Shown here: positions 1 to 64,000 of the stretch, piece after piece | Numbering within the stretch: position 1 is the first letter of the stretch | Layout of the letters: each line of letters starts with the position of its first letter | DNA from: Bacteroidota bacterium | GTDB lineage: Bacteria > Bacteroidota > Bacteroidia > Flavobacteriales > BACL11 | NCBI GenBank assembly: GCA_028408365.1 | Contig: JAOOLD010000006.1 | Location: 1 to 64,000 of the forward strand | DNA length: 64,000 nt | Reading direction: 5' to 3' | Translations under genes and position numbers: made by a program | The notes under the pieces: model-generated | Told to the model about the DNA's origin: nothing | Database searches by the model: none | The model's input: only the letters and a program-made list of their open reading frames with translations

Positions 1-24
1 GCAAAAAAAAAAACTATATATTGA

Positions 25-32
25 TATTTTTG
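25..32 (+). promoter_or_regulatory. candidate -7 box before ftsK
   Basis: TATTTTTG matches the Bacteroidota -7 consensus TAnnTTTG and ends four bases before the GTG start codon. By the spacing at the SRP RNA promoter, transcription would begin on the start codon, giving a leaderless message. No -33 TTTG is seen at the ideal distance and only 36 bases are visible upstream, so this is tentative. Confidence 0.3.
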
Positions 33-36
33 ATTA

Positions 37-2403
37 GTGAAAAAAATAAAGAAATCATTTAATAATCTCAGAACCAAAGTATTTTCAAAAAATAAATTAA
101 AGATTCTAGCATATTTTTTATTTGTTATTTCACTTTTACTTTTTGTTTCCTTCATTTCATTCTTCTTTAATTGGAAAATAGATAGCAACAATATATATTA
201 TAACAGTTGGGCTGAAGTAATATCTAACAAAGAAATAATTATAGCTAATAGTCTAGGTAAAATAGGAGCACTAATTTCTCATAAATTTATTTTTATGTGG
301 TTTGGCATATGTGCATTTACAATACCTTTTTTTATCTCTTTGCTTTCACTAAGACTATTTAAAATAAAAACTTTTGATCTTTTAAAATCTTTCACAAACA
401 TTACCCTCACATTAATTTATGTACCAGTTTTTATATCTCATTTTTTTGGAGCTACAATTTTTTCAGGTAGTATGGGGCATTATATTAGTATATTTTTAAT
501 TGATTTATTTGGCATATTTGGCTCATCCACAATTCTTATATCATTACTTATACTTTACTTATCAATAACTTTTGAAGTTGATAATCATAAATTAAAAAGG
601 TTATATGATAAATTGATTCATTTCAAAAATATGATTATGTCAATTAGAAAGAACAAGATGAAAAGTGTTGATGACAATGCTGGTGTTTTAAATGAGGTAG
701 ATACAAACTCAATTGATGAAGTAAATATTGAAGAAGAAAATGAGGACAAAAATGAAATATTACAAAAAAATATAATAGAAGACTTAGATACAGATGATAA
801 TAATATTGAGACAGACGAGCTTGATGTTAAAGTAAATGTTAATCAGAAGGAAAATATTTTATCAAGCTCAGAAATAGAAAAAAAATTAGAAGAATTAGGT
901 GATTATGACCCGACACTTGAGCTTTCCTCATATCAAATACCCAAAATTAATATTTTGAAAGATTATGGTGGTTCAGAAATCAAAATAGACAAAGAGGAGC
1001 TCGAAAATAATAAGACAAGGATTGTTGAAACTTTGGGTCATTACAATATAAAAATTGATTCTATTTCAGCAACTATCGGACCAACGATTACACTTTATGA
1101 AATTGTTCCTGAAGCAGGTACTAGAATTAATAAAATAAAAAATTTAGAAGATGATATTGCACTTAGTCTTGCAGCCGAGGGTATTAGGATTATAGCTCCA
1201 ATTCCAGGCAAAGGGACAATTGGTATAGAGGTTCCTAATAAAAATAAGAATGTAGTTTCAATGAAAGAAGTTATTTCTTCAGAAAAATTTCAAGAAAATG
1301 ATATGGCATTACCAATTGCTTTTGGAAAAACAATTTCAAATGAAACATTTGTAATTGATCTTGCTAAAATGCCTCATTTGTTGATGGCTGGAGCAACTGG
1401 ACAGGGAAAATCAGTAGGTTTAAATGTTATATTAACATCATTGCTTTACAAAAAACATCCTGCTGAGATTAAATTTGTACTTGTTGATCCTAAAAAGGTT
1501 GAGTTGACTCTGTTCAACAAAATTGAAAGACATTTTCTTGCTAAACTTCCAGATAGTGAAGACGCTATTATTACAGACACAAAAAAAGTAGTTAATACAA
1601 TTAATTCTTTATGTATTGAAATGGACGAAAGATATGAACTTTGTAAAAAGGCTCAATGCAGAAATATTAAAGAATATAACAACAAATTTATTTCAAGAAA
1701 GTTAAATCCAAACGATGGACATAAATTTCTTCCTTACATTGTATTGGTCATTGATGAATTTGCAGATCTAATAATGACAGCTGGAAAAGAAATTGAAACA
1801 CCTATATCTCGACTTGCTCAGCTTGCTCGAGCGATAGGCATTCATTTAATCGTTGCAACTCAAAGACCATCAGTAAATGTCATCACTGGACTTATCAAAG
1901 CTAACTTTCCGGCTAGAGTTGCTTTCAGAGTAACTTCAAAAATAGATTCAAGAACAATTCTTGATTCAGGGGGTGCCGATCAGCTAATTGGTATGGGTGA
2001 TATGCTAATTTCAACTGGAAGCGAAATGACAAGACTTCAATGTGCTTTCGTAGATACACCTGAAGTAGATAAATTATGTGAATTTATTGGAAGTCAAAAA
2101 GCTTATTCAGAAGCTCATATTTTACCTGAATATGTTGGAGATAGTGAGGGGTCATCATCCGCTGTTGATTTAAATGACAGAGATACATTGTTTGAAGAAG
2201 CTGCAAGAACAGTTCTTCAACATCAGTCAGGCTCTACTTCTTTGATACAAAGAAAATTAAAATTGGGATATAATAGAGCAGGTAGAATAATTGATCAGTT
2301 AGAAGCTGCTGGAATAGTTGGACCATTTGAAGGTAGCAAAGCAAGACAAGTATTAGTAAAAGATGAGCTATCTTTGCAAGAAATTTTAAATCAACTAAAT
2401 TAA
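37..2403 (+). CDS. ftsK: FtsK/SpoIIIE DNA translocase
   Basis: Membrane-anchored ATP-driven DNA pump that clears and segregates chromosome ends at the division septum. The 788-residue protein shows several N-terminal membrane segments (about residues 22-45, 80-105, 115-138, 150-180), an acidic low-complexity linker (about 210-290), then the motor. Walker A GATGQGKS is at 452-459 and Walker B VIDEFADLI at about 571-579; a winged-helix gamma domain that reads KOPS sites ends the protein. The linker is short compared with E. coli FtsK, as is usual outside enterobacteria. The start is GTG: an in-frame stop lies at 31-33 and no ATG precedes the first membrane segment. lolA follows directly after the stop codon, so the two are probably co-transcribed. 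Confidence 0.96.
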   Translation: MKKIKKSFNNLRTKVFSKNKLKILAYFLFVISLLLFVSFISFFFNWKIDSNNIYYNSWAEVISNKEIIIANSLGKIGALISHKFIFMWFGICAFTIPFFISLLSLRLFKIKTFDLLKSFTNITLTLIYVPVFISHFFGATIFSGSMGHYISIFLIDLFGIFGSSTILISLLILYLSITFEVDNHKLKRLYDKLIHFKNMIMSIRKNKMKSVDDNAGVLNEVDTNSIDEVNIEEENEDKNEILQKNIIEDLDTDDNNIETDELDVKVNVNQKENILSSSEIEKKLEELGDYDPTLELSSYQIPKINILKDYGGSEIKIDKEELENNKTRIVETLGHYNIKIDSISATIGPTITLYEIVPEAGTRINKIKNLEDDIALSLAAEGIRIIAPIPGKGTIGIEVPNKNKNVVSMKEVISSEKFQENDMALPIAFGKTISNETFVIDLAKMPHLLMAGATGQGKSVGLNVILTSLLYKKHPAEIKFVLVDPKKVELTLFNKIERHFLAKLPDSEDAIITDTKKVVNTINSLCIEMDERYELCKKAQCRNIKEYNNKFISRKLNPNDGHKFLPYIVLVIDEFADLIMTAGKEIETPISRLAQLARAIGIHLIVATQRPSVNVITGLIKANFPARVAFRVTSKIDSRTILDSGGADQLIGMGDMLISTGSEMTRLQCAFVDTPEVDKLCEFIGSQKAYSEAHILPEYVGDSEGSSSAVDLNDRDTLFEEAARTVLQHQSGSTSLIQRKLKLGYNRAGRIIDQLEAAGIVGPFEGSKARQVLVKDELSLQEILNQLN

Positions 2404-3024
2404 ATGAAATATCTGATCACTCTATTTTTATCTTTTTCAGTTACTGTTTTTAGTCAAGATGCCAGTCAAATATTAAACAGTCTTTCTGAAAAAACAAAAT
2501 CTTACAAAAATATATCAATTGATTTTGATTTTAAATATGAGAATGAACTTGAAGATATCAGAGAAAAAAAAAGTGGTAAAATTATAATTGAAAATGAAAA
2601 GTTCAAATTAGAAATTGATGATCAAATAATAGTCTGTAACGGTAAAGATCAATGGATTTATTCCAAAGAAACTAATGAAGTACAGATTTTAGAATATGAT
2701 AGAAACAATGAGTTCATGAATCCTAAAAATTTACTAAATATTTATGAAAAGGGATATAACTACAGATATGACAAAGAAATTGAAATAGATTCCAAATACT
2801 ATCACTTGATTGATTTGTTTCCAAACGAGAAAAATAATGAAATTATTAAAATTAGTCTAGCTGTAAGCAAAGATGAAAATATGGTAAAAAAGATTGAAGC
2901 TTATGAGTCAAATGGAGCAATCTACACATATACTGTTATCAAATCTAGATATAATCGTAAAAATTTAAAATTTGATTTCGATACATCAAAATATGAAAAT
3001 ATTTACATTATCGATTTAAGATAG
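2404..3024 (+). CDS. lolA: outer-membrane lipoprotein carrier LolA
   Basis: Periplasmic chaperone that takes lipoproteins from the LolCDE exporter to the outer membrane. The 206 residues start with a Sec signal peptide (hydrophobic stretch about 4-16, probable cleavage after VFSQ) and continue as the LolA-fold beta-rich domain, with the family-typical pattern of a basic KSGK strand followed by a CNGKDQWIYSKETNEV-like segment around 75-95. Length fits the family. The ATG abuts the ftsK stop codon, and the ftsK-lolA pair recurs in Flavobacteria. It is convergent with the next gene with only one base between the stops, so there is no room for a separate terminator. Confidence 0.85.
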   Translation: MKYLITLFLSFSVTVFSQDASQILNSLSEKTKSYKNISIDFDFKYENELEDIREKKSGKIIIENEKFKLEIDDQIIVCNGKDQWIYSKETNEVQILEYDRNNEFMNPKNLLNIYEKGYNYRYDKEIEIDSKYYHLIDLFPNEKNNEIIKISLAVSKDENMVKKIEAYESNGAIYTYTVIKSRYNRKNLKFDFDTSKYENIYIIDLR

Positions 3025-3025
3025 T

Positions 3026-4297
3026 TTATCTGTAAAGATTAACCTCTCCATTTCTTTTTATTATCTCACCAACACTATCTTCTATCTCAAGAGACCAAAG
3101 ATATAATCCAGCTTGTGCGTCTTCTCCTTTCCACTTTTTTGCAATGTTATTTGAATAAAATATTCTCTCACCCCATCGATTATATACAGAAAATTTGTAA
3201 CGTCTACAATTTCTAAATATGTCACCAACTGGACCAAAACTATCATTTATTAAATTTCCGTTTGGGGTAAAGGAATTTGGAACATAAAAATTGTATTTAA
3301 GCTTGATTGCGATTTGTTTTATTACGGAGTCTATACATAAATTTGAATCAGAAACTGTTAATTGAACATTAAAAACACCAGATTTTTGATAAATATGTAC
3401 TGGATTTTCAAGAGTACTAAATGATGAATCACCAAAAGACCATTTATATGAAATAATATTCTCACTAAGATTTGTAAAAAAAACAAGAGAATCATAATCA
3501 ATCATGTTGGAAGTATAAAATGAATACTCAGCAATTGGATTTAAATCAATATTTATAAATTTCACTACGCTGTCAGTACAACCTTTATTTGTTGTTATCA
3601 ATAACTTGACGTCAAATTGCTTACTAGTTTCAAAAAAATACTCAAATGATTGCCCATAAAACTTATTAGATTGAACTATCCACTCAATTGATTGAGTGCT
3701 ATCTGTTGATGAGCTATTGTTCTGAAAAATAGTAGGGTTATTTATACAATTACCAAAATAAGTAAAATCAGCAACAGGATTTTCATAATCTTTTATGAAA
3801 ATTGTATTCGAATTTGACCTGCATCCAAATTTATCTGTAACTTGAGCATAGTAGTTACCCTCGTCGGTTGCATATATTGATTCTTCCATACTACCAGTGC
3901 TCCATAGTACTTCAGAGTACATTGAATCTAGTGTAATTTTTAAACTATCTCCTTCACATATTTCATAGCTATTTGAACTAATTGTCACAAATGGATTTTC
4001 TCTTATATCAATTATTAAACTGTCTGACCCAGAACATCCATTTATATCAATTTCATCTACAATTAGTTTAAAAAAACCTATGCTATTAAATTTGACAATT
4101 ATCTCATCAGTTCCGTTACCAGAAATTAAATAGGCTATATTGTTGGATGATTCTATTTCCCAATTGTAATTAGATCCAGCACTTCCATTTATATAAAAGT
4201 TATGAATTGAATCATCAATACATACTATAACGCTATCTTTTGAAAATAACTTTCCAAAAGAGAACATTAAGACTATAATTAAAAGCCTAATGTTCAT
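3026..4297 (-). CDS. secreted PKD-domain protein with T9SS type B C-terminal signal
   Basis: Surface or secreted protein of 423 residues. It has an N-terminal signal peptide (about 1-19), two Ig/PKD-like beta-sandwich segments with paired cysteines in the first half, a recognisable PKD domain (about 260-330, with WSFGDSSFST and the GVFNVQLTVSD strand), and a gliding-motility-associated C-terminal domain from about 335 (VPNSFTPNGNLINDSFGP, VYNRWGERIF, closing GEVNLYR). That C-terminal domain is the T9SS type B export and anchoring signal. It is the last gene of a three-gene unit: the preceding gene's stop codon is followed directly by this ATG. Ligand unknown; a role in adhesion or gliding is inferred from the domain types. 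Confidence 0.85.
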   Translation of the reverse strand: MNIRLLIIVLMFSFGKLFSKDSVIVCIDDSIHNFYINGSAGSNYNWEIESSNNIAYLISGNGTDEIIVKFNSIGFFKLIVDEIDINGCSGSDSLIIDIRENPFVTISSNSYEICEGDSLKITLDSMYSEVLWSTGSMEESIYATDEGNYYAQVTDKFGCRSNSNTIFIKDYENPVADFTYFGNCINNPTIFQNNSSSTDSTQSIEWIVQSNKFYGQSFEYFFETSKQFDVKLLITTNKGCTDSVVKFINIDLNPIAEYSFYTSNMIDYDSLVFFTNLSENIISYKWSFGDSSFSTLENPVHIYQKSGVFNVQLTVSDSNLCIDSVIKQIAIKLKYNFYVPNSFTPNGNLINDSFGPVGDIFRNCRRYKFSVYNRWGERIFYSNNIAKKWKGEDAQAGLYLWSLEIEDSVGEIIKRNGEVNLYR

Positions 4298-5794
4298 TTA
4301 GTTGTGAAATATAGGTCCAGTGTTTGGTAATGGATTTACATTTATGTTGACTTGAGCATTAGCTGAGCATGAATTAGCATCAGTTCCAACTACTGAGTAA
4401 GTTATTGTAGCTGATGTTGACGGAGTAATTACTTGAGTGCTAGATGTAACTCCATTGTCCCATAAATAGCTTATCGCTCCAGTAGCACTTAAAGTTACAC
4501 TTTCTCCTATACAAATATTATTATTGTTCGCACTTACAGAAATTATTGGATCATTGTTTACATTAATAATGACTGAATCGGTTGCTAAACATGAATTATT
4601 GTTAGATACAGTTACAGTAAAAGTACTTGTTCCAGCGTTACTAAGTATTAATATTTGTGACTGACTAGTTGACCCATTGCTCCATTGATAACTGGATGCA
4701 GAACTTGATAAAAGTGTTATGGTATCATTGATACATATGTTAGTGTCAGATGCAGAAACTTGAGCTATAGGCAAACTATTTACCGATATACTAATTGTAT
4801 CTGAATTAGAGCATAAATTTACATCACTAGCTGTTACAATATAAGAGTTATTACCAATTGTTGTTGGGTTAACATACTGACTACTTGACTGAACTCCATT
4901 TCCCCATTGATAATTTAAAGCACCTGAAGCCGAAATTAAGACAGAATCTCCTAAACAAATTGAATTAAAAGCTGAACTAGCAACGACATTTGGGAGTTGA
5001 TCAACCTGAACACTGATTGAAGCTGTATCCAAACAACCGTTTACATCTGAACCTATTACAACAAAATTATTTAGTCCAGATACATCAGCTATTATCCCTT
5101 GACTTGAACTAAGAACACCATTGAACCAATTATATGAGGATGCTCCACTAGCAGTCAAAAAAAGTGAATCATTAAGACAAACATTCGAACTTGAAGCAGT
5201 TAGGGCTATGCTAGGCTGAGCAACAATATCTAAGCTTATTGAGGCATACTTAGATTCGCATCCAGAACTATTTGTCTCTGTTACATAATATACATACTGG
5301 TTAATTGCTGTTTGACCAGTGTTATATGTGTTACCACTAAAGATGGCTGAACTTCCTAAAGTGTCAACATACCAATTAATATTTGAGCCAGGAACAAATA
5401 AAGAAGAAATAGGCTGATTGACACAACTTGTGATATTGCTTATTGGACTTATTGCTGAAGGTTGAGACACAAGATTGACACTTACAATGCTTGGTATTCC
5501 TTCACAACCATTAGAGTCAATTTCAACAACCTGAAGGTCATAAGTTCCAATTGCTCCATTCCACAAAATACTAACACTATCATTTTGTGGAGAAACTAAT
5601 GAATCCATTGTTCCAAAGCTTGTAGGTGCAGAAAGTACTTTCCATTGGTATGTTGAATTTGAATTAGCTAAAACTTTATAAGGTTCTACGCTACCCCAAC
5701 AAACAGTTTGTGTTGGTGAGGTACTTGTTTGTGAGTATAAATTTTGAAAAAATAATAATGCTAAGAATGAAATAAGTATTTGTTTTGTGTTCAT
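4298..5794 (-). CDS. secreted Ig-like repeat protein ending in an IFHN motif
   Basis: 498-residue exported protein of unknown ligand. After a signal peptide (about 1-21) and two divergent Ig-like segments, residues about 190-490 hold four tandem repeats of roughly 75 residues. Each carries an N(I/V)C(I/L)(N/G)(D/E)S core, a Y(Q/N/L)W(S/G/F/D)NG strand and a closing (N/D)xNxC motif, as in adhesin-type Bacteroidota surface proteins. It has no T9SS type A or B domain. Instead it ends in LPNTGPIFHN, and the upstream neighbour ends similarly (LLIYHN). The stop codon is immediately followed by the ATG of the type B cargo gene, which suggests the three proteins are made together and may form one surface assembly (inference). 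Confidence 0.7.
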   Translation of the reverse strand: MNTKQILISFLALLFFQNLYSQTSTSPTQTVCWGSVEPYKVLANSNSTYQWKVLSAPTSFGTMDSLVSPQNDSVSILWNGAIGTYDLQVVEIDSNGCEGIPSIVSVNLVSQPSAISPISNITSCVNQPISSLFVPGSNINWYVDTLGSSAIFSGNTYNTGQTAINQYVYYVTETNSSGCESKYASISLDIVAQPSIALTASSSNVCLNDSLFLTASGASSYNWFNGVLSSSQGIIADVSGLNNFVVIGSDVNGCLDTASISVQVDQLPNVVASSAFNSICLGDSVLISASGALNYQWGNGVQSSSQYVNPTTIGNNSYIVTASDVNLCSNSDTISISVNSLPIAQVSASDTNICINDTITLLSSSASSYQWSNGSTSQSQILILSNAGTSTFTVTVSNNNSCLATDSVIINVNNDPIISVSANNNNICIGESVTLSATGAISYLWDNGVTSSTQVITPSTSATITYSVVGTDANSCSANAQVNINVNPLPNTGPIFHN

Positions 5795-5804
5795 AATTTT
5801 AATT

Positions 5805-8651
5805 TTAGTTGTGATATATTAATAGATTGTTCATGTTATTTATTGGTACAATAATCCCTTGGTTTGTTGGTGCACCCCATTCACTTGGTCTACACCCACT
5901 CTTTTCTCTTATTTTAACTTTAAATTCTGTTGTTTCAGTAATTGGACCATAAGTTATAGGATTTAAGTTTCCCCATCCGTTACTATTCGAAGTAATATCT
6001 ATCCAATTATTATTGCTTAGTGTCTTTTTTTGGAATTTAAATTGTGTGATATTTGGTGATGATGTTACCGCGAAAATAGTTAAAGTATCATTTTCGCAAG
6101 CTGGTAGGGGGTTTACAATTATGTTGATAACGCTTGATCGTTGATTAACCTCTACTCTTACAGTATCAGTGGACGAACATAGTCCGTTTCCATAGGTTAC
6201 TGTAAATATAGTATCAGAAATTAATGAAAGTCCATTTACAAACTGTGGATTAGAAATATTAGAGTTAACAAAGAAATTAGATGGTTGCCACTGAGTTGAT
6301 GATGATGCTAATGAACTAAATGATTGTGATGTTAAATTATTTGGTTGACCTCCATAGCAAATAGTTTGATTTGAATCGGCAAAAACACTTATTAAAGCAG
6401 ATTCTCCAACTTGAACTGAATCAACAGAAAAACAACCATTTTGGTCAGTATAGCTAGCTGAATAGACTCCAGGGCTCAAATTATATATTATAGTATCAAT
6501 AATTCCATTACTCCATGTAAAATTATTTGTTGGACTATTTGATGAGTTAATAAATATTGTGTAATCCTCTGTCTCTCCGTAATATGGAGGAGAGAAATTA
6601 CTTCCTATGTCACAAGGGCCTATTGCAGATAGATCTGAATTGTTCTCATATTGAGAAACAATTCTTAGCCTAGTATTACCGCTAATTGCAAATGAAGGTA
6701 CATTTAGTGTAATTGTGTAAAGGGATGAATTGTTAAAGCTTAAGTCTGATATATACTCACCATTATCATAAAAATCTCCATCTCTGTTCCAATCAACATA
6801 AACTTTTCCTCCAAAATTAATATATCCTAGAGACGATTGAAGATTTATATTAATATTATAGCTAGATCCAGCTGTAACATCAGCGATTAAATTAGTATGA
6901 TTTGAATACGAAGCATTAGTGAAGGCTGTATTGTTATTTATGCTAAAATTATCACCATTAAGACTTACGTTAGAAACATTATAAAATGAACTATCAAATG
7001 GTCTACTAACGCAGTATTGATTATAGTTTTGTACTTGAGATATATATGCAAAACTAGAATCACAGATTGAGTCAACAACTTGAATATTCAAATCGGTAAT
7101 CCGATAAGTATTTATTATTATACTATCTGTAGTTTGACAATTATTTACATCGGATGCAGTAACAGAAATTGTTAATGTATCATCTATATTTATATTTTGA
7201 CTTGTAATCGTACCAGAAATTGGATTTATTTGTCCATAATTCCAGTCAAATAAATTAGCTGTAGCTGAGCTTGCACTAACTAATATTGTATCTCCTGGAC
7301 AAACATTATTAGTTGGTGATGATAAAACTAAATTTGGTGATTGATTTAGAACTATTTTGAAATATTCTCTTTTTTTAAAAGTTCTTCCTCCCTCATCAAC
7401 CAATCTCTCCATCCAAATAATAGAGGATGCATTCAAGTTAGCACTAGCAATTGTTAGTTCAGCGGTTGTAGTAGTATCACCTGTGCTCCAAACATAAATA
7501 TCTTCAACCTCCATTAAAAATCTTAAAGCACTGCTTTTACCAAGATCGTTCCATAAGCCAGCATTAATATTATTTGCAGCGTACATTGATGCATAGTGTT
7601 CATCTACAGAATTGTTGGGCTCTCCCGAACTCCATCTGCTAACATAGACAGGTTTTCCATTGGTCCACTGCCATCCACCAGAGGGTTCTAAAAAAGAAGA
7701 ACTATTACAATTTTGATATGCTCCAATCCATCTATTGCGATTAGCTTGAACATTATTTAGTATAAAATTATTTTCTGCTGTTGTTTCTATGTGAGATAGA
7801 TGAGCACCAATAGATTGACAGACATAGTCAGCGTTGATCCAATTAAGAGATCCAAAAACATTTCCTCGAGATCTATAATGATAAGTTGTATAGTTTATAT
7901 CTGTGTAGGCAACTGGACTACTGAAGTCATTAATACCGTCATTATCTATATCTCGTAATTGTGAAAAAGGCAGAGCTGATGATGTACCAACAAATGTTAT
8001 TGAATCAGCGTTACTGCAAACTTCAATAGTTTTTCTACTAACATTATCGTAACCAAATCTTGTCATTGGTACTTCAATGTCATATGTGCTAGCAGCTAAT
8101 GTACATTCGCTATTTTTTGAACCATATGAACCACCGTCTCCATAATCAAAATATGTATTACCTAAGTTTTGAGTCATATCATTATAGTAATCCATAACGG
8201 TATAAAAATTATACGTATTATACTCGCAATTATTAAAACAAATACTAACCTCTAAATTATTTGAGGCCTGCTTTAAATAAGGAATATCTAAAAAAATATC
8301 ATTCCATTCACCTTGTGTTGGAGCAAAATTACCAAAGTACACAGTTTGCCATGCAGATGAACCTTCTCTAAATTTAATTTCTAAATCGTACATTACTTGA
8401 TATCGATAGTCATAAAAAGAGCCTCTATCTTGAATTTCAAAACCTATAGAAAAGATTGTATCAGCAAGAAAACTTACATTTTGATATGTGATATCGGAGC
8501 GCTCATCTTCATAAAAGACATTGAAAGGAAAACTTCCACTATTTCCAGAGTTGAAAGTAGAAGTATATACATAGTTTTGAGATATCGCTTTATCACAAAA
8601 TATTACACAAATGCAAATAAATGTAAGTAATATGTATAACTTTTTGTACAA
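5805..8651 (-). CDS. large secreted protein with C-type lectin and GEVED domains
   Basis: About 948 residues. Signal peptide (LLTFICICVIF core), a beta-rich N-terminal region, then a C-type lectin-like domain at roughly residues 255-385 (ADYVCQSIGAHLSHIETTAE, GGWQWTNGKPVYVSRWSSGEPNN, LWNDLG). Next come an Ig-like segment and a GEVED domain near 600-710 (VYVDWNRDGDFYDNGEYISD, GETEDYT). No T9SS C-terminal domain is present; it ends NLLIYHN. The open frame extends to a TTG at 8675, but a promoter-like TATATTTG lies over that codon at 8673-8680, so I prefer the TTG at 8651, directly before the basic part of the signal peptide. No ATG is available. Probably binds carbohydrate or a surface (inference). 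Confidence 0.72.
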   Translation of the reverse strand: MYKKLYILLTFICICVIFCDKAISQNYVYTSTFNSGNSGSFPFNVFYEDERSDITYQNVSFLADTIFSIGFEIQDRGSFYDYRYQVMYDLEIKFREGSSAWQTVYFGNFAPTQGEWNDIFLDIPYLKQASNNLEVSICFNNCEYNTYNFYTVMDYYNDMTQNLGNTYFDYGDGGSYGSKNSECTLAASTYDIEVPMTRFGYDNVSRKTIEVCSNADSITFVGTSSALPFSQLRDIDNDGINDFSSPVAYTDINYTTYHYRSRGNVFGSLNWINADYVCQSIGAHLSHIETTAENNFILNNVQANRNRWIGAYQNCNSSSFLEPSGGWQWTNGKPVYVSRWSSGEPNNSVDEHYASMYAANNINAGLWNDLGKSSALRFLMEVEDIYVWSTGDTTTTAELTIASANLNASSIIWMERLVDEGGRTFKKREYFKIVLNQSPNLVLSSPTNNVCPGDTILVSASSATANLFDWNYGQINPISGTITSQNINIDDTLTISVTASDVNNCQTTDSIIINTYRITDLNIQVVDSICDSSFAYISQVQNYNQYCVSRPFDSSFYNVSNVSLNGDNFSINNNTAFTNASYSNHTNLIADVTAGSSYNININLQSSLGYINFGGKVYVDWNRDGDFYDNGEYISDLSFNNSSLYTITLNVPSFAISGNTRLRIVSQYENNSDLSAIGPCDIGSNFSPPYYGETEDYTIFINSSNSPTNNFTWSNGIIDTIIYNLSPGVYSASYTDQNGCFSVDSVQVGESALISVFADSNQTICYGGQPNNLTSQSFSSLASSSTQWQPSNFFVNSNISNPQFVNGLSLISDTIFTVTYGNGLCSSTDTVRVEVNQRSSVINIIVNPLPACENDTLTIFAVTSSPNITQFKFQKKTLSNNNWIDITSNSNGWGNLNPITYGPITETTEFKVKIREKSGCRPSEWGAPTNQGIIVPINNMNNLLIYHN

Positions 8652-8672
8652 TTTTTGGATATTAGTATTATA

Positions 8673-8680
8673 CAAATATA
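8673..8680 (-). promoter_or_regulatory. candidate -7 box for the lectin/GEVED operon
   Basis: On the minus strand the sequence reads TATATTTG, a match to TAnnTTTG. The predicted transcription start near 8668 lies 17 bases before the preferred TTG start codon at 8651. No matching -33 element is seen at 19 bases. Confidence 0.4.
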
Positions 8681-8699
8681 CGGGATTAACACCTGAAAG

Positions 8700-10004
8700 T
8701 TACTCTGTTGTCATTACTACTGGAATAAGTTCGTAGTCTTCATACTTGACAAGTTGACAATTAGTATTTACAAATCCGTGATTAAACCGATATCTTTCAA
8801 AATTAAATTGATTAAAATCTGTCAAAAAATGAAATACAATTTGATATGACAATGCAGAATATTTATCTACGGTCATATTATATTCCTTTTCATATTTTTT
8901 TTGAAAATCAAGAAAAAAACCAGAATTATTATTAAAATAAAATGGATCTAAAAAATGTACATTTAATTTCATTAAGTTATTGATATCCAAATTATCAAAG
9001 TCTTTCCAATTACTTAGTCCGTATATAGTAAAAGATGAATCAATACTGCCTAATGATCCAAGTACTTTGGAAACGAAGACTTTATCGAAAGAGGGAATAA
9101 CAACCACCTGATTGGAATCAAAGGTTTGTCTAATGCTATCAACGTGAGTAAAAATCAATTTGTTTTTATAATGAATAATATTATTTTTTCTGAGTTGATT
9201 AGAAATATAGCTAGAGTAACTTTTGTCTTTTTCCTCAAAAACGATTATGATTTTTTCATCTTTATACTTCTTTAGTTGCTTTACAAGCAATTCTGATTGG
9301 TTTTTGAAAGGAGTATTAATTTGATAAACATTATTTTGGCCCGAAATTTGCTCTGTATTTCTTGAAAAAGGAGAAACAATTTTAAGATTATTGTTATTTT
9401 TTAATTTTTTAGCGACCAAATTAATGTTTGACGAATATAAGGGGCCAATAATTATATCCATAAGTGCTAAGTCGTTAGAACTAATTAATTGCTCAATAGC
9501 TGCACTATCATTTTCACTATCGTAAACAAAAACATTAATTTTTTTTCCTAAAGATGAGATTGAATCTAAGGCTAATTGCGCTCCTTGAAAAAAAGAAAGT
9601 GAAACTTTTGATCTTTCATAAATAAAGTTATTTGCATCCTCTACATCGTCAAAAGATTTAGATAAAGTATCATTTCTTGAAACGTAAAATGGTAAAATAA
9701 TAGCTATGTTTATTTTTGAGGAGTCAAGTTTTAGTCTTTTGAATTGAAAATCTCTAATTACATCTCCACTATCTAGCGGAATGTATAAAAGCTGCTTATA
9801 GTACAAATCACTATTTATATCATTATGCTCAATAATATCTTTAATACTAACTCTGTATTTTTTAGAGATTTTGCTAAAACTATCATTATTTCCAACAATG
9901 TGCTTGATATAAAATTGATTACCAACCTGAATAGTATCATTGGCAAATATGTTCACTGATAATATTAAAAATAAAATTATTATAAATCTTCTTGCTATTC
10001 CCAT
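8700..10004 (-). CDS. LysM and periplasmic-binding-like domain protein
   Basis: 434-residue exported protein of unknown exact role. Signal peptide 1-21, one LysM peptidoglycan-binding module (about 32-78: [30 protein letters not shown]), then from about 95 a type I periplasmic-binding-protein fold ([35 protein letters not shown]) like that of amino-acid binding proteins and LpoA. No transporter genes are nearby, so a cell-wall sensing or synthase-stimulating role is as likely as solute uptake (inference). The ATG overlaps the end of guaA by ten bases, which implies translational coupling; this pairing with guaA occurs in other flavobacteria. Confidence 0.75.
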
Positions 10005-11524
10005 TCTATCGTTGCTGGTGGTTTAGAACTAATATCATAAACTACTCTGTTAATACCCTTAACATTATTTATGATTTCATTGGATACTAATGATAAAAAA
10101 TCATATGGAAGATGAACCCAATCTGCTGTCATTCCATCAGTTGAACTAACAGCTCTCAAGGCAACTGTTTTCTCATAGGTTCTCTCATCACCCATTACAC
10201 CAACAGAATTAACTGGTAGTAGCATTGCACCAGCTTGCCATACCTCGTTATACAAGTTATGTTTTTTTAGACTTTCAATAAATATATAATCTACTTCTTG
10301 AAGCATTTTAACCTTTTCTTCAGTAATATCACCTAAAATTCTAATTGCAAGGCCAGGACCTGGAAATGGATGTCTCATTAACATTTTATTACTAATTTTC
10401 AAAGCCTTACCTATCTTTCTAACTTCGTCTTTAAATAAAGTATTCATCGGTTCCAAGAGCTTCAGCTTCATGTATTCAGGAAGTCCACCTACGTTGTGAT
10501 GAGATTTAATAGTTGAGGAAGGTCCTCCTGTGGCAGAAATAGACTCAATCACATCAGGATAAATTGTTCCTTGCGCCAACCATTTTACACCTTTTATTTT
10601 TGATGCCTCATAATCAAAAACTTCAATAAATTTATTTCCAATTATTTTTCTTTTCTTTTCAGGGTCTGTAATTCCCTTTAATGCGCTGTAGAATTCATCT
10701 TTTGCGTCAACTCCTTTAACATTGAGACCCATTTCTTTGTAACTATCTAATACTTGTTGAAACTCATATTTTCTTAATAATCCATTATCAACAAAAACAC
10801 AGTTTAATTGGCTTCCAATTGCCTTGTTTATTAGAAATGCAGTAACTGTAGAATCAACTCCTCCTGAAATACCCAACACAACTTTATCTTTTTGGATCAT
10901 ATCTCTTATATCTTTAATCTTTGACTGAACAAAAGATTCTGAAGTCCAATATTGTTTAAAGCCACAAATATCAACTAAAAAGTTTTTTATTAAAGTTGAC
11001 CCTTGAGTACTATGATAAACCTCAGGATGAAATTGCAATCCAAAAGCAGTTTTTTTTCTTAACTCATATCCAGCTACTCTGACATCTTTAGTTGAGGCTA
11101 TAACATCTGAATTTTTAGGCAGATTTACTATTGTATCAGCATGACTCATCCATACTTGAGAGTTTAAATCAATTCCTTTCATAAGTTGTGAAATTTTGGA
11201 TACATAGCATAAATTTGCCCTTCCATATTCTCTAAGCTTTGACTTTGTGACTTTTCCTCCGTGTTCTTTAGCTATAAACTGTGCTCCATAGCACAACCCT
11301 AGCACTGGAATTTTACCAATAATTTCTTTTAAATCAATTATTGGAGAATCTATTTCATTTACTGAAAATGGACTACCTGAAAGTATTATGGCTTTGGCTG
11401 AGGAAAGATTTAAATCCTTATTGTAAGGGAAAATTTCACAGTAAACATTTAGTTCTCTGATTCTTCTTGCAATTAGTTGAGTGTATTGAGATCCAAAATC
11501 TAATATTATTACTTTTTCAATCAT
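9995..11524 (-). CDS. guaA: GMP synthase (glutamine-hydrolysing)
   Basis: Converts XMP, ATP and glutamine to GMP in the cytosol, the last step of guanine nucleotide synthesis. The 509-residue protein has a class I glutamine amidotransferase domain with triad Cys78 (GLCYG), His166 and Glu168 (QFHPEVY). An ATP-pyrophosphatase domain follows with SGGVDS at 220-225, then the dimerisation domain ending in PPATIEWE, the normal GuaA terminus. Full length. It overlaps bshC upstream by eight bases and the LysM gene downstream by ten, so it sits inside a translationally coupled operon. Confidence 0.98.
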
Positions 11525-13046
11525 CTGACTCTAAAAATAGAAAATTATTATCTAGTGGATTTAAATTATCCTTTAGCATTTTCATAAAGTTTTCACCATA
11601 AATTGCATAATACTGAATAAGACTATCATTTCTTTCTTGCAAACTTCTTTTTGGGATAAATCTATTTCTTATAAACTCTACTCTACTTATTAATATTTCG
11701 TTTCTTTTCTTCAAACCTCTGACTATTTTCTTACTTATTTTTTTAATTGATTTATTTACTTTTTGATACTCTGAATTAATACTTTCTTCAAGATGCAAAT
11801 CTTTAAATCTTAACTTGATTGCATCAAAAATTTTTTCAATTTCTTGATTTTCATTATTTAACTCATCAAAATTATTTTCAGCAATTATGATTTTCTTCTC
11901 AATATCATTAAGATTTTTTAAAAATTTATCAGCACTTAAATTGAGTTTAGATAAGTTGACTTTTATTTTCTTATCTATAATAAAGAGAGAATTTCTCAAA
12001 ACTAATATGGGAAATGTTAAGTTAATTTCAGAAAAAACACCTTTTAACTGCATCCAATAAGCAATTTCAGCAGGGCCTCCAATATATCCAATATTTGGTA
12101 GAATTAACTCTTGATAAACAGGTCTAAATAATACATTGGGACTAATCTCTTTAGAAATATCTTTAATTTCAGAAAAGTTTTCTTTTGTGACCTTAACTCT
12201 TTCTCTATTCCTTATAGAAAAGAAATTATCATCTGACACATTTACTTGATTGTGATATTTACTTGCTAATTTTTTTGAGGTTTTTTTGAGAATCTCAGTG
12301 TATTTCTTTGTTTTAATATCATTCTCAGCTATTTTAACTAATCTTCTCTTTAATTCTGAAGCATTTGCATCAATACAAACAAGACCATATTTACCAAATA
12401 ATTTGTTAAGCATTGATAATGTAGCACTACTCAAATCTTTATTTTCTAAATAGGAATTGAAAAAAATTTCTTTAAAACCCTCACTTAATACTTGTTTACC
12501 AAAGGAATTTTTTACTGACTGAATATATTCTGAAAAATTTTTTGTGTAGGCTTTACCTGAGGGACCAACATATTCTGTTTCCCATTTTACATTTTTTCCA
12601 TTAATATTTATTGAACTAATTTCATCAATATCATGATCCTCACTGGCTAACCAAAATATTGGAACAAAATTATATTTTGGATATTTTTCTTTTAAATTTT
12701 GACATAAGTTAATACAACCAATTACTTTGTAAGTAAAGTACAATGGTCCAGTGAATAAACAAAGTTGATGACCAGTTGTTATTGTGAATGTGTTTTTAGA
12801 GGATAAAGAATTTATATTATTTAAAGTCTCTTTGGAAATTTTAAATTTTTTATTCTGTTTTTTTAATCTACTTACAAGAGTATCTCTATTAATTTTTTCT
12901 AATGATTTTTGATTGATTATTGTCTCAAAATTTTTAAGATTAGGAAACTCATTAATAAAATTTAAAATATTTTCCTTGTTGTTAATAAAGTCAACAATCA
13001 AATTATTGAAAAATTCTGTTTCTGTATAGGGTATTTTACTATTCAT
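11517..13046 (-). CDS. bshC: BshC, cysteine-adding enzyme of bacillithiol synthesis
   Basis: Putative ligase that joins cysteine to glucosaminyl-malate to make bacillithiol, the low-molecular-weight thiol of many Firmicutes and Bacteroidota. The 509 residues include the family hallmarks [18 protein letters not shown] (about 85-105), [15 protein letters not shown], a long lysine/glutamate-rich coiled-coil insertion (about 375-450), and [17 protein letters not shown] near the end. bshA and bshB are not in this window. The gene lies between mnmA (three bases away) and guaA (overlapping). Confidence 0.9.
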
Positions 13047-13049
13047 GAA

Positions 13050-14132
13050 TTATAGTATGAACCCTCCAGCAATTACGTCGTCTCCAGAGTACAAAACTGC
13101 CGATTGGCCTGCAGCAATGCCTTTAACGTATTTATGAAAGACTATTTTTAAATTTTTATCTACATTAAAAATAGTAGCTATCTCCCCAACATGCTTGTAT
13201 CTTATTTTAACTAAACACTTTGTTCCATCTTTGATAGCACTAAGTTTTCCAAAATTAACATCTCTGATATGCATTATTTGCTTGTTTAAATCTTGTTTTG
13301 AACCAATGGTAACAGTATTGTTTGAAGGGTCTATACCAATCACGTAAGATGGTTTTTTTCCAAAAGATTTTCCTAACTTTCTTTGACCTATTGTAAAAAA
13401 TGGATATCCATCGTGTTTACCAATAACTTCTCCACTAATATTCAGAAAATTTCCATTTTGAACTTTCTCCTCAAGGCCTTTTACTCTTCTTTTTAAAAAG
13501 CTTCTGTAATCATTGTCAGGAATAAAACATATTTCATAACTCTCACTCTTTTTTGCAAGCGATTCATAGCCCAAATCGATAGCTAATCTTTTAATTTCAT
13601 CTTTGTGATATTTTCCCATTGGGAAAATAGTTCGAGATAAACAATCTTGTGAGACTCCCCACAAAACATATGACTGATCCTTTATTTCATCAACTCCTTT
13701 ATAAATAACATACCTTCCATTTATCTCTCTAATTCTAGCATAGTGCCCAGTTGCAATATATTTACAATTTAGCATATCTGCTCTTTTGAGTAGTGCCTCC
13801 CACTTTATATGTGTATTGCATAAAACACATGGATTGGGTGTTCTTCCTGAAATGTATTCATCAACAAAATTATCAATGATTGATTCTCCGAATTCCTCTC
13901 TTAAGTCTAAGATATTGTGAGGGAAACCGAAATCAACTGCAACTTTTCTAGCATCATTTATTGAATCTAAGCTACAGCACCCCGTCTCTTTCTTTCTGCC
14001 ACCAGAAATCTGATAGTCCCAAGTTTTCATTGTAATACCAATGACTTCATATCCTTGATTATGTAAAAGAATTGCAGCCACAGTACTATCAATTCCTCCA
14101 CTCATCGCAACTAAAACTCTGTCTTTTTTCAT
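13050..14132 (-). CDS. mnmA: tRNA-specific 2-thiouridylase MnmA
   Basis: Adds sulfur to U34 of tRNA-Lys, -Glu and -Gln, using ATP and a persulfide. The 360-residue protein has the P-loop SGGIDS at 11-16, the catalytic cysteine in NPCVLCNTHIKW, the second catalytic cysteine in SYEICFIPD, and the C-terminal beta-barrel ending with GQSAVLYSGDDVIAGG. The ATG overlaps the end of the upstream MORN-repeat gene by four bases. All expected active-site residues are visible and the length is normal. Confidence 0.97.
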   Translation of the reverse strand: MKKDRVLVAMSGGIDSTVAAILLHNQGYEVIGITMKTWDYQISGGRKKETGCCSLDSINDARKVAVDFGFPHNILDLREEFGESIIDNFVDEYISGRTPNPCVLCNTHIKWEALLKRADMLNCKYIATGHYARIREINGRYVIYKGVDEIKDQSYVLWGVSQDCLSRTIFPMGKYHKDEIKRLAIDLGYESLAKKSESYEICFIPDNDYRSFLKRRVKGLEEKVQNGNFLNISGEVIGKHDGYPFFTIGQRKLGKSFGKKPSYVIGIDPSNNTVTIGSKQDLNKQIMHIRDVNFGKLSAIKDGTKCLVKIRYKHVGEIATIFNVDKNLKIVFHKYVKGIAAGQSAVLYSGDDVIAGGFIL

Positions 14133-14785
14133 TCTATGTAGTATGTTGTATCAATATCACCATTGTTATTAAAAAATTTCCAAAGCCCATCTTTTTCTCC
14201 ATTTTTATAGCTTCCTTCTGAATATATTTTACCATTTTGAAAGTATGATTTTTGGATTCCATTTTTTATGCCTAAGTTGAAATTCGATTCAAACTTGACT
14301 GAACCATCTAAATAATATTGTTTCATTAGTCCATCTTGAATACCCTCGTTCCAAATTTTATGTTCATACAATTTACCATTGTCATAGTAAGTCTTTGTTG
14401 AACCATTTAATTTTCCATTTTTATACTCCTCAGATAAAATAACAATTGAATCAGAATTAAAGTATACCCATGTGCTATCTTTTACTTCATCAACATATAA
14501 ACCTATGCTTATAATTTTACCATCTTTGTTGTAAAAACGTGTTGCAGCTGCTTTGCCTTTGTGAAAAAATTCTTTTTCACTTTTTAATTCAGATGTTTCA
14601 TAGTAAAACTTGAAGATTCCTACAGGATAATTATCTTTAAACTGACCCTCATACTTAATATTTCCATTTTTAAAATACTTTTTCCAATTACCTTGTTTAT
14701 TGTCATTTTTATCAGAAATATTTATTTCCTGAGAAAGAATAGGATTAGTAATTAAAAATGCCAATAAAGCAATTAAAAAATTCAT
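14129..14785 (-). CDS. exported MORN-repeat (YwqK-type) protein
   Basis: 218-residue protein with a signal peptide (1-18) followed by about seven MORN_2-type repeats of the form NGKIYSEGxYKNGEKDGxW(K/I)xF(Y/N), covering nearly the whole chain. Databases often label such proteins YwqK-family antitoxin, but no toxin partner lies here and an antitoxin role is not supported. The repeats form a beta-sheet solenoid; in Bacteroidota such proteins are exported and of unknown function. A TATATTTG box ends four bases before the ATG, so the transcript may be leaderless and may carry the mnmA-bshC-guaA genes behind it. Confidence 0.75.
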   Translation of the reverse strand: MNFLIALLAFLITNPILSQEINISDKNDNKQGNWKKYFKNGNIKYEGQFKDNYPVGIFKFYYETSELKSEKEFFHKGKAAATRFYNKDGKIISIGLYVDEVKDSTWVYFNSDSIVILSEEYKNGKLNGSTKTYYDNGKLYEHKIWNEGIQDGLMKQYYLDGSVKFESNFNLGIKNGIQKSYFQNGKIYSEGSYKNGEKDGLWKFFNNNGDIDTTYYIE

Positions 14786-14789
14786 TTTG

Positions 14790-14797
14790 CAAATATA
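14790..14797 (-). promoter_or_regulatory. candidate -7 box for the MORN-mnmA-bshC-guaA operon
   Basis: Minus-strand TATATTTG, a match to TAnnTTTG, with exactly four bases between it and the ATG at 14785. The same spacing separates box and RNA start at the SRP gene, so transcription would begin on the start codon. A TTG lies 23 bases upstream of the box, longer than the ideal 19. Confidence 0.45.
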
Positions 14798-14817
14798 TTA
14801 AGATAAAATCTTCTTTA

Positions 14818-15942
14818 TTACAAGTCTTTGTATAGTTTTTTGATATCTCCGACAAGCTTGTTCCAAGAAAATCTTTTCTTTTCTTCCCTAACTCCAGAAG
14901 CAAATTCATCATACCTGTTGTTTTTAAAAAAATTATTTAGAGATTGATACACTGAATCAACATCAGGATTGCATACATATCCTGATACACCATGCTTAAC
15001 TATTTCAGCTAATCCGCCAACATCTGTAACTAACATCGGCTTCTCAAAATGGTAAGCGATTTGTGTAACCCCACTTTGAGTTGCACTTTTATATGGTTGC
15101 GCAACAATATCACATGAACAAAAGTAATTAACAACCATATCATCGGCAATAAACTCATTTTTTAGTATAATACTATCATCCAGTTCTAGTGATTGAATTA
15201 AATCAAAATAATAGTCTTGATTGTCATAAAACTCACCAGCTATGATTAGTCTAATTTTCTCATGTTTTAGTTTTGAGAAGGCTTTTATCAGCAAATCTAA
15301 TCCCTTGTATTTTCTAACTATTCCAAAAAACAAAATATGCTTATAATCACCATTTAATTTGAGATTAGTTATCGATTGTTGCTTTGTAATTGATTTACCA
15401 AAATTATCATAAATGGGATGATAACTATTAATTTTATTAGCCTTTGAATCAAGTATTTCAAGATCACTAAAAACTTGCTTAGACATACATACAAAACCGT
15501 CAACACTTTTTACAAAAAACTTAGACAATAACTTATCTCCAACTCTTTTCTCATGAGGAATAATATTATCGACAACAACAATTACTTTAGTGTGATTATT
15601 TTTCCTAACAATTCTAGAGACTGTTCCAAGACAAGGAGCCATAAATGGAATCCAATATTTTAGAATTAAAATGTCAGGCCTTTCATCTCTAATCATATTA
15701 CCGACTTTCAACCAATTAAAGGGATTTATTGAATTTAGTTCTCTAGTAATTTTAACATCTCCGCCATATTCTAAATTTGTGAATTGAGATTTACCAGGAA
15801 ATAAAAAATTTGGATATTGTAAAGTAAATGTCTTTATTCTTATTTGATCACCTTGTGAACTAAATTCCTTTGCTAATCTCTCGTTGAAAACAGCTATACC
15901 TCCTCTGTATGGATAAGCGGTACTTAAAATTTGAATATCCAT
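14818..15942 (-). CDS. GT4-family glycosyltransferase
   Basis: 374-residue retaining GT-B glycosyltransferase, probably acting on a cell-surface glycan or lipid in the cytoplasm. N-terminal acceptor half with the glycine-rich AYPYRGGIAVFNERLA loop (about 8-25). C-terminal nucleotide-sugar half has HILFFGIVRKYKGLDLLIKAF (about 205-225) and the donor-binding segment PYKSATQSGVTQIAYHFEKP with E-rich VGGLAEIVKHG. Sugar and acceptor cannot be told from sequence. It follows the GT2 gene by three bases, so the two probably act in one pathway. Confidence 0.85.
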   Translation of the reverse strand: MDIQILSTAYPYRGGIAVFNERLAKEFSSQGDQIRIKTFTLQYPNFLFPGKSQFTNLEYGGDVKITRELNSINPFNWLKVGNMIRDERPDILILKYWIPFMAPCLGTVSRIVRKNNHTKVIVVVDNIIPHEKRVGDKLLSKFFVKSVDGFVCMSKQVFSDLEILDSKANKINSYHPIYDNFGKSITKQQSITNLKLNGDYKHILFFGIVRKYKGLDLLIKAFSKLKHEKIRLIIAGEFYDNQDYYFDLIQSLELDDSIILKNEFIADDMVVNYFCSCDIVAQPYKSATQSGVTQIAYHFEKPMLVTDVGGLAEIVKHGVSGYVCNPDVDSVYQSLNNFFKNNRYDEFASGVREEKKRFSWNKLVGDIKKLYKDL

Positions 15943-15945
15943 TAC

Positions 15946-16896
15946 CTAAATTTCAGAATCTACTTGGTAATTATTTCTATCAGTTGAATTTCTGGAAATA
16001 AGCTCAGCTATAAAACCAGAGAGAAATAATTGGACTCCTATCACCATCGATGTTAATGCAATAAAAAATGCTGATTGATCTGCAATATTTTTTGCAGGTA
16101 ATGAATTATATATATGGTATAACTTAATTCCACCTATATATAGAAATAAAGTTAATCCAAGTATAAACATTAATGTCCCAAGAGTACCAAAAATATGCAT
16201 TGGTTTCTTTCCAAATCTTGAAATAAATGTTACTGTTAATAAATCTAAAAAACCGTTTATAAATCTTTCAAAACCAAATTTCGTAACACCATATTTTCTA
16301 GATTGATGTTCAACTACTTTTTCACCTATATTTTTAAATCCAGCCCATTTAGCTAAAATAGGAATATACCTATGCATCTCTCCGTAAACCTCTATGGACT
16401 TAACTACATTTTTATTATATGCTTTTAGACCGCAATTAAAATCATTTAAGTTGATTCCTGATGCTTTTCTGGCTGCCCAGTTGAATAATTTTGTGGGAAT
16501 AGTTTTGGTAATCGGATCATACCTTTTTTTCTTCCATCCAGAAACCAAATCATAATTGTCATTTATAATTAAATTATATAGATCAGGTATTTCATCAGGG
16601 CTGTCTTGTAAATCTGCATCCATGGTTATAACTACATCTCCAGATGCTTTTGAGAAACCTACATTTAATGCAGCAGATTTTCCATAATTTCTTCTAAATT
16701 TAATTCCATAAACATTGGGATTATCGTTTTTAATATTTTCTATGACAGACCATGATGAATCGTTACTACCGTCATCAATGAATATAATCTCATATGACAA
16801 GTTATTTTTTTTTAAAACTTTATCAATCCATTCAGCTAACTCACTTATTGATTCTTCCTCGTTAAAAAGAGGTATTACAACACTTATTTTAGTCAC
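15946..16896 (-). CDS. GT2-family polyprenyl-phosphate glycosyltransferase
   Basis: 316-residue inverting GT-A enzyme of the dolichol/undecaprenyl-phosphate sugar synthase type. N-terminal VVIPLFNEEESI, FIDDGSNDSSW and the metal-binding MDADLQDSPDEIP motif around residues 93-105. Two C-terminal membrane helices (about 232-258 and 272-298) match the DPM1/GtrB-like subgroup, which transfers a sugar from a nucleotide donor to a lipid carrier at the inner membrane. The start codon is GTG and overlaps the end of the DUF4199 gene by eight bases. Likely partner: the adjacent GT4 enzyme. Confidence 0.87.
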   Translation of the reverse strand: MTKISVVIPLFNEEESISELAEWIDKVLKKNNLSYEIIFIDDGSNDSSWSVIENIKNDNPNVYGIKFRRNYGKSAALNVGFSKASGDVVITMDADLQDSPDEIPDLYNLIINDNYDLVSGWKKKRYDPITKTIPTKLFNWAARKASGINLNDFNCGLKAYNKNVVKSIEVYGEMHRYIPILAKWAGFKNIGEKVVEHQSRKYGVTKFGFERFINGFLDLLTVTFISRFGKKPMHIFGTLGTLMFILGLTLFLYIGGIKLYHIYNSLPAKNIADQSAFFIALTSMVIGVQLFLSGFIAELISRNSTDRNNYQVDSEI

Positions 16897-17407
16897 TTAA
16901 ATTATTTTTTGGTTCTCTCTTTACGAAGAAAGAAATTACTAATGAATATATGAAACCCATAAATGTTATTCCCAGCATTCCCATTATAAAAAACCAGTGA
17001 GGCTTGGTCATTTTTGAAGTTATTTCTAATGCTTTATCTAAGTCCTCATCTGAGATATCTGTACTAGACATAAGAATTTGCTGTTCAGTTTGTGAAATTA
17101 GATTATTAATAAATTCTGTATCAATAAAATTGATATAAAAAACTGTATAAAAAGCAAGTACAATTGAGGCAAAGAAAGATAGTGAAGTGCCGAGTTTTAA
17201 GGACTCTGAATATGAAATCAAGCCAGAGTTTTGAGTATCTCTGTACTGAACAATAAAATAGTATATACCAAAAACAATTACTAAGTTGTTAAGAATTGAA
17301 GGGACACTTGACTGATTCTCATCAATACCTAAAAATCTAGTGATGATGGCACATGCAACAAGAACAAGACCTATTAAACTACCGTTATTAATTGAAAATT
17401 TTTTCAT
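16889..17407 (-). CDS. DUF4199-type membrane protein
   Basis: 172-residue integral membrane protein with four predicted helices (about 7-26, 35-52, 72-98, 138-162), matching the layout of DUF4199, a Bacteroidota family of unknown function often beside glycosyltransferases. No catalytic motif is visible. It is first in a unit with the GT2 and GT4 genes; the overlap with GT2 suggests coupled translation. A role in membrane glycan handling is only a guess from context. Confidence 0.7.
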   Translation of the reverse strand: MKKFSINNGSLIGLVLVACAIITRFLGIDENQSSVPSILNNLVIVFGIYYFIVQYRDTQNSGLISYSESLKLGTSLSFFASIVLAFYTVFYINFIDTEFINNLISQTEQQILMSSTDISDEDLDKALEITSKMTKPHWFFIMGMLGITFMGFIYSLVISFFVKREPKNNLSD

Positions 17408-17417
17408 TTTTATCTAG

Positions 17418-17425
17418 CAAATATA
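17418..17425 (-). promoter_or_regulatory. candidate -7 box for the DUF4199-glycosyltransferase operon
   Basis: Minus-strand TATATTTG, a match to TAnnTTTG, ten bases before the ATG at 17407. The predicted leader is about six bases. It lies back-to-back with the SRP RNA promoter. Confidence 0.4.
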
Positions 17426-17447
17426 AAAAAATTGAAATGGATAATGA

Positions 17448-17478
17448 TTTGCACCATTAGATAAAAGAATTAAATTTG
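17448..17478 (+). promoter_or_regulatory. SRP RNA promoter, perfect Bacteroidota consensus
   Basis: TTTG at 17448-17451, exactly 19 bases, then TAAATTTG at 17471-17478: the full -33/-7 consensus of the Bacteroidota primary sigma factor. The mature RNA stem is predicted to begin at 17483, four bases after the -7 box, which calibrates the other boxes in this window. Confidence 0.85.
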
Positions 17479-17482
17479 CATA

Positions 17483-17585
17483 GGGTAAGTCTTATACGAC
17501 CAGCTCCTACTTAATCCCCCAGGACTGGAAAGTAGCAAGGGTCGGTGGTTGTAGCGGTGCGATGTAAGTAGCTTACCCTTTTTTT
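17483..17585 (+). ncRNA. ffs: small signal recognition particle RNA (4.5S type)
   Basis: RNA scaffold of the signal recognition particle, which with Ffh targets membrane proteins to FtsY and SecYEG. The conserved apical domain is clear at about 17517-17545: CCCCAGGACTGGAAAGTAGC, then AAGGGTCGG, with the GGAA tetraloop flanked by the asymmetric loop that binds the Ffh M domain. The ends pair: GGGTAAG at 17483-17489 with CTTACCC at 17572-17578. A run of Ts follows and ends transcription. No Alu domain, as in the short bacterial form. It is convergent with recG; the T-run overlaps the recG stop codon. Confidence 0.93.
17564..17585 (+). terminator. SRP RNA intrinsic terminator
   Basis: GTAAG (17564-17568), loop TAG, CTTAC (17572-17576), then CC and seven Ts (17579-17585). 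The CTTAC arm is the same segment that closes the mature SRP stem with the 5' end, so the two pairings are mutually exclusive. Confidence 0.55.
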
Positions 17586-19686
17586 AACTTATTCTGCCCC
17601 AGTTCATTTTTTGTGATTCATAACTTTGAAGTCTGTTCTTAATTAAAATATTTTTGGGTTTTGACAAATCATAATCTTCTTCTAATAAACTTTTAACTTC
17701 TTCCCTTGCACGTACTAAAATTTTATTGTCTTTAATCAAATCAGCAATTTTAAAATTAATTATACCACTTTGCTTAGTACCCATCAAATCTCCAGGACCT
17801 CTGATTTCCAAATCAACTTCTGATATTTTAAATCCATCAGTATGTTTGACCATGGTTGATAATCGTTTTTTTGCCTCACCACTTAATTTATCACCACTCA
17901 CTAGAACACAATATGATTGATTAGAGCCCCTTCCGACTCTTCCTCTAAGTTGGTGTAGCTGAGAAAGTCCAAATCGCTCAGAACTTTCAATTATCATCAC
18001 AGAGGCATTAGGTACGTTAACTCCAACTTCAATTACTGTAGTTGCAACTAAAATATTTGCAATCCCATCAACAAATCTTTTCATTTCATACTCTTTCTCC
18101 TCATTTGTCATTTTGCCATGTACAATACTCATCTGAAATTCAGGTAGAGGAAACTCTCTTATTAAATTTTCATATCCATCCATTAAATTTTTATGATCTA
18201 ACTTTTTACTTTCTTCAATGAGAGGAAAAACAACATATATTTGACGACCTAACGATATTTCTCTTTTCATTAATGAAATTATTTGAAGCCTAGATCTATC
18301 AGACTTCCAAATTGTATTTACAACCTTTCTCCCTGGTGGTAATTCATCAATGATTGAAATATCGAGATCTCCATATATAGTCATAGATAAGGTTCTTGGA
18401 ATAGGTGTTGCAGTCATGACTAAAATATGTGGAGGATAAAGTTTATTTTTCTTCCATAATTTTCCTCTTTGTGCTACTCCAAACCTGTGTTGTTCATCTA
18501 TTATTACTATCCCTAACGATTTAAATTGAACAGAGTCTTCAATTAATGCATGAGTACCAACTAAAATATCAATATCTCCTGAGAGTAGTTTTTCATGTAT
18601 CACTTTTCTTTGGCTTTTTTTTGTACTACCAGTTAATATTTGAACATTAACACCAATACTTTTTAAATCTTTATAGATTGTTTCATAATGTTGTTGTGCT
18701 AAAATTTCTGTGGGTGCCATTAGACAAGATTGGAAACCATTATCTAAAGAAATTAACATGCTCAATATTGCGACCAAAGTTTTTCCACTTCCGACATCTC
18801 CTTGTAACAATCTATTCATATGTGCTGATCCAGCTAAATCTTTTCTAATTTCTTTAAGTACTCTTTTCTGTGCATTTGTTAAATCAAACTTAAGAACGTT
18901 ATTGTAATAGTTATTGAAATTACTTCCTACAATTTTAAAATCATATCCTTTAAGTTTCTTTTTATTTAATAATTTGTTTTTAAGTAAGTGGAGCTGCAAG
19001 AAAAAAAATTCATCAAATTTTAACCTCTTCGAAGAAATTTGCATTTGATAAATGCTACTAGGTTGATGAATATTTATGAAAGATTCATGAAGAGATGGCA
19101 AATTGAGTTTTCTTACTATTTCATTTGACAAAGTCTCATCAATTTTTTTTGACAAGTTTGTTATTAAATTAATTATAATATTACTTATTCCTCTACTGTT
19201 TAAGCCAACTTTTGATAGTTTGTCAGTAGTTGAATAAACTGGGAAAAAATTTGCCTTTATTTTTGAGTACTCCTCTGATTCAGTGATTTCTGGATGTATA
19301 ATACTGTGAGATCCATTGAAAAAATTGGGTTTACCAAAGACAACATATTTTTTTTCTAAATTAATTGAGCTTTGAATCCACTTTATTTGTTTAAACCAAA
19401 CTAAATCAATTTGAGATCTGCCATCACTAAATTTTGCGACTAATCTCTTTGATTTTCCTACTCCAAGTTCGTTTAAACTTAGAATAATACCCTCTATTTG
19501 AATGCTTGGCATATCACCCTTAATTTCACTTATTTTAAAAAATTTTGATTTATCAACGTACCTGAATGGATAATGCTCAATTAAATCTTTAAAAGTGAAA
19601 ATATTTAGTTCTGATTTTAATAAATCAGCTCTTTTTGGCCCCACTCCCTTTAAATATACTATCGGTGTTTCAAGTAAATGCTCCAA
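17584..19686 (-). CDS. recG: ATP-dependent DNA helicase RecG
   Basis: Branch-migrating helicase that remodels stalled forks and recombination junctions. The 700 residues show the N-terminal wedge/OB region (ETPIVYLKGVGPKRADLL at about 6-23), motif I GDVGSGKT near 290, the DEQH box IIDEQHRFG, TATPIPRTL, and the C-terminal motifs VVFPLIEESKK, ATTVIEVGVNVPNA and LHQLRGRVGRG. The start is TTG at 19686: an in-frame stop lies five codons upstream and no ATG precedes the conserved N-terminus. One base separates it from the cdd stop codon, so it is the last gene of the photolyase-containing run. Confidence 0.97.
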   Translation of the reverse strand: MEHLLETPIVYLKGVGPKRADLLKSELNIFTFKDLIEHYPFRYVDKSKFFKISEIKGDMPSIQIEGIILSLNELGVGKSKRLVAKFSDGRSQIDLVWFKQIKWIQSSINLEKKYVVFGKPNFFNGSHSIIHPEITESEEYSKIKANFFPVYSTTDKLSKVGLNSRGISNIIINLITNLSKKIDETLSNEIVRKLNLPSLHESFINIHQPSSIYQMQISSKRLKFDEFFFLQLHLLKNKLLNKKKLKGYDFKIVGSNFNNYYNNVLKFDLTNAQKRVLKEIRKDLAGSAHMNRLLQGDVGSGKTLVAILSMLISLDNGFQSCLMAPTEILAQQHYETIYKDLKSIGVNVQILTGSTKKSQRKVIHEKLLSGDIDILVGTHALIEDSVQFKSLGIVIIDEQHRFGVAQRGKLWKKNKLYPPHILVMTATPIPRTLSMTIYGDLDISIIDELPPGRKVVNTIWKSDRSRLQIISLMKREISLGRQIYVVFPLIEESKKLDHKNLMDGYENLIREFPLPEFQMSIVHGKMTNEEKEYEMKRFVDGIANILVATTVIEVGVNVPNASVMIIESSERFGLSQLHQLRGRVGRGSNQSYCVLVSGDKLSGEAKKRLSTMVKHTDGFKISEVDLEIRGPGDLMGTKQSGIINFKIADLIKDNKILVRAREEVKSLLEEDYDLSKPKNILIKNRLQSYESQKMNWGRIS

Positions 19687-19687
19687 A

Positions 19688-20179
19688 TTAATATTTTCTT
19701 AGGGGTGGACTATCAAAAACTAATGGAAGTAAATCTGATGCTTTTTCAAAAACTAAAATTTTATCGTCATTAACATGCAAGATTATTTCTATATCAGACC
19801 CTTGTTTTCTCTCATATTCAGCTATTACCTGTCGACAGGAACCGCAAGGACTAATCATATCATTGATTTTAAAAACATCAGATCTAGCTGACACAGCAAT
19901 TTTTAAAATTTTACTATTAGGATATTTTGAAGATGCGTAAAATAACGCAACTCTTTCAGCGCACATACCTGACGGATAGGCTACATTTTCTTGGTTATTA
20001 GCACACAAAACTTTTCCAGAACTAAGTAAAACTGAACAACCAACTTTGAATCCTGAGTAAGGAGAATAAGAATTTTCCAAGATTTTTTGTGAACTTCTAA
20101 TAAGATTTACATCAGATTCGTTTAAGTCAATAATTACTAACTCTTTGTAATTAACAATTATTTTTTTTGATTTATCCAA
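19688..20179 (-). CDS. cdd: cytidine deaminase
   Basis: Zinc enzyme that deaminates cytidine and deoxycytidine for pyrimidine salvage. The 163-residue protein has the catalytic SGMCAERVALFYA segment (zinc Cys and catalytic Glu, about 81-92) and the second zinc motif PCGSCRQVIAE (about 117-127), the tetrameric-class pattern. The start is TTG: the photolyase stop codon lies in the same frame just upstream and there is no ATG before the catalytic region. Six bases separate it from the photolyase gene and one from recG. Confidence 0.95.
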   Translation of the reverse strand: MDKSKKIIVNYKELVIIDLNESDVNLIRSSQKILENSYSPYSGFKVGCSVLLSSGKVLCANNQENVAYPSGMCAERVALFYASSKYPNSKILKIAVSARSDVFKINDMISPCGSCRQVIAEYERKQGSDIEIILHVNDDKILVFEKASDLLPLVFDSPPLRKY

Positions 20180-20185
20180 AATAGA

Positions 20186-21646
20186 TTATAACTGCTCTAA
20201 TTTATTTAAAAAATCTTTTGAAAGTATTTTGATTTTTTCTTTTTTTTCAGGTTTGAACTTTTCGTACATGTTAACCATAAATCTCATTCTGATATTTTTT
20301 CTGAGATGGTCAGCGTATTTACTGATAAAATTCCAATAAAGAGCATCCCAAATTTCTGTCCATGCCCCTTTTTTAAAGTTACTCATCTTTAAGATATAAT
20401 TACTGCTACTTATATAGGGTTTAGTTGACATTAAACCACCATCAGAAAATTGACTCATTCCATAAACATTTGGAACCATTACCCAATCATATGAATCAAT
20501 AAAAAGCTCCATGAACCATTGATAAACATCATTCGGTCTAAATTCACAAAGTGACATAAAATTTCCCAATATCATTAACCTTTCAATATGCGATGCATAA
20601 GCACTTTTATTTATTTTTTTTATTGTTTCGTCAATGGGTTCAATTCCAGTTTCTGCTGAATAGAAACTTTTCGGAATTTTTCTTTTGAAATTGAAATAAT
20701 TTGAATTTCTCTGTTTTGTTCCATAAAAAACATATACTCCTCTTATAAATTCTCTCCAACCCATAATTTGCCTTATAAAACCCTCTAAGGAATTAATTGG
20801 AATAATTTCATGCATTTCCTTTACCTGATTTATTATAATTTTCGGTGTTAATAATCCAGAGTTCATTAGTGGAGACAAAATACTATGATTTAGTATACTG
20901 TTATTTGAAACTATGGCATCTTGATATATTCCATATTCTTTAAATCTTTCTGAAATAAAGTTTTTTAACCAAATTTTAGAATCATTAAAATTTATAGGAT
21001 AACTAAAAACATCACTTATTTCTCCAAAATTATCTGAAAAATTAGCCTTAATATAATGTTCGGCATCTATAATATATTTATTCTTTGTTGGAAATTTTAC
21101 AGAAGGAGGTATCTTTTTTTCAGGGTACTTTTTTCTATTATCAGTATCATATGTCCATTTTCCAAAAAGAGGTTTTTCAAAATTATCTATTAATATATTT
21201 CTTTTTTTTCTCTCTGAGATATAAAAAGATGTCTGCAATAATTTCTTTTTATTTTTAAAAAAACCCTCTAATTCTTGTTCTTCATTTAAAAACATTGGGC
21301 TTTGAATACAATTGTATCTTATATTTAATTTTGAAAATTTTTTTTCTAAATCTTTTTCTAAATAATTATCAATTGTGTCAATGTATTCAACTTCAACATT
21401 GTTATTAATTAGATTAAATAAATTTTCATATTCTTTAAAATCAATATAATCTATTTTAAACCCAAGTTTTTTGAGAAAATCAGAGTAGTTTTTCATAGAT
21501 GCTCTATGAAAAATTAATTTGGCCTTATGAAATTTATACTGAGTAAAAAAAAGTGGATGCTCTATTACAAAAATTTCTTTTACATCACTTGAAAAAACAA
21601 TTTCTTCAAAAAGTTGATGGGGAAAAACTAAGCCAACTTTAGACAT
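20186..21646 (-). CDS. cryptochrome/photolyase-family protein (PhrB/DPRP-like)
   Basis: 486-residue flavoprotein related to the bacterial (6-4) photolyases. N-terminal DPRP alpha/beta domain (VGLVFPHQLF at about 3-12, EHPLFFTQYKFHKAKL). C-terminal FAD domain has GFIRQIMGWREFIRGVYVFYG (about 310-330), HIERLMILGNFMSLCEFRP, MVPNVYGMSQFSDGGLMSTKPY and DALYWNFI. In classical PhrB proteins four cysteines bind a 4Fe-4S cluster. Here the MSNFKKGAWTEIW segment lacks the CxxC pair and its following cysteine, so the cluster is probably absent. The frame is open further upstream, but the ATG at 21646 gives the normal N-terminus and lies one base after the cysM stop codon. Substrate uncertain: repair enzyme or light sensor. 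Confidence 0.88.
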   Translation of the reverse strand: MSKVGLVFPHQLFEEIVFSSDVKEIFVIEHPLFFTQYKFHKAKLIFHRASMKNYSDFLKKLGFKIDYIDFKEYENLFNLINNNVEVEYIDTIDNYLEKDLEKKFSKLNIRYNCIQSPMFLNEEQELEGFFKNKKKLLQTSFYISERKKRNILIDNFEKPLFGKWTYDTDNRKKYPEKKIPPSVKFPTKNKYIIDAEHYIKANFSDNFGEISDVFSYPINFNDSKIWLKNFISERFKEYGIYQDAIVSNNSILNHSILSPLMNSGLLTPKIIINQVKEMHEIIPINSLEGFIRQIMGWREFIRGVYVFYGTKQRNSNYFNFKRKIPKSFYSAETGIEPIDETIKKINKSAYASHIERLMILGNFMSLCEFRPNDVYQWFMELFIDSYDWVMVPNVYGMSQFSDGGLMSTKPYISSSNYILKMSNFKKGAWTEIWDALYWNFISKYADHLRKNIRMRFMVNMYEKFKPEKKEKIKILSKDFLNKLEQL

Positions 21647-21647
21647 A

Positions 21648-22529
21648 TTACAAACAGCTAAAATATCTCTCTCCTCTATCACAAATAATTGTAATCGCAT
21701 TTTTACAATTATTTTTTCTAAGCCAATCAAATGAGGAATATAAATTAGCTCCGGCACTAACTCCAACAAACAAACCAAATTTTTTAGCTAGATGTTTAGA
21801 AGCAGACTCTGAGGTTGATGTTTTAATGGTATGAACCTCGTCTACAAAATCGAGATCTACTAAAAATTTACTACCGTCTCCAATACCTTGAATGCCATGT
21901 AGTCCAGGCTCACCACCACTCATTACTGGTGATTCTGCGGGCTCTATGGCAATGATTTTAATATCAGGCCATTTTTCCTTTAAGTATTTGCCTGTACCCA
22001 TTAATGTTCCTCCTGTTCCTGTTCCCAAAATAAAGGCATCTGGAACAAATTTATCAGATATAGATTCAAAAATTTCAGGACCAGTAGTTTCGTAATGTGC
22101 TCTAATATTTAACTTATTGTGGAACTGATCACAATTAAACCATCCTTTCTCAGCACATAAATTATCTCTAAGTTCAATAGCTCCGTCAAAATCTCCAGCC
22201 TCTGTTTCAATTAATTCTGCGCCGTAATATTTAAATATTTTTTTTCTTTCCTCAGACATGTTAGAAGGCATTATAATGACCATTTTGTAGCCTCTCTCAG
22301 CCGCTAGCATTGAAAAGGAAATTCCCGTATTTCCAGATGTTGCCTCACAAAGAATATCTCCTTTCTTGATAATATTTTTTTCTTCTGCATCGTTTAATAT
22401 GAAGCTTGCCATTCTGTCTTTGACACTACCTCCAGGGTTCATAAGTTCTGCTTTACCCCAAACTGTATATTTACCAATTGATAGTGGAATTAGAGGTGTT
22501 TTACCAACATAGTTTGATAGTTTAATCAT
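21648..22529 (-). CDS. cysM: cysteine synthase B-type PLP enzyme
   Basis: Makes cysteine from O-acetylserine (or O-phosphoserine) and sulfide or thiosulfate. The 293-residue fold-type II PLP protein has the Schiff-base lysine in GGSVKDRMA (about 33-41), the substrate loop [11 protein letters not shown], the phosphate-binding [12 protein letters not shown] and a conserved C-terminal GVSAGAN. Slightly short, as CysM proteins are. It overlaps the DUF2256 gene by three bases and is followed after one base by the photolyase. Why a cysteine synthase sits among light-repair genes is unclear; bacillithiol or iron-sulfur demand is a guess. Confidence 0.93.
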
Positions 22530-22660
22530 GTTATAAATTTTTTATTCATTCTACATTTTTTACTACAATATTTTACATTTAACCAATCTCTTTCCCACTT
22601 CTTTCTCCAAGTAAAAGGTCTTTGACATATAATGCAAATCTTAGATTCTTTATTTTTCAT
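22526..22660 (-). CDS. DUF2256-type 44-residue zinc-ribbon-like protein
   Basis: A 44-codon gene overlapping both neighbours. The product starts [20 protein letters not shown] and has cysteines at 9, 12, 32 and 36 (CxxC and YCSKKC), a WRKKWERDW centre and a basic tail. This is the DUF2256 pattern, a tiny family usually found next to cryptochrome or photolyase genes. The ATG overlaps the end of the flavin reductase by 11 bases, and its TGA overlaps the cysM ATG (ATGA). Both overlaps and the family match argue it is translated. Function unknown; metal binding is inferred from the cysteines. Confidence 0.87.
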
Positions 22661-23279
22661 TTTTTATAAATTGTTCATAGTTCATATACGGAACACTTTT
22701 TATCTTTTGCGTAGAGTAATAAGTATTTAAGCTTCCAACAGATACAGATTTGCACTTATTATAATTGATTTCAAAATTATCTTCTAAATAAGTGTCATTG
22801 ATGATTATTTTTTTTATTTCAGAAATAATAATTCTACAATTATTGCTTTTAACAATTATTTCTTCTTTAAACTTCATTAACATTTTTAAAGGGCTCTTCT
22901 TTGCAAAAGGGACTCCACTCAAATTTTCCATTTCAATGTTACAGTTCTCAAATTCTGATATTTCTTTTGGAAACTTTAAAGATGTTAAGTGAGCGTTGTC
23001 AATCATATCCTCATTTATGTGATTTATAGAAAAGAATTTGTTTTGAATAATGTTTTGATAAGTATGTCTTTTAGTGTTATTTACCGGTCTAAAGTTTAAT
23101 GCTAAAAGTGGTGGATTACTGCCCATGTGAACTAATGAACTAAATATTGCAAGATTATTAATTTGATTTTGTCCCGTGGTTCCAACTAGCACAACAGGCT
23201 TAACACCAACTACTGAGTTAATTAGATTTAACCTTTTAATTTTTTCTATACTTCTTATATTATCGAACTCAACTTTCAC
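22650..23279 (-). CDS. flavin reductase-like protein
   Basis: 209-residue FMN-binding split-barrel protein. It shows the family order [21 protein letters not shown] (about 25-45), [22 protein letters not shown] and KFFSINHI near residues 55-90. The frame is open up to 23378, but upstream codons overlap the photolyase gene for over 100 bases. A GTG at 23279 overlaps it by only 11 bases and starts right before the domain, so I choose it. Flavin reductases use NAD(P)H to make reduced FMN or FAD, and photolyases need fully reduced FAD, so supplying reduced flavin to the neighbouring enzymes is an attractive inference. Confidence 0.83.
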
Positions 23280-24372
23280 GAAATAAGTTTTTAATATTTT
23301 TTTGGTTGGTGTTCCAAAACTTAAAAAATGATGGATAAAGACTTTCTTTAGAAAAGTATGACTCTCTTTTATCCTCATTTCCAGTATATTTCAGATTAGT
23401 TGGATGCTCTTTGTAAAATAATCTATTGGGTTTATGCTTAAATATCATTTCTTCAAATGTACCAACAAAGATTTTTAATCCATTAATGTTTTTTGAGAGA
23501 TTTATAAAAAATTTTAAAGATTCATGAGATATAGGATATTTTGAAAAAAAATCAGTATCAATTAATAATATCCGATTATAATCTTTTTCTTGTCTCCAAT
23601 TTACGTCAAGATTATAAAAATTATAAATCACTGTATCTAAATTTTGATTTAAAGAAAATGAATCAGACTTTATATGATCTAAGTTTGTCTTTAATTCAAT
23701 TTTAGATTTTTCTTTTAATTGATTTGGCTCGTCAACTTCAGTGATGTGATCATAGCTAATGTCTAAAAATGTGTTTCTTTGAGATGTGCCAAAATATTTA
23801 TTTATATTATTTTGATTAGCAAAGTATTTTTTAGATCTGGAGGTTCCACTAATCCACTGCCAGTTCTGTGAATTACTGCCCCAGTCAGCATCAAACAAGT
23901 GGTAATACATCCATTTTGATGCATCTAACCAGTGACATTCAGAGATATTACAAACTATTGATGAAACGTACATTCTCATATGATTGTGCATATATCCAAA
24001 TTCGTAAAGATTCTTAATTGCTAGATCAACAGCATTTATCCCAGTTGAGTGATTTAAAATTGCTAGAGGTATTTCATTATAATTTTTGGAAACTTGATTT
24101 TTATCAATATTTATGTCCTCTTTTTTTAAAAACCAATTGGTTTGGAAGTATTCTCTCCAGGCTAGCTCTTGAAGAAATTTATAAATTTGGTTATATCTTA
24201 ATCCCTTATTAGAAAAAAAGTCAATTAAAAAAGAAACTGTTATTACCCCTCTTGATAGATAAGGTGATAACATTGAAACATGTCCATTATGAAAATTTCT
24301 TGTTTTTGCATAATCATGGATTTGAAATTTTTCAATTTTATCTAAGACCGAATTATAATTAGTTTCAAACAT
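23269..24372 (-). CDS. photolyase-fold FAD-binding protein lacking the N-terminal antenna domain
   Basis: 367 residues that begin directly with the helical FAD-binding domain of photolyases: GHVSMLSPYLSRGVIT (about 29-45), FLQELAWREYFQ, YEFGYMHNHMRMYVSSIVCNI, DADWGSNSQNWQWISGTSRSKKYFANQ and NKYFGTSQRNTF. The usual N-terminal alpha/beta domain is missing. Residues about 225-367 form an extra alpha/beta-looking region (RILLIDTDFFSKYP, LKIFVGTFEEMI, FYKEHPTNL) that could replace it at the other end. A family with this layout occurs in other flavobacteria. The frame also opens at a TTG at 24378; the ATG at 24372 is preferred. It overlaps both neighbours. Confidence 0.83.
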   Translation of the reverse strand: MFETNYNSVLDKIEKFQIHDYAKTRNFHNGHVSMLSPYLSRGVITVSFLIDFFSNKGLRYNQIYKFLQELAWREYFQTNWFLKKEDINIDKNQVSKNYNEIPLAILNHSTGINAVDLAIKNLYEFGYMHNHMRMYVSSIVCNISECHWLDASKWMYYHLFDADWGSNSQNWQWISGTSRSKKYFANQNNINKYFGTSQRNTFLDISYDHITEVDEPNQLKEKSKIELKTNLDHIKSDSFSLNQNLDTVIYNFYNLDVNWRQEKDYNRILLIDTDFFSKYPISHESLKFFINLSKNINGLKIFVGTFEEMIFKHKPNRLFYKEHPTNLKYTGNEDKRESYFSKESLYPSFFKFWNTNQKNIKNLFRES

Positions 24373-25147
24373 CAGCAATTCTAAATTTGTATTTTCCTTT
24401 AAACAAATTAATTATCCTAATTTCATCTCTTGAGGGATAGTCAACAGAGTAGCTTTTGATATTACTAACTCCAAACTCTTTCACTTGTGAATCATTTACA
24501 ACAGCATATGATTTGTTTTTTAATGAATCATTGAAAGATATAATGTAGTTTCTCTTACCCGTATAGAAATACTTTTTTATGCAACTATTAAATCTATAAT
24601 TGTAAGACATGATATTCTCTAAATTAACGCATGCTCCTTTGCATTTTTTAAGATGGTAATTAAAACAATAGCTATTTGACTTTTCAATACCATTAACAAC
24701 ATCACATAGTTTAAATTCTGCTCCAATTTTTTGTAAAAATTTTTTTGCTTTGTGTTTAGATGTAAATGAAATTGAATTTGAGTTATCATTATTTTGTAAG
24801 AAATTAAATTGATTGTATGAATTTTTGGAGCAACTGTAAGATAAATAAATTGAATTCTTTAATTTCCTCAAACGTCTGTTATATATGGGTCTAAACCTCT
24901 TTACTAGCTGGGATTCAAACATCAAACTCTCAAATTCAGAATGCATTTTAATATATCCAAATTTTTGAATTTGTAATCTCATATATATTCTTCCTGAAGA
25001 TATATGTTGCTTAATTCTCTTCTTCACGTTAATACTTTTGCCTATGTACAAAATTTCATTGTTTTTGTTATATAAAAAATAAACACCGAGGATGTTCTCA
25101 GGCACAGAATTAATCATTTTGATTGAAAAAAATACTTCTTTTTGCAT
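24365..25147 (-). CDS. stand-alone GIY-YIG nuclease resembling the UvrC N-terminal half
   Basis: 260 residues. The GIY-YIG domain spans about 18-95 (GVYFLYNKNNEILYIGKS, then NVKKRIKQH, and the catalytic Glu in EFESLMFESQLVKRFRP). A UvrC-like segment with KKCKGACVNLEN follows near 167-178. The C-terminal RNase H-like nuclease and HhH domains of true UvrC are absent, so it resembles Cho or the nuclease half of DnaQ/GIY-YIG fusions. It probably makes the 3' incision in nucleotide excision repair or a related cut. It is followed by the photolyase-fold gene with an eight-base overlap, consistent with a DNA-damage unit. Confidence 0.85.
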   Translation of the reverse strand: MQKEVFFSIKMINSVPENILGVYFLYNKNNEILYIGKSINVKKRIKQHISSGRIYMRLQIQKFGYIKMHSEFESLMFESQLVKRFRPIYNRRLRKLKNSIYLSYSCSKNSYNQFNFLQNNDNSNSISFTSKHKAKKFLQKIGAEFKLCDVVNGIEKSNSYCFNYHLKKCKGACVNLENIMSYNYRFNSCIKKYFYTGKRNYIISFNDSLKNKSYAVVNDSQVKEFGVSNIKSYSVDYPSRDEIRIINLFKGKYKFRIADV

Positions 25148-25170
25148 ACTTTTTCTTGATGAAAACTATG

Positions 25171-25178
25171 CAAATATA
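25171..25178 (-). promoter_or_regulatory. candidate internal promoter box before the repair genes
   Basis: Minus-strand TATATTTG, a match to TAnnTTTG, 23 bases before the ATG of the GIY-YIG gene and just after the blh stop codon. The predicted start near 25166 gives a 19-base leader. The position 19 bases upstream reads TTTT rather than TTTG. It would let the repair genes be transcribed independently of proteorhodopsin. Confidence 0.42.
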
Positions 25179-25184
25179 TATAGA

Positions 25185-26084
25185 TTATTTGTTATAAAAA
25201 AGGTTCATTACTACAGCATGTGGTAATGTAATAACAGAAATAATAATCATTGACAAATAAGGAATAGAAATATTAATTAATTGGATGTAGGAACAATAAA
25301 AAATTATAAATGTAAAAAACAAACTTACAAGAGTGTATGGTAATAATAACAAAATGAAGTTTCTATATTTAAAATTCGAATTATCTTCTTTTAAAAACTT
25401 AAATTCCTGGAACATTACAGGTACTGAATGAAGCAAAACAAAATAAAGAGTAAATGAAATAACAAAAGGGAAAATAAATGAAATAATATTAATTAAAAAC
25501 AAAGTAAACATTTCATTAAACAATCCACTCACAGAAAATTTTTTAAAGTACACCAAAGATAATTTGAATATAATAATTACAAAAAGTGATACATAGTATG
25601 CATATGAAATTATATTTTCATCAAATATTTTGTCTAAGATAATTGTATCCTGGTTAAATTGACTTAGTATCTTAAGCTCAGGAATATTAAAATAAATTAA
25701 TGTGGATATTACGAATATACCATAAACGAAAAAGAAAATATTTTTTAAAAAAGATATATCAAATGATACAAAATGAAATTGAGATTCCCCAAAATGATAA
25801 GCTGAAAGAAGCAGAAAGAAAATGAATGAAATAACAGGAAAATAAAGCCAAAGTAAAACATATAAAAAAATTAATCCAAAATAGAAAGAATAGAAAAACA
25901 ATTTACTTGATTTCATCTTACTTACATATAATACATGATCTATGGAGCCATGTGGAATACCAAATAAAGATACTAGTGCAATACAAAAAACTAATTGATT
26001 ATCAATTGAAAGATGACCAAAGGATTGGTAAATTAGTGATAAAAAATACACCACTACTAATAATACAAAAGTAAACTTATTCAT
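25185..26084 (-). CDS. blh: Brp/Blh-family beta-carotene 15,15'-dioxygenase
   Basis: Membrane enzyme that splits beta-carotene into two retinals, the chromophore of proteorhodopsin. The 299-residue chain is almost entirely hydrophobic with about eight helices. It carries the family histidines in GIPHGSIDHVLY (about 43-54), SAYHFGESQFHF (about 90-101), LLHSVPV and VITLPHAVVMN near the end, which are thought to bind iron. The gene lies 59 bases downstream of the proteorhodopsin gene and starts only five bases after the T-run of an intrinsic terminator. No other carotenoid genes are present in the window. Confidence 0.92.
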   Translation of the reverse strand: MNKFTFVLLVVVYFLSLIYQSFGHLSIDNQLVFCIALVSLFGIPHGSIDHVLYVSKMKSSKLFFYSFYFGLIFLYVLLWLYFPVISFIFFLLLSAYHFGESQFHFVSFDISFLKNIFFFVYGIFVISTLIYFNIPELKILSQFNQDTIILDKIFDENIISYAYYVSLFVIIIFKLSLVYFKKFSVSGLFNEMFTLFLINIISFIFPFVISFTLYFVLLHSVPVMFQEFKFLKEDNSNFKYRNFILLLLPYTLVSLFFTFIIFYCSYIQLINISIPYLSMIIISVITLPHAVVMNLFYNK

Positions 26085-26089
26085 TGCTT

Positions 26090-26122
26090 AAAAAAAAAGC
26101 AGGTTATTTCTAACCTGCTTTT
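26090..26122 (-). terminator. strong intrinsic terminator between proteorhodopsin and blh
   Basis: On the minus strand: AAAAGCAGGTTA, loop GAAA, TAACCTGC, then nine Ts. The stem is eight GC-containing pairs that can extend by four A-T pairs into the T-run, capped by a stable GAAA loop. It lies after the proteorhodopsin stop codon and ends five bases before the blh ATG, so blh expression from the upstream promoter would need read-through. The hairpin is nearly symmetric and could also act on the other strand. Confidence 0.88.
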
Positions 26123-26143
26123 ATATACTGATATTATGGACAA

Positions 26144-26872
26144 TTATTCAGATTTTGAAGTTACTGCAATATTGTATACTACAAGTCCAAATCCTACTTT
26201 ATTAATTACATCAGCAATGTTGTACCATAGGTCAACATCCGAAGGATTCATAACTCCACTTAACCATCCACCTGGCATACACATGTATCCAATCGGATAG
26301 ATCGCCCATCCAACTAATACAAACCAAGCTAATGTTCTAACACCTCTCTTAACAACTTCGTCATTACTCTTCTCAGCAAGCTGAGCAACTTCTCCATACC
26401 ATGCAGTATAAAGAACGTATAAGTAACCTAAAGTTGAAATAACACCCCATGTAACAGAGTGAGAAGTACTTCCACCTTCTGGATTGAATGACTCACCAAT
26501 GTAACCCGCAATTAGCATCCATGTTGATGCAATAATTAGCTTCCACATCAAGCTTTTTGTAGCTCCAGCCATTCTAGTTAATAAATAAAATTCAACACAC
26601 ATTAGAGGTACTGTTAAAATCCAGTCAACATATCTGTAGAATGTTGGGTTTTCACCAAATGCTAGATAGTAATCTCTCATGTAGTAATAGTGAACAGCAG
26701 CAATACCTGTAATAAGAGCTGATACAAGAAGAGACATTCTCCACTTTTTATCAACTGATCTCATTTCTGCAAAGAAAAATACAGTAGCTGCAAACATGGC
26801 CATAAAGCCAATAAAGAACGTAAATGCAACATAATCTGTTGGACTTAGTCTTACTGCGTCTAGTAATAACAT
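26144..26872 (-). CDS. proteorhodopsin, green-tuned proton pump
   Basis: Light-driven outward proton pump of the inner membrane, 242 residues with seven helices. Functional residues: His61, proton acceptor Asp83, Thr87 and proton donor Glu94 (DTE pattern in YVDWILTVPLMCVEF), and retinal Schiff-base Lys225 in VINKVGFGL. The spectral-tuning position, equivalent to 105 of the reference protein, is Met91, typical of green-absorbing Bacteroidota proteins. The NDQ motif of sodium pumps is absent. The frame is open to 26923; the ATG at 26872 gives the usual short N-terminus before helix A. blh follows behind a terminator. Confidence 0.97.
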   Translation of the reverse strand: MLLLDAVRLSPTDYVAFTFFIGFMAMFAATVFFFAEMRSVDKKWRMSLLVSALITGIAAVHYYYMRDYYLAFGENPTFYRYVDWILTVPLMCVEFYLLTRMAGATKSLMWKLIIASTWMLIAGYIGESFNPEGGSTSHSVTWGVISTLGYLYVLYTAWYGEVAQLAEKSNDEVVKRGVRTLAWFVLVGWAIYPIGYMCMPGGWLSGVMNPSDVDLWYNIADVINKVGFGLVVYNIAVTSKSE

Positions 26873-26912
26873 ATTATAATATTTTTGATTAAACGCGGCT
26901 AATATAATACAT

Positions 26913-26966
26913 TTGTATAACATATTGTATAATTAATTATACTTTTTGCATAAAAACTTTATACAA
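26913..26966 (-). promoter_or_regulatory. repeat-rich region upstream of proteorhodopsin
   Basis: This region holds three copies of the octamer TTGTATAA/TTATACAA: two in the same direction at 26913-26920 and 26925-26932, spaced 12 bases, and one inverted at 26959-26966. A perfect 16-base palindrome GTATAATTAATTATAC lies at 26927-26942. No clean TTTG-N19-TAnnTTTG promoter was found here. These may be operator sites or chance in AT-rich DNA. Confidence 0.35.
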
Positions 26967-26986
26967 AACCTATACGTCTATAAAAT

Positions 26987-27745
26987 TTAAGAAGATTTTT
27001 TAACAATTAACCAATAATGATTTAAATCATTAAGATCTAAATCTTCTATTTTTTTTGCATCATTTTGGATAATATTTTCCATTTTTTTAAATCTTTTAAT
27101 AAATTTTTGATTGGTTTTGTTTAAGGCATCGTCTGGATTTATTTTTAAAAATCTTGAATAATTAACCAAAGAAAACAGTAAATCTCCAAATTCGTCTTCA
27201 ATATTATTAGTATTATTAAGAATTTCAACTTCAAGCTCATTTATTTCCTCTTTAATTTTTGATATTATATCCTTTTTTAGCTTCCAATTAAATCCTATTC
27301 CACTAACTTTTTCTTGGATCCTGTAACTTTTGATTAATGTTGGAAGTGATTTAGGTACACCCGCGAGAATTGACTTTCTTCCCTCTTTTAGCTTAATTTT
27401 TTCCCAGTTTGACTTAACATCATCCTCAGAACTCAAACTAATATCACCATATATATGTGGGTGCCTGTCAACAAGTTTTTTACAAATATCTTCAATGACA
27501 TCATCAAAACTAAACTTATTATTTTCTGAAGCGATTTTACTGTAAAAAACTATATGTAAAAGTAAATCACCCAATTCTTTTTTAATTTCATCATAATTTT
27601 GATTTTGTATGCATTCAGATAACTCATAAACTTCCTCAATGGTCAAATGTCTCAAAGATTGAATTGTTTGTTTTTTGTCCCATGGACATTTTTCTCTCAA
27701 TTCATTCATAATTTTAACGAGTTTTTCAATTTTGTGATCAGACAT
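26987..27745 (-). CDS. mazG: nucleoside triphosphate pyrophosphohydrolase MazG
   Basis: Hydrolyses NTPs and dNTPs to monophosphates and pyrophosphate, a house-cleaning enzyme against abnormal nucleotides. The 252-residue protein has two MazG domains. The first has LREKCPWDKKQTIQSLRHLTIEEVYEL (about 16-42) and the EELGDLLLHIVFY-type metal site (KKELGDLLLHIVF, about 55-67). The second has the EFGDLLFSLVNYSRFL metal site (about 184-199). Length is normal. It is divergent from the Omp28-like gene and upstream of proteorhodopsin on the same strand, with about 115 bases between. Confidence 0.95.
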   Translation of the reverse strand: MSDHKIEKLVKIMNELREKCPWDKKQTIQSLRHLTIEEVYELSECIQNQNYDEIKKELGDLLLHIVFYSKIASENNKFSFDDVIEDICKKLVDRHPHIYGDISLSSEDDVKSNWEKIKLKEGRKSILAGVPKSLPTLIKSYRIQEKVSGIGFNWKLKKDIISKIKEEINELEVEILNNTNNIEDEFGDLLFSLVNYSRFLKINPDDALNKTNQKFIKRFKKMENIIQNDAKKIEDLDLNDLNHYWLIVKKSS

Positions 27746-27756
27746 GTTTTTTTAAA

Positions 27757-27764
27757 CAAATCTA
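27757..27764 (-). promoter_or_regulatory. candidate -7 box for mazG
   Basis: Minus-strand TAGATTTG, a match to TAnnTTTG, 11 bases before the mazG ATG at 27745. It forms a divergent pair with the plus-strand box at 27777-27784. Confidence 0.4.
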
Positions 27765-27776
27765 TTATATTATTTG

Positions 27777-27784
27777 TACTTTTG
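27777..27784 (+). promoter_or_regulatory. candidate -7 box for the Omp28-like gene
   Basis: TACTTTTG matches TAnnTTTG and lies 18 bases before the ATG at 27803. No clear -33 TTTG lies at 19 bases. Confidence 0.4.
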
Positions 27785-27802
27785 ATAGACAACATTCATG
27801 CT

Positions 27803-29827
27803 ATGAAAAATATATTTACTCTTTCACTAATTTTTGCAACCATTACTTCTTATTCCCAAACATTTGTTAGTACAACACCAGAAAACAAAAATGTTATTTT
27901 AGAAGAGTTTACTGGAATATCCTGTACTTATTGTCCTGACGGACACAGAATAGCGAATGATATTTACAATAATAATCCAACAGACGTTGTGTTAATAAAT
28001 ATACATACTGGAGGTTATGCGTCTCCGCAAGGTCCAGGAACTGATTTTAATACAATGTTTGGAAGTGCAATTGCTGCTCAATCAAACTTAAGCGGTTATC
28101 CAGCTGGTACGGTAAATAGACGTGTTTTTGCTGGACTTGGTCAGAACGGTGGTACTGCAATGAGTAGGGGTAATTGGCAGTCTGCTTCATCTCAAATACT
28201 CAACGAACCTTCTTATGTTAATGTTGCTGCTCAGGCCAATCTTGATATAAGTACAAGGCAATTATCTGTAACTGTTGAAGCATACTACACTGGATCAAGC
28301 CCAGTAAATACAAACAAATTAAATGTAGCTCTGATGCAAAATAATGTTGAAGGACCTCAAACTGGTGCATCATACAACCCTACAGCGATACTTCCAAATG
28401 GAAATTATAATCATCAACACATGCTTAGACACATGCTTACTGGACAGTGGGGTATTGATATAACAAATACCAGCATTGGCTCATTCTTCACAAATACATA
28501 CACATACACCATACCAAACGATTTAAACGGAGTAGCGTTTGATTTATTTAACCTTGAAGTTGCAGTATTTTTAACTGAAACTCAACAAAATGTAATCACT
28601 GGAAATATGGCTTCAATGAATTTAATTGTTCCACCTGGAATAAATCTTGTTGATTTAGTAGCAAGCTCTAATATGAGTATACCTTCCTCTTATTGTGATA
28701 ATAATTTAACTCCTGAAATAACAGTTACAAATAATACTACCGTTCCCGTTGACACTTTTGCGGTGAGTTATACACTAAATAATAATGCAGCAGTAACACA
28801 AAATGTTTACAGTTCTTTACAAGCTGGAAGTACTACATCAATAAGCTTTAATTCAATAACTGTTCCTTCTGGAACAAATAATATCTCATACACAGTTTCT
28901 ACTGTCCCTAACACATCTTTTATTGATAATGTTCCTATCAATAATATTGCCTCGAGTGGTTCATTTAACACCTTATCACCAACTGCATTTGCTACAAATC
29001 ATTCAGAAGGTTTTGAAGGCTTTGCATTAGCAACACCTGCTCCAAACAATGCAATTTTAGAAAATCCTCAAGACAATTGGGTAGGAATTATTGATGATAC
29101 CTATACCCAAGGTCAACCTGTTGGAGGATATGGCAATTCAGTTAATTCCTACAGATTTAGACTAAATTCTTTTTCAGCTGGTCAAAGTGCAAAATTAATT
29201 TGGGAAAAACTTGATTTTTCTGACGCGGGAAATTATCAAATAAAGTATGATTTAGCTCATGCACTTAAAAATTCATGGGATGGAGATGTTATTCAAATTC
29301 TTGCTTCAACAGATTGTGGTGACTCTTGGAATACTGTTAGTCAGATGTCAGGTAGTTCAACTGCAACATATGGTACAGTAAGTAGTTCAGGAAACTTCAA
29401 TCCTCTTACAATTGGAGGAACTACAAACTATTACCCATCAAACAACACGTCATCCTTACAGCACTGGAGAACCGATTCAGTTGACTTGAGTGCGTACAAT
29501 GGAAATCCTGACGTCATGGTAGCTGTAAATGTTATTTGTGGTGGTGGCAATAACGTGTATTTAGATAACATAATAATTGAAGCGATTTCAAGCTCTACAA
29601 GTAACAATATCATTAAAAAATCTATCAATTTATATCCTAACCCAACAAACAACTTTATTATAATTGAAGATTTTGACAATATTAAAGAATATGAAATTTT
29701 TGATAGTATGGGTAAAAAAGTAGCTATAATTGAAACCAGAAAAACTGATGTTACTCACCTTGAAAACGGAATTTATTTCGTCAAATTAAATGGAAATCCA
29801 CTAAAAAGATTTTCAGTTATTAAGTAA
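27803..29827 (+). CDS. Omp28-like secreted protein with T9SS type A signal
   Basis: 674-residue exported protein. Signal peptide 1-17 (IFTLSLIFATITSYSQ). A thioredoxin-like Omp28 domain follows, with a CxxC in GISCTYCPDGHR (about 41-52), GGYASPQGPGTDF and GYPAGTVNRR. Beta-sandwich and jelly-roll-like segments come next (SEGFEGFALATPAPNN, WEKLDFSDAGNYQIKYDLAHA), and the chain closes with a T9SS type A domain (LYPNPTNNFIIIEDF, EIFDSMGKKV, LENGIYFVKL). The frame extends upstream to 27647 but that part is antisense to mazG; the ATG at 27803 begins the signal peptide. Function is unknown; a redox role of the CxxC is possible. Confidence 0.85.
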   Translation: MKNIFTLSLIFATITSYSQTFVSTTPENKNVILEEFTGISCTYCPDGHRIANDIYNNNPTDVVLINIHTGGYASPQGPGTDFNTMFGSAIAAQSNLSGYPAGTVNRRVFAGLGQNGGTAMSRGNWQSASSQILNEPSYVNVAAQANLDISTRQLSVTVEAYYTGSSPVNTNKLNVALMQNNVEGPQTGASYNPTAILPNGNYNHQHMLRHMLTGQWGIDITNTSIGSFFTNTYTYTIPNDLNGVAFDLFNLEVAVFLTETQQNVITGNMASMNLIVPPGINLVDLVASSNMSIPSSYCDNNLTPEITVTNNTTVPVDTFAVSYTLNNNAAVTQNVYSSLQAGSTTSISFNSITVPSGTNNISYTVSTVPNTSFIDNVPINNIASSGSFNTLSPTAFATNHSEGFEGFALATPAPNNAILENPQDNWVGIIDDTYTQGQPVGGYGNSVNSYRFRLNSFSAGQSAKLIWEKLDFSDAGNYQIKYDLAHALKNSWDGDVIQILASTDCGDSWNTVSQMSGSSTATYGTVSSSGNFNPLTIGGTTNYYPSNNTSSLQHWRTDSVDLSAYNGNPDVMVAVNVICGGGNNVYLDNIIIEAISSSTSNNIIKKSINLYPNPTNNFIIIEDFDNIKEYEIFDSMGKKVAIIETRKTDVTHLENGIYFVKLNGNPLKRFSVIK

Positions 29828-30016
29828 ATGGAGGTATTTATTATTACTATTATTCTTCTTCTAATTGCAGTAACGGGTATTTCAGTAAAAATTCTAATAA
29901 AAAAAAATGGGAAATTCAGCGGTACTTGCGCCAGCAATAATCCTATGTTGAATAAAGACGGTGAAGCATGTGGTTTTTGTGGTGCTTTGCCCGATGAACA
30001 ATGTAACAATTCTTAA
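29828..30016 (+). CDS. nqrM: NqrM-like small membrane protein (DUF539-like)
   Basis: 62 residues: one N-terminal membrane helix (about 3-23), a KKNGKFSGTC linker and a short cysteine-rich tail with Cys33, Cys48, Cys51 and Cys59 (CASNN, EACGFCG, DEQC). This matches the layout of NqrM, the maturation factor thought to deliver iron to the NqrD/NqrE cluster of Na+-NQR. Identification rests on this pattern and on its position: the next gene is apbE, then the whole nqr operon. It starts directly after the Omp28-like stop codon on the plus strand and its stop overlaps that of apbE, so it is convergent with the genes it would serve. Confidence 0.75.
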   Translation: MEVFIITIILLLIAVTGISVKILIKKNGKFSGTCASNNPMLNKDGEACGFCGALPDEQCNNS

Positions 30017-31005
30017 TTAATTGTTACTTTATCTATGCCAGATGTTCTAAATGTAACAATCCTATCCAATTCATCCTTATAAATAACAATAGCCTGAATG
30101 TGAGGATTAGTTTTCAAAAAATCTTTAATCTCACTGATATCCATACACATAAAAGATGTTGCAATCGCATCAGCTAGTGAACACTTTTTATGCAAAACTG
30201 TTGAGCTAATAACTTTTGTTTTTGAGGGAAAACCCGTAGTTGGATCAATAATATGTGACATCAAATTATTATTATCTATGTAATAATTTCTATAGCTTCC
30301 CGATGTTGCCAATGACATGTCACTGATTTCAATTACTGTATTAAAGTTTGACTTAAGTGTTTCATCTGGATTTTCAACGCCTATTCTCCATTTCTTTTTT
30401 TTTGTATAATTTGATCCTGAAGTTCTAACCTCACCTCCAACCTCTATCATATAATTTTTAATTTCCTCTTGATTAAAGTATCCTGCTACTAAGTCACACG
30501 TGTAGCCTTGAGCAATAGCATTAAAATCAAGAGATGTGGATGAATCTACAGAAATATAATCCTTATCAATTTTAATATTACTCATCTTAGAGTTTGATAG
30601 TAAGTTGAAAATGTAAAGAGTATCAATAAATGTTGGTCTTTTTTTGCTATAAAACCCAAAATAATTAATTACTGGAAAAAGTGCACACGAAAAATTTTTA
30701 TTTGTAATCTTATTTACTCTTATTGATTGTTTTGTAAGTGTATCAATAATTGGATCATATGAAATTCTTTTTTTTTGATTAAGCTTTATTAGATTTGACT
30801 TTTGATTGTATAATGAAACAGAAAGATCAATTGCATTAAATATGCTATCTACTGCATTAGAAAAATCTCTATTTGCAGGACAAAAATATTTGATATTGAA
30901 AAATGTACCTTGAGTTTGACCAGAATAACTTTTTTGATACAAAGATTCTTTTTGAGCACAAGAGGTTATAATCAGTGATATTAGTAAGAAAATATTTAGT
31001 TTCAT
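30013..31005 (-). CDS. apbE: FAD:protein FMN transferase ApbE (lipoprotein)
   Basis: Attaches FMN covalently to threonines of NqrB and NqrC. The 330-residue protein has a lipoprotein signal peptide with lipobox ITSC (Cys16). The ApbE domain follows with SQTQGTFFNIKYF-type start (about 29-41), FNAIAQGYTCDLVA (about 160-173), GGEVRTSGSN, VEISDMSLATSGSYRNY and HIIDPTTGFPS. It lies five bases downstream of nqrF, so it is the last gene of the nqr operon, with its target subunits in the same transcript. Confidence 0.95.
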   Translation of the reverse strand: MKLNIFLLISLIITSCAQKESLYQKSYSGQTQGTFFNIKYFCPANRDFSNAVDSIFNAIDLSVSLYNQKSNLIKLNQKKRISYDPIIDTLTKQSIRVNKITNKNFSCALFPVINYFGFYSKKRPTFIDTLYIFNLLSNSKMSNIKIDKDYISVDSSTSLDFNAIAQGYTCDLVAGYFNQEEIKNYMIEVGGEVRTSGSNYTKKKKWRIGVENPDETLKSNFNTVIEISDMSLATSGSYRNYYIDNNNLMSHIIDPTTGFPSKTKVISSTVLHKKCSLADAIATSFMCMDISEIKDFLKTNPHIQAIVIYKDELDRIVTFRTSGIDKVTIN

Positions 31006-31010
31006 AAATT

Positions 31011-32306
31011 CTATCCTCCAAAGTCATCGAAGCGAACATTTTCATCAGGAATACCCCAATCTTCAGCCATCTTCAAAACAGCTTGGTTCATTAGTGGAGG
31101 ACCGCAGAAATATAATTCTATATCTTCAGGGGCTTCATGATTTACTAGATATTGATCTATTACAGCCTGATGTACAAAGCCAAGAAAACCATCTCCCTCA
31201 TCATTAATTGTTTTTTTAACTTTCCAATTGTCTTCTTCCATAGGCTCTGATAAAACAACATGAAATTTGAAATTAGGATATTCTCTTTCGAGTGACAGAA
31301 AATGCTCTAAATAAAATAATTCTCTTTTTGAACGTCCCCCGTACCAGAAAGTTACTTTTCTTCCTGTTTTTATTGTCTTGAAAAGTTCATACAAATGAGA
31401 CCTCATTGGAGCCATTCCTGCTCCACCTCCAATGTATAGCATTTCAGCATCAGACTCATTTATAAAAAACTCACCATAGGGACCTGAAATTGTAACTTTA
31501 TCACCAGGCTTTTTACTAAAGATGTATGTAGATGCCACACCAGGATTTAAATCAGCATAATCGTTCTTAGAAGGATCCCAAGGAGGTGTTGCTACACGAA
31601 CGTTTAACATAATTCTTCTTCCCTCAGCAGGATATGAAGCCATTGAATAAGCTCTTGTTACTTCATCATCATTGACCATTTTTAAAGGCCATAATTTAAA
31701 TTTATCCCATTCTAACTGAAATTTATTAGCATCATCCGGATGCTCATCTGGATGAGCTGTTATATCAATATCTTCATAATTAACTTCACAATCAGGGATA
31801 TCTATTTGAATATATCCTCCAGCTTTATATGGCATATCCTCTGGAACTTCAACAATAAACTCTTTTATAAATGAAGCTACATTATAGTTAGACACTACAG
31901 TTGCTTCCCATTTTTTCACTCCAAAAACTTCCTCAGGCACAGAAATATCCATATTTTCCTTGACCTTAACTTGACACCCTAACCTCCAGTTATCAGCTAT
32001 TTCTTTTCGAGAGAAGTGAGGCTTTTCAGTTGGTAAAATACTTCCTCCCCCGCTATTGACTTGACAAGTACATTGAATACATGTACCACCACCCCCACAG
32101 GCTGAGGGTAAGAAAACTCCAACATCGCTAAGCGTAGTTAAAAGTGTGCCACCACCGTCTACCTCAATTTCTTTTTCTCCATTTATTTTTATTTTTATCT
32201 TTCCAGCAGGTGCTAGCTTAGACTTAGTGAAAATCAAAATCCCAACTAAACTTAAAATAACTACTAAAAAAACAAGAATACTGCTTAGAATTGTTAATCC
32301 ACCCAT
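31011..32306 (-). CDS. nqrF: Na+-NQR subunit F
   Basis: Entry subunit of the sodium-pumping NADH:quinone reductase: takes electrons from NADH to FAD and then a 2Fe-2S centre. The 431-residue protein has one N-terminal membrane helix (about 5-27), a ferredoxin domain whose cluster ligands lie in SACGGGGTCIQCTC plus a later GCQVK cysteine, an FAD domain with RAYSMASYPAEG, and a C-terminal NADH domain with YIGGGAGMAPMRSHL and YFCGPPLMNQAV. Full length. Two bases separate it from nqrE. Confidence 0.98.
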   Translation of the reverse strand: MGGLTILSSILVFLVVILSLVGILIFTKSKLAPAGKIKIKINGEKEIEVDGGGTLLTTLSDVGVFLPSACGGGGTCIQCTCQVNSGGGSILPTEKPHFSRKEIADNWRLGCQVKVKENMDISVPEEVFGVKKWEATVVSNYNVASFIKEFIVEVPEDMPYKAGGYIQIDIPDCEVNYEDIDITAHPDEHPDDANKFQLEWDKFKLWPLKMVNDDEVTRAYSMASYPAEGRRIMLNVRVATPPWDPSKNDYADLNPGVASTYIFSKKPGDKVTISGPYGEFFINESDAEMLYIGGGAGMAPMRSHLYELFKTIKTGRKVTFWYGGRSKRELFYLEHFLSLEREYPNFKFHVVLSEPMEEDNWKVKKTINDEGDGFLGFVHQAVIDQYLVNHEAPEDIELYFCGPPLMNQAVLKMAEDWGIPDENVRFDDFGG

Positions 32307-32308
32307 AA

Positions 32309-32929
32309 CTATAATTTAATACCCATAAAACTCATAAAAGCTATTCCCATCAAGCCAGTTATGATATACGTTATTCCCAATCCTCTAAGTGCTGGCGGTA
32401 TGTTTGAATACCTAATCTTTTCCCTTATAGCTGCAATCGCAACTATCGCCAAGAACCAACCAACTCCTGAACCCAAACCATATACTGTAGCTTCTGTAAT
32501 ATTTGAGAAATCTTTCTCTTGCATAAACAATGAAGCTCCAAGAATTGCACAATTTACAGCAATAAGCGGCAAGAAGATACCTAGCGATCCATAAAGAGCT
32601 GGAGAAAACTTTTCAATTATCATTTCAACAAGTTGAACCATAGACGCAATGACAGCAATAAACATAATGAACGATAAAAAACTTAAATCAATATCTTTAA
32701 ATGAATCACCAAGTAATAGAGATAGTGCACCTTCTCTTAAAACATAGTTTTCTAAAAGATAATTAATTGGAACTGTAATGCCTAATACAAAAATAACAGC
32801 AAATCCCATCCCAACAGATGTACTAACAGTTTTTGATACCCCTAAGTAAGAGCACATTCCAAGAAAATATGCAAAAACCATGTTGTCTATAAAAATAGAC
32901 TTAATAAATATATTTACTAGCTCTTGCAC
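32309..32929 (-). CDS. nqrE: Na+-NQR subunit E
   Basis: 206-residue membrane subunit with six helices. Together with NqrD it binds an intramembrane 2Fe-2S cluster; its two conserved cysteines are in FLGMCSYLGVSK (about Cys26) and AVNCAILGAS (about Cys115). The start is GTG (VQELVNIFIKSIF), giving the normal N-terminus; no ATG lies before the first helix. It follows nqrD by seven bases. Confidence 0.97.
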   Translation of the reverse strand: MQELVNIFIKSIFIDNMVFAYFLGMCSYLGVSKTVSTSVGMGFAVIFVLGITVPINYLLENYVLREGALSLLLGDSFKDIDLSFLSFIMFIAVIASMVQLVEMIIEKFSPALYGSLGIFLPLIAVNCAILGASLFMQEKDFSNITEATVYGLGSGVGWFLAIVAIAAIREKIRYSNIPPALRGLGITYIITGLMGIAFMSFMGIKL

Positions 32930-32936
32930 TTTTATA

Positions 32937-33587
32937 TTATTTAGGTTCTATTAATTTTTTATTTCTTATTCTCTGGACCCAAATTATTAATCCAACAGTA
33001 ACTAATGCCATGGGAGGAAGTATCATCATCCCATTATTTTCATATCCAAAATTGTAAATTCCTAACTTTTCTAAGACTGGAAATCCGTAAAGAGTACCTG
33101 ATCCTAACAACTCTCTGAAAAAAGCAACTGCTATTAGAATCCAAGCATAGCCGAAAGAGTTACCGATTCCATCTAAGAACGATTTCCAAGGAGTATTTCC
33201 TAAAGCAAATGCTTCAAGTCTTCCCATTATTATACAGTTAGTGATTATTAAGCCAACAAAAACTGAAAGTTCCTTACTTACGTCAAAAACATAGGCCTTT
33301 AAAACCTCATCAACTAAAATTACTAAAGTAGCAATAACAACTAAAAAAACAATAATTCTAATTCTTGAAGGAATAAACTTTCTCAATAATGATACAACAA
33401 CATTGGCTACGGATAAAACAAAAAGAACTGAAAAAGACATTACAACTGCTGGCTTTAGCTGAACTGTTATTGCCAATGCGGAACAAATACCTAAAACCTG
33501 TACTGTTATAGGATTATTATCATCGAGAGGGTCGGTTATTAATTTTTTATTCTTTTTTGAAAATAAAGCTTCTTTTTTTTGACTCAT
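32937..33587 (-). CDS. nqrD: Na+-NQR subunit D
   Basis: 216-residue membrane subunit, homologous to NqrE with inverted topology. Cluster cysteines are visible in VLGICSALAITVQ (about Cys34) and ITNCIIMGRLEAFA (about Cys117). The DPLDDNNPITVQ-type N-terminus and the WKSFLDGIGNSFGYAWIL motif are typical. It starts directly after the nqrC stop codon. Confidence 0.97.
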   Translation of the reverse strand: MSQKKEALFSKKNKKLITDPLDDNNPITVQVLGICSALAITVQLKPAVVMSFSVLFVLSVANVVVSLLRKFIPSRIRIIVFLVVIATLVILVDEVLKAYVFDVSKELSVFVGLIITNCIIMGRLEAFALGNTPWKSFLDGIGNSFGYAWILIAVAFFRELLGSGTLYGFPVLEKLGIYNFGYENNGMMILPPMALVTVGLIIWVQRIRNKKLIEPK

Positions 33588-34361
33588 TTAATTTAATTTA
33601 TTAATCGTATCATTTAAGTTGATGCCTTCCTCAATAAAATTCATTATGTCATTAACTTCATTTTCTTTCATCTTGTTTTCAAAATATGGGAGATATTTAT
33701 CCAATCTTTCTTTTAACATTGCAGTTACGCCATCTGAAGTTATGGTTCCTCCTGAAATACCATCAACTCCATGATAATCATTTTCTTTTGCACCACCTTT
33801 AACAACAGCAATTGAAACGAAATCTCCTTCAATATCAAAGATTCTCTTTCCATTAAATGGCTTTTCAAAAAAATCTCTATTAATTTCAGCGCCAAGTCCA
33901 GGAGTTTCTGCTTTGTGATCAAAAACTGCTCCATATACAGTATTCATATCGTTATCTAAGGAGATATATCCCCAAATTGGTCCCCAAAGACCAGTTCCTC
34001 TTAAAGGAATAATATATTTATCACTGCCATTAATATTTGAAATGTATAAGGGCATATTTTGTTCTTTTTTTGGTTTTTTTGTTTCCTTGCTAAGTTGAAT
34101 TGATGAAATATCAATATCTATTTTTTGCCCATCAGAATCTAAAACAAATGAGTCGGTAATATATTTATCATAATTTAAATCAGCCTCTTCTCTTGAAACA
34201 TAAATTCCTACTGAACTAAGTATGTTTTGTTTGTTTTCAAGAGCGATATTTTTCTGTTGAAGAGGCTTTAATTTTATAGATGTAAAAGATAATAACGCAG
34301 CAACAACCAAGACCATTGCAGTAGAAAAAAAGAAGACATAAGTGTTTTTATTTAAATCCAT
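33588..34361 (-). CDS. nqrC: Na+-NQR subunit C
   Basis: 257-residue subunit with one N-terminal membrane helix (about 7-29) and a periplasmic FMN domain. The covalently flavinylated threonine lies in DGISGGTITSDGVTAML (about 200-216), the Bacteroidota form of the SGATxT target of ApbE. GLWGPIWGYISL and KAETPGLGAEI are further NqrC hallmarks. The ATG overlaps the nqrB stop codon by one base. Confidence 0.97.
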   Translation of the reverse strand: MDLNKNTYVFFFSTAMVLVVAALLSFTSIKLKPLQQKNIALENKQNILSSVGIYVSREEADLNYDKYITDSFVLDSDGQKIDIDISSIQLSKETKKPKKEQNMPLYISNINGSDKYIIPLRGTGLWGPIWGYISLDNDMNTVYGAVFDHKAETPGLGAEINRDFFEKPFNGKRIFDIEGDFVSIAVVKGGAKENDYHGVDGISGGTITSDGVTAMLKERLDKYLPYFENKMKENEVNDIMNFIEEGINLNDTINKLN

Positions 34362-35512
34362 TATACAGTTGCTCTCTTTAGTCTTTTATTTACATTAGCT
34401 TGTACTATATAATGGTCAATAAGCGGAGCAAAGATATTCATTAATAATATTGCAAGCATCATTCCTTCAGGATAAGCAGGATTAAAAGTTCTTATTAAAA
34501 TTGCAAAAACACCAATTAAAAATCCATATATATATTTTCCTATATTAGTTTGACTCGCAGTAACCGGATCAGTAGCCATAAAAACTGCACCAAAAGCAAA
34601 GCTTCCAATCATTAGATGAATATGTGCAGGGGTTGACATCAATTCGTTGTAGCCCCACAAATTAAAAAGGTATGCCATAAAATAACCCCCTATAAAAGTT
34701 GAAAGAATTATTCTCCAACTTCCTACTCCAGTAAAAAGTAAAATTAATGCACCAAGAATAATAGCTACCATTGATGTTTCTCCAACGGATCCAGGAATAG
34801 TTCCAAAAAACATATCACTCATACTCCACTGGCCTGAAAGACTTTTCCAATTCATAGAAGAAGCTAAATCTCCCAATATCGTTGCTCCAGAGTATCCATC
34901 GACTGAAGCATTCTGAACCCATACTTTGTCTCCCGACATCCAAGATGGATATGCAAAAAACAAAAAAGCTCTCGCTGTTAAAGCAGGATTTAAAATATTC
35001 ATACCGGTACCACCGAAAACTTCCTTTCCAATGACTACAGCAAAAATTACCGAAATCGCTAGCATCCACAAAGGCACATCAATTGGCATAGTTAAGGGTA
35101 TTAACATTCCAGTGACTAAATAACCCTCATTCACTTGATGTCCTCTTAATACTGCAAAAGCAAATTCTACTGCTAAACCAACTGCATAGGAAACTATTAT
35201 TAATGGTAAAAATTTCCAAAATCCAAAGTTGAATTGCTGTATAAAAGACATACTTTCTCCACTTGCGATTGAGTACTGATAACCAACATTCCACATACCA
35301 AATAAAACACAAGGAACGAGTGCCACAATGACCATGAACATTGTGCGCTTTAAGTCAATTGCATCTTTAATATGAGTTCCTTCATTTGTGGTATGATCAG
35401 GAACAAATAGAAAAGTTTCGAATGCATCATATGCTGGATATAATTTTTCAAGTTTGCCTCCCTTTTCAAAGTTCGGTTTTATTACATCTAATAAATTTCT
35501 AAAAACTTTCAT
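34361..35512 (-). CDS. nqrB: Na+-NQR subunit B
   Basis: 383-residue polytopic subunit that carries the second covalent FMN and the sodium path. Target threonine in DGYSGATILGD (about 205-215). It also shows GTGMNILNPALTARAFLFFAYPSWMSGD and the RNF/NQR motif GAVFMATDPVTASQT. About ten helices. Its start abuts the nqrA stop codon. Confidence 0.97.
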   Translation of the reverse strand: MKVFRNLLDVIKPNFEKGGKLEKLYPAYDAFETFLFVPDHTTNEGTHIKDAIDLKRTMFMVIVALVPCVLFGMWNVGYQYSIASGESMSFIQQFNFGFWKFLPLIIVSYAVGLAVEFAFAVLRGHQVNEGYLVTGMLIPLTMPIDVPLWMLAISVIFAVVIGKEVFGGTGMNILNPALTARAFLFFAYPSWMSGDKVWVQNASVDGYSGATILGDLASSMNWKSLSGQWSMSDMFFGTIPGSVGETSMVAIILGALILLFTGVGSWRIILSTFIGGYFMAYLFNLWGYNELMSTPAHIHLMIGSFAFGAVFMATDPVTASQTNIGKYIYGFLIGVFAILIRTFNPAYPEGMMLAILLMNIFAPLIDHYIVQANVNKRLKRATV

Positions 35513-36859
35513 TTAACTATTTTCTTTTAACATTAAATCTAAACCCTTTCTAATTATGTTTTGAACATCCATTTTAGAAGTACAAACAAATTCACACAAA
35601 GCAAAATCTTCAGTTGAAACCTCATATATACCTAATCCCTCCATCATTTCAATATCTTCCATCATAATGGATTTAATAAGTTGCATTGGAAAAATATTCA
35701 TTGGAAGAACCTTTTCATATTGACCAGTTACTACAAATGCTCTCTCTTCACCATTGTTGTTGGTATTCAAGTTAAATCTTTTATTTGGTAATAGCCATGA
35801 AAAGAATGTTTTTGACATAGAAAATTTGTGAAACCCTGGAAGTAGCCAACCTAAAAACTCTGATTTATTCCCCTCTGGTATTATACATAATTGGGTATCA
35901 TAAAATCCAAGATATCCCTCCTCACTAATTTTTTTGCCGGTAAGAACATCACCTGAAATTATTCTTTTTTCTCCTTCGAATACATTATTTTCTAAAAGTG
36001 GATATATGCATGCACCAGCAACCATTCTGTAATATCTAGGCTTTGAAACCATAGAACCTGAAAGCGATACAATTCTTGAAAAATCAGATTTACCTTCACG
36101 AAATAATCTGCCTACAGAAATCACATCTTGTGGACTAAGGTACCACACTACATCACCTTTGTTTATTGGGTCTATGTGGTGTATTTGAATACCTACATTT
36201 CCACTGGGGTGTGGGCCAGAAATTTTATTTATTTGTACTCCTTTTGCATTAGTAAAGACTTTAGAAGGAATAGTATTTCCATCAACATTTAGATGAGTAG
36301 TTCCAGCTGTCAGTTTGGTTATTTTATCAAGTCCAAGCTGAAAGAGTTCGTCTAGACCATATAGTGCAAAGTCATTGTCTGTTGCCAATGGAGATGATGA
36401 AAATGAGGAAATAAAAATAGCTTTTGGGTTATCTTTAGGATTGGCTATCGTATCATATGGTTTTTGTCTTAAAAAAGGCCAAAGTCCAGAATCCAATAAT
36501 AATCCTATAATATCATCCCTACTTTCAGACTTATTGACATTAAAATTCTTAAACTTAATTTCTGAGTCAGTGTCGATAACTATTTGTAAAATTTTTCTTT
36601 TTTCTCCTCTTACAATAGCTTTGACTGAACCGCTAACGGGCGAACAAATTTTAACATTTTCGTTATATTTATCAAAAAAAATACAATCTCCGGCTAAAAC
36701 ACTTTCAGATTCTTTAACAGTTAACTTTGGAGTGAAATTGTGAAAGTCCGTTGGCTTGATTGCATATAATTTTGGAGGTTTGGTTGCAGCATAAACTTTA
36801 TCAGCTTTTCCTTCCAACTTAATATTTAAGCCTTTTTTTAATATAATGTTTTTGGACAT
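35513..36859 (-). CDS. nqrA: Na+-NQR subunit A
   Basis: 448-residue peripheral subunit near the ubiquinone/menaquinone site. The N-terminus MSKNIILKKGLNIKLEGKAD is the family standard, so the ATG at 36859 is the start; the frame also opens at a TTG eight codons earlier. Further marks are HIDPINKGDVVWYLSPQDVI and the C-terminal CEFVCTSKMDVQNIIRKGLD. First gene of the nqrABCDEF-apbE operon; the genes touch or nearly touch throughout. Confidence 0.97.
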   Translation of the reverse strand: MSKNIILKKGLNIKLEGKADKVYAATKPPKLYAIKPTDFHNFTPKLTVKESESVLAGDCIFFDKYNENVKICSPVSGSVKAIVRGEKRKILQIVIDTDSEIKFKNFNVNKSESRDDIIGLLLDSGLWPFLRQKPYDTIANPKDNPKAIFISSFSSSPLATDNDFALYGLDELFQLGLDKITKLTAGTTHLNVDGNTIPSKVFTNAKGVQINKISGPHPSGNVGIQIHHIDPINKGDVVWYLSPQDVISVGRLFREGKSDFSRIVSLSGSMVSKPRYYRMVAGACIYPLLENNVFEGEKRIISGDVLTGKKISEEGYLGFYDTQLCIIPEGNKSEFLGWLLPGFHKFSMSKTFFSWLLPNKRFNLNTNNNGEERAFVVTGQYEKVLPMNIFPMQLIKSIMMEDIEMMEGLGIYEVSTEDFALCEFVCTSKMDVQNIIRKGLDLMLKENS

Positions 36860-36880
36860 TACTTCTTCAAATTCAATGTT

Positions 36881-36888
36881 CAAATTTA
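36881..36888 (-). promoter_or_regulatory. candidate -7 box of the nqr operon
   Basis: Minus-strand TAAATTTG, identical to the -7 box of the SRP RNA promoter. The predicted start near 36876 gives a 17-base leader before the nqrA ATG at 36859. No TTTG is seen 19 bases upstream. Confidence 0.48.
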
Positions 36889-36969
36889 GTAATATTGCAA
36901 TGAATAATTTTTAATTTTTTTTAAATATTTTTTAATGAATCTTTATTTAGATTAATTCTAAATAACAAT

Positions 36970-38274
36970 ATGAAACAAGGCATAAAAATTATAATATTAA
37001 CAACACTTATTTCTTGCTCTTTGATAAAAAAACAAGATAATATTTTATTAAAAATAACAGATGATGATATTAATGAAACTAAAATTTTTGAAGATAGAAT
37101 ATATGATAGAAATATTAATACTGTTCGCATTCATAAATTCAATGATCAATTAAGTTATCCTATAATTATTCTGGGTCTAAAAGATAGTTTAAAATTAAGT
37201 TTTGATGATTTTAATGACAATTACAGAAAGATGTATTACAGGATAATTCATTGTGACAGTGAATGGAAAAAAACTGACCTAAATGAAACTGAATATTTAA
37301 AAGGATTTAGTGTTAACGAAATTTACGATTACGATAATTCTTTCAATACTAAAATAAAATACAGAAACTATTTTTTAAAAATTCCTAATAAAGAAATAGA
37401 AATTACAAAATCTGGAAATTATATTATTCAAATAGAAGATGATAACAAAATTGTTCTAGAAAAAAAATTCTATGTCGCTGAAAATAAAGTCAATTTAAAA
37501 GGAAATGTCAGCAAAGTTAAGTTAATAGAACACAGAAATACCAAGCAAAAAATAAATGTTGAGATTGATTTAATGAATCTAAAAGTTTCTGATCCATTTT
37601 CAGAAATCAAGCTAGTAATAAAAAAAAATAATAGCAACATTGAAAAGATAGAAAATTTAAAGCCATTGTTTATCAAGGATAGAACTTTGATTTATGATTA
37701 TGAAGATGAAAGCAATTTCTGGGGAGGTAACCAATTTAGATATTTTAACTCATCCTCAACCAGATATCTCTCTGATAGGATAGATAATATAATGGTTGAT
37801 AGCATCATAACTTTTGTCATAAAGGAAGATTGGCCTAGGCAACTTGAAAATTTTGTAATTTATCCTGATATTAATGGGAATTTCTATATTGATTGTGAAA
37901 CATGTTGGAATAGCGACATAGAGTCAGAATACGTAGATGTTAAATTCAAATTAAATTACAGTGAAAAAATTAGTTACGGATCTGTTTATTTGATTGGAAA
38001 CTTTACAAATTGGAAAATAAATGAAAATTTCAAGCTTGATTATGATAAAACTAGCAAATCGTACATAAAGACAATTAAGATTAAGCAAGGATACTATAAT
38101 TATCAATATTTACTACTAGATAATTATTCTAATACATCAAGCTCAAACATATTTGAAGGAAGTCATTATCAAACAACAAATGATTATTATATTTACGTAT
38201 ATTTTAAAAAGCCGGAAAGTAGATATACTAGACTTGTTGGCTTTAAAAAAATATCATCAAAAAATTTATTATAA
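36970..38274 (+). CDS. T9SS plug-like lipoprotein (DUF5103 type)
   Basis: 434-residue probable outer-membrane-associated lipoprotein with lipobox LISC (Cys16). It has the DUF5103 layout: RIHKFNDQLSYPIIILGLKDSLKLSFDD (about 54-82), YYRIIHCDSEWKKTDLNETEYLKGF, a middle region with FWGGNQFRYFNSSS and RYLSDRIDNI, and a C-terminal early-set domain (GSVYLIGNFTNWKINENFKLDYD). The family member Plug closes the SprA translocon in its idle state, so a role in type IX secretion is likely. The start is 86 bases from the divergent nqr operon. The stop is one base from the pruA start. Confidence 0.82.
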   Translation: MKQGIKIIILTTLISCSLIKKQDNILLKITDDDINETKIFEDRIYDRNINTVRIHKFNDQLSYPIIILGLKDSLKLSFDDFNDNYRKMYYRIIHCDSEWKKTDLNETEYLKGFSVNEIYDYDNSFNTKIKYRNYFLKIPNKEIEITKSGNYIIQIEDDNKIVLEKKFYVAENKVNLKGNVSKVKLIEHRNTKQKINVEIDLMNLKVSDPFSEIKLVIKKNNSNIEKIENLKPLFIKDRTLIYDYEDESNFWGGNQFRYFNSSSTRYLSDRIDNIMVDSIITFVIKEDWPRQLENFVIYPDINGNFYIDCETCWNSDIESEYVDVKFKLNYSEKISYGSVYLIGNFTNWKINENFKLDYDKTSKSYIKTIKIKQGYYNYQYLLLDNYSNTSSSNIFEGSHYQTTNDYYIYVYFKKPESRYTRLVGFKKISSKNLL

Positions 38275-38275
38275 A

Positions 38276-39904
38276 ATGAGTAAAGCAATATTTAAAGTAC
38301 CAACTCCTGTTAATGAAAACGTCAAAGAGTATAAGAAAGATAGTGAAGAATTAAAATCACTTCTTTATGAATACGATGAAATGTATAAGAAAAAAATCGA
38401 TATACCTATGATAATTGGTGGTAATAAAGTAACAACTCAAGAAAAAATTAATATTTATCCGCCACATGACATTAATCATTGTATAGGTCATTACTACTTA
38501 GGAAATCAAAAGCATGTTGAAGATGCTATAGAAGCAGCATTGCAAGCAAAAGTTAAGTGGTCTCGTATGAAATGGCAAGACAGAGCTAGTATATTTCTCA
38601 AAGCAGCAGATTTATTGGTAGGACCATTTCGAGACAAACTAAATGCTGCTACTATGATTGGTCAAAGTAAAAACGTACATCAAGCTGAAATAGATGCAGC
38701 ATGTGAACTAATTGACTTTCTTAAATTTAATGTCAAATTCATGACAGAGATTTATGAAAATCAACCTGTTTCAGAAAATGGTATATGGAATAGAATAGAG
38801 TACAGACCTCTTGAAGGATTTATCTTCGCATTAACCCCATTTAATTTCACCTCAATATGCGCTAATCTTTGTGCAGCACCTGCACTGATGGGTAATGTTA
38901 TCGTTTGGAAACCTGCAAGAACACAAATTTACTCAGCTAAAGTTATTATGGACCTTTTCAAAGAAGCTGGCTTACCTGATGGTGTTATTAATATGATCAC
39001 TGTTGATGGATCCTCTGCAGGTGATGTTATTTTTAAAAATAAGTTTTTTGCTGGCCTTCACTTTACTGGTTCAACTAATGTATTTAACAAATTTTGGGAA
39101 ATGATTGGTAAAAATATTGACAATTATATTAGCTATCCGAGAATAGTTGGTGAAACAGGTGGTAAGGATTTTATAGTTGCCCACAAGTCTTGTGAAATTA
39201 AAGAATTAAATACAGCAATAATTAGAGGTTCTTTTGAATTTCAAGGACAAAAGTGTTCCGCCTCTTCTAGAGTTTACGTTCCCAAGAGTAAGTGGAAAAA
39301 GCTAAAAGAAATCTTAGTTAATGACTTGAAAAAAATTAAAATTGGTTCTCCAAGAGACACTCAAAATTTTATGAATGCAGTAATTTCTGAGCAATCATTC
39401 AACAAAATAATAGAATACATTGAAATTTCTAAAAATTCAAATGACGCTGAAATTATTTTTGGTGGAAAATATGAAAAATCAAAAGGTTATTTTATTGAAC
39501 CTACTGTTGTATTAACTAGCAATGCTGAATTTATAACAATGAAAGAGGAAATTTTTGGACCTCTGGTAACAATCTTCCTTTACGATGATAACAAATGGAC
39601 AGAGATTTTAAAAGTTGTTGATAACACCTCCAAATATGCACTGACTGGCGCTGTTTTTTCTAAAGATCGATATGCCATTGAAGAAGCTTCAGAAATTTTA
39701 CAAAATAGTGCAGGTAATTTTTACATTAATGATAAACCTACTGGAGCGGTTGTAGGTCAACAACCCTTCGGTGGTTCTAGAGCTTCTGGAACAAACGATA
39801 AAGCAGGTTCATCAATAAATTTGTACAGATGGGTTTCTGCTAGGACAATTAAAGAGAGCTTTAATCCACCAAAATCTTTTGAGTATGATTTCATGAAGAG
39901 CTGA
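38276..39904 (+). CDS. pruA: 1-pyrroline-5-carboxylate (glutamate semialdehyde) dehydrogenase
   Basis: NAD-dependent enzyme that oxidises glutamate semialdehyde to glutamate, the second step of proline breakdown. The 542-residue aldehyde dehydrogenase has ALTPFNFTSICANL (about 183-196), VWKPARTQIYSAK, HFTGSTNVFNKFW, VGETGGKDFI with catalytic-base Glu, and the nucleophile Cys in EFQGQKCSASSRVYVP. The PFGGSRASGTNDKAG end is typical of PruA. The frame extends upstream inside the previous gene; the ATG at 38276 is the standard start (MSKAIFKVPTPVNE). No proline dehydrogenase gene is in the window. Confidence 0.96.
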   Translation: MSKAIFKVPTPVNENVKEYKKDSEELKSLLYEYDEMYKKKIDIPMIIGGNKVTTQEKINIYPPHDINHCIGHYYLGNQKHVEDAIEAALQAKVKWSRMKWQDRASIFLKAADLLVGPFRDKLNAATMIGQSKNVHQAEIDAACELIDFLKFNVKFMTEIYENQPVSENGIWNRIEYRPLEGFIFALTPFNFTSICANLCAAPALMGNVIVWKPARTQIYSAKVIMDLFKEAGLPDGVINMITVDGSSAGDVIFKNKFFAGLHFTGSTNVFNKFWEMIGKNIDNYISYPRIVGETGGKDFIVAHKSCEIKELNTAIIRGSFEFQGQKCSASSRVYVPKSKWKKLKEILVNDLKKIKIGSPRDTQNFMNAVISEQSFNKIIEYIEISKNSNDAEIIFGGKYEKSKGYFIEPTVVLTSNAEFITMKEEIFGPLVTIFLYDDNKWTEILKVVDNTSKYALTGAVFSKDRYAIEEASEILQNSAGNFYINDKPTGAVVGQQPFGGSRASGTNDKAGSSINLYRWVSARTIKESFNPPKSFEYDFMKS

Positions 39905-39922
39905 AAATAGCCTTGCAATAAT

Positions 39923-40240
39923 TTAAGCCTGTGGTGTTGGACCACCAAAGTTAATTGGCAAATTAAAGTTTTGGTTAAGTTCTTGAATAGTTCCAAACTG
40001 ATCTTCAAATTTTTTAATATTTTCTTTCAAAGCAGAATTTAGTCTTTTTGCATGCTGAGGTGTGAGTAATATTCTAGATCTAACCTTTGCTTTTGGAATA
40101 CCTGGCATGATTTGAATAAAATCAACAACAAATTCAGAGTTTGAGTGATTTATAACAGCTAAATTACTGTATGTCCCAGAAGCTATTTCTTCAGATAGCT
40201 CAATATTAATACCATCTTTATTTTTCGAATTTTGTTCCAA
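39923..40240 (-). CDS. DUF3467 protein
   Basis: 105-residue soluble protein of the DUF3467 family, conserved behind rpoC in Bacteroidota. Marks: GTYSNLAVINHSNSEFVVDFIQIMPGIPKAKVRSRILLTPQHAKRL spread over about residues 22-68, and a C-terminal PINFGGPTPQA tail. The start is TTG: the rpoC stop codon lies in the same frame just upstream and no ATG precedes the conserved region. The seven-base spacing from rpoC implies co-transcription. Function unknown. Confidence 0.87.
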   Translation of the reverse strand: MEQNSKNKDGINIELSEEIASGTYSNLAVINHSNSEFVVDFIQIMPGIPKAKVRSRILLTPQHAKRLNSALKENIKKFEDQFGTIQELNQNFNLPINFGGPTPQA

Positions 40241-40246
40241 TTTTAT

Positions 40247-43200
40247 TTAATTTTTATTTGACAATTCAATATTTTCTTCAGATAAGTCATTCGCAAACTC
40301 TAATTTTGAACCTACTAAAACTTCTTCAGCATTGACCAAGCCTGTTCCCGCTGGAATTTTCTTTCCAACAATGACATTTTCCTTTAACCCCTTTAATGTA
40401 TCCCTTTTGGCATTTATTGCAGCTTCGTTTAGCACTTTAGTTGTTTGCTGAAAAGAAGCAGCTGAAATCCAACTACTAGTTTGTAAAGAAGCTCTAGTAA
40501 TTCCTTGCAGAACTGGCTTTGATATAGCAGTTACGACATCTCTTGATTCAACAAGTTTTAAATCATCTCTCTTTAATCTTGAATTTTCTTCTCTTAATTT
40601 TCTTGAATCTATAATCTGACCTACTTTTAAATTGTTAGAATCTCCTGAATCAATAATATATTTTTTTCCAAAAATTGAATCATTATATTCCATAAAATCT
40701 TCTTTTGACACGAGTTGTTTTTCAAGAAACATTGTATCACCAGAGTCTGTAATTTCAACTTTTCTTAACATTTGTCTAACAAGTACTTCAAAATGTTTAT
40801 CATTTATTTTGACACCTTGAAGCCTGTAAACATCTTGTATTTCATTTACAATATATTCTTGAACATTTGTAACTCCTTTTATTGATAATATGTCAGAAGG
40901 TGTTACAACTCCATCACACAATGGAGTACCTGCCTTGACAAAATCGTTCTCCTGTACTAATATATGTCTAGAAAGTTTTATTAAATATTTTTTTGTCTCA
41001 TCATTTTTGGAAGTGATTAATATCTCCTTATTACCTCTTTTGATTTTACCAAAGCTTACTATTCCATCAATTTCTGAAACAATTGCAGGATTTGATGGAT
41101 TTCTTGCTTCAAACATTTCAGTAACTCTTGGCAAACCTCCAGTTATATCGCCTGAAGTATTAGCTGATCTCGGCATTTTAGCGATAATAGTACCTGCTTT
41201 AACTTTTTCTCCTTCTGACATAATAACATGTGCTCCAACAGGAATATTGTAAGTTCTATTATTTTTCTTTTCTGAAACCGATATCGTTGGAGATAGTGTT
41301 TTAGATCTGCTATCTATTATTACCTTTTCTTTGTATCCAGTCTGTTCATCAGATTCGATTCTATAAGTTGTACCTTCAATAATGTCACTATATGAAATTT
41401 TTCCATTTATCTCAGAAATTATAAGAGCGTTATATGGGTCCCATTCACATATCTTTTGTCCAACATTTACATTTCCTTCTTTTACATATATTGTTGAACC
41501 ATATGGTACTATGTGAGTAGCTAGAACATTTCCATATTTTTTATCTAAAAACCTTAGCTCAGATGTTCTACTGATTACTATTTCAGTATTGTTACCATTT
41601 TCATCTTTAGTATTGACTGTCTTTAAATCGTCAATTTGAACTAAGCAATCTGACTTTGCTACTATGTTTGCATCTACCTCAGACCTTGATGCTGTACCAC
41701 CAACATGAAATGTTCTGAGTGTTAATTGTGTGCCAGGTTCTCCAATAGATTGTGCAGCAACAATACCTACAGGCTCTCCAATTTGAGCTAATCTTGCAGA
41801 ACCCAAGCTAACTCCATAACATTTTGAACATATTCCTCTTTTAGTTTGGCATGTAAGAGCAGATCTAACTTCAATTGAATCATATCCAGAATCCTCAATT
41901 AAACTTGCACTTCTGTCATCAATTATTTGACCTGAGCTTAATACTTCACCTTTGACTTGCACATCATTTAATAAAGTTCTGCCAATTATTCTATCCTTTA
42001 GAGATTCGATAACTTCTTCATTATTTTTTAGTGAACTGACTTCAATTCCACGTAAGGTTCCACAATCTTCTTCAACAATTATTACATCTTGAGCAACGTC
42101 AACTAACCGTCTAGTTAAATATCCAGCATCTGCGGTTTTTAGAGCTGTATCTGCAAGACCTTTTCTCGCACCGTGAGTTGAAATAAAGTATTCAAGAATC
42201 GATAAACCTTCGCTGAAATTAGTAACGATTGGGTTTTCAATTATAGATTCACCATGATCTCCTGACTTTTTAGGCTTTGCCATTAAGCCTCTCATACCAG
42301 AAAGTTGTCGAATTTGTTCTTTTGAACCTCTCGCTCCAGAATCAAGCATCATGTATATCGAATTAAATCCTTGCTTGTCATTGCTAATTTTAGACATTAC
42401 TGTCTCTGTCAGTCTAGCATTAGTATTTGTCCAAACATCAATGACTTGATTGTATCTTTCATTGTTAGTAATAAAACCCATTTGATAGTTAGATTTTATT
42501 TCGTCTACTTGTTGATTAGCCTTACTTATTAGTTCATCTTTCTCTTCGGGAACTATGACATCTCCTAAATTAAAGGATAAACCTCCTTTGAAGGCCATTT
42601 CAAAGCCTGCCTTCTTAATTCTGTCAAGAAAGAACACTGTATCAGCTACTCCAAAAGAGTCAAGTATATCTCCAATTATTGATCTTAAAGATTTCTTAGT
42701 TAATAATTCATTAACAAATTTAGCTCCCTCAGGAAGAAGTTCATTAAAGAGTGACCTACCAACAGTTGTTTCAATAATTTCATTATTAAATCTTAATTTA
42801 ATTATAGCGTGCAAATCTACCTTTTTCTCATTGTAAGCGATTCTTACCTCTTGAGGTGAATAAAATGTAATACCTTCACCATTAACTTTTTCATCTTTAG
42901 TAGATTTTTTACTTTTAGTCATGTAGTAAAGACCTAATACCATATCTTGCGAAGGAACTGTTATTGGAGCACCATTAGCAGGATTAAGAATATTGTGTGA
43001 AGCTAACATTAACATTTGAGCTTCAAGTATGGCTGCAGAGCCTAAAGGCAGATGAACAGCCATCTGATCTCCATCAAAATCTGCGTTGAATGCAGTACAT
43101 ACAAGTGGATGAAGCTGAATAGCTTTTCCTTCTATCATTTTAGGCTGAAATGCCTGAATACCAAGCCTATGTAATGTTGGAGCTCTATTAAGTAAAACAG

Positions 43201-44512
43201 GGTGACCTTTCATTACATTCTCTAAAATGTCCCATACGACTGCTTCTCTTGAGTCAACAATTTTTTTTGCAGTCTTGACAGTCTTAACTATTCCTCTCTC
43301 AATTAACTTTCTAATTATGAAAGGCTTATACAATTCAGCAGCCATTTCCTTTGGAATACCACATTCGTGCATCTCAAGCTCAGGGCCAACAACTATTACA
43401 GACCTTGCTGAATAATCAACTCTTTTTCCTAATAAATTTTGTCTAAATCTTCCTTGTTTGCCTTTAAGTGAATCAGATAATGATTTAAGTGCTCTATTGC
43501 CATCTGCCTTTACAGCTGATGACTTTCTAGAGTTATCAAAAAGTGCATCAACAGATTCTTGCAACATTCTTTTCTCATTTCTAAGGATAATATCAGGTGC
43601 ATTAATCTCCATTAGTCTTTTAAGTCTATTATTTCTGATAATAACTCTTCTGTAAAGGTCATTTAAATCAGAGGTAGCAAATCTTCCTCCGTCTAATGGA
43701 ACAAGCGGCCTCAGTTCTGGTGGTATAACAGGTATAACTTTTATGGTCATCCATTCTGGACGATTGTCTGAATGACTATTGGCTTCTCTAAATGATTCAA
43801 CTACTTGCAATCTTTTTAATGCCTCAGCCTTTCTTTGCTGAGATGTTTCAGTATTTGCTCTATTTCTTAATTCATATGATAAATTATCTAAATCTAAACC
43901 AGCCAAAAGATCATGAATAGCCTCTGCACCCATTTTTGCAATAAATTTATTAGGGTCATCATCAGACAAATACTGATTTTCTGCTGGCAATTTGTCTAAG
44001 ATATTAAGGTACTCCTCTTCAGACAAAAAATCCATTTTGTTTACCTCTTCACCTTCATCATTAGTAATACCATCAATAGTTTGAATAACAACATATCTTT
44101 CGTAATAAACAATCATATCTAACTTCTTTGAAGGGAGGCCAAGTAAGTAACCTATTTTGTTAGGTAAAGTCCTAAAGTACCAAATGTGTGCTACAGGAAC
44201 AACAAGATTGATATGTCCTATTCTTTGTCTTCTTACCTTCTTTTCTGTAACTTCAACGCCACATCTGTCACAAATTATTCCTTTGTATCTAATTCTCTTG
44301 TATTTACCACAATGACATTCATAGTCTTTAGTTGGACCAAATACTCTTTCGCAAAAAAGGCCCCCAATTTCTGGTTTGTAAGTTCTATAGTTAATTGTTT
44401 CTGGTTTAACAACTTCTCCGTGAGATTTTGCTAAAACATCTTCTGGTGAAGACAAGCTAATCTTGAGTGTTGTGAAATCAAGATTTTGAGTAGAATTTTT
44501 AGTATTTTTCAT
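40247..44512 (-). CDS. rpoC: RNA polymerase beta' subunit
   Basis: 1421-residue largest subunit of RNA polymerase. Zinc-binding cluster [20 protein letters not shown] near the N-terminus, rudder and lid region, the catalytic magnesium motif NADFDGDQ, bridge helix [19 protein letters not shown], the second zinc site [13 protein letters not shown], trigger loop [16 protein letters not shown] and the C-terminal [25 protein letters not shown]. The frame also opens 14 codons earlier inside rpoB; the ATG at 44512, ten bases after the rpoB stop, is the likely start. No split or intein. Confidence 0.98.
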
Positions 44513-44522
44513 ATATAAATAT

Positions 44523-47500
44523 TTATTCAAATGATACTTTAAGTCCAAGTCCATTTAGTTCATGTAGAAGAACATTAAAAGACTCAGGTATGTTTGCAGA
44601 TGGAAGTTCTTTTCCTTTGACTATACTTTCGAAAGTTTTTGCTCTCCCTGATACATCGTCAGATTTTAACGTTAACATTTCTTGTAAAATGTTTGAGGCT
44701 CCATAACCTTCAAGAGCCCAAACCTCCATTTCTCCAAGTCTCTGTCCACCAAATTGAGCTTTTCCACCTAATGGTTGTTGAGTTATAAGTGAATAAGGAC
44801 CAATCGATCTTGCATGCATTTTATCGTCTATGAGATGACCTAGCTTTAGCATGTAGATTACACCAACTGTAGCAGGTTGTTCAAACTTTTCACCTGTTCC
44901 ACCATCATATAAAAAAGTCTGACCTAACCTTGGTAACTTTGCTTCATCAGTTTCGACGTTTATTTGATCAATTGTAGCTCCGTCAAAAACAGGAGTAAAG
45001 TATTTCTTATTTAAATTTTGTCCTGCCCAACCAAGAATTGTCTCATATATTTGCCCGAGATTCATTCTAGATGGAACACCTAGAGGATTCAAAATAATAT
45101 CAACAGGAGTACCATCCTCCAAATATGGCATATCTTCGTCTCTAACAACTCTAGACACTATTCCCTTGTTTCCATGTCTACCAGCTAATTTATCTCCAAC
45201 TTTAACCTTCCTTTTTTTTGCAACTTGAACTTTCGCAAGTTGTAAAACACCTTTTGGCAATTCATCCCCAACTGTTACAGAAAATAAATTTCTTCTATAT
45301 TCACCATATAATTCATTATATTTTCTGACGTAATTTTGTATCAATAATTTTACCAAATTGTTATTGTCTTCTTTAATAGTCCATTTATCAGGATCAACAA
45401 TCAAGTAATTAACATCCATTAAAATTTTCTTAGAAAACTTTACACTTTTTTCAATTACAACTTCACCTAATATGTTGTGCACTCCTTTGGCTGCCTTACC
45501 CCCTATGACACCATATAGCTTGCCAACTAAAAGTGATTTTACTTTTTCTTTTGCTAATTTAAAGTTATTTTCAATTTCATTTACTTTCTCTTTATCACTA
45601 TCTCTATCTTTTTTGGTCTTTATAGATTTTGAGAACAGAGATTTGCTGATTACAACTCCTTGATGAGATGGCTTAGCTTTTAAAGAAGCGTCTTTAACAT
45701 CTCCTGCTTTCTCACCAAAAATAGCTCTCAAAAGTTTCTCTTCAGGAGTTGGGTCTGATTCTCCTTTTGGAGTTATTTTACCAATTAAGATATCACCTGT
45801 TTTAACTTTTGTACCAACTCTAATCATACCATTCTCATCTAAATCCTTAGTTGCGATTTCACTTATGTTCGGAATGTCAGCTGTTAGTTCTTCAGCACCC
45901 CTTTTTGTCTCTCTTACACTTACTGAATGCTCCTCAATGTGTAATGATGTGAAGAGATCTTCTCTCACTACTCTTTCAGAAAGAACAATTGCATCCTCAA
46001 AATTATACCCTTTCCAAGGCATAAAAGCAACTTTTAAATTTCTTCCAATTGCTAGTTCACCATTTTCAGTAGCATAACCTTCACATAAAACTTGACCTTT
46101 TTTTACTTTATCACCTACTCTGACGATCGGTTTTATGTTTACGCATGTATTTTGATTTGTCTTTTTAAATTTAGTAAGGGAGTAATCTTTTTCTAAATCA
46201 TCAAAACTGATAAGTTCTTCATCTTTGGTTCTTGTGTATTTTACACTTATTCTATTAGCATCTACATAAGTTACCACACCATTACCGTCTGCATTTATTA
46301 GTGTTCTTGAATCCTTAGCTACATGAGGTTCTAAGCCAGTACCTACTATGGGAGCTTCAGTTTTTAAAAGCGGAACTGCTTGCCTCATCATATTTGATCC
46401 CATCAATGCTCTGTTTGCATCATCATGCTCAAGAAAAGGAATTAAAGATGCTGCAATCGAAGCAATTTGATTAGGTGCAACATCCATGAGATCAACATTT
46501 TCAGCTTCAGTTACCATATAATCCGACTCCTTTCTTGACTTAATTCTGTTAGAAATAAAGTTACCTTCATTATCAATTGGAGCATTTGCCTGAGCTATAA
46601 TTTTATTTTCTTCTTCTTCAGCACTAATATACTTGGGTTCAGTCGAGATATCAACTTTACCATTTTTTAACTCTCTATATGGAGTCTCAATAAATCCAAG
46701 CTTGTTTACTTTGGCATAGACGCATAACGAAGAAATTAATCCAATGTTTGGTCCCTCAGGTGTTTCAATTGGACATAGTCTTCCATAATGCGTATAGTGA
46801 ACATCCCTAACCTCAAAACCAGCTCTCTCTCTTGAAAGACCTCCTGGCCCAAGAGCAGACACTCTTCTTTTGTGAGTTACTTCAGCTAGTGGATTAGTTT
46901 GATCCATAAACTGAGATAGTTGACTTGTACCAAAAAATGAATTTATTACAGATGATAGAGTTTTGGCGTTAATTAAGTCAATTGGTGTAAACACTTCATT
47001 ATCTCTAACATTCATCCTTTCTCTAATAGTTCTTGCCATTCTGTTAAGGCCAACAGTAAATTGTGAAGACAATTGTTCCCCAACTGTTCTTACTCTTCTG
47101 TTTGATAAATGATCAATATCATCAACATCAACTTTAGAATTAACAAGATGTATTAAATTTTTGATAATTGAAACTATGTCTTCATTTGACAATACATGCT
47201 TCTCCAAATCAATGTTGAGATTTAACCTCTTATTTATTCTATATCTACCAACATGTCCTAAACTATATCTTTGATCTGAAAAAAACAATTTATCAATTAT
47301 TCCTCTGGCTGTTTCATCATCTGGTGCTTCAGCAGACCTCAGTTGTCTGTAAATATGTCGAATTGCTTCTATCTCAGAGTTTGATGGATCTTTTTGCAGT
47401 GTGTTATGAATCAAAGAGTGATCAGAAATATCTTTTCCTGATTTGTGAAGTAAAATTGAATCACAACCAGAATTTAAGATTTCGTCAATGTGACTTTTTT

Positions 47501-48332
47501 CCAAAATGATATCTCTGTCTAAAATCACTTCATTTCTTTCAATTGGAACTAGCTCTCCAGTATCTTCATCAACAAAATCATCAACCCATGACTTTAAAAC
47601 TCTTGCTGCTAGTTTTCTACCTATTACCCTTTTTAATCCACTCTTTGTCACTTTAATCTCATCAGCTAAATCAAAAATTTCTAAAATATCTCTATCACTT
47701 TCGTATCCAATAGCACGAAGCAAGGTTGTAACTGGCAACTTCTTTTTTCTGTCAATGTAAGCATACATTACGTTATTAATGTCAGTAGTAAATTCAATCC
47801 ATGAACCCTTAAACGGAATTACTCTAGCAGAATATAGTTTTGTTCCATTAGAGTGAAAACTTTGACCGAAGAAAACTCCGGGTGATCTATGAAGTTGTGA
47901 CACAACAACCCTTTCAGCGCCATTTATTAAAAAAGTCCCCTTTGGGGTCATTATTGGTATGTTGCCGAAATATACATCTTGGACAATAGTCTCAAAATCC
48001 TCGTGATCAGGATCGGTACAGTATAGTTTTAATTTTACTTTAAGAGGTACTTTAAATGTAAGTCCTCTATCAATACATTCCTCTATATTATACCTAGGAG
48101 GATCAATAGTATAATCAATAAATTCTAGAACAAAGTTGTTTCTTGAATCAGTTATGGGAAAGAGTTCTTGAAAAGTCTTGTATAAACCTTCTTCTTTTCT
48201 TTCCTCCAAGGTTGTTCCAATCTTGAAAAAAGACTGGAAGCTTTTTAGCTGAATATCAAGAAAATCTGGGTAATCAACTATTGAAGATATTTTAGCAAAG
48301 TTTGTTCTTTCGTTAGAAATATTATTTTTCAA
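44523..48332 (-). CDS. rpoB: RNA polymerase beta subunit
   Basis: 1269-residue second-largest subunit of RNA polymerase. It shows the rifampicin-pocket region [33 protein letters not shown] in broken form across about 440-480 (rifampicin-sensitive type), [37 protein letters not shown] and the C-terminal [27 protein letters not shown]. The start is TTG at 48332: an in-frame TAA lies five codons before and no ATG occurs before the conserved [12 protein letters not shown] segment. A hairpin lies between rplL and this gene. Confidence 0.98.
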
Positions 48333-48369
48333 TTTTTTAGGTTTTGGTTAAAGAATAAGTTGATAGTTT

Positions 48370-48384
48370 GCTCAAAAATTGAGC
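48370..48384 (-). other. hairpin between rplL and rpoB
   Basis: GCTCAA, loop of three, TTGAGC: a perfect six-pair stem in the 69-base spacer between rplL and rpoB. It lacks a T-run on the minus strand, so it is not a classical terminator. In E. coli the same spacer holds an attenuator and an RNase III site that lower rpoBC relative to the ribosomal proteins; a similar role is possible. Confidence 0.35.
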
Positions 48385-48401
48385 TTTTGTGAAGCAATGA
48401 A

Positions 48402-48782
48402 TTATTTTAATTCAACTTCAGCTCCAGCATCTTCTAAAGCTTTTTTAACTCCTTCAGCTTCTTCCTTGCTAACACCCTCTTTTACTGCTTTTGGAGCACT
48501 ATCTACTATTTCTTTAGCCTCTTTTAAACCTAAACCAGTTAGTTCTTTAACTGCTTTTACAACTTGCAATTTTGAACCACCAGCTGCTTTTAGTATAATA
48601 TCGAACTCACTTTTTTCTTCAGCCTGATCAGCACCGCCTGAAGCTCCAGGTGCTGCTGCAACAGCTACAGCTGCCGCTGCAGGTTCAATTCCGTATTCAT
48701 CTTTTAATATGTTCGCAAGTTCGTTTACCTCTTTAACTGTAAGGTTAACTAACTTTTCAGCGAAATCTTTTATATCTGCCAT
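48402..48782 (-). CDS. rplL: ribosomal protein L7/L12
   Basis: 126-residue acidic stalk protein. N-terminal dimer domain ([20 protein letters not shown], about 7-26), alanine-rich hinge (about 34-55), and the C-terminal factor-binding domain with [33 protein letters not shown] (about 72-104). Recruits translation GTPases to the ribosome. It follows rplJ, with which it forms the stalk. Confidence 0.98.
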
Positions 48783-48826
48783 TTTTTTTGTTTTTAGTTA
48801 TTATTGGTTTTAATATTATTGATTAT

Positions 48827-49369
48827 TTAAGTGGAAGCATTTTTTCTTGAAGAAGCTTTGTCTTCAATACTTTTTAATAAATTAGATATTTTAGCATTAC
48901 TAGATTTCAAAGATGATATAACATTTTTAATCGGTGAATCTAGTAATGTAATTATATCTCCTATTAACTCTTCTTTAGACTTTAAACTGGAAAGAGCAGA
49001 TAAGTGCTCGTCTCCAATGTAAAATTCTTCGTCTATGTGTGCTGCTTTGAGAATCGGCTTCTCATTTTTCTTTCTAAATTCTTTTATTACCTTGGCTGGA
49101 AAGCTTGTAGATCCAGAAAACATGATTGAAGTATTTCCGTTTAAGATGTTATCAAGTAAACTAAAATCTGTTTCATTTAGCTCGAATGCTTTTTTTAGCA
49201 AGGTATTTTTAACTACAGACAAACTAACTTCTTTTTTGTAGCACAACCTTCTAAGATTGCTAGTTTGCTCAGCATTGAGACCTGAAATATCAGCTAAATA
49301 GAAGTTTCTATTTTCCTTAAGTTTACTGTCAATTAGACTGATTATTTTGTTTTTTTCTTCTTTTTTCAT
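48827..49369 (-). CDS. rplJ: ribosomal protein L10
   Basis: 180-residue base of the L7/L12 stalk; binds 23S rRNA and, in many bacteria, its own mRNA. N-terminal FYLADISGLNAEQTSNLRRLCYKKEVSLSVVKNTLLKKAF (about 22-61) is the family core. The frame opens 13 codons earlier inside rplA; the ATG at 49369, one base after the rplA stop, gives the standard MKKEEKNKII start. No clear L10 leader structure is visible. Confidence 0.97.
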   Translation of the reverse strand: MKKEEKNKIISLIDSKLKENRNFYLADISGLNAEQTSNLRRLCYKKEVSLSVVKNTLLKKAFELNETDFSLLDNILNGNTSIMFSGSTSFPAKVIKEFRKKNEKPILKAAHIDEEFYIGDEHLSALSSLKSKEELIGDIITLLDSPIKNVISSLKSSNAKISNLLKSIEDKASSRKNAST

Positions 49370-49370
49370 T

Positions 49371-50063
49371 TTATTGATTAAAACTTGATGATTCAACAGA
49401 AATGCCATATCCCATTGTACTTGAAATACTAATGCTTTTAATGTAGGTACCCTTTGATGCAGAAGGCTTGAGTTTTTTTATAGTTGACAATAGCTCCTCA
49501 GCATTTTGAGAAATTTTTTCAACATCAAAAGAAACTTTTCCAATCGATGCATGTACTATTCCATTTTTATCAACTTTAAAATCTATCTTACCTTTTTTAA
49601 TATCAGTAATAGCTTTTCCTATTTCGTTAGTAACAGTACCAGACTTTGGATTAGGCATCAAGCCACGTGGCCCGAGTACTTTTCCTAAAGCTCCTAATTT
49701 AGACATTGCAGAGGGCATAGTCACTATCACATCAACATCTGTCCAACCTTTCTTTATCTTTTGAATATATTCTTCAAAACCGACGTAGTCCGCACCAGCT
49801 TTTGAAGCTTCGTCTTTCTTGTCATCAGTTACAATTGCTAAAACTGTTACTGCTTTACCGGTTCCGTGAGGTAAAGTTGCTACACCACGAACCATCTGAT
49901 TTGCTTGCTTGGGATCTACTCCAAGTCTTACAGCAATGTCAATTGATGCATCGAACTTTTCTTTTGAAGAATCCTTTACAATTTTACTGGCAGAAAGAAT
50001 ATCATGTGTGCTAGTAAAATCAAATTTTTCGATAATTTCTTTTCTATTTTTTGTTAATTTCAT
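49371..50063 (-). CDS. rplA: ribosomal protein L1
   Basis: 230-residue protein of the mobile L1 stalk that guides deacylated tRNA out of the E site. Typical segments: FDASIDIAVRLGVDPKQANQMVRGVATLPHGTGK (about 37-70), MGxLGxVLGPRGLMPNPKSGTVT in the form SKLGALGKVLGPRGLMPNPK, and a DKNGIVHASIGKVSFD region. Spaced six bases after rplK. Confidence 0.98.
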   Translation of the reverse strand: MKLTKNRKEIIEKFDFTSTHDILSASKIVKDSSKEKFDASIDIAVRLGVDPKQANQMVRGVATLPHGTGKAVTVLAIVTDDKKDEASKAGADYVGFEEYIQKIKKGWTDVDVIVTMPSAMSKLGALGKVLGPRGLMPNPKSGTVTNEIGKAITDIKKGKIDFKVDKNGIVHASIGKVSFDVEKISQNAEELLSTIKKLKPSASKGTYIKSISISSTMGYGISVESSSFNQ

Positions 50064-50069
50064 TAGTAA

Positions 50070-50510
50070 TTATTTTTCTGGAAAATTTCCTTTTACGTTA
50101 ATTCCCATACTTCTTGCAGTACCAGCAACCATTTTCATTGCTGATTGTATGCTAAAAGCATTTAAATCGTTCATTTTATCTTCAGCTATAAGCTTAACTT
50201 GATCCCATGAAACACTTCCAATTTTACTTCTGTTTGGTTCACTTGAACCTTTTTTCTTTTTCATTGCTTCAAGTAGCTGTGATGCTGCAGGTGCAGTTTT
50301 TATGACAAATTCAAATGATTTATCAACATAAACAGTGATTACAACAGGCACTATTTTACCAGGCTTGTCTTGCGTTCTCGCATTAAATTGCTTGCAGAAC
50401 TCCATAATGTTTACACCTTTAGCTCCTAATGCTGGACCAACTGGTGGTGCGGGATTTGCAGCACCTCCTCTTATTTGTAATTTAATTAAACCTGAAATTT
50501 CTTTTGCCAT
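50070..50510 (-). CDS. rplK: ribosomal protein L11
   Basis: 146-residue protein of the GTPase-associated centre, needed for stringent response sensing by Rel[33 protein letters not shown] (about 15-46) and the C-terminal [19 protein letters not shown] are standard. Two bases separate it from nusG. Confidence 0.98.
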
Positions 50511-50512
50511 AA

Positions 50513-51067
50513 TTATATTTTTTCTACTTGCATAAAATTAAGTTCTAGAGGTGTTTTCCTTCCAAAAATTTTGACCATTAACTTAAGTTTTTTTCTTTGT
50601 TCATCAATTGCCTCAATTTCCGCATCAAAACTATTAAAAGGACCATCAATGACCTTTACAACTTCTCCAACAACGAAAGGTATGTTGACATTTTCAACCG
50701 AAATTGCCATTTCATCAACTTTACCAAGAATCCTATTTATTTCTGCTTTTCTCATGGGAACTGGTGTACCCCCTTTTTTAGAACTGAGAAATCCCAAAAC
50801 ACCAGGTACTCTTCTTAGTGTGTGAGGAACTTCTCCCACTAAATCAGCTTCAATCAATACATAGCCTGGAAAGAAATTTCTGTCTTTGCTAACTTTTTTA
50901 CCATTTCTAATCTGGTAAACTTTTTCAGTTGGAACAAGAACTGTAGAAACAAATTTGCTCATACCGTTGATTTCAATCTCTTTTTCTATTGCCTCTGCAG
51001 TCTTTCTCTCTTTTCCTCCCATGACTCTAAGGACGTACCAATTATTTTGTTTTATTTCTGTACTCAT
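50513..51067 (-). CDS. nusG: transcription factor NusG
   Basis: 184-residue elongation and termination factor that binds RNA polymerase and couples it with Rho or the ribosome. NGN domain with [20 protein letters not shown] (about 8-27) and [13 protein letters not shown]-terminal KOW domain with [25 protein letters not shown] (about 125-150). Two bases after secE. Confidence 0.98.
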
Positions 51068-51069
51068 TA

Positions 51070-51264
51070 CTATGCAAAAAAACTGTAATATAAATCTAAT
51101 ACGTTACTAAATGTAGTATCTAAAAGATAAATGACAAGAGCTATAATTAATGTTGCAATGGCTACAACAATTGAACTATTTTGAAGATCGCTCCAGCTTG
51201 GCCAGGTAACCTTGTTTAAAAGTTCAGAAAAAGCTTCTTTTAAATATGAAATCATTTTACTCAT
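51070..51264 (-). CDS. secE: preprotein translocase subunit SecE
   Basis: 64-residue single-helix subunit of the SecYEG channel. Amphipathic SYLKEAFSELLNKVTWPSWSDLQNSS (about 5-30) with the conserved KVTWP motif, then one membrane helix (about 31-55). The frame is open 15 codons further upstream but that part overlaps tRNA-Trp, so the ATG at 51264 is chosen. Standard position before nusG. Confidence 0.94.
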   Translation of the reverse strand: MSKMISYLKEAFSELLNKVTWPSWSDLQNSSIVVAIATLIIALVIYLLDTTFSNVLDLYYSFFA

Positions 51265-51278
51265 AAATTTACTATTAG

Positions 51279-51351
51279 CACGGGTGGAGAGACTCGAACT
51301 CCCAGCCAATGGTTTTGGAGACCACTACTCTACCAATTGAGCTACACCCGT
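51279..51351 (-). tRNA. trnW: tRNA-Trp (CCA)
   Basis: 73 bases, full cloverleaf: acceptor ACGGGTG pairs perfectly with CACCCGT, D arm GCTC...GAGT, anticodon loop with CCA (CTCCAAA), T arm with GTTCGAGTC. Discriminator G73; the CCA tail is not encoded. It lies between tuf and secE. Confidence 0.96.
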
Positions 51352-51388
51352 TTAGTATGATATTTCTATCACAAACAGCTGTATCTAA

Positions 51389-52576
51389 TTACTTTTCTAT
51401 AGACGTGATTTGACCTGCTCCAACAGTTCTACCTCCTTCTCTAATTGCAAATCTTAATCCTTCACTCATTGCTACTGGGCTAATTAACTCAACAGAAATT
51501 GTTAAGTTGTCTCCAGGCATCACCATTTCAGTTCCAGCAGGAAGTATAATTTCACCAGTCACATCAGTTGTTCTAAGGTAAAATTGAGGTCTGTACTTGT
51601 TGTGAAATGGAGTATGTCTACCTCCTTCCTCTTTTTTAAGTATATAAACTTCTGCTTTAAATTTAGTGTGAGGAGTTACAGAACCGGGCTTACAAATTAC
51701 CATACCTCTTTTGATATCAGTTTTTTCAATTCCTCTTAAAAGAATTCCAACATTATCACCAGCTTCGCCTCTATCAAGAATTTTTCTAAACATTTCAACA
51801 CCAGTTACAGTTGATGCTAATTTCTCAGCACCCATACCAATAATGTCAACACCATCACCTGAATTAGCTACTCCAGTTTCAATTCTTCCTGTTGCAACTG
51901 TTCCTCTACCAGTAATTGTAAAAACATCCTCAATTGGCATTAGAAAATCTTTTTGGTTATCTCTCACTGGCTCAGGGATGTACTTATCAACTTCACTCAT
52001 TAACTCTTCAACTTTTGAAGTCCATTCTGATTCTCCATTAAGTGCACCTAAAGCAGATCCAGTTATGATTGGAGCGTTGTCTCCATCATATTCGTAAAAA
52101 GATAATAATTCCCTAACTTCCATTTCTACTAATTCCATTAACTCTTCGTCATCAACCATATCAGCTTTGTTAAGAAAAACAACAATTGCAGGAACACCTA
52201 CTTGTCTTGCAAGTAGAATGTGCTCTCTTGTTTGAGGCATTGGACCGTCAGTTGCAGCACATACTAGTATTGCTCCATCCATTTGAGCAGCCCCAGTAAC
52301 CATATTTTTTACATAGTCAGCGTGACCTGGACAATCAACGTGCGCATAGTGTCTATTATCTGTTTCATACTCAACGTGAGAAGTGTTAATTGTTATTCCT
52401 CTCTCTTTTTCTTCAGGAGCATTGTCTATTGTGTCAAAGTCTCTGACTTCAGCACCACCTTTTGCTGCTAATACTTTGGTTATAGCTGCAGTAAGTGTTG
52501 TTTTACCATGATCAACATGACCTATTGTACCAATATTTAAGTGTGGTTTGGTACGATTAAAATTTTCTTTTGCCAT
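51389..52576 (-). CDS. tuf: elongation factor Tu
   Basis: 395-residue GTPase that brings aminoacyl-tRNA to the ribosome. G1 GHVDHGKT (about 19-26), [20 protein letters not shown], and the C-terminal barrel ending [19 protein letters not shown]. Full length. It sits between tRNA-Thr(GGT) and tRNA-Trp; the tRNA-Thr/Tyr/Gly/Thr-tuf order is the same as the thrU-tyrU-glyT-thrT-tufB operon of E. coli. Confidence 0.99.
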
Positions 52577-52643
52577 TTTTTTTTAAATTTTAATTATTAA
52601 TAATTCTTTTCCAACTCTCAATCATTTCAATTTTATTCCTTTG

Positions 52644-52715
52644 AGCCAATGACGGGAATTGAACCCGTGACCTCTTCCTTACCAAGGAAACGCTCTACCC
52701 CTGAGCTACATCGGC
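52644..52715 (-). tRNA. trnT: tRNA-Thr (GGT)
   Basis: 72 bases. Acceptor GCCGATG with CATTGGC (one G-T pair), anticodon loop CTTGGTAAG with GGT, T arm CACGGGTTCAATTCCCGT. Discriminator T73; CCA not encoded. Last tRNA before tuf. Confidence 0.95.
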
Positions 52716-52726
52716 TAAAAGCCTAG

Positions 52727-52800
52727 AGCGAGAAACGGGATTCGAACCCGCGACCCTCAGCTTGGAAGGCTGATGCTCTAGCCAACTGAGCTATTCTCGC
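52727..52800 (-). tRNA. trnG: tRNA-Gly (TCC)
   Basis: 74 bases. Acceptor GCGAGAA with TTCTCGC, anticodon loop CTTCCAA with TCC, T arm CGCGGGTTCGAATCCCGT. Discriminator T73; CCA not encoded. Confidence 0.95.
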
Positions 52801-52809
52801 AGTTTTTTG

Positions 52810-52891
52810 TGGGGAGAACAGGATTCGAACCTGTGAAGGCTAAGCCAACAGATTTACAGTCTGCCCTCGTTGACCGCTTGAGTATCTCCCC
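52810..52891 (-). tRNA. trnY: tRNA-Tyr (GTA)
   Basis: 82 bases with the long variable arm of class II tRNAs. Acceptor GGGGAGA with TCTCCCC, anticodon loop CTGTAAA with GTA, T arm ACAGGTTCGAATCCTGT. Discriminator A73; CCA not encoded. Confidence 0.95.
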
Positions 52892-52912
52892 AAAAAAGGA
52901 ATGATAAATAAG

Positions 52913-52986
52913 AGCCGATAGAGGGACTCGAACCCACGACCTGCTGATTACAAATCAGCTGCTCTAGCCAGCTGAGCTATATCGGC
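52913..52986 (-). tRNA. trnT: tRNA-Thr (TGT)
   Basis: 74 bases. Acceptor GCCGATA with TATCGGC, anticodon loop TTTGTAA with TGT, T arm GTGGGTTCGAGTCCCTC. Discriminator T73; CCA not encoded. First tRNA of the tRNA-tuf unit. Confidence 0.95.
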
Positions 52987-53036
52987 ATATCTACTTTCCT
53001 ATCTAGTAAAAAAAGAACACGCTCTTTTAAGGGTTG

Positions 53037-53044
53037 CAAATTTA
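53037..53044 (-). promoter_or_regulatory. candidate -7 box of the tRNA-tuf operon
   Basis: Minus-strand TAAATTTG, identical to the SRP RNA box. Nineteen bases upstream the sequence is GATG instead of TTTG (two mismatches). The predicted start near 53032 is about 46 bases before tRNA-Thr(TGT). Apart from this box the 116-base spacer shows nothing recognisable. Confidence 0.5.
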
Positions 53045-53102
53045 TTAAAGTTTTGCTTACTTTCATCATATTTTTCGTTTTTTTTATTTAACAAAAAACA
53101 TA

Positions 53103-53969
53103 TTATGCTCTGGGATGTGCTTTTTTGTAAATACTTTTGACTTTTTCGATAGAATTATGAGTATAAACTTGTGTAGCATTTAAACTACTATGACCAAGCA
53201 ACTCTTTGATCGCATTAATATCAGCTCCATTGTCTAGCATATGAGTTGCAAAAGTATGTCGTAATATGTGTGGACTATTGTTAGTTTTTGTAGAATAAAA
53301 TGAAAGATGATCTTTTACAATTCGATATATTTTTTTTGAGTATAATCTTTTATTTTTATCATTAGTAAATAAATATCCAGTAATATTAAATTGTTGAACA
53401 AAAATTTGAATTCTTTTGGTAAGAATGTCTGCCAATGGAATAAATCTTTCTTTTTTACCCTTACCAATAATTTTTATGCTTTTATTTTTGAAGTCAAAAT
53501 CTTTTATTCTGATTGATAATAGTTCTGACACACGAACTCCTGTAAAGTATAAAAATTCAATAATTAAAAAATTTCTCTTACCAACGAAATCATCAGTAAA
53601 ATTAGTTTCATCTAATATTTTCGACATATCAATTTGAGATATATGACTTGGGATTTTTTTATTGGCTTTGGGAGCAACAAGTTTTGTTATTGGATTTTTT
53701 TTAATTATATCAAATGATATTAAATATTTAAAATAAGACCTAAGAGTGGAAATTTTTCTATTTACTGTGGATACTGAATTTTTTGAATCTAACAAAAGAG
53801 CAACCCAGCTTCTTATCATTTCAAAACTTATTTCATTGTCATTGGAAACTTCAAATCTTGTTTTTAAAAATTGTTGAAATTGAAATAAATCTCTTCTGTA
53901 TGAGGTAAATGTGTAAAAAGAGTATCTTCTTTCAGATTTTATATAAGTAAGGAAATCTTTAATTTGCAT
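53103..53969 (-). CDS. tyrosine recombinase of the XerC/XerD type
   Basis: 288-residue site-specific recombinase, likely one of the pair that resolves chromosome dimers at dif together with the FtsK seen at the start of the window. N-terminal SAM-like domain (FLTYIKSERRYSFYTFTSYRRDLFQF, about 5-30). Catalytic residues: Arg in TGVRVSELLSIR, Lys in GKGKKERFIPL, His-x-x-Arg in PHILRHTFATHML, His in LLGHSSLNATQVYTH with Tyr nucleophile. The ATG at 53969 is preferred over one six codons earlier. Position behind rpsU is typical for Bacteroidota, which argues against a mobile-element integrase. XerC versus XerD is not decided. Confidence 0.9.
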   Translation of the reverse strand: MQIKDFLTYIKSERRYSFYTFTSYRRDLFQFQQFLKTRFEVSNDNEISFEMIRSWVALLLDSKNSVSTVNRKISTLRSYFKYLISFDIIKKNPITKLVAPKANKKIPSHISQIDMSKILDETNFTDDFVGKRNFLIIEFLYFTGVRVSELLSIRIKDFDFKNKSIKIIGKGKKERFIPLADILTKRIQIFVQQFNITGYLFTNDKNKRLYSKKIYRIVKDHLSFYSTKTNNSPHILRHTFATHMLDNGADINAIKELLGHSSLNATQVYTHNSIEKVKSIYKKAHPRA

Positions 53970-53984
53970 TGCTATCAAACAACA

Positions 53985-53992
53985 CAAATATA
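53985..53992 (-). promoter_or_regulatory. candidate -7 box for the Xer recombinase
   Basis: Minus-strand TATATTTG, a match to TAnnTTTG, 15 bases before the ATG at 53969. No -33 TTTG at 19 bases. Confidence 0.38.
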
Positions 53993-54017
53993 ATCTTAAA
54001 AAAGGTTTTGGATATTA

Positions 54018-54209
54018 CTATTGAGAATTTCTTAACAAATTTTCAGAGTAAGCAGCTTTTTGTTTCTTTACTCTTAATTTTTCTGATTTTTTAGTAAACT
54101 CTTTTCTCTGTCTAATTTCTTTTAAGACCTGTGTTTGTAAGAATTTTCTTTTAAAACGCTTTAAAGCTCTGTCTATATTTTCTCCTTCCTTAACTGGTAT
54201 TATTAACAT
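54018..54209 (-). CDS. rpsU: ribosomal protein S21
   Basis: 63-residue basic protein of the 30S platform. MLIIPVKEGENIDRALKRFKRKF-type N-terminus in two parts (1-11 and 12-23) and the lysine/arginine-rich tail are typical of Bacteroidota S21. In this phylum S21 takes part in hiding the anti-Shine-Dalgarno tail of 16S rRNA, which fits the lack of Shine-Dalgarno sites in this window. Confidence 0.95.
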   Translation of the reverse strand: MLIIPVKEGENIDRALKRFKRKFLQTQVLKEIRQRKEFTKKSEKLRVKKQKAAYSENLLRNSQ

Positions 54210-54228
54210 TTAATCAATTTTACGCCTG

Positions 54229-54236
54229 CAAAAATA
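54229..54236 (-). promoter_or_regulatory. candidate -7 box for rpsU
   Basis: Minus-strand TATTTTTG, a match to TAnnTTTG, 19 bases before the rpsU ATG at 54209. No matching -33 element. Confidence 0.35.
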
Positions 54237-54242
54237 GTATTA

Positions 54243-55382
54243 TTATTTAAATAACAGATTACTAATGACTTGTTTTTGAATTTGTGTAGTTCCTTCACCA
54301 ATAGTACAAAGTTTTGAATCACGGTAAAATTTTTCTGCAGGAAAATCTTTTGTATATCCATACCCACCCAAAATTTGAACGGCTTCTGATGAAATTTCAA
54401 CACAACTTTCAGATGAATAAAATTTTGCCATAGCACTTTCTTTAGTTACTTTTTTGTTTCGATTTTTAAGCTGAGCGGCATGGTAAATAAGCATTTCTGA
54501 AGCTTCTATTTTTTTGTACATATCAACAAGTTTGAACGAAATTGCTTGAAACTGACTTATCTTTTTTCCAAATTGTTCTCTTTGCTTTGAATAATTTAGT
54601 GCTGTTTTAAAAGCACCCATTGATATACCCTGTGATAATGCAGCAATTGAAATTCTACCACCATCTAAAATTTTCATTGACTGAATGAACCCTTGTCCAA
54701 TATCTCCAATAATGTTGTCTAATGGTATGTGACAATTATCTAGTATTACTTCAGACGTTTCTGAAGCTCTCATTCCAAGCTTATCTTCCTTTTTACCGCT
54801 TGAAATACCTTGCACTGACTTGTCAATGATAAAAGCAGACATACCTCTAGAGTCACCTTTATTACCTGTTCTTGCAATTATAACATAAACATCTGCAGAT
54901 ATACCATGAGTAATAAAGTTTTTTGTACCATTTAAAACCCATTCATTGCCGACTTTGACAGCAGTAGTGTTCATGCCACCAGCATCTGATCCAGTGTTAT
55001 GCTCAGTTAACCCCCATGCACCTAAAGATTGACCTGTGGCAAGCTTAGTAACCCACTTTTTTATTTGATTTTGATTACCATGGTTTAAGATATGACCAGT
55101 ACACAAAGAGTTATGAGCAGCAACTGATAAAGCTATGGATGGGTCAACAATTGCAAGTTCTTGAATAGCAGTTACATATTCAAAATAACCAAATCCAGAG
55201 CCATTATATTTTTCTGGTACCAAAATACCCATCAGACCCAAACTACCAAGCTCTTGAAATAATGAATAAGGGAAGTGCTGTTTATCATCCCATTCTCTAG
55301 CAAACGGAGTTATTTTCCTTTTTGCAAATTGCTGAACCATATCAGCAATCATTTTTTGATTTTCTGTATAATTAAAATCCAT
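54243..55382 (-). CDS. acyl-CoA dehydrogenase
   Basis: 379-residue FAD enzyme of fatty-acid or branched-chain amino-acid breakdown. Typical segments: ILVPEKYNGSGFGYFEYVTAIQELAIVDPSIAL (about 54-86), the FAD-binding GAWGLTEHNTGSDAGGM (about 126-142), ISAVGKREDKLGMRAS-like SGKKEDKLGMRASET, and the C-terminal QILGGYGYTKDFPAEKFYRDSKLCTIGEGTTQIQ with catalytic Glu in GEGT context. The short-chain or butyryl type is most likely but chain length cannot be set. The next gene, apt, lies one base upstream. Confidence 0.94.
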   Translation of the reverse strand: MDFNYTENQKMIADMVQQFAKRKITPFAREWDDKQHFPYSLFQELGSLGLMGILVPEKYNGSGFGYFEYVTAIQELAIVDPSIALSVAAHNSLCTGHILNHGNQNQIKKWVTKLATGQSLGAWGLTEHNTGSDAGGMNTTAVKVGNEWVLNGTKNFITHGISADVYVIIARTGNKGDSRGMSAFIIDKSVQGISSGKKEDKLGMRASETSEVILDNCHIPLDNIIGDIGQGFIQSMKILDGGRISIAALSQGISMGAFKTALNYSKQREQFGKKISQFQAISFKLVDMYKKIEASEMLIYHAAQLKNRNKKVTKESAMAKFYSSESCVEISSEAVQILGGYGYTKDFPAEKFYRDSKLCTIGEGTTQIQKQVISNLLFK

Positions 55383-55383
55383 T

Positions 55384-55911
55384 TTAATAATTTACTAAAC
55401 TAATAATATTGTCAGAAAATTTAGATAATTTTTTATCTCCATTTAGTCTTTTTAATGAAATTAGAAAGGCATATGCAGCAACATTAGCACCAAGCATTTG
55501 AATTAGCTCTGAAGCAGCAACTGCAGTACCTCCAGTTGCAAGTAAATCATCATGAATTAAAATATTCCAGCCCTTTTTAATATCTGATTTATGCACTTCA
55601 ACTTCTGCAGAACCATACTCTAAATCATATTTACATCTTAAAGTTTCCCCAGGTAATTTTCCTGATTTTCTAATTGGAATGAAAGGTATTCCCATTTTAT
55701 TAGCAAGTAAGAAGCCAAATAGAAATCCTCTACTTTCAACTCCAACAATAGCATCAACCTTTTTACCTTTTAATCGATTAATAAAAGTGTCAATTATCTC
55801 GGAAGATAATTCCTGGTCTAATAAAAGAGTAGTTATATCCTTGAAATTAATACCACGTTTTGGAAAATCAGGCACCTCCCTAATTACTAAATCTATTTTT
55901 TTACTTATCAT
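55384..55911 (-). CDS. apt: adenine phosphoribosyltransferase
   Basis: Purine salvage enzyme that makes AMP from adenine and PRPP. 175 residues with IREVPDFPKRGINFKDITTLL (about 10-30), GVESRGFLFG, the LRCKYDLEYGSAEVEVH flexible loop and the PRPP motif ILIHDDLLATGGTAVA (about 118-133). Overall full length. Confidence 0.97.
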   Translation of the reverse strand: MISKKIDLVIREVPDFPKRGINFKDITTLLLDQELSSEIIDTFINRLKGKKVDAIVGVESRGFLFGFLLANKMGIPFIPIRKSGKLPGETLRCKYDLEYGSAEVEVHKSDIKKGWNILIHDDLLATGGTAVAASELIQMLGANVAAYAFLISLKRLNGDKKLSKFSDNIISLVNY

Positions 55912-55927
55912 TTCTATTTTAAAAAAT

Positions 55928-57436
55928 CTATTTAAATCTCTTAATAACTCCAGACTTTAATCTACTATAATAATCATCTAAATCAACACGAACCTCTTTT
56001 GATAAAATAAGCAAACCAATGATATTTGGAAAGGCCATTGCCAGTATCATCATGTCAGAGAAATCCAGTACTGCTCCCAGTTTTACAGAAGATCCTATGA
56101 TAATAAATAAAAGAAATAATAATTTATATGAGTACACAGAAAGCTTTGTTCTTCCAAATAGGAATGTCCATGCTTTAAGTCCATAGTATGACCAAGAGAT
56201 CATAGTTGAGAAAGCAAATAAGAAAATAGCAATTACCAATAAATATGGAAACCAAGAAAATACAGATCCAAATGCTTGAGAAGTCATTTGAGCACCCTCC
56301 ACTCCTTGCACATTATGAAATCCTGTGATAATAAGCACCAGTGCTGTCATAGTACAAATTACAACTGTATCTATAAAAGGCTCTAGCAAAGCAACAAACC
56401 CTTCAGATACTGGCTCATTTGTTTTAGCTGCAGCATGTGCAATAGAAGCGGAACCAACACCAGCTTCATTTGAAAAGGCTGCTCTTCTAAATCCTTGAAT
56501 AAGTACTCCAACTATTCCACCTAGACCAGCAGCTGGAGCAAAAGCGCCTTGAAATATTAAGGCAAATACAGTTCCAATTTCCTTAAAATTAAGTAAAATA
56601 ATAATTAATGCAGTACCCACATATAAAGCAGCCATAAATGGAACTATCTTTTCAGTAACACTTGCAATAGATTTAATCCCTCCAATAATAACTGCCCCTA
56701 CTAAAATAGATAATATAAGACCAAACATCGGCCCGTTTCCAGCTAATGCTGGAAACTGACCTGCTAGCTGGGCATAAGCCTGATTGGCTTGAAACATATT
56801 ACCACCTCCAAAAGAACCTCCAATACAAAGTATTGCAAATAAAACAGCCAATAACTTACCAAATCCTTGCATGTTGTATTTAGCCAATCCATCACGCAAA
56901 TAATACATTGGACCCCCAGACACTTCTCCATTTTCATCTATTTTTCGATATTTAATCCCCAAAGTACATTCAACAAATTTTGCAGACATCCCAAGTAGCC
57001 CAGCTACTATCATCCAAAAAGTCGCTCCCGGTCCCCCAATAGAAATAGCAATAGCCACTCCAGCTATATTTCCTAAACCAACAGTTGCTGAAAGAGCAGT
57101 TGTTAATGCCTGAAAATGAGAAACCTCTCCTTTATCATTTGGATCATCATAATCTCCTTTTACTAAACCGATAGCATGCTTAAATCCTCTAATGTTTATA
57201 AAATTCATTCTAAAAGTAAAGTAAATAGCGCCAAAGACTAACCATACTACCACAATAGGAACACTAGCTCCTATATCAAAACCCATTGCTTTAATAGGAT
57301 CCCAGAAAATAACAGGCACTAAATAGTTCTCTACAATAGGCTTGAAAAAGCTATCTATTTTTTCGCTTAATGTAGCTGCTTTTGAGGTAAAAGCGGAAAT
57401 AAGCATTAAAGTTAAAAGTGATATTTTTTTTGTCAT
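55928..57436 (-). CDS. alanine/glycine:sodium symporter (AGCS family)
   Basis: 502-residue inner-membrane carrier with about eleven helices that takes up alanine or glycine with Na+. Signatures: AISIGGPGATFWMIVAGLLGMSAKFVECTLGIKYR (about 130-164, in two blocks), SGGPMYYLRDG, and FRRAAFSNEAGVGSASIAHAAAKT (about 314-337). The N-terminal stretch may be a cleaved signal or first helix. It would draw on the sodium gradient built by the Na+-NQR encoded earlier in this window. Confidence 0.93.
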   Translation of the reverse strand: MTKKISLLTLMLISAFTSKAATLSEKIDSFFKPIVENYLVPVIFWDPIKAMGFDIGASVPIVVVWLVFGAIYFTFRMNFINIRGFKHAIGLVKGDYDDPNDKGEVSHFQALTTALSATVGLGNIAGVAIAISIGGPGATFWMIVAGLLGMSAKFVECTLGIKYRKIDENGEVSGGPMYYLRDGLAKYNMQGFGKLLAVLFAILCIGGSFGGGNMFQANQAYAQLAGQFPALAGNGPMFGLILSILVGAVIIGGIKSIASVTEKIVPFMAALYVGTALIIILLNFKEIGTVFALIFQGAFAPAAGLGGIVGVLIQGFRRAAFSNEAGVGSASIAHAAAKTNEPVSEGFVALLEPFIDTVVICTMTALVLIITGFHNVQGVEGAQMTSQAFGSVFSWFPYLLVIAIFLFAFSTMISWSYYGLKAWTFLFGRTKLSVYSYKLLFLLFIIIGSSVKLGAVLDFSDMMILAMAFPNIIGLLILSKEVRVDLDDYYSRLKSGVIKRFK

Positions 57437-57504
57437 ATTATTTATAAAATTACTTAATGTTTTAGTGTATCAATAAACTATTATTAAAGTTAGCAGTCTT
57501 TTTT

Positions 57505-58410
57505 TTATTTGTTTATTTTTATTTGATTTTCAATTATGGACAGACTTTCTTTGAGCGTTTTTGGACTATAATTAAATTTTTTCTTAGCTTTTGTAAGTTC
57601 CAAACCTGTAAATTTAGGTCTTTTTGCTTTTTGAGCAAGAACCTTCGAACTAATTCTTTGGATATTTTGTACTGGAAAATTAAAATGTCTAGCTATCTCA
57701 ACAACAATTTCATATATACTCATAACTTTAGGTCCAGATGTGTGATAAATACCATATTCTTTGCCAATTATTACATTTATGCATGCCTCAGATAAATCCT
57801 CTGCCAAAGTTGGAGCTCTAAACTCATCATCTATTATTTTAATTTTTTTTTCATTTCTGAGTTGGTGAATTGCCCAAAGTACAATATTTGTTTTTTGTAA
57901 ATTTTTTGCAACTCCAAAAACAACACTTGTTCTCAATATGGTCCAATTAAACTTTTTGTCATAAAATATCTTCTCTGATTTTAACTTTGATAAACCATAA
58001 TAGGAAAGAGGGTTTGGTAAATCATTTTCAGTATATAAATCTTTTTTGTTTCCATCAAAAATAAAGTCACTCGAAATATGAACTAAATGAATATTTTTTT
58101 TAAAGCAGATTTCAGAAAGGTACTCTACGGCTTTGACATTAACAATATCACATTGAACTTTATTTTGTTCACAGTAATCAACATTAGTTACCGCTGCCGT
58201 ATTGATAATAGCATCAGGTAGGTGCTTTGAAACAAACTGATTAATTTTTTCTTGATCAGTAACATCTAATGAGTAATACTTTAAATTATCACTATTTACA
58301 ACGCAATTACCAAGCGAAGTTGCAATAAGTTCAAGACTATGATCTCTACTAATTTTTTCAATTAACTTTTGACCAAGCAATCCATTTGAGCCAGTTAACA
58401 TTATTTTCAT
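57505..58410 (-). CDS. RmlD-like sugar-nucleotide reductase (SDR family)
   Basis: 301-residue extended short-chain dehydrogenase similar to dTDP-4-dehydrorhamnose reductase. NAD(P)-binding MLTGSNGLLGQKLIE (about 4-18), NTAAVTNVDYCEQN (about 69-82), SSDFIFDG, catalytic YxxxK as YYGLSKLKSEK (about 137-147) and RTSVVFG. No other rml genes are nearby, so the exact substrate is open; a cell-surface sugar is likely. The ATG overlaps the stop of the PspC-like mini-gene (ATGA), so translation is coupled. Confidence 0.87.
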   Translation of the reverse strand: MKIMLTGSNGLLGQKLIEKISRDHSLELIATSLGNCVVNSDNLKYYSLDVTDQEKINQFVSKHLPDAIINTAAVTNVDYCEQNKVQCDIVNVKAVEYLSEICFKKNIHLVHISSDFIFDGNKKDLYTENDLPNPLSYYGLSKLKSEKIFYDKKFNWTILRTSVVFGVAKNLQKTNIVLWAIHQLRNEKKIKIIDDEFRAPTLAEDLSEACINVIIGKEYGIYHTSGPKVMSIYEIVVEIARHFNFPVQNIQRISSKVLAQKAKRPKFTGLELTKAKKKFNYSPKTLKESLSIIENQIKINK

Positions 58411-58559
58411 AATAAATATTTCATTACTAAATAAATTGAAAAATAGATAAGAAAAACTGGTGCATTTCCAAAAATAAGTGATAATACAAATGTGAGTCTG
58501 ATAATTACAACATTAATTTTTGATTCATATGAAAGCCAATTACATACGCCTAAAATCAT
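58407..58559 (-). CDS. 50-residue PspC-like membrane protein
   Basis: A 50-codon gene linked by ATGA overlaps on both sides: its ATG overlaps the stop of the 72-residue gene and its TGA overlaps the RmlD-like ATG. The product MILGVCNWLSYESKINVVII continues with RLTFVLSLIFGNAPVFLIYF and a third hydrophobic stretch. This mirrors the PspC domain (GVCxxLAxxFxIDxxxxRLxFVL then a helix), reduced to its core. PspC proteins take part in envelope stress responses or occur as small membrane proteins of unknown role. Similarity is judged by eye. Confidence 0.78.
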   Translation of the reverse strand: MILGVCNWLSYESKINVVIIRLTFVLSLIFGNAPVFLIYFSIYLVMKYLL

Positions 58560-58774
58560 CTATTATTTTTTTGTTTTAATAAAACGTCGATTTTGTCAAT
58601 TATTTTTTCTTCCAAACTCATAATTTTTTTTTCAACTTCTAAAATCTGATTTTCTAATGCAATAATTTGATCTTGTTTTTTTTTAGATTTTCTAATATCA
58701 ATAATCAGCCAAGCAAATGCAATTAGCTCAATTACAATTAATAGTACGGTTAAAAAAATTTGCAAATCAAACAT
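58556..58774 (-). CDS. 72-residue membrane protein with coiled-coil tail
   Basis: One N-terminal membrane helix (about 5-25) followed by a charged heptad-like region (about 28-66: SKKKQDQIIALENQILEVEKKIM) and a basic end. I do not recognise a family. It is translationally coupled to the PspC-like gene by an ATGA overlap, and a PspB-like partner role (short helix plus coiled coil) is a possibility from layout alone. Confidence 0.68.
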   Translation of the reverse strand: MFDLQIFLTVLLIVIELIAFAWLIIDIRKSKKKQDQIIALENQILEVEKKIMSLEEKIIDKIDVLLKQKNNR

Positions 58775-58801
58775 GGAATACTAAATTAACGATATTTAAT
58801 T

Positions 58802-58809
58802 TATTTTTG
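58802..58809 (+). promoter_or_regulatory. candidate -7 box for the YdcF-like gene
   Basis: TATTTTTG matches TAnnTTTG and is separated from the ATG at 58814 by exactly four bases, predicting a leaderless transcript. No TTTG at the ideal -33 distance. Confidence 0.4.
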
Positions 58810-58813
58810 ATGT

Positions 58814-59557
58814 ATGTTTTTTGTTGTTTCTAAATTAATGAACTTTATAATAAATCCTATGACATGGATTTTTTTTATTCTGTTGATGGCTTTATTTAGT
58901 TCTAAACATCAAAAAAAATTAATTTTTATGTCATTATCAATGCTATTCTTTTTTTCTAACGCATTTATATTTAATGAGATTTCTAGACTCTGGGGATTAA
59001 AAAAATCAATGAATACAGAAATCCAATATGATGTTGGGATAGTTTTAGGTGGAGTGGCTGATTTTGATAAAAAAAGTAACTTATTAAATTTTAATAATTA
59101 TTCTGACAGACTTTTTTTTGCAAAAAAATTATTTTTAAACGAAAAAATAAATAAAATACTTTTTTCAGGAGGTAATGGCGAGTTATTTTCAAATGACTAT
59201 GTTGAAGCTATTGAAATGAAAAAATTTTTAATGAAAAATGGAATTAATGAGAATGATATTTTGATAGAAACTAGAAGTAGAAACACTCATGAAAATATTA
59301 AAAACTCAATAGAAATTTGTGAAGAAATGAAATTTGAAAGAATTTTATTAATCACATCATCAATGCATATGAGAAGAGCTTTGTTATGTTGTGAAAAGAA
59401 CAATTTTAATGTTGACTTTTTTTGTACTGACAGAACCAAATCTTATCGAGTTTGGAAGGTAAAGCACATTTTGGTTCCTCAAAACCAGTTTATAAAAAAA
59501 TGGGAAGAGCTAATTCATGAAATGGTAGGCTTTATTGCCTACAAGATTTTGCTTTAA
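58814..59557 (+). CDS. YdcF/ElyC-family DUF218 membrane protein
   Basis: 247 residues. Two N-terminal membrane helices (about 5-28 and 35-53), then a DUF218 domain with YDVGIVLGGVADFD (about 75-88), ILFSGGNGELF, ILIETRSRNTHENIKNSIEI and FERILLITSSMHMRRALLCCEKN (about 175-197). The E. coli relative ElyC affects the lipid carrier of cell-wall synthesis; the catalytic activity of the family is unsettled. It is convergent with pyrF; the two stop codons overlap. Confidence 0.85.
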   Translation: MFFVVSKLMNFIINPMTWIFFILLMALFSSKHQKKLIFMSLSMLFFFSNAFIFNEISRLWGLKKSMNTEIQYDVGIVLGGVADFDKKSNLLNFNNYSDRLFFAKKLFLNEKINKILFSGGNGELFSNDYVEAIEMKKFLMKNGINENDILIETRSRNTHENIKNSIEICEEMKFERILLITSSMHMRRALLCCEKNNFNVDFFCTDRTKSYRVWKVKHILVPQNQFIKKWEELIHEMVGFIAYKILL

Positions 59558-60375
59558 ATTATGCTATTACTTTTTAAGATTTTTTGCATATCATTTTGAA
59601 GCACTTTTGCACTTTCTCTTGCACATTTAGCAAAATTCTTATCGGCTCCAGAGTAAATAATTGATCTTGATGAGTTAATTAAAATACCACAATCTTTATT
59701 TATAAGTTTGTTTGAGACAGTTTCCAAATTTCCGCCTTGTGCTCCAACACCAGGTACAAGTAAAAAATTATCGGGAGCTATTTTTCTAATATTGTCATAA
59801 TTATCTTCATTGGTAGCCCCAACAACAAACATTATGTTATTATTTCTTTTTAATTTTAATGAGGACTTTATCACCCTCTCATATAAAGGTATACCTTGTT
59901 TGTCAACTACAGTTTGAAAGTCAGATGATCCAGCATTTGATGTAAGAGCTAAAATTATACACCACTTATTTTCATAACTATTATAATGAGTTAAAGTTTC
60001 TATACCCATATAGGCAGACAATGTTATAGCATCAAAATTTAAATTTTTGAAAAATGCTTCAGCATATTTTTTAGATGTATTACCTATATCACCTCTTTTT
60101 GCATCAGCAATACTTAATATATTTTCTGGAATATAATCTAAAGTTTTTTCCATTGAATTCCATCCACTGGAGCCAATAGATTCATAAAAAGCAGTATTAA
60201 TTTTGAAAGCTACACAAAAATCTTTTGTGGAATCAATAATTTGCTTATTGAATTCAAATATGGGATCTTCATATTGCAATAGATGCTTAGGTATTCTTTT
60301 AAGATCAGTATCTAATCCGATGCATAAAAAGGATTTTTTAATTTTTATTTGGTTTATAATATCTTTTTTATTCAT
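59554..60375 (-). CDS. pyrF: orotidine 5'-phosphate decarboxylase (type 2)
   Basis: Last step of UMP synthesis. 273 residues of the longer PyrF subfamily: [14 protein letters not shown] (about 16-29), [14 protein letters not shown], the catalytic lysine/aspartate block [22 protein letters not shown] (about 85-106, in two halves) and [12 protein letters not shown]. Its ATG overlaps the end of prfA by eight bases. Confidence 0.95.
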
Positions 60376-61447
60376 CAGTTAATTTTCCAATTTTTAACTT
60401 TTGAGTATTCTCGGCAATAATTAACTCATCAACAAATTCTTGAAGATCTCCTGAAACCACAGATTGAAGATTGTATTTTGTAAGTCCAATTCTGTGATCT
60501 GTTACTCGTCCTTGAGGGTAATTATATGTTCTAATCTTCTCCGATCTGTCGCCTGAGGAAACCATTGTCTTTCTTTGGCTAGATTCTTCCTCCATTTTTT
60601 TTTGTAATTCCATCTCGTAAATACGTGATCTCAAAACCTTTAGGGCCTTTTCATAATTCTTGATTTGAGATTTTTGATCTTGACATTGAGCAACAATACC
60701 TGTAGGTGTATGCGTTAACCTAACAGCTGAATATGTTGTATTTACTGATTGACCACCCGGTCCAGATGAACAATACGTATCTTTTCTAATATCAGAATTT
60801 TTTAATTCAATATCAAACTCCTCAGCCTCAGGCAAAACTATTACAGATGCTGCTGATGTATGAACTCTTCCTTGTGTTTCAGTTTCAGGAACTCTTTGAA
60901 CTCGATGAACTCCGGACTCAAACTTTAGTTGTCCATATACGTCATTTCCCTGTACATTAAAAATTACTTCTTTAAAACCACCCGATGTTCCCTCAGCAAC
61001 ATCAACTAACTCAATTTTCCACTTTTTCATTGTACTGTATGATGTATACATTTTGTATAAATCACCAGCGAAAATACCAGCTTCATCCCCTCCTGTGCCT
61101 GCTCGAATTTCAACAACAGCATTTTTTGAATCCTCAGGGTCTTTTGGAATTAATAAAATTTTTATCTTTTCTTCTTGGAGGTCTTTTTCCATGTTCCAAT
61201 TGCTCAGTTCCATTTTAGCTAGATCTATTAAGTCACTATCATCTGAGCTAGAAATTATTTTCTTTGCATCGTTTATATTACTCAAAAGATTTTTATAACT
61301 ATGATAGGCTTCTGAGATAGGCTTTAAATCTTTGTATTCTTTATTATTTCTTACAAAAAGCTTCATATCAGACATGGCATCAGCAGAAGAAAGTTTTTTT
61401 TCTACTTCTAAAAATCTACTTTGTATTTGTTTTAGCTTTTCTAACAT
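60368..61447 (-). CDS. prfA: peptide chain release factor 1
   Basis: Terminates translation at UAA and UAG. 359 residues with the codon-reading PET tripeptide ([14 protein letters not shown], PxT form of RF1), the GGQ peptidyl-hydrolysis motif in [21 protein letters not shown], and [17 protein letters not shown]-type domain 2. The frame opens one codon earlier at TTG; the ATG at 61447 overlaps the purM stop codon and is preferred. Confidence 0.97.
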
Positions 61448-62601
61448 CAATATATATAACTACCAAATTTTGTAGAAATAGTAAGTTTTTTTGATTTCGC
61501 TTTTTCAACCCTGCCAATAACTTTGGCTTCAACATCAAAAGATTTAGAAATTTTAATTATTGAATCTGCATATTTTTCATCAATATAAATTTCCATTCGA
61601 TGTCCCATATTGAATACTTTGAACATCTCTCTCCATTCTGTTACTGATTCTTGTTGTATAAGTTTAAAAACAGGTGGGATTTCAAACATTTTATCTTTGA
61701 TTATGTGAAGATTTTCAACAAAATGTAAAACTTTTGTTTGTCCTCCTCCTGTACAATGAATAATTCCATCAATTTTATCTAAATAATTTTTAAAAATTTC
61801 TTTTAAGATCGGTGCATAGGTTCTAGTTGGTGATAAAATTAGCTTTCCAAAATCATAATCTTGAAATTTTTCAGTTAATTTTTTGGATCCTGAATACGTA
61901 AAATCACTGTTAACTAAACTATCATATGTTTCTGGGTACTTTTCTGCAATTGATTTATCAAAAACATCATGCCTTGCGGATGTTAAACCGTTACTTCCAA
62001 TTCCAGAATTATATTCTTGTTCATAGCTGCATTTTCCAAAAGAAGATAATCCTATTATAATATTACCATCTTTTATGTTCCCATTGTTAATGACTTGATT
62101 TCTTTTTATTCTTGCAACAACAGTCGTATCGACAATTATTGTTCTAACAAGATCTCCAACATCAGCTGTCTCTCCACCTGTGTGCATGATATTTATACCG
62201 AAATTTTTATACTCATCAATTAAATTGTTAGTACCATCAATTAAAGCTTTGATAACATCACCACTTATTTTTAATTTGTTTCTTCCAATTGTTGAAGAGA
62301 GTAAAATATTGTCATGTACACCTACACACATTATATCATCAATATTCATAACAAGACTGTCTTGGGCAATTCCTTTCCATACATCTAAATCACCAGTTTC
62401 TTTCCAATATGCATAGGCTAGAGAGGACTTTGTGCCTGCACCATCTGCATGCATCACTATACAATGGTCTTTGCTTTTATTTAATATGTCTGGAACTATT
62501 TTACAAAAGGCTTGAGGAAAAAGGCCTTTATCACTATTTTTAATGGCTTTATGAACATCCTCTTTTTGTGATGAAACTCCTCTTTGTTCATATTTGTCCA
62601 T
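61447..62601 (-). CDS. purM: phosphoribosylformylglycinamidine cyclo-ligase (AIR synthetase)
   Basis: Fifth step of purine synthesis: closes the imidazole ring to give AIR. 384 residues, the longer Bacteroidota form. [14 protein letters not shown] (about 50-63), the ATP/metal site [27 protein letters not shown] and [33 protein letters not shown] (in two blocks) are recognisable, as is the C-terminal [11 protein letters not shown]. Operon purM-prfA-pyrF with overlapping ends. Confidence 0.95.
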
Positions 62602-62637
62602 AGTTTATTATGAGAATTTAGAGAGTTTTGAAAATAG

Positions 62638-64000
62638 TTATTTGGAGGTATCTTCAATCAAAACTTTGAAAGTTGTTCTTCTATTGTATTGATTGGCTTT
62701 ATCTCTATTTTTTCTAAATCTCATTTTCTTTATGTATGACTCTGTTAGAACATCACCTAACTTCAAATTACCATCTTTTTTCTCCATAACATATGGCTCG
62801 CTCTCACCCATTCCAAGAGCAGTAATTCTATTTATACTTATGCCTTTTTCTGTCAAATATCTAACACACTCATCAGCTCTTTTCTGTGATAATCTTTTGT
62901 TTTGTATCTTACTTCCAATAAAATCTGTGTGTGATTTTAATTCAATTTTGACATCTGGATTGTCGTTGAGTGTTGTAACAAGCATATCTAAATCTTGCAT
63001 AGATTTTTCTCTTAAATAAAACTTAGCAAAGTCATATTCAATTCTAGGTAAAATAATTTCCTTTTTTACAGGGTCTAGTTCAAAATCCAAAAGTATTGTT
63101 TTATCATTTTCAATGCCATGAGTAGTTTCAGTTTTGATATTTTTTAAAAACTCATTTTTAAAAGCAATGATTTCATATGATGTCAATGGCTTTAGTCTTA
63201 ATTTATAAGCACCAGAGTTATCTGTTTTAATATCTTTTTCACTACCATCACTTCCCACAAACTTAATGGTTGCATCTGTCAAAATTGCTCCAGTTTTTGA
63301 ATCAGTAACAACTCCTTGAGCAAAAATAACAAGTGGAGGCAACTCAAAACCATAAACGTCATCACTACCTTTGCCACCTTTTCTGTTTGATGTAAAATAA
63401 CCTCTTTCTCCATCAGATTCTATAATCATACCAAAATCATCAGATGAAGAATTTACTGGAAATTTTAAATTGATTACTGAAGAATATGCTTCATTTTCAT
63501 CAAGAGCTGTTTTGAAAATATCATGTCCGCCCATTCCAATATGACCATTTGAGCTGAAGTAAAGTGAACCATCTTGATGAAGAAAAGGGAACATTTCATT
63601 AGCAGAAGTATTAACAGCAGGACCTAAATTAACAGGTTTACTCCATTTATTTCGCTTTTCTTTTTTTACAATCCATAAATCTTTACCTCCATACCCCCCT
63701 TTCATATCTGATGAAAATATTAAGGTTTTTTCGTCATTGCTTATTGACGGATGTCCAATTGATGTGTTACTATCAAGCTTTATTTGTAGAGGTTGTGGAT
63801 CACTCCAAAGCTGACCATTTCTTTTACTAATATAAATCCTACATCCAAGAGATTTTTTCTTTTCAACTTTACACTTGGTCAAATACATCGTTGTTCCTCT
63901 TTTATTTAGTGCAACTGATCCCTCATTTCCATCTCCACTAATGGGTTCACCTACTATTTGAGGTGCACTCCACTGGTTTTTTTTGTCTAATTTAGTTAAG
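62638..64000 (-). CDS. PorE-like OmpA/PD40 protein, N-terminus beyond the window
   Basis: Partial: the frame stays open to the window edge, so the ATG at 63888 is internal. Visible parts in order are PD40/WD40-type beta-propeller strands (SIGHPSISNDEKTLIFSSDM, GGYGGKDLWIVKK, LGPAVNTSANEMFPFLHQDGSLYFSS), a carboxypeptidase-regulatory-like domain (VIFAQGVVTDSKTGAILTDA), and a C-terminal OmpA peptidoglycan-binding domain (ELKSHTDFIGS, NKRLSQKRADECVRYL, ALGMGES). This order matches PorE of the type IX secretion system, which ties the outer-membrane complex to peptidoglycan, but similar proteins with other roles exist. Confidence 0.8.
   Translation of the reverse strand, partial: LTKLDKKNQWSAPQIVGEPISGDGNEGSVALNKRGTTMYLTKCKVEKKKSLGCRIYISKRNGQLWSDPQPLQIKLDSNTSIGHPSISNDEKTLIFSSDMKGGYGGKDLWIVKKEKRNKWSKPVNLGPAVNTSANEMFPFLHQDGSLYFSSNGHIGMGGHDIFKTALDENEAYSSVINLKFPVNSSSDDFGMIIESDGERGYFTSNRKGGKGSDDVYGFELPPLVIFAQGVVTDSKTGAILTDATIKFVGSDGSEKDIKTDNSGAYKLRLKPLTSYEIIAFKNEFLKNIKTETTHGIENDKTILLDFELDPVKKEIILPRIEYDFAKFYLREKSMQDLDMLVTTLNDNPDVKIELKSHTDFIGSKIQNKRLSQKRADECVRYLTEKGISINRITALGMGESEPYVMEKKDGNLKLGDVLTESYIKKMRFRKNRDKANQYNRRTTFKVLIEDTSK

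Follow-up and report, generated by a model that had tools for sequence, protein, structure and literature searches.

Conserved C-terminal tails in a three-gene type B locus of Flavobacteriales: candidate docking strands of a split surface adhesin

Two adjoining genes for secreted proteins in a marine Bacteroidota bacterium of the order Flavobacteriales end in short C-terminal tails that, across relatives, are conserved while their surroundings diverge, a conclusion that is well supported by sequence comparison. The locus lies in the window, by which we mean the whole stretch of DNA that was analysed (positions 1 to 64,000 of contig JAOOLD010000006.1). We put at about even the chances that the tails are docking strands joining a split surface adhesin, with the third gene of the locus carrying the export signal; unlike the conservation of the tails, strand donation and export by gene 3 are steps that we infer. 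One surface adhesin would be made as three separately secreted pieces, with gene 1 as an exchangeable binding head, gene 2 as a stalk of Ig-like repeats, and gene 3 as a base bearing the type B signal. After Sec export, each tail would supply the first (A) strand missing from the Ig/PKD-like domain at the start of the following piece, the gene 1 tail serving gene 2 and the gene 2 tail serving gene 3, and gene 3 would then take the assembled chain through the T9SS and anchor it.

The three-gene locus and its two tails

The locus, its flanks and the features discussed below are as follows (window coordinates):

37..2403, plus strand: syntenic flank, FtsK-like translocase (best NCBIfam match FtsK, below that model's cut-off)
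2404..3024, plus strand: syntenic flank, lolA
3026..4297, minus strand: gene 3, type B cargo with an N-terminal PKD_6-like domain, PKD domains and a CHU_C sorting domain
3071..3283, minus strand: CHU_C / type B sorting domain of gene 3
4013..4240 (approximate range), minus strand: N-terminal PKD_6-like domain of gene 3, proposed acceptor for the gene 2 tail
4295..4300, minus strand: TAA stop of gene 2 and ATG of gene 3, directly adjoining and in the same frame
4298..5794, minus strand: gene 2, secreted array of Ig-like repeats (Ig_7), without a T9SS sorting domain
4301..4336, minus strand: C-terminal tail of gene 2, NPLPNTGPIFHN, with IFHN modelled as a strand
5805..8651, minus strand: gene 1, secreted adhesin subunit with C-type lectin and GEVED domains, signal peptide judged by eye, without a T9SS sorting domain
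5808..5825, minus strand: C-terminal tail of gene 1, LLIYHN (protein end NNLLIYHN)
8700..10004, minus strand: syntenic flank, LysM-domain gene with a weak periplasmic-binding-protein match
9995..11524, minus strand: syntenic flank, guaA

Gene 1 starts with TTG, at 8651 or 8675 on the minus strand, and its stop is followed after 10 bases by the ATG of gene 2. T9SS cargo is normally recognised through a folded C-terminal domain on each protein. Models of the type A and type B sorting domains gave no match to genes 1 and 2 at E <= 1, in agreement with an earlier note on this DNA, which had described two neighbouring secreted proteins lacking a T9SS domain. The same note had assigned a type B signal to the third gene. 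That assignment holds by CHU_C (PF13585), which gene 3 matched at 44.8 bits (cut-off 27); against the NCBIfam type B model TIGR04131 the window protein scored 28.4 bits, under the cut-off of 35, a value exceeded by gene-3-type proteins of two other families (58.6 at locus L172 of family f8 and 44.4 at L204 of f9).

Genes 1 and 2 both finish CAC AAC TAA, and the I(F/Y)HN ending that had been reported for them is real and in frame in both. In the window's genome, which is 86% complete, the DNA pattern for I(F/Y)HN plus TAA occurred four times, and a reversed-pattern control occurred three times. The remaining two occurrences had just 4 open residues ahead of the stop, and genes 1 and 2 are the only real I(F/Y)HN gene ends among TAA endings in the genome. 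Compared over their last 150 residues, the two proteins showed no significant similarity beyond the tail (best E 0.051). A family-wide excess of the literal I(F/Y)HN-TAA pattern was considered and rejected, the pattern being out of frame in the regions inspected: among 40 such regions, drawn from the matches listed family-wide, the frame before the stop was shorter than 60 residues in 38, and real gene ends were found in only two, both from the window's own genus.

Conservation and distribution of the tails

Relatives share the gene order guaA, LysM gene, gene 1, gene 2, type B gene 3, lolA, ftsK. Gene 1 orthologues usually end P-I-x-H-N and gene 2 orthologues P-x-(T/P)-G-P-I-x-H-(N/W/F), such that I(F/Y)HN is correct for the window but not as a general form, being the genus-level version of a broader conserved unit. 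Among non-redundant tails, Ile at position -4 was present in 25/25 for gene 1 and 25/25 for gene 2, Pro at -5 in 20/25 and 24/25, and His at -2 in 21/25 and 22/25, respectively; the last residue of gene 1 was N in 23/25, and position -3 was the most variable of the last seven. Because Ile, Pro and His are kept while position -3 varies, the pattern fits a strand with one buried face. Mean identity over the 60 residues ahead of the tail was 23% for gene 1 and 22% for gene 2, and the last domain before the gene 2 tail varies between relatives with the tail retained. These counts leave out gene 2 of genome G141, which ends GPIWHNP in ambiguous sequence, gene 2 of G156, which has the tail though it stands outside the table, two fused f9 genes, and all rows from f8; near-duplicates (three of gene 1, four of gene 2) were also taken out, and contig ends truncate some of the gene 2 rows. 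In family f1, to which G141 belongs, gene 2 of G239 is on a different contig, and that of G194 seems broken, with a final piece that retains the tail.

The earlier note had proposed that the common end is either a recognition tag or a remnant of recombination between repeat genes. A recombination remnant is unlikely because the last domain of gene 2 changes, genes 1 and 2 have dissimilar ends outside the tail, and codons vary synonymously. The close spacing of stop and start in the window would suit conservation of the DNA itself, with the next gene translationally coupled, but synonymous codons differ among relatives at the G, P, I, H and N of the tail, and at L172 in f8 the tailed gene is the last one and is followed by a convergent gene, making coupling highly improbable. 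For a recognition tag, the note had named assembly with, or export by, the type B partner; the former is the best fit, since the tails persist in two families and appear again in a third. Its search motif was too restrictive, and the tag does not extend to neighbours of type B genes at large.

Families f1 and f9 keep the tails at one locus, and in the third family, f8, tails occur at another site, around a gene-3-like type B gene. A tailed or fused partner accompanies every intact gene-3 orthologue that was examined; among the matches listed, such orthologues came from 26 f1 genomes, 7 f9 genomes and, as 4 copies, 3 f8 genomes. Decayed gene-3 remnants in G204 and G099, which had no partner in the stretch inspected, are not counted as intact. 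His is absent from the tails in 6 of the 7 f9 genomes. Within f8, one tailed gene sits downstream of the type B gene, and the pair of tailed proteins there share ~186 residues of related sequence (30% identity), so their shared tail is not necessarily independent. A C-terminal fragment of an f8 tailed gene in G105 has kept its tail, with no type B gene in the stretch inspected. Scanning the order for TGPIxH-type tails gave a match in 46/296 genomes; at 29 of the loci (L142-L170), the motif ends long frames in f1 and in three f8 genomes (L165, L166, L169), and short frames at the others. Class-wide scans of 395 genomes, of which 15 besides the window's own belong to its order, returned the window as the sole match to one TGPIxH-type pattern and four matches to a second, the three besides the window not being ends of ORFs of >= 100 aa.

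A general role as a type B tag was rejected, the tail being absent near the other CHU_C matches of this genome and beside the other gene-3 relatives inspected. The earlier note had suggested searching for the ending directly upstream of type B cargo. Around the 15 other CHU_C matches in the same genome, 13 of them above the Pfam cut-off, none of 141 complete ORFs (>= 100 aa; stretches L187-L201) had a tail-like end, and a tailed neighbour was found at 0/79 other loci of gene-3 relatives, checked over same-strand ORFs, at most two upstream and one downstream (20 loci without an upstream ORF), and taken from the best 80 of at least 583 relatives. In those 80 loci, 3/855 complete ORFs (>= 80 aa) end (I/V/L/M)-x-H-(N/W/Y/F), namely gene 2 at L217 and two chance-looking ends in L237 and L281. 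Judged from the sequences compared, the tail is a property of one operon type.

Alternatively, the tail could act as a minimal T9SS signal, recognised by the translocon or by a shuttle protein, with genes 1 and 2 exported alone, consistent with its place at the extreme C-terminus of secreted proteins without a known CTD and with a genome that encodes SprA and five PorP/SprF-like proteins. We consider this unlikely, given that the tail is confined to these operons and absent from other secreted proteins at the loci inspected, and that known CTDs are whole domains. Recognition by an enzyme that processes or anchors the proteins, such as a protease or a sortase-like or PDZ-type protein, would explain a free C-terminal position and a nearly constant last residue in gene 1; however, restriction to one operon type, and a conserved neighbourhood in which no gene for a dedicated enzyme was recognised, leave it with a low probability.

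Junctions between the pieces

Genes 1 and 2 are fused in one genus, with the former tail just ahead of the first domain of gene 2. Residues 172-423 of gene 1 at L202 correspond to 603-856 at L207 (35%, E 9e-54), and residues 26-335 of gene 2 at L202 to 865-1171 at L207 (43%, E 7e-68); these two alignments place 8 residues between the former tail and the start of the first gene 2 domain in L207. From an assumed signal-peptide site (xQ) to the first Cys, the gene 3 lead was 4-5 residues in 21/26 proteins (5 not assigned), compared with 10-12 residues in 78/96 in-line leads, and the N-domain of gene 3 matches the PKD_6 profile from position 12 on only. Both features would suit an N-domain that lacks its first strand. 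The gene 2 lead was 8-9 residues in 12/19 proteins by script and in two more by eye, and because most leads have this length the first domain of gene 2 may already have an A strand.

When joined to the N-domain of gene 3, the tail gave a gain in PKD_6 score no greater than did the reversed tail in the window (21.3 alone, 21.6 with the gene 2 tail, 21.0 with the gene 1 tail, 21.7 reversed), the scores at L122 being 18.3 alone, 19.4 with the tail and 18.9 reversed; the f8 gene-3-type N-domain had no PKD_6 match in this test. These joins lent strand donation no support. An AlphaFold2 model of a read-through construct (mean pLDDT 84.9, pTM 0.62, tail-containing block 77), with just two alignment rows spanning the tail and the gene 3 N-domain, predicted IFHN as a strand near the A-strand place of the next repeat. 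A control model of the gene 2 end failed, with a pLDDT of 30.

A functionless leftover, the first strand of a next repeat lost when a long adhesin gene split, would likewise occupy the next repeat's first-strand place in the fusion and the model, and L283, with a single 893-aa type B gene downstream of guaA and a LysM-like gene, is in keeping with such a history. Nevertheless, the tail is near-invariant though the preceding 60 residues are down to ~22% identity, and we give this explanation little credence.

What precedes the conserved end varies: a C-type lectin, an L-type lectin, CUB or SprB repeats in gene 1 orthologues, and a P-domain in an f9 fusion. If the tails are docking strands, variable gene 1 domains before a conserved end would offer a simple route to exchange binding heads, signal-less secreted proteins adjoining such type B genes would be accounted for, and T9SS substrate lists would miss partners that join a type B carrier by a short tail.

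Comparison with known systems

Searches of open-licence PubMed Central papers turned up none whose title or abstract opening describes such a tail, and a search of a plasmid collection gave no match. Passages in PMC10202324 place T9SS CTD types A, B and C C-terminally on secreted proteins. The tails share this location; unlike types A and B, which are folded domains, they span at most ~12 residues, and genes 1 and 2 gave no hit to either. As in SprB-type type B adhesins of Flavobacterium johnsoniae, a CHU_C/type B domain, here on gene 3, lies beside repeat-rich secreted proteins, whereas the partners here lack a CTD and have a conserved tail. A section of PMC9143113 reports type B proteins bound to PorP-like proteins, for anchorage. 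Unlike in the SprB-SprF unit, a PorP/SprF gene is not adjacent to the locus, and none of the genome's five matches is on the window's contig.

In donor-strand fimbriae (E. coli type 1 and, as proposed, P. gingivalis Mfa), as outlined in part of PMC4789730, a neighbour's strand completes an incomplete Ig-like domain. The proposed donor here differs in being a C-terminal tail of ~8 residues in a T9SS setting. For such tail docking we know of no chaperone, usher or protease step.

In structure comparisons with the construct, the eight top-ranked entries were all fragments of the Aureispira grappling hook protein GhpA (VIA-align Z 12.6-14.4, rmsd ~8 in 7/8; Foldseek E 9e-18 to 3e-13), an Ig/PKD-array fold whose presence in both shows no common function. 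Those entries come from a single, very long chain, whereas the chain described here is divided among three genes. It is possible, although we hold it with less than even confidence, that short C-terminal donor strands link subunits lacking a sorting domain head to tail and that these cross the outer membrane on one type B subunit, as a modular, non-covalent alternative to giant single-chain adhesins.

The tailed trio and its relatives

Three minus-strand genes of the window are separated by 10 bases (gene 1 to gene 2) and 0 bases (gene 2 to gene 3):

Gene 1: 8651-5805, minus strand, Lectin_C and GEVED domains
Gene 2: 5794-4298, minus strand, Ig_7 repeats
Gene 3: 4297-3026, minus strand, PKD domains and CHU_C, the type B sorting domain

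The earlier note's claim that genes 1 and 2 share a C-terminal tail and lack a T9SS domain was borne out: their products end LLIYHN and TGPIFHN, and T9SS sorting models matched neither in a profile search. Both genes close with the codons CAC AAC TAA. Signal peptides were assigned by eye. In the 1.47 Mb of genome sequence searched (86% complete), I(F/Y)HN with a TAA stop matched four times, and only the matches in genes 1 and 2 are gene ends. The genome encodes SprA and five PorP/SprF matches, none of the five on the trio's contig.

We traced relatives by gene homology rather than by the DNA pattern. In the regions read from families f1 and f9, the operon is flanked by guaA-LysM and lolA-ftsK unless a contig end intervenes. 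Gene 1 orthologues usually end P-I-x-H-N (or Y), and gene 2 orthologues (T/P)-G-P-I-x-H-(N/W/F). Four f9 genomes have PPPI(V/I)(T/S)N and GPII(F/Y)N, or near that, one has PIIHN and GQIQHN, and in two, genes 1 and 2 are fused and end (A/G)AIGF; thus six of the seven f9 genomes lack the histidine. The proposed I(F/Y)HN ending holds in frame within the window's genus, but elsewhere the literal pattern misleads and a looser motif applies. We rejected a family-wide enrichment of the I(F/Y)HN-TAA DNA pattern, its matches outside the genus being out of frame in the regions fetched. Three loci (L035:8169-9011, L036:718-1140, L037:3811-4233) hold pairs of near-identical MI(Y/F)HN-stop strings, out of frame and spaced by 408 to 828 bases, in what look like repeated fasciclin-type domains.

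In the f9 fusion, one of the arguments for the docking strand discussed below, the gene 1 end PPPI aligns to DAPEI, 8 residues before gene 2's first domain starts. Four f9 loci (L202:11705-16159, L203:543-5042, L205:1-4887, L206:490-4968) have an extra large gene with a type-B-like end directly upstream of gene 1, within the conserved site. Locus L283 (1897-7788) has guaA-like and LysM-like genes, named by position and end sequence, followed by one 893-aa PKD-CHU_C protein in place of the three separate genes of f1 and f9; the trio may derive from, or have been fused into, one chain. In genus g5 (genomes G204 and G099; L213:5722-6108, L214:3513-3899), what is left of gene 3 is a degraded CHU_C sequence at a different site, and the stretch read around it contains no tailed partner.

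Conservation and specificity of the tail

We compared 25 non-redundant tails per gene, anchored at the C-terminus (-1 is the last residue), after three near-duplicates among 28 gene 1 proteins and four among 29 gene 2 proteins had been removed; some gene 2 rows were cut at contig ends, and gene 2 of genomes G141 and G156, the two f9 fused genes and all f8 rows were excluded. Ile -4 is invariant in both genes (25/25 each), Pro -5 occurs in 20/25 gene 1 and 24/25 gene 2 tails, His -2 in 21/25 and 22/25, and gene 2 has Gly -6 and Pro -9 throughout (25/25 each). Mean identity is 67% (gene 1) and 66% (gene 2) over the last five residues, and 23% and 22% over the preceding 60 (ungapped). The region preceding the gene 2 tail is of visibly different kinds between genomes, with the tail retained. 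Genes 1 and 2 showed no significant similarity over their C-terminal 150 residues in the window or at locus L122; in these two cases the common tail is thus not accounted for by a shared last domain. Tail codons vary synonymously between relatives, indicating that selection acts on the protein. Judged from these alignments, the tail is real, conserved and under selection at the protein level. It is apparently undescribed; we found no paper on such a tail in the open-licence PubMed Central literature.

Among 1,764 distinct ORFs longer than 150 aa from loci of at least 5 kb, a set partly selected by motif, the ending (P/L)I-x-H-(N/W/Y/F) is present in 46. The string (G/P/A)(P/A)I-x-H-(N/W/Y/F) was C-terminal in 36 cases and internal in 4, of which one stops a single residue short of the end. 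A looser search gave 68 tail-like ORF sequences, some being one gene cut differently, and all but one (L237) lie in these operons; a lower ORF length limit added one further chance-like end (L281). The earlier note made its reading depend on enrichment of the ending in secreted proteins beside type B genes. No general enrichment of this kind was seen: no tail-like ORF end occurs in the stretches surrounding the genome's 15 other CHU_C matches (13 over the cut-off), and among the best 80 of at least 583 gene-3 relatives in named genomes, only L217, from the Cryomorphaceae MAG NIOZ-UU109, has a gene-3 orthologue beside a tailed gene; at the remaining 79 loci, none of the neighbours inspected is tailed. 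In the loci read, the tail is a feature of one kind of type B operon and not a general type B tag.

A second site occurs in genus g37 of family f8 (L171-L173), with three clustered genes:

First protein: 212-213 aa, weak Ig/PKD matches, ending TGAI(F/Y)H(Y/F)
Type B protein: 347-351 aa, 23-24% identical to gene 3 of the window
Third protein: 312-413 aa, ending GPI(W/Y)HY

The cluster is tandemly duplicated in genome G033 (L171:7919-13710). The two tailed proteins are related (30% over about 186 residues), so that a common origin of their tails is possible. Genome G105, also of g37, retains a fragment of the third protein, its C-terminal 57 residues (67% identical, ending GPIWHY; L174:8944-9153); other genes occupy the rest of the site, and the stretch read holds no type B gene. 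Neither this fragment nor the relatedness of the f8 tailed proteins moves the odds of the docking readings below.

A probable docking role for the tail

The best reading is that the tail docks to a partner, which we consider probable. A specific form, in which the tail would be donated to the next subunit's N-domain and gene 3 would carry the chain through the T9SS, has roughly an even chance. Because of the roles reported for type B CTDs in PMC10202324, PMC9143113 and PMC10994853, we infer that the products of genes 1 and 2 would be exported along with gene 3.

For genes 2 and 3, in-line leads, counted from the linker proline to a domain's first Cys, are 10-12 residues long in 78 of the 96 counted. 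At the N-terminal domain of gene 3, the stretch from the presumed signal-peptide site to the first Cys is 4-5 residues in 21 of 26 proteins (5 not assigned), and the gene 2 tail runs 8 residues past its proline in 13 of 19, the other six giving 6 residues counted from a later proline. Tail and next N-terminus thus look like the two parts of a single divided lead. In most gene 2 proteins the lead measures 8-9 residues, making a stronger case for gene 3 as acceptor. Joining the tail to the gene 3 N-domain in a PKD_6 test gave no support for a docking strand.

We also modelled a read-through construct that runs from the end of gene 2 and its tail, through the gene 3 signal peptide serving as linker, to the start of gene 3. 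Mean pLDDT was 84.9 (other four models, 76-81) and pTM 0.62, with two alignment rows over the key part and a control model that failed (pLDDT 30). IFHN (167-170) was modelled as a strand, 76 residues past the start of the preceding A strand, the repeats being 73-74 long; the linker was disordered. In structure, the construct best matched fragments of the grappling hook protein of Aureispira, which is a continuous array.
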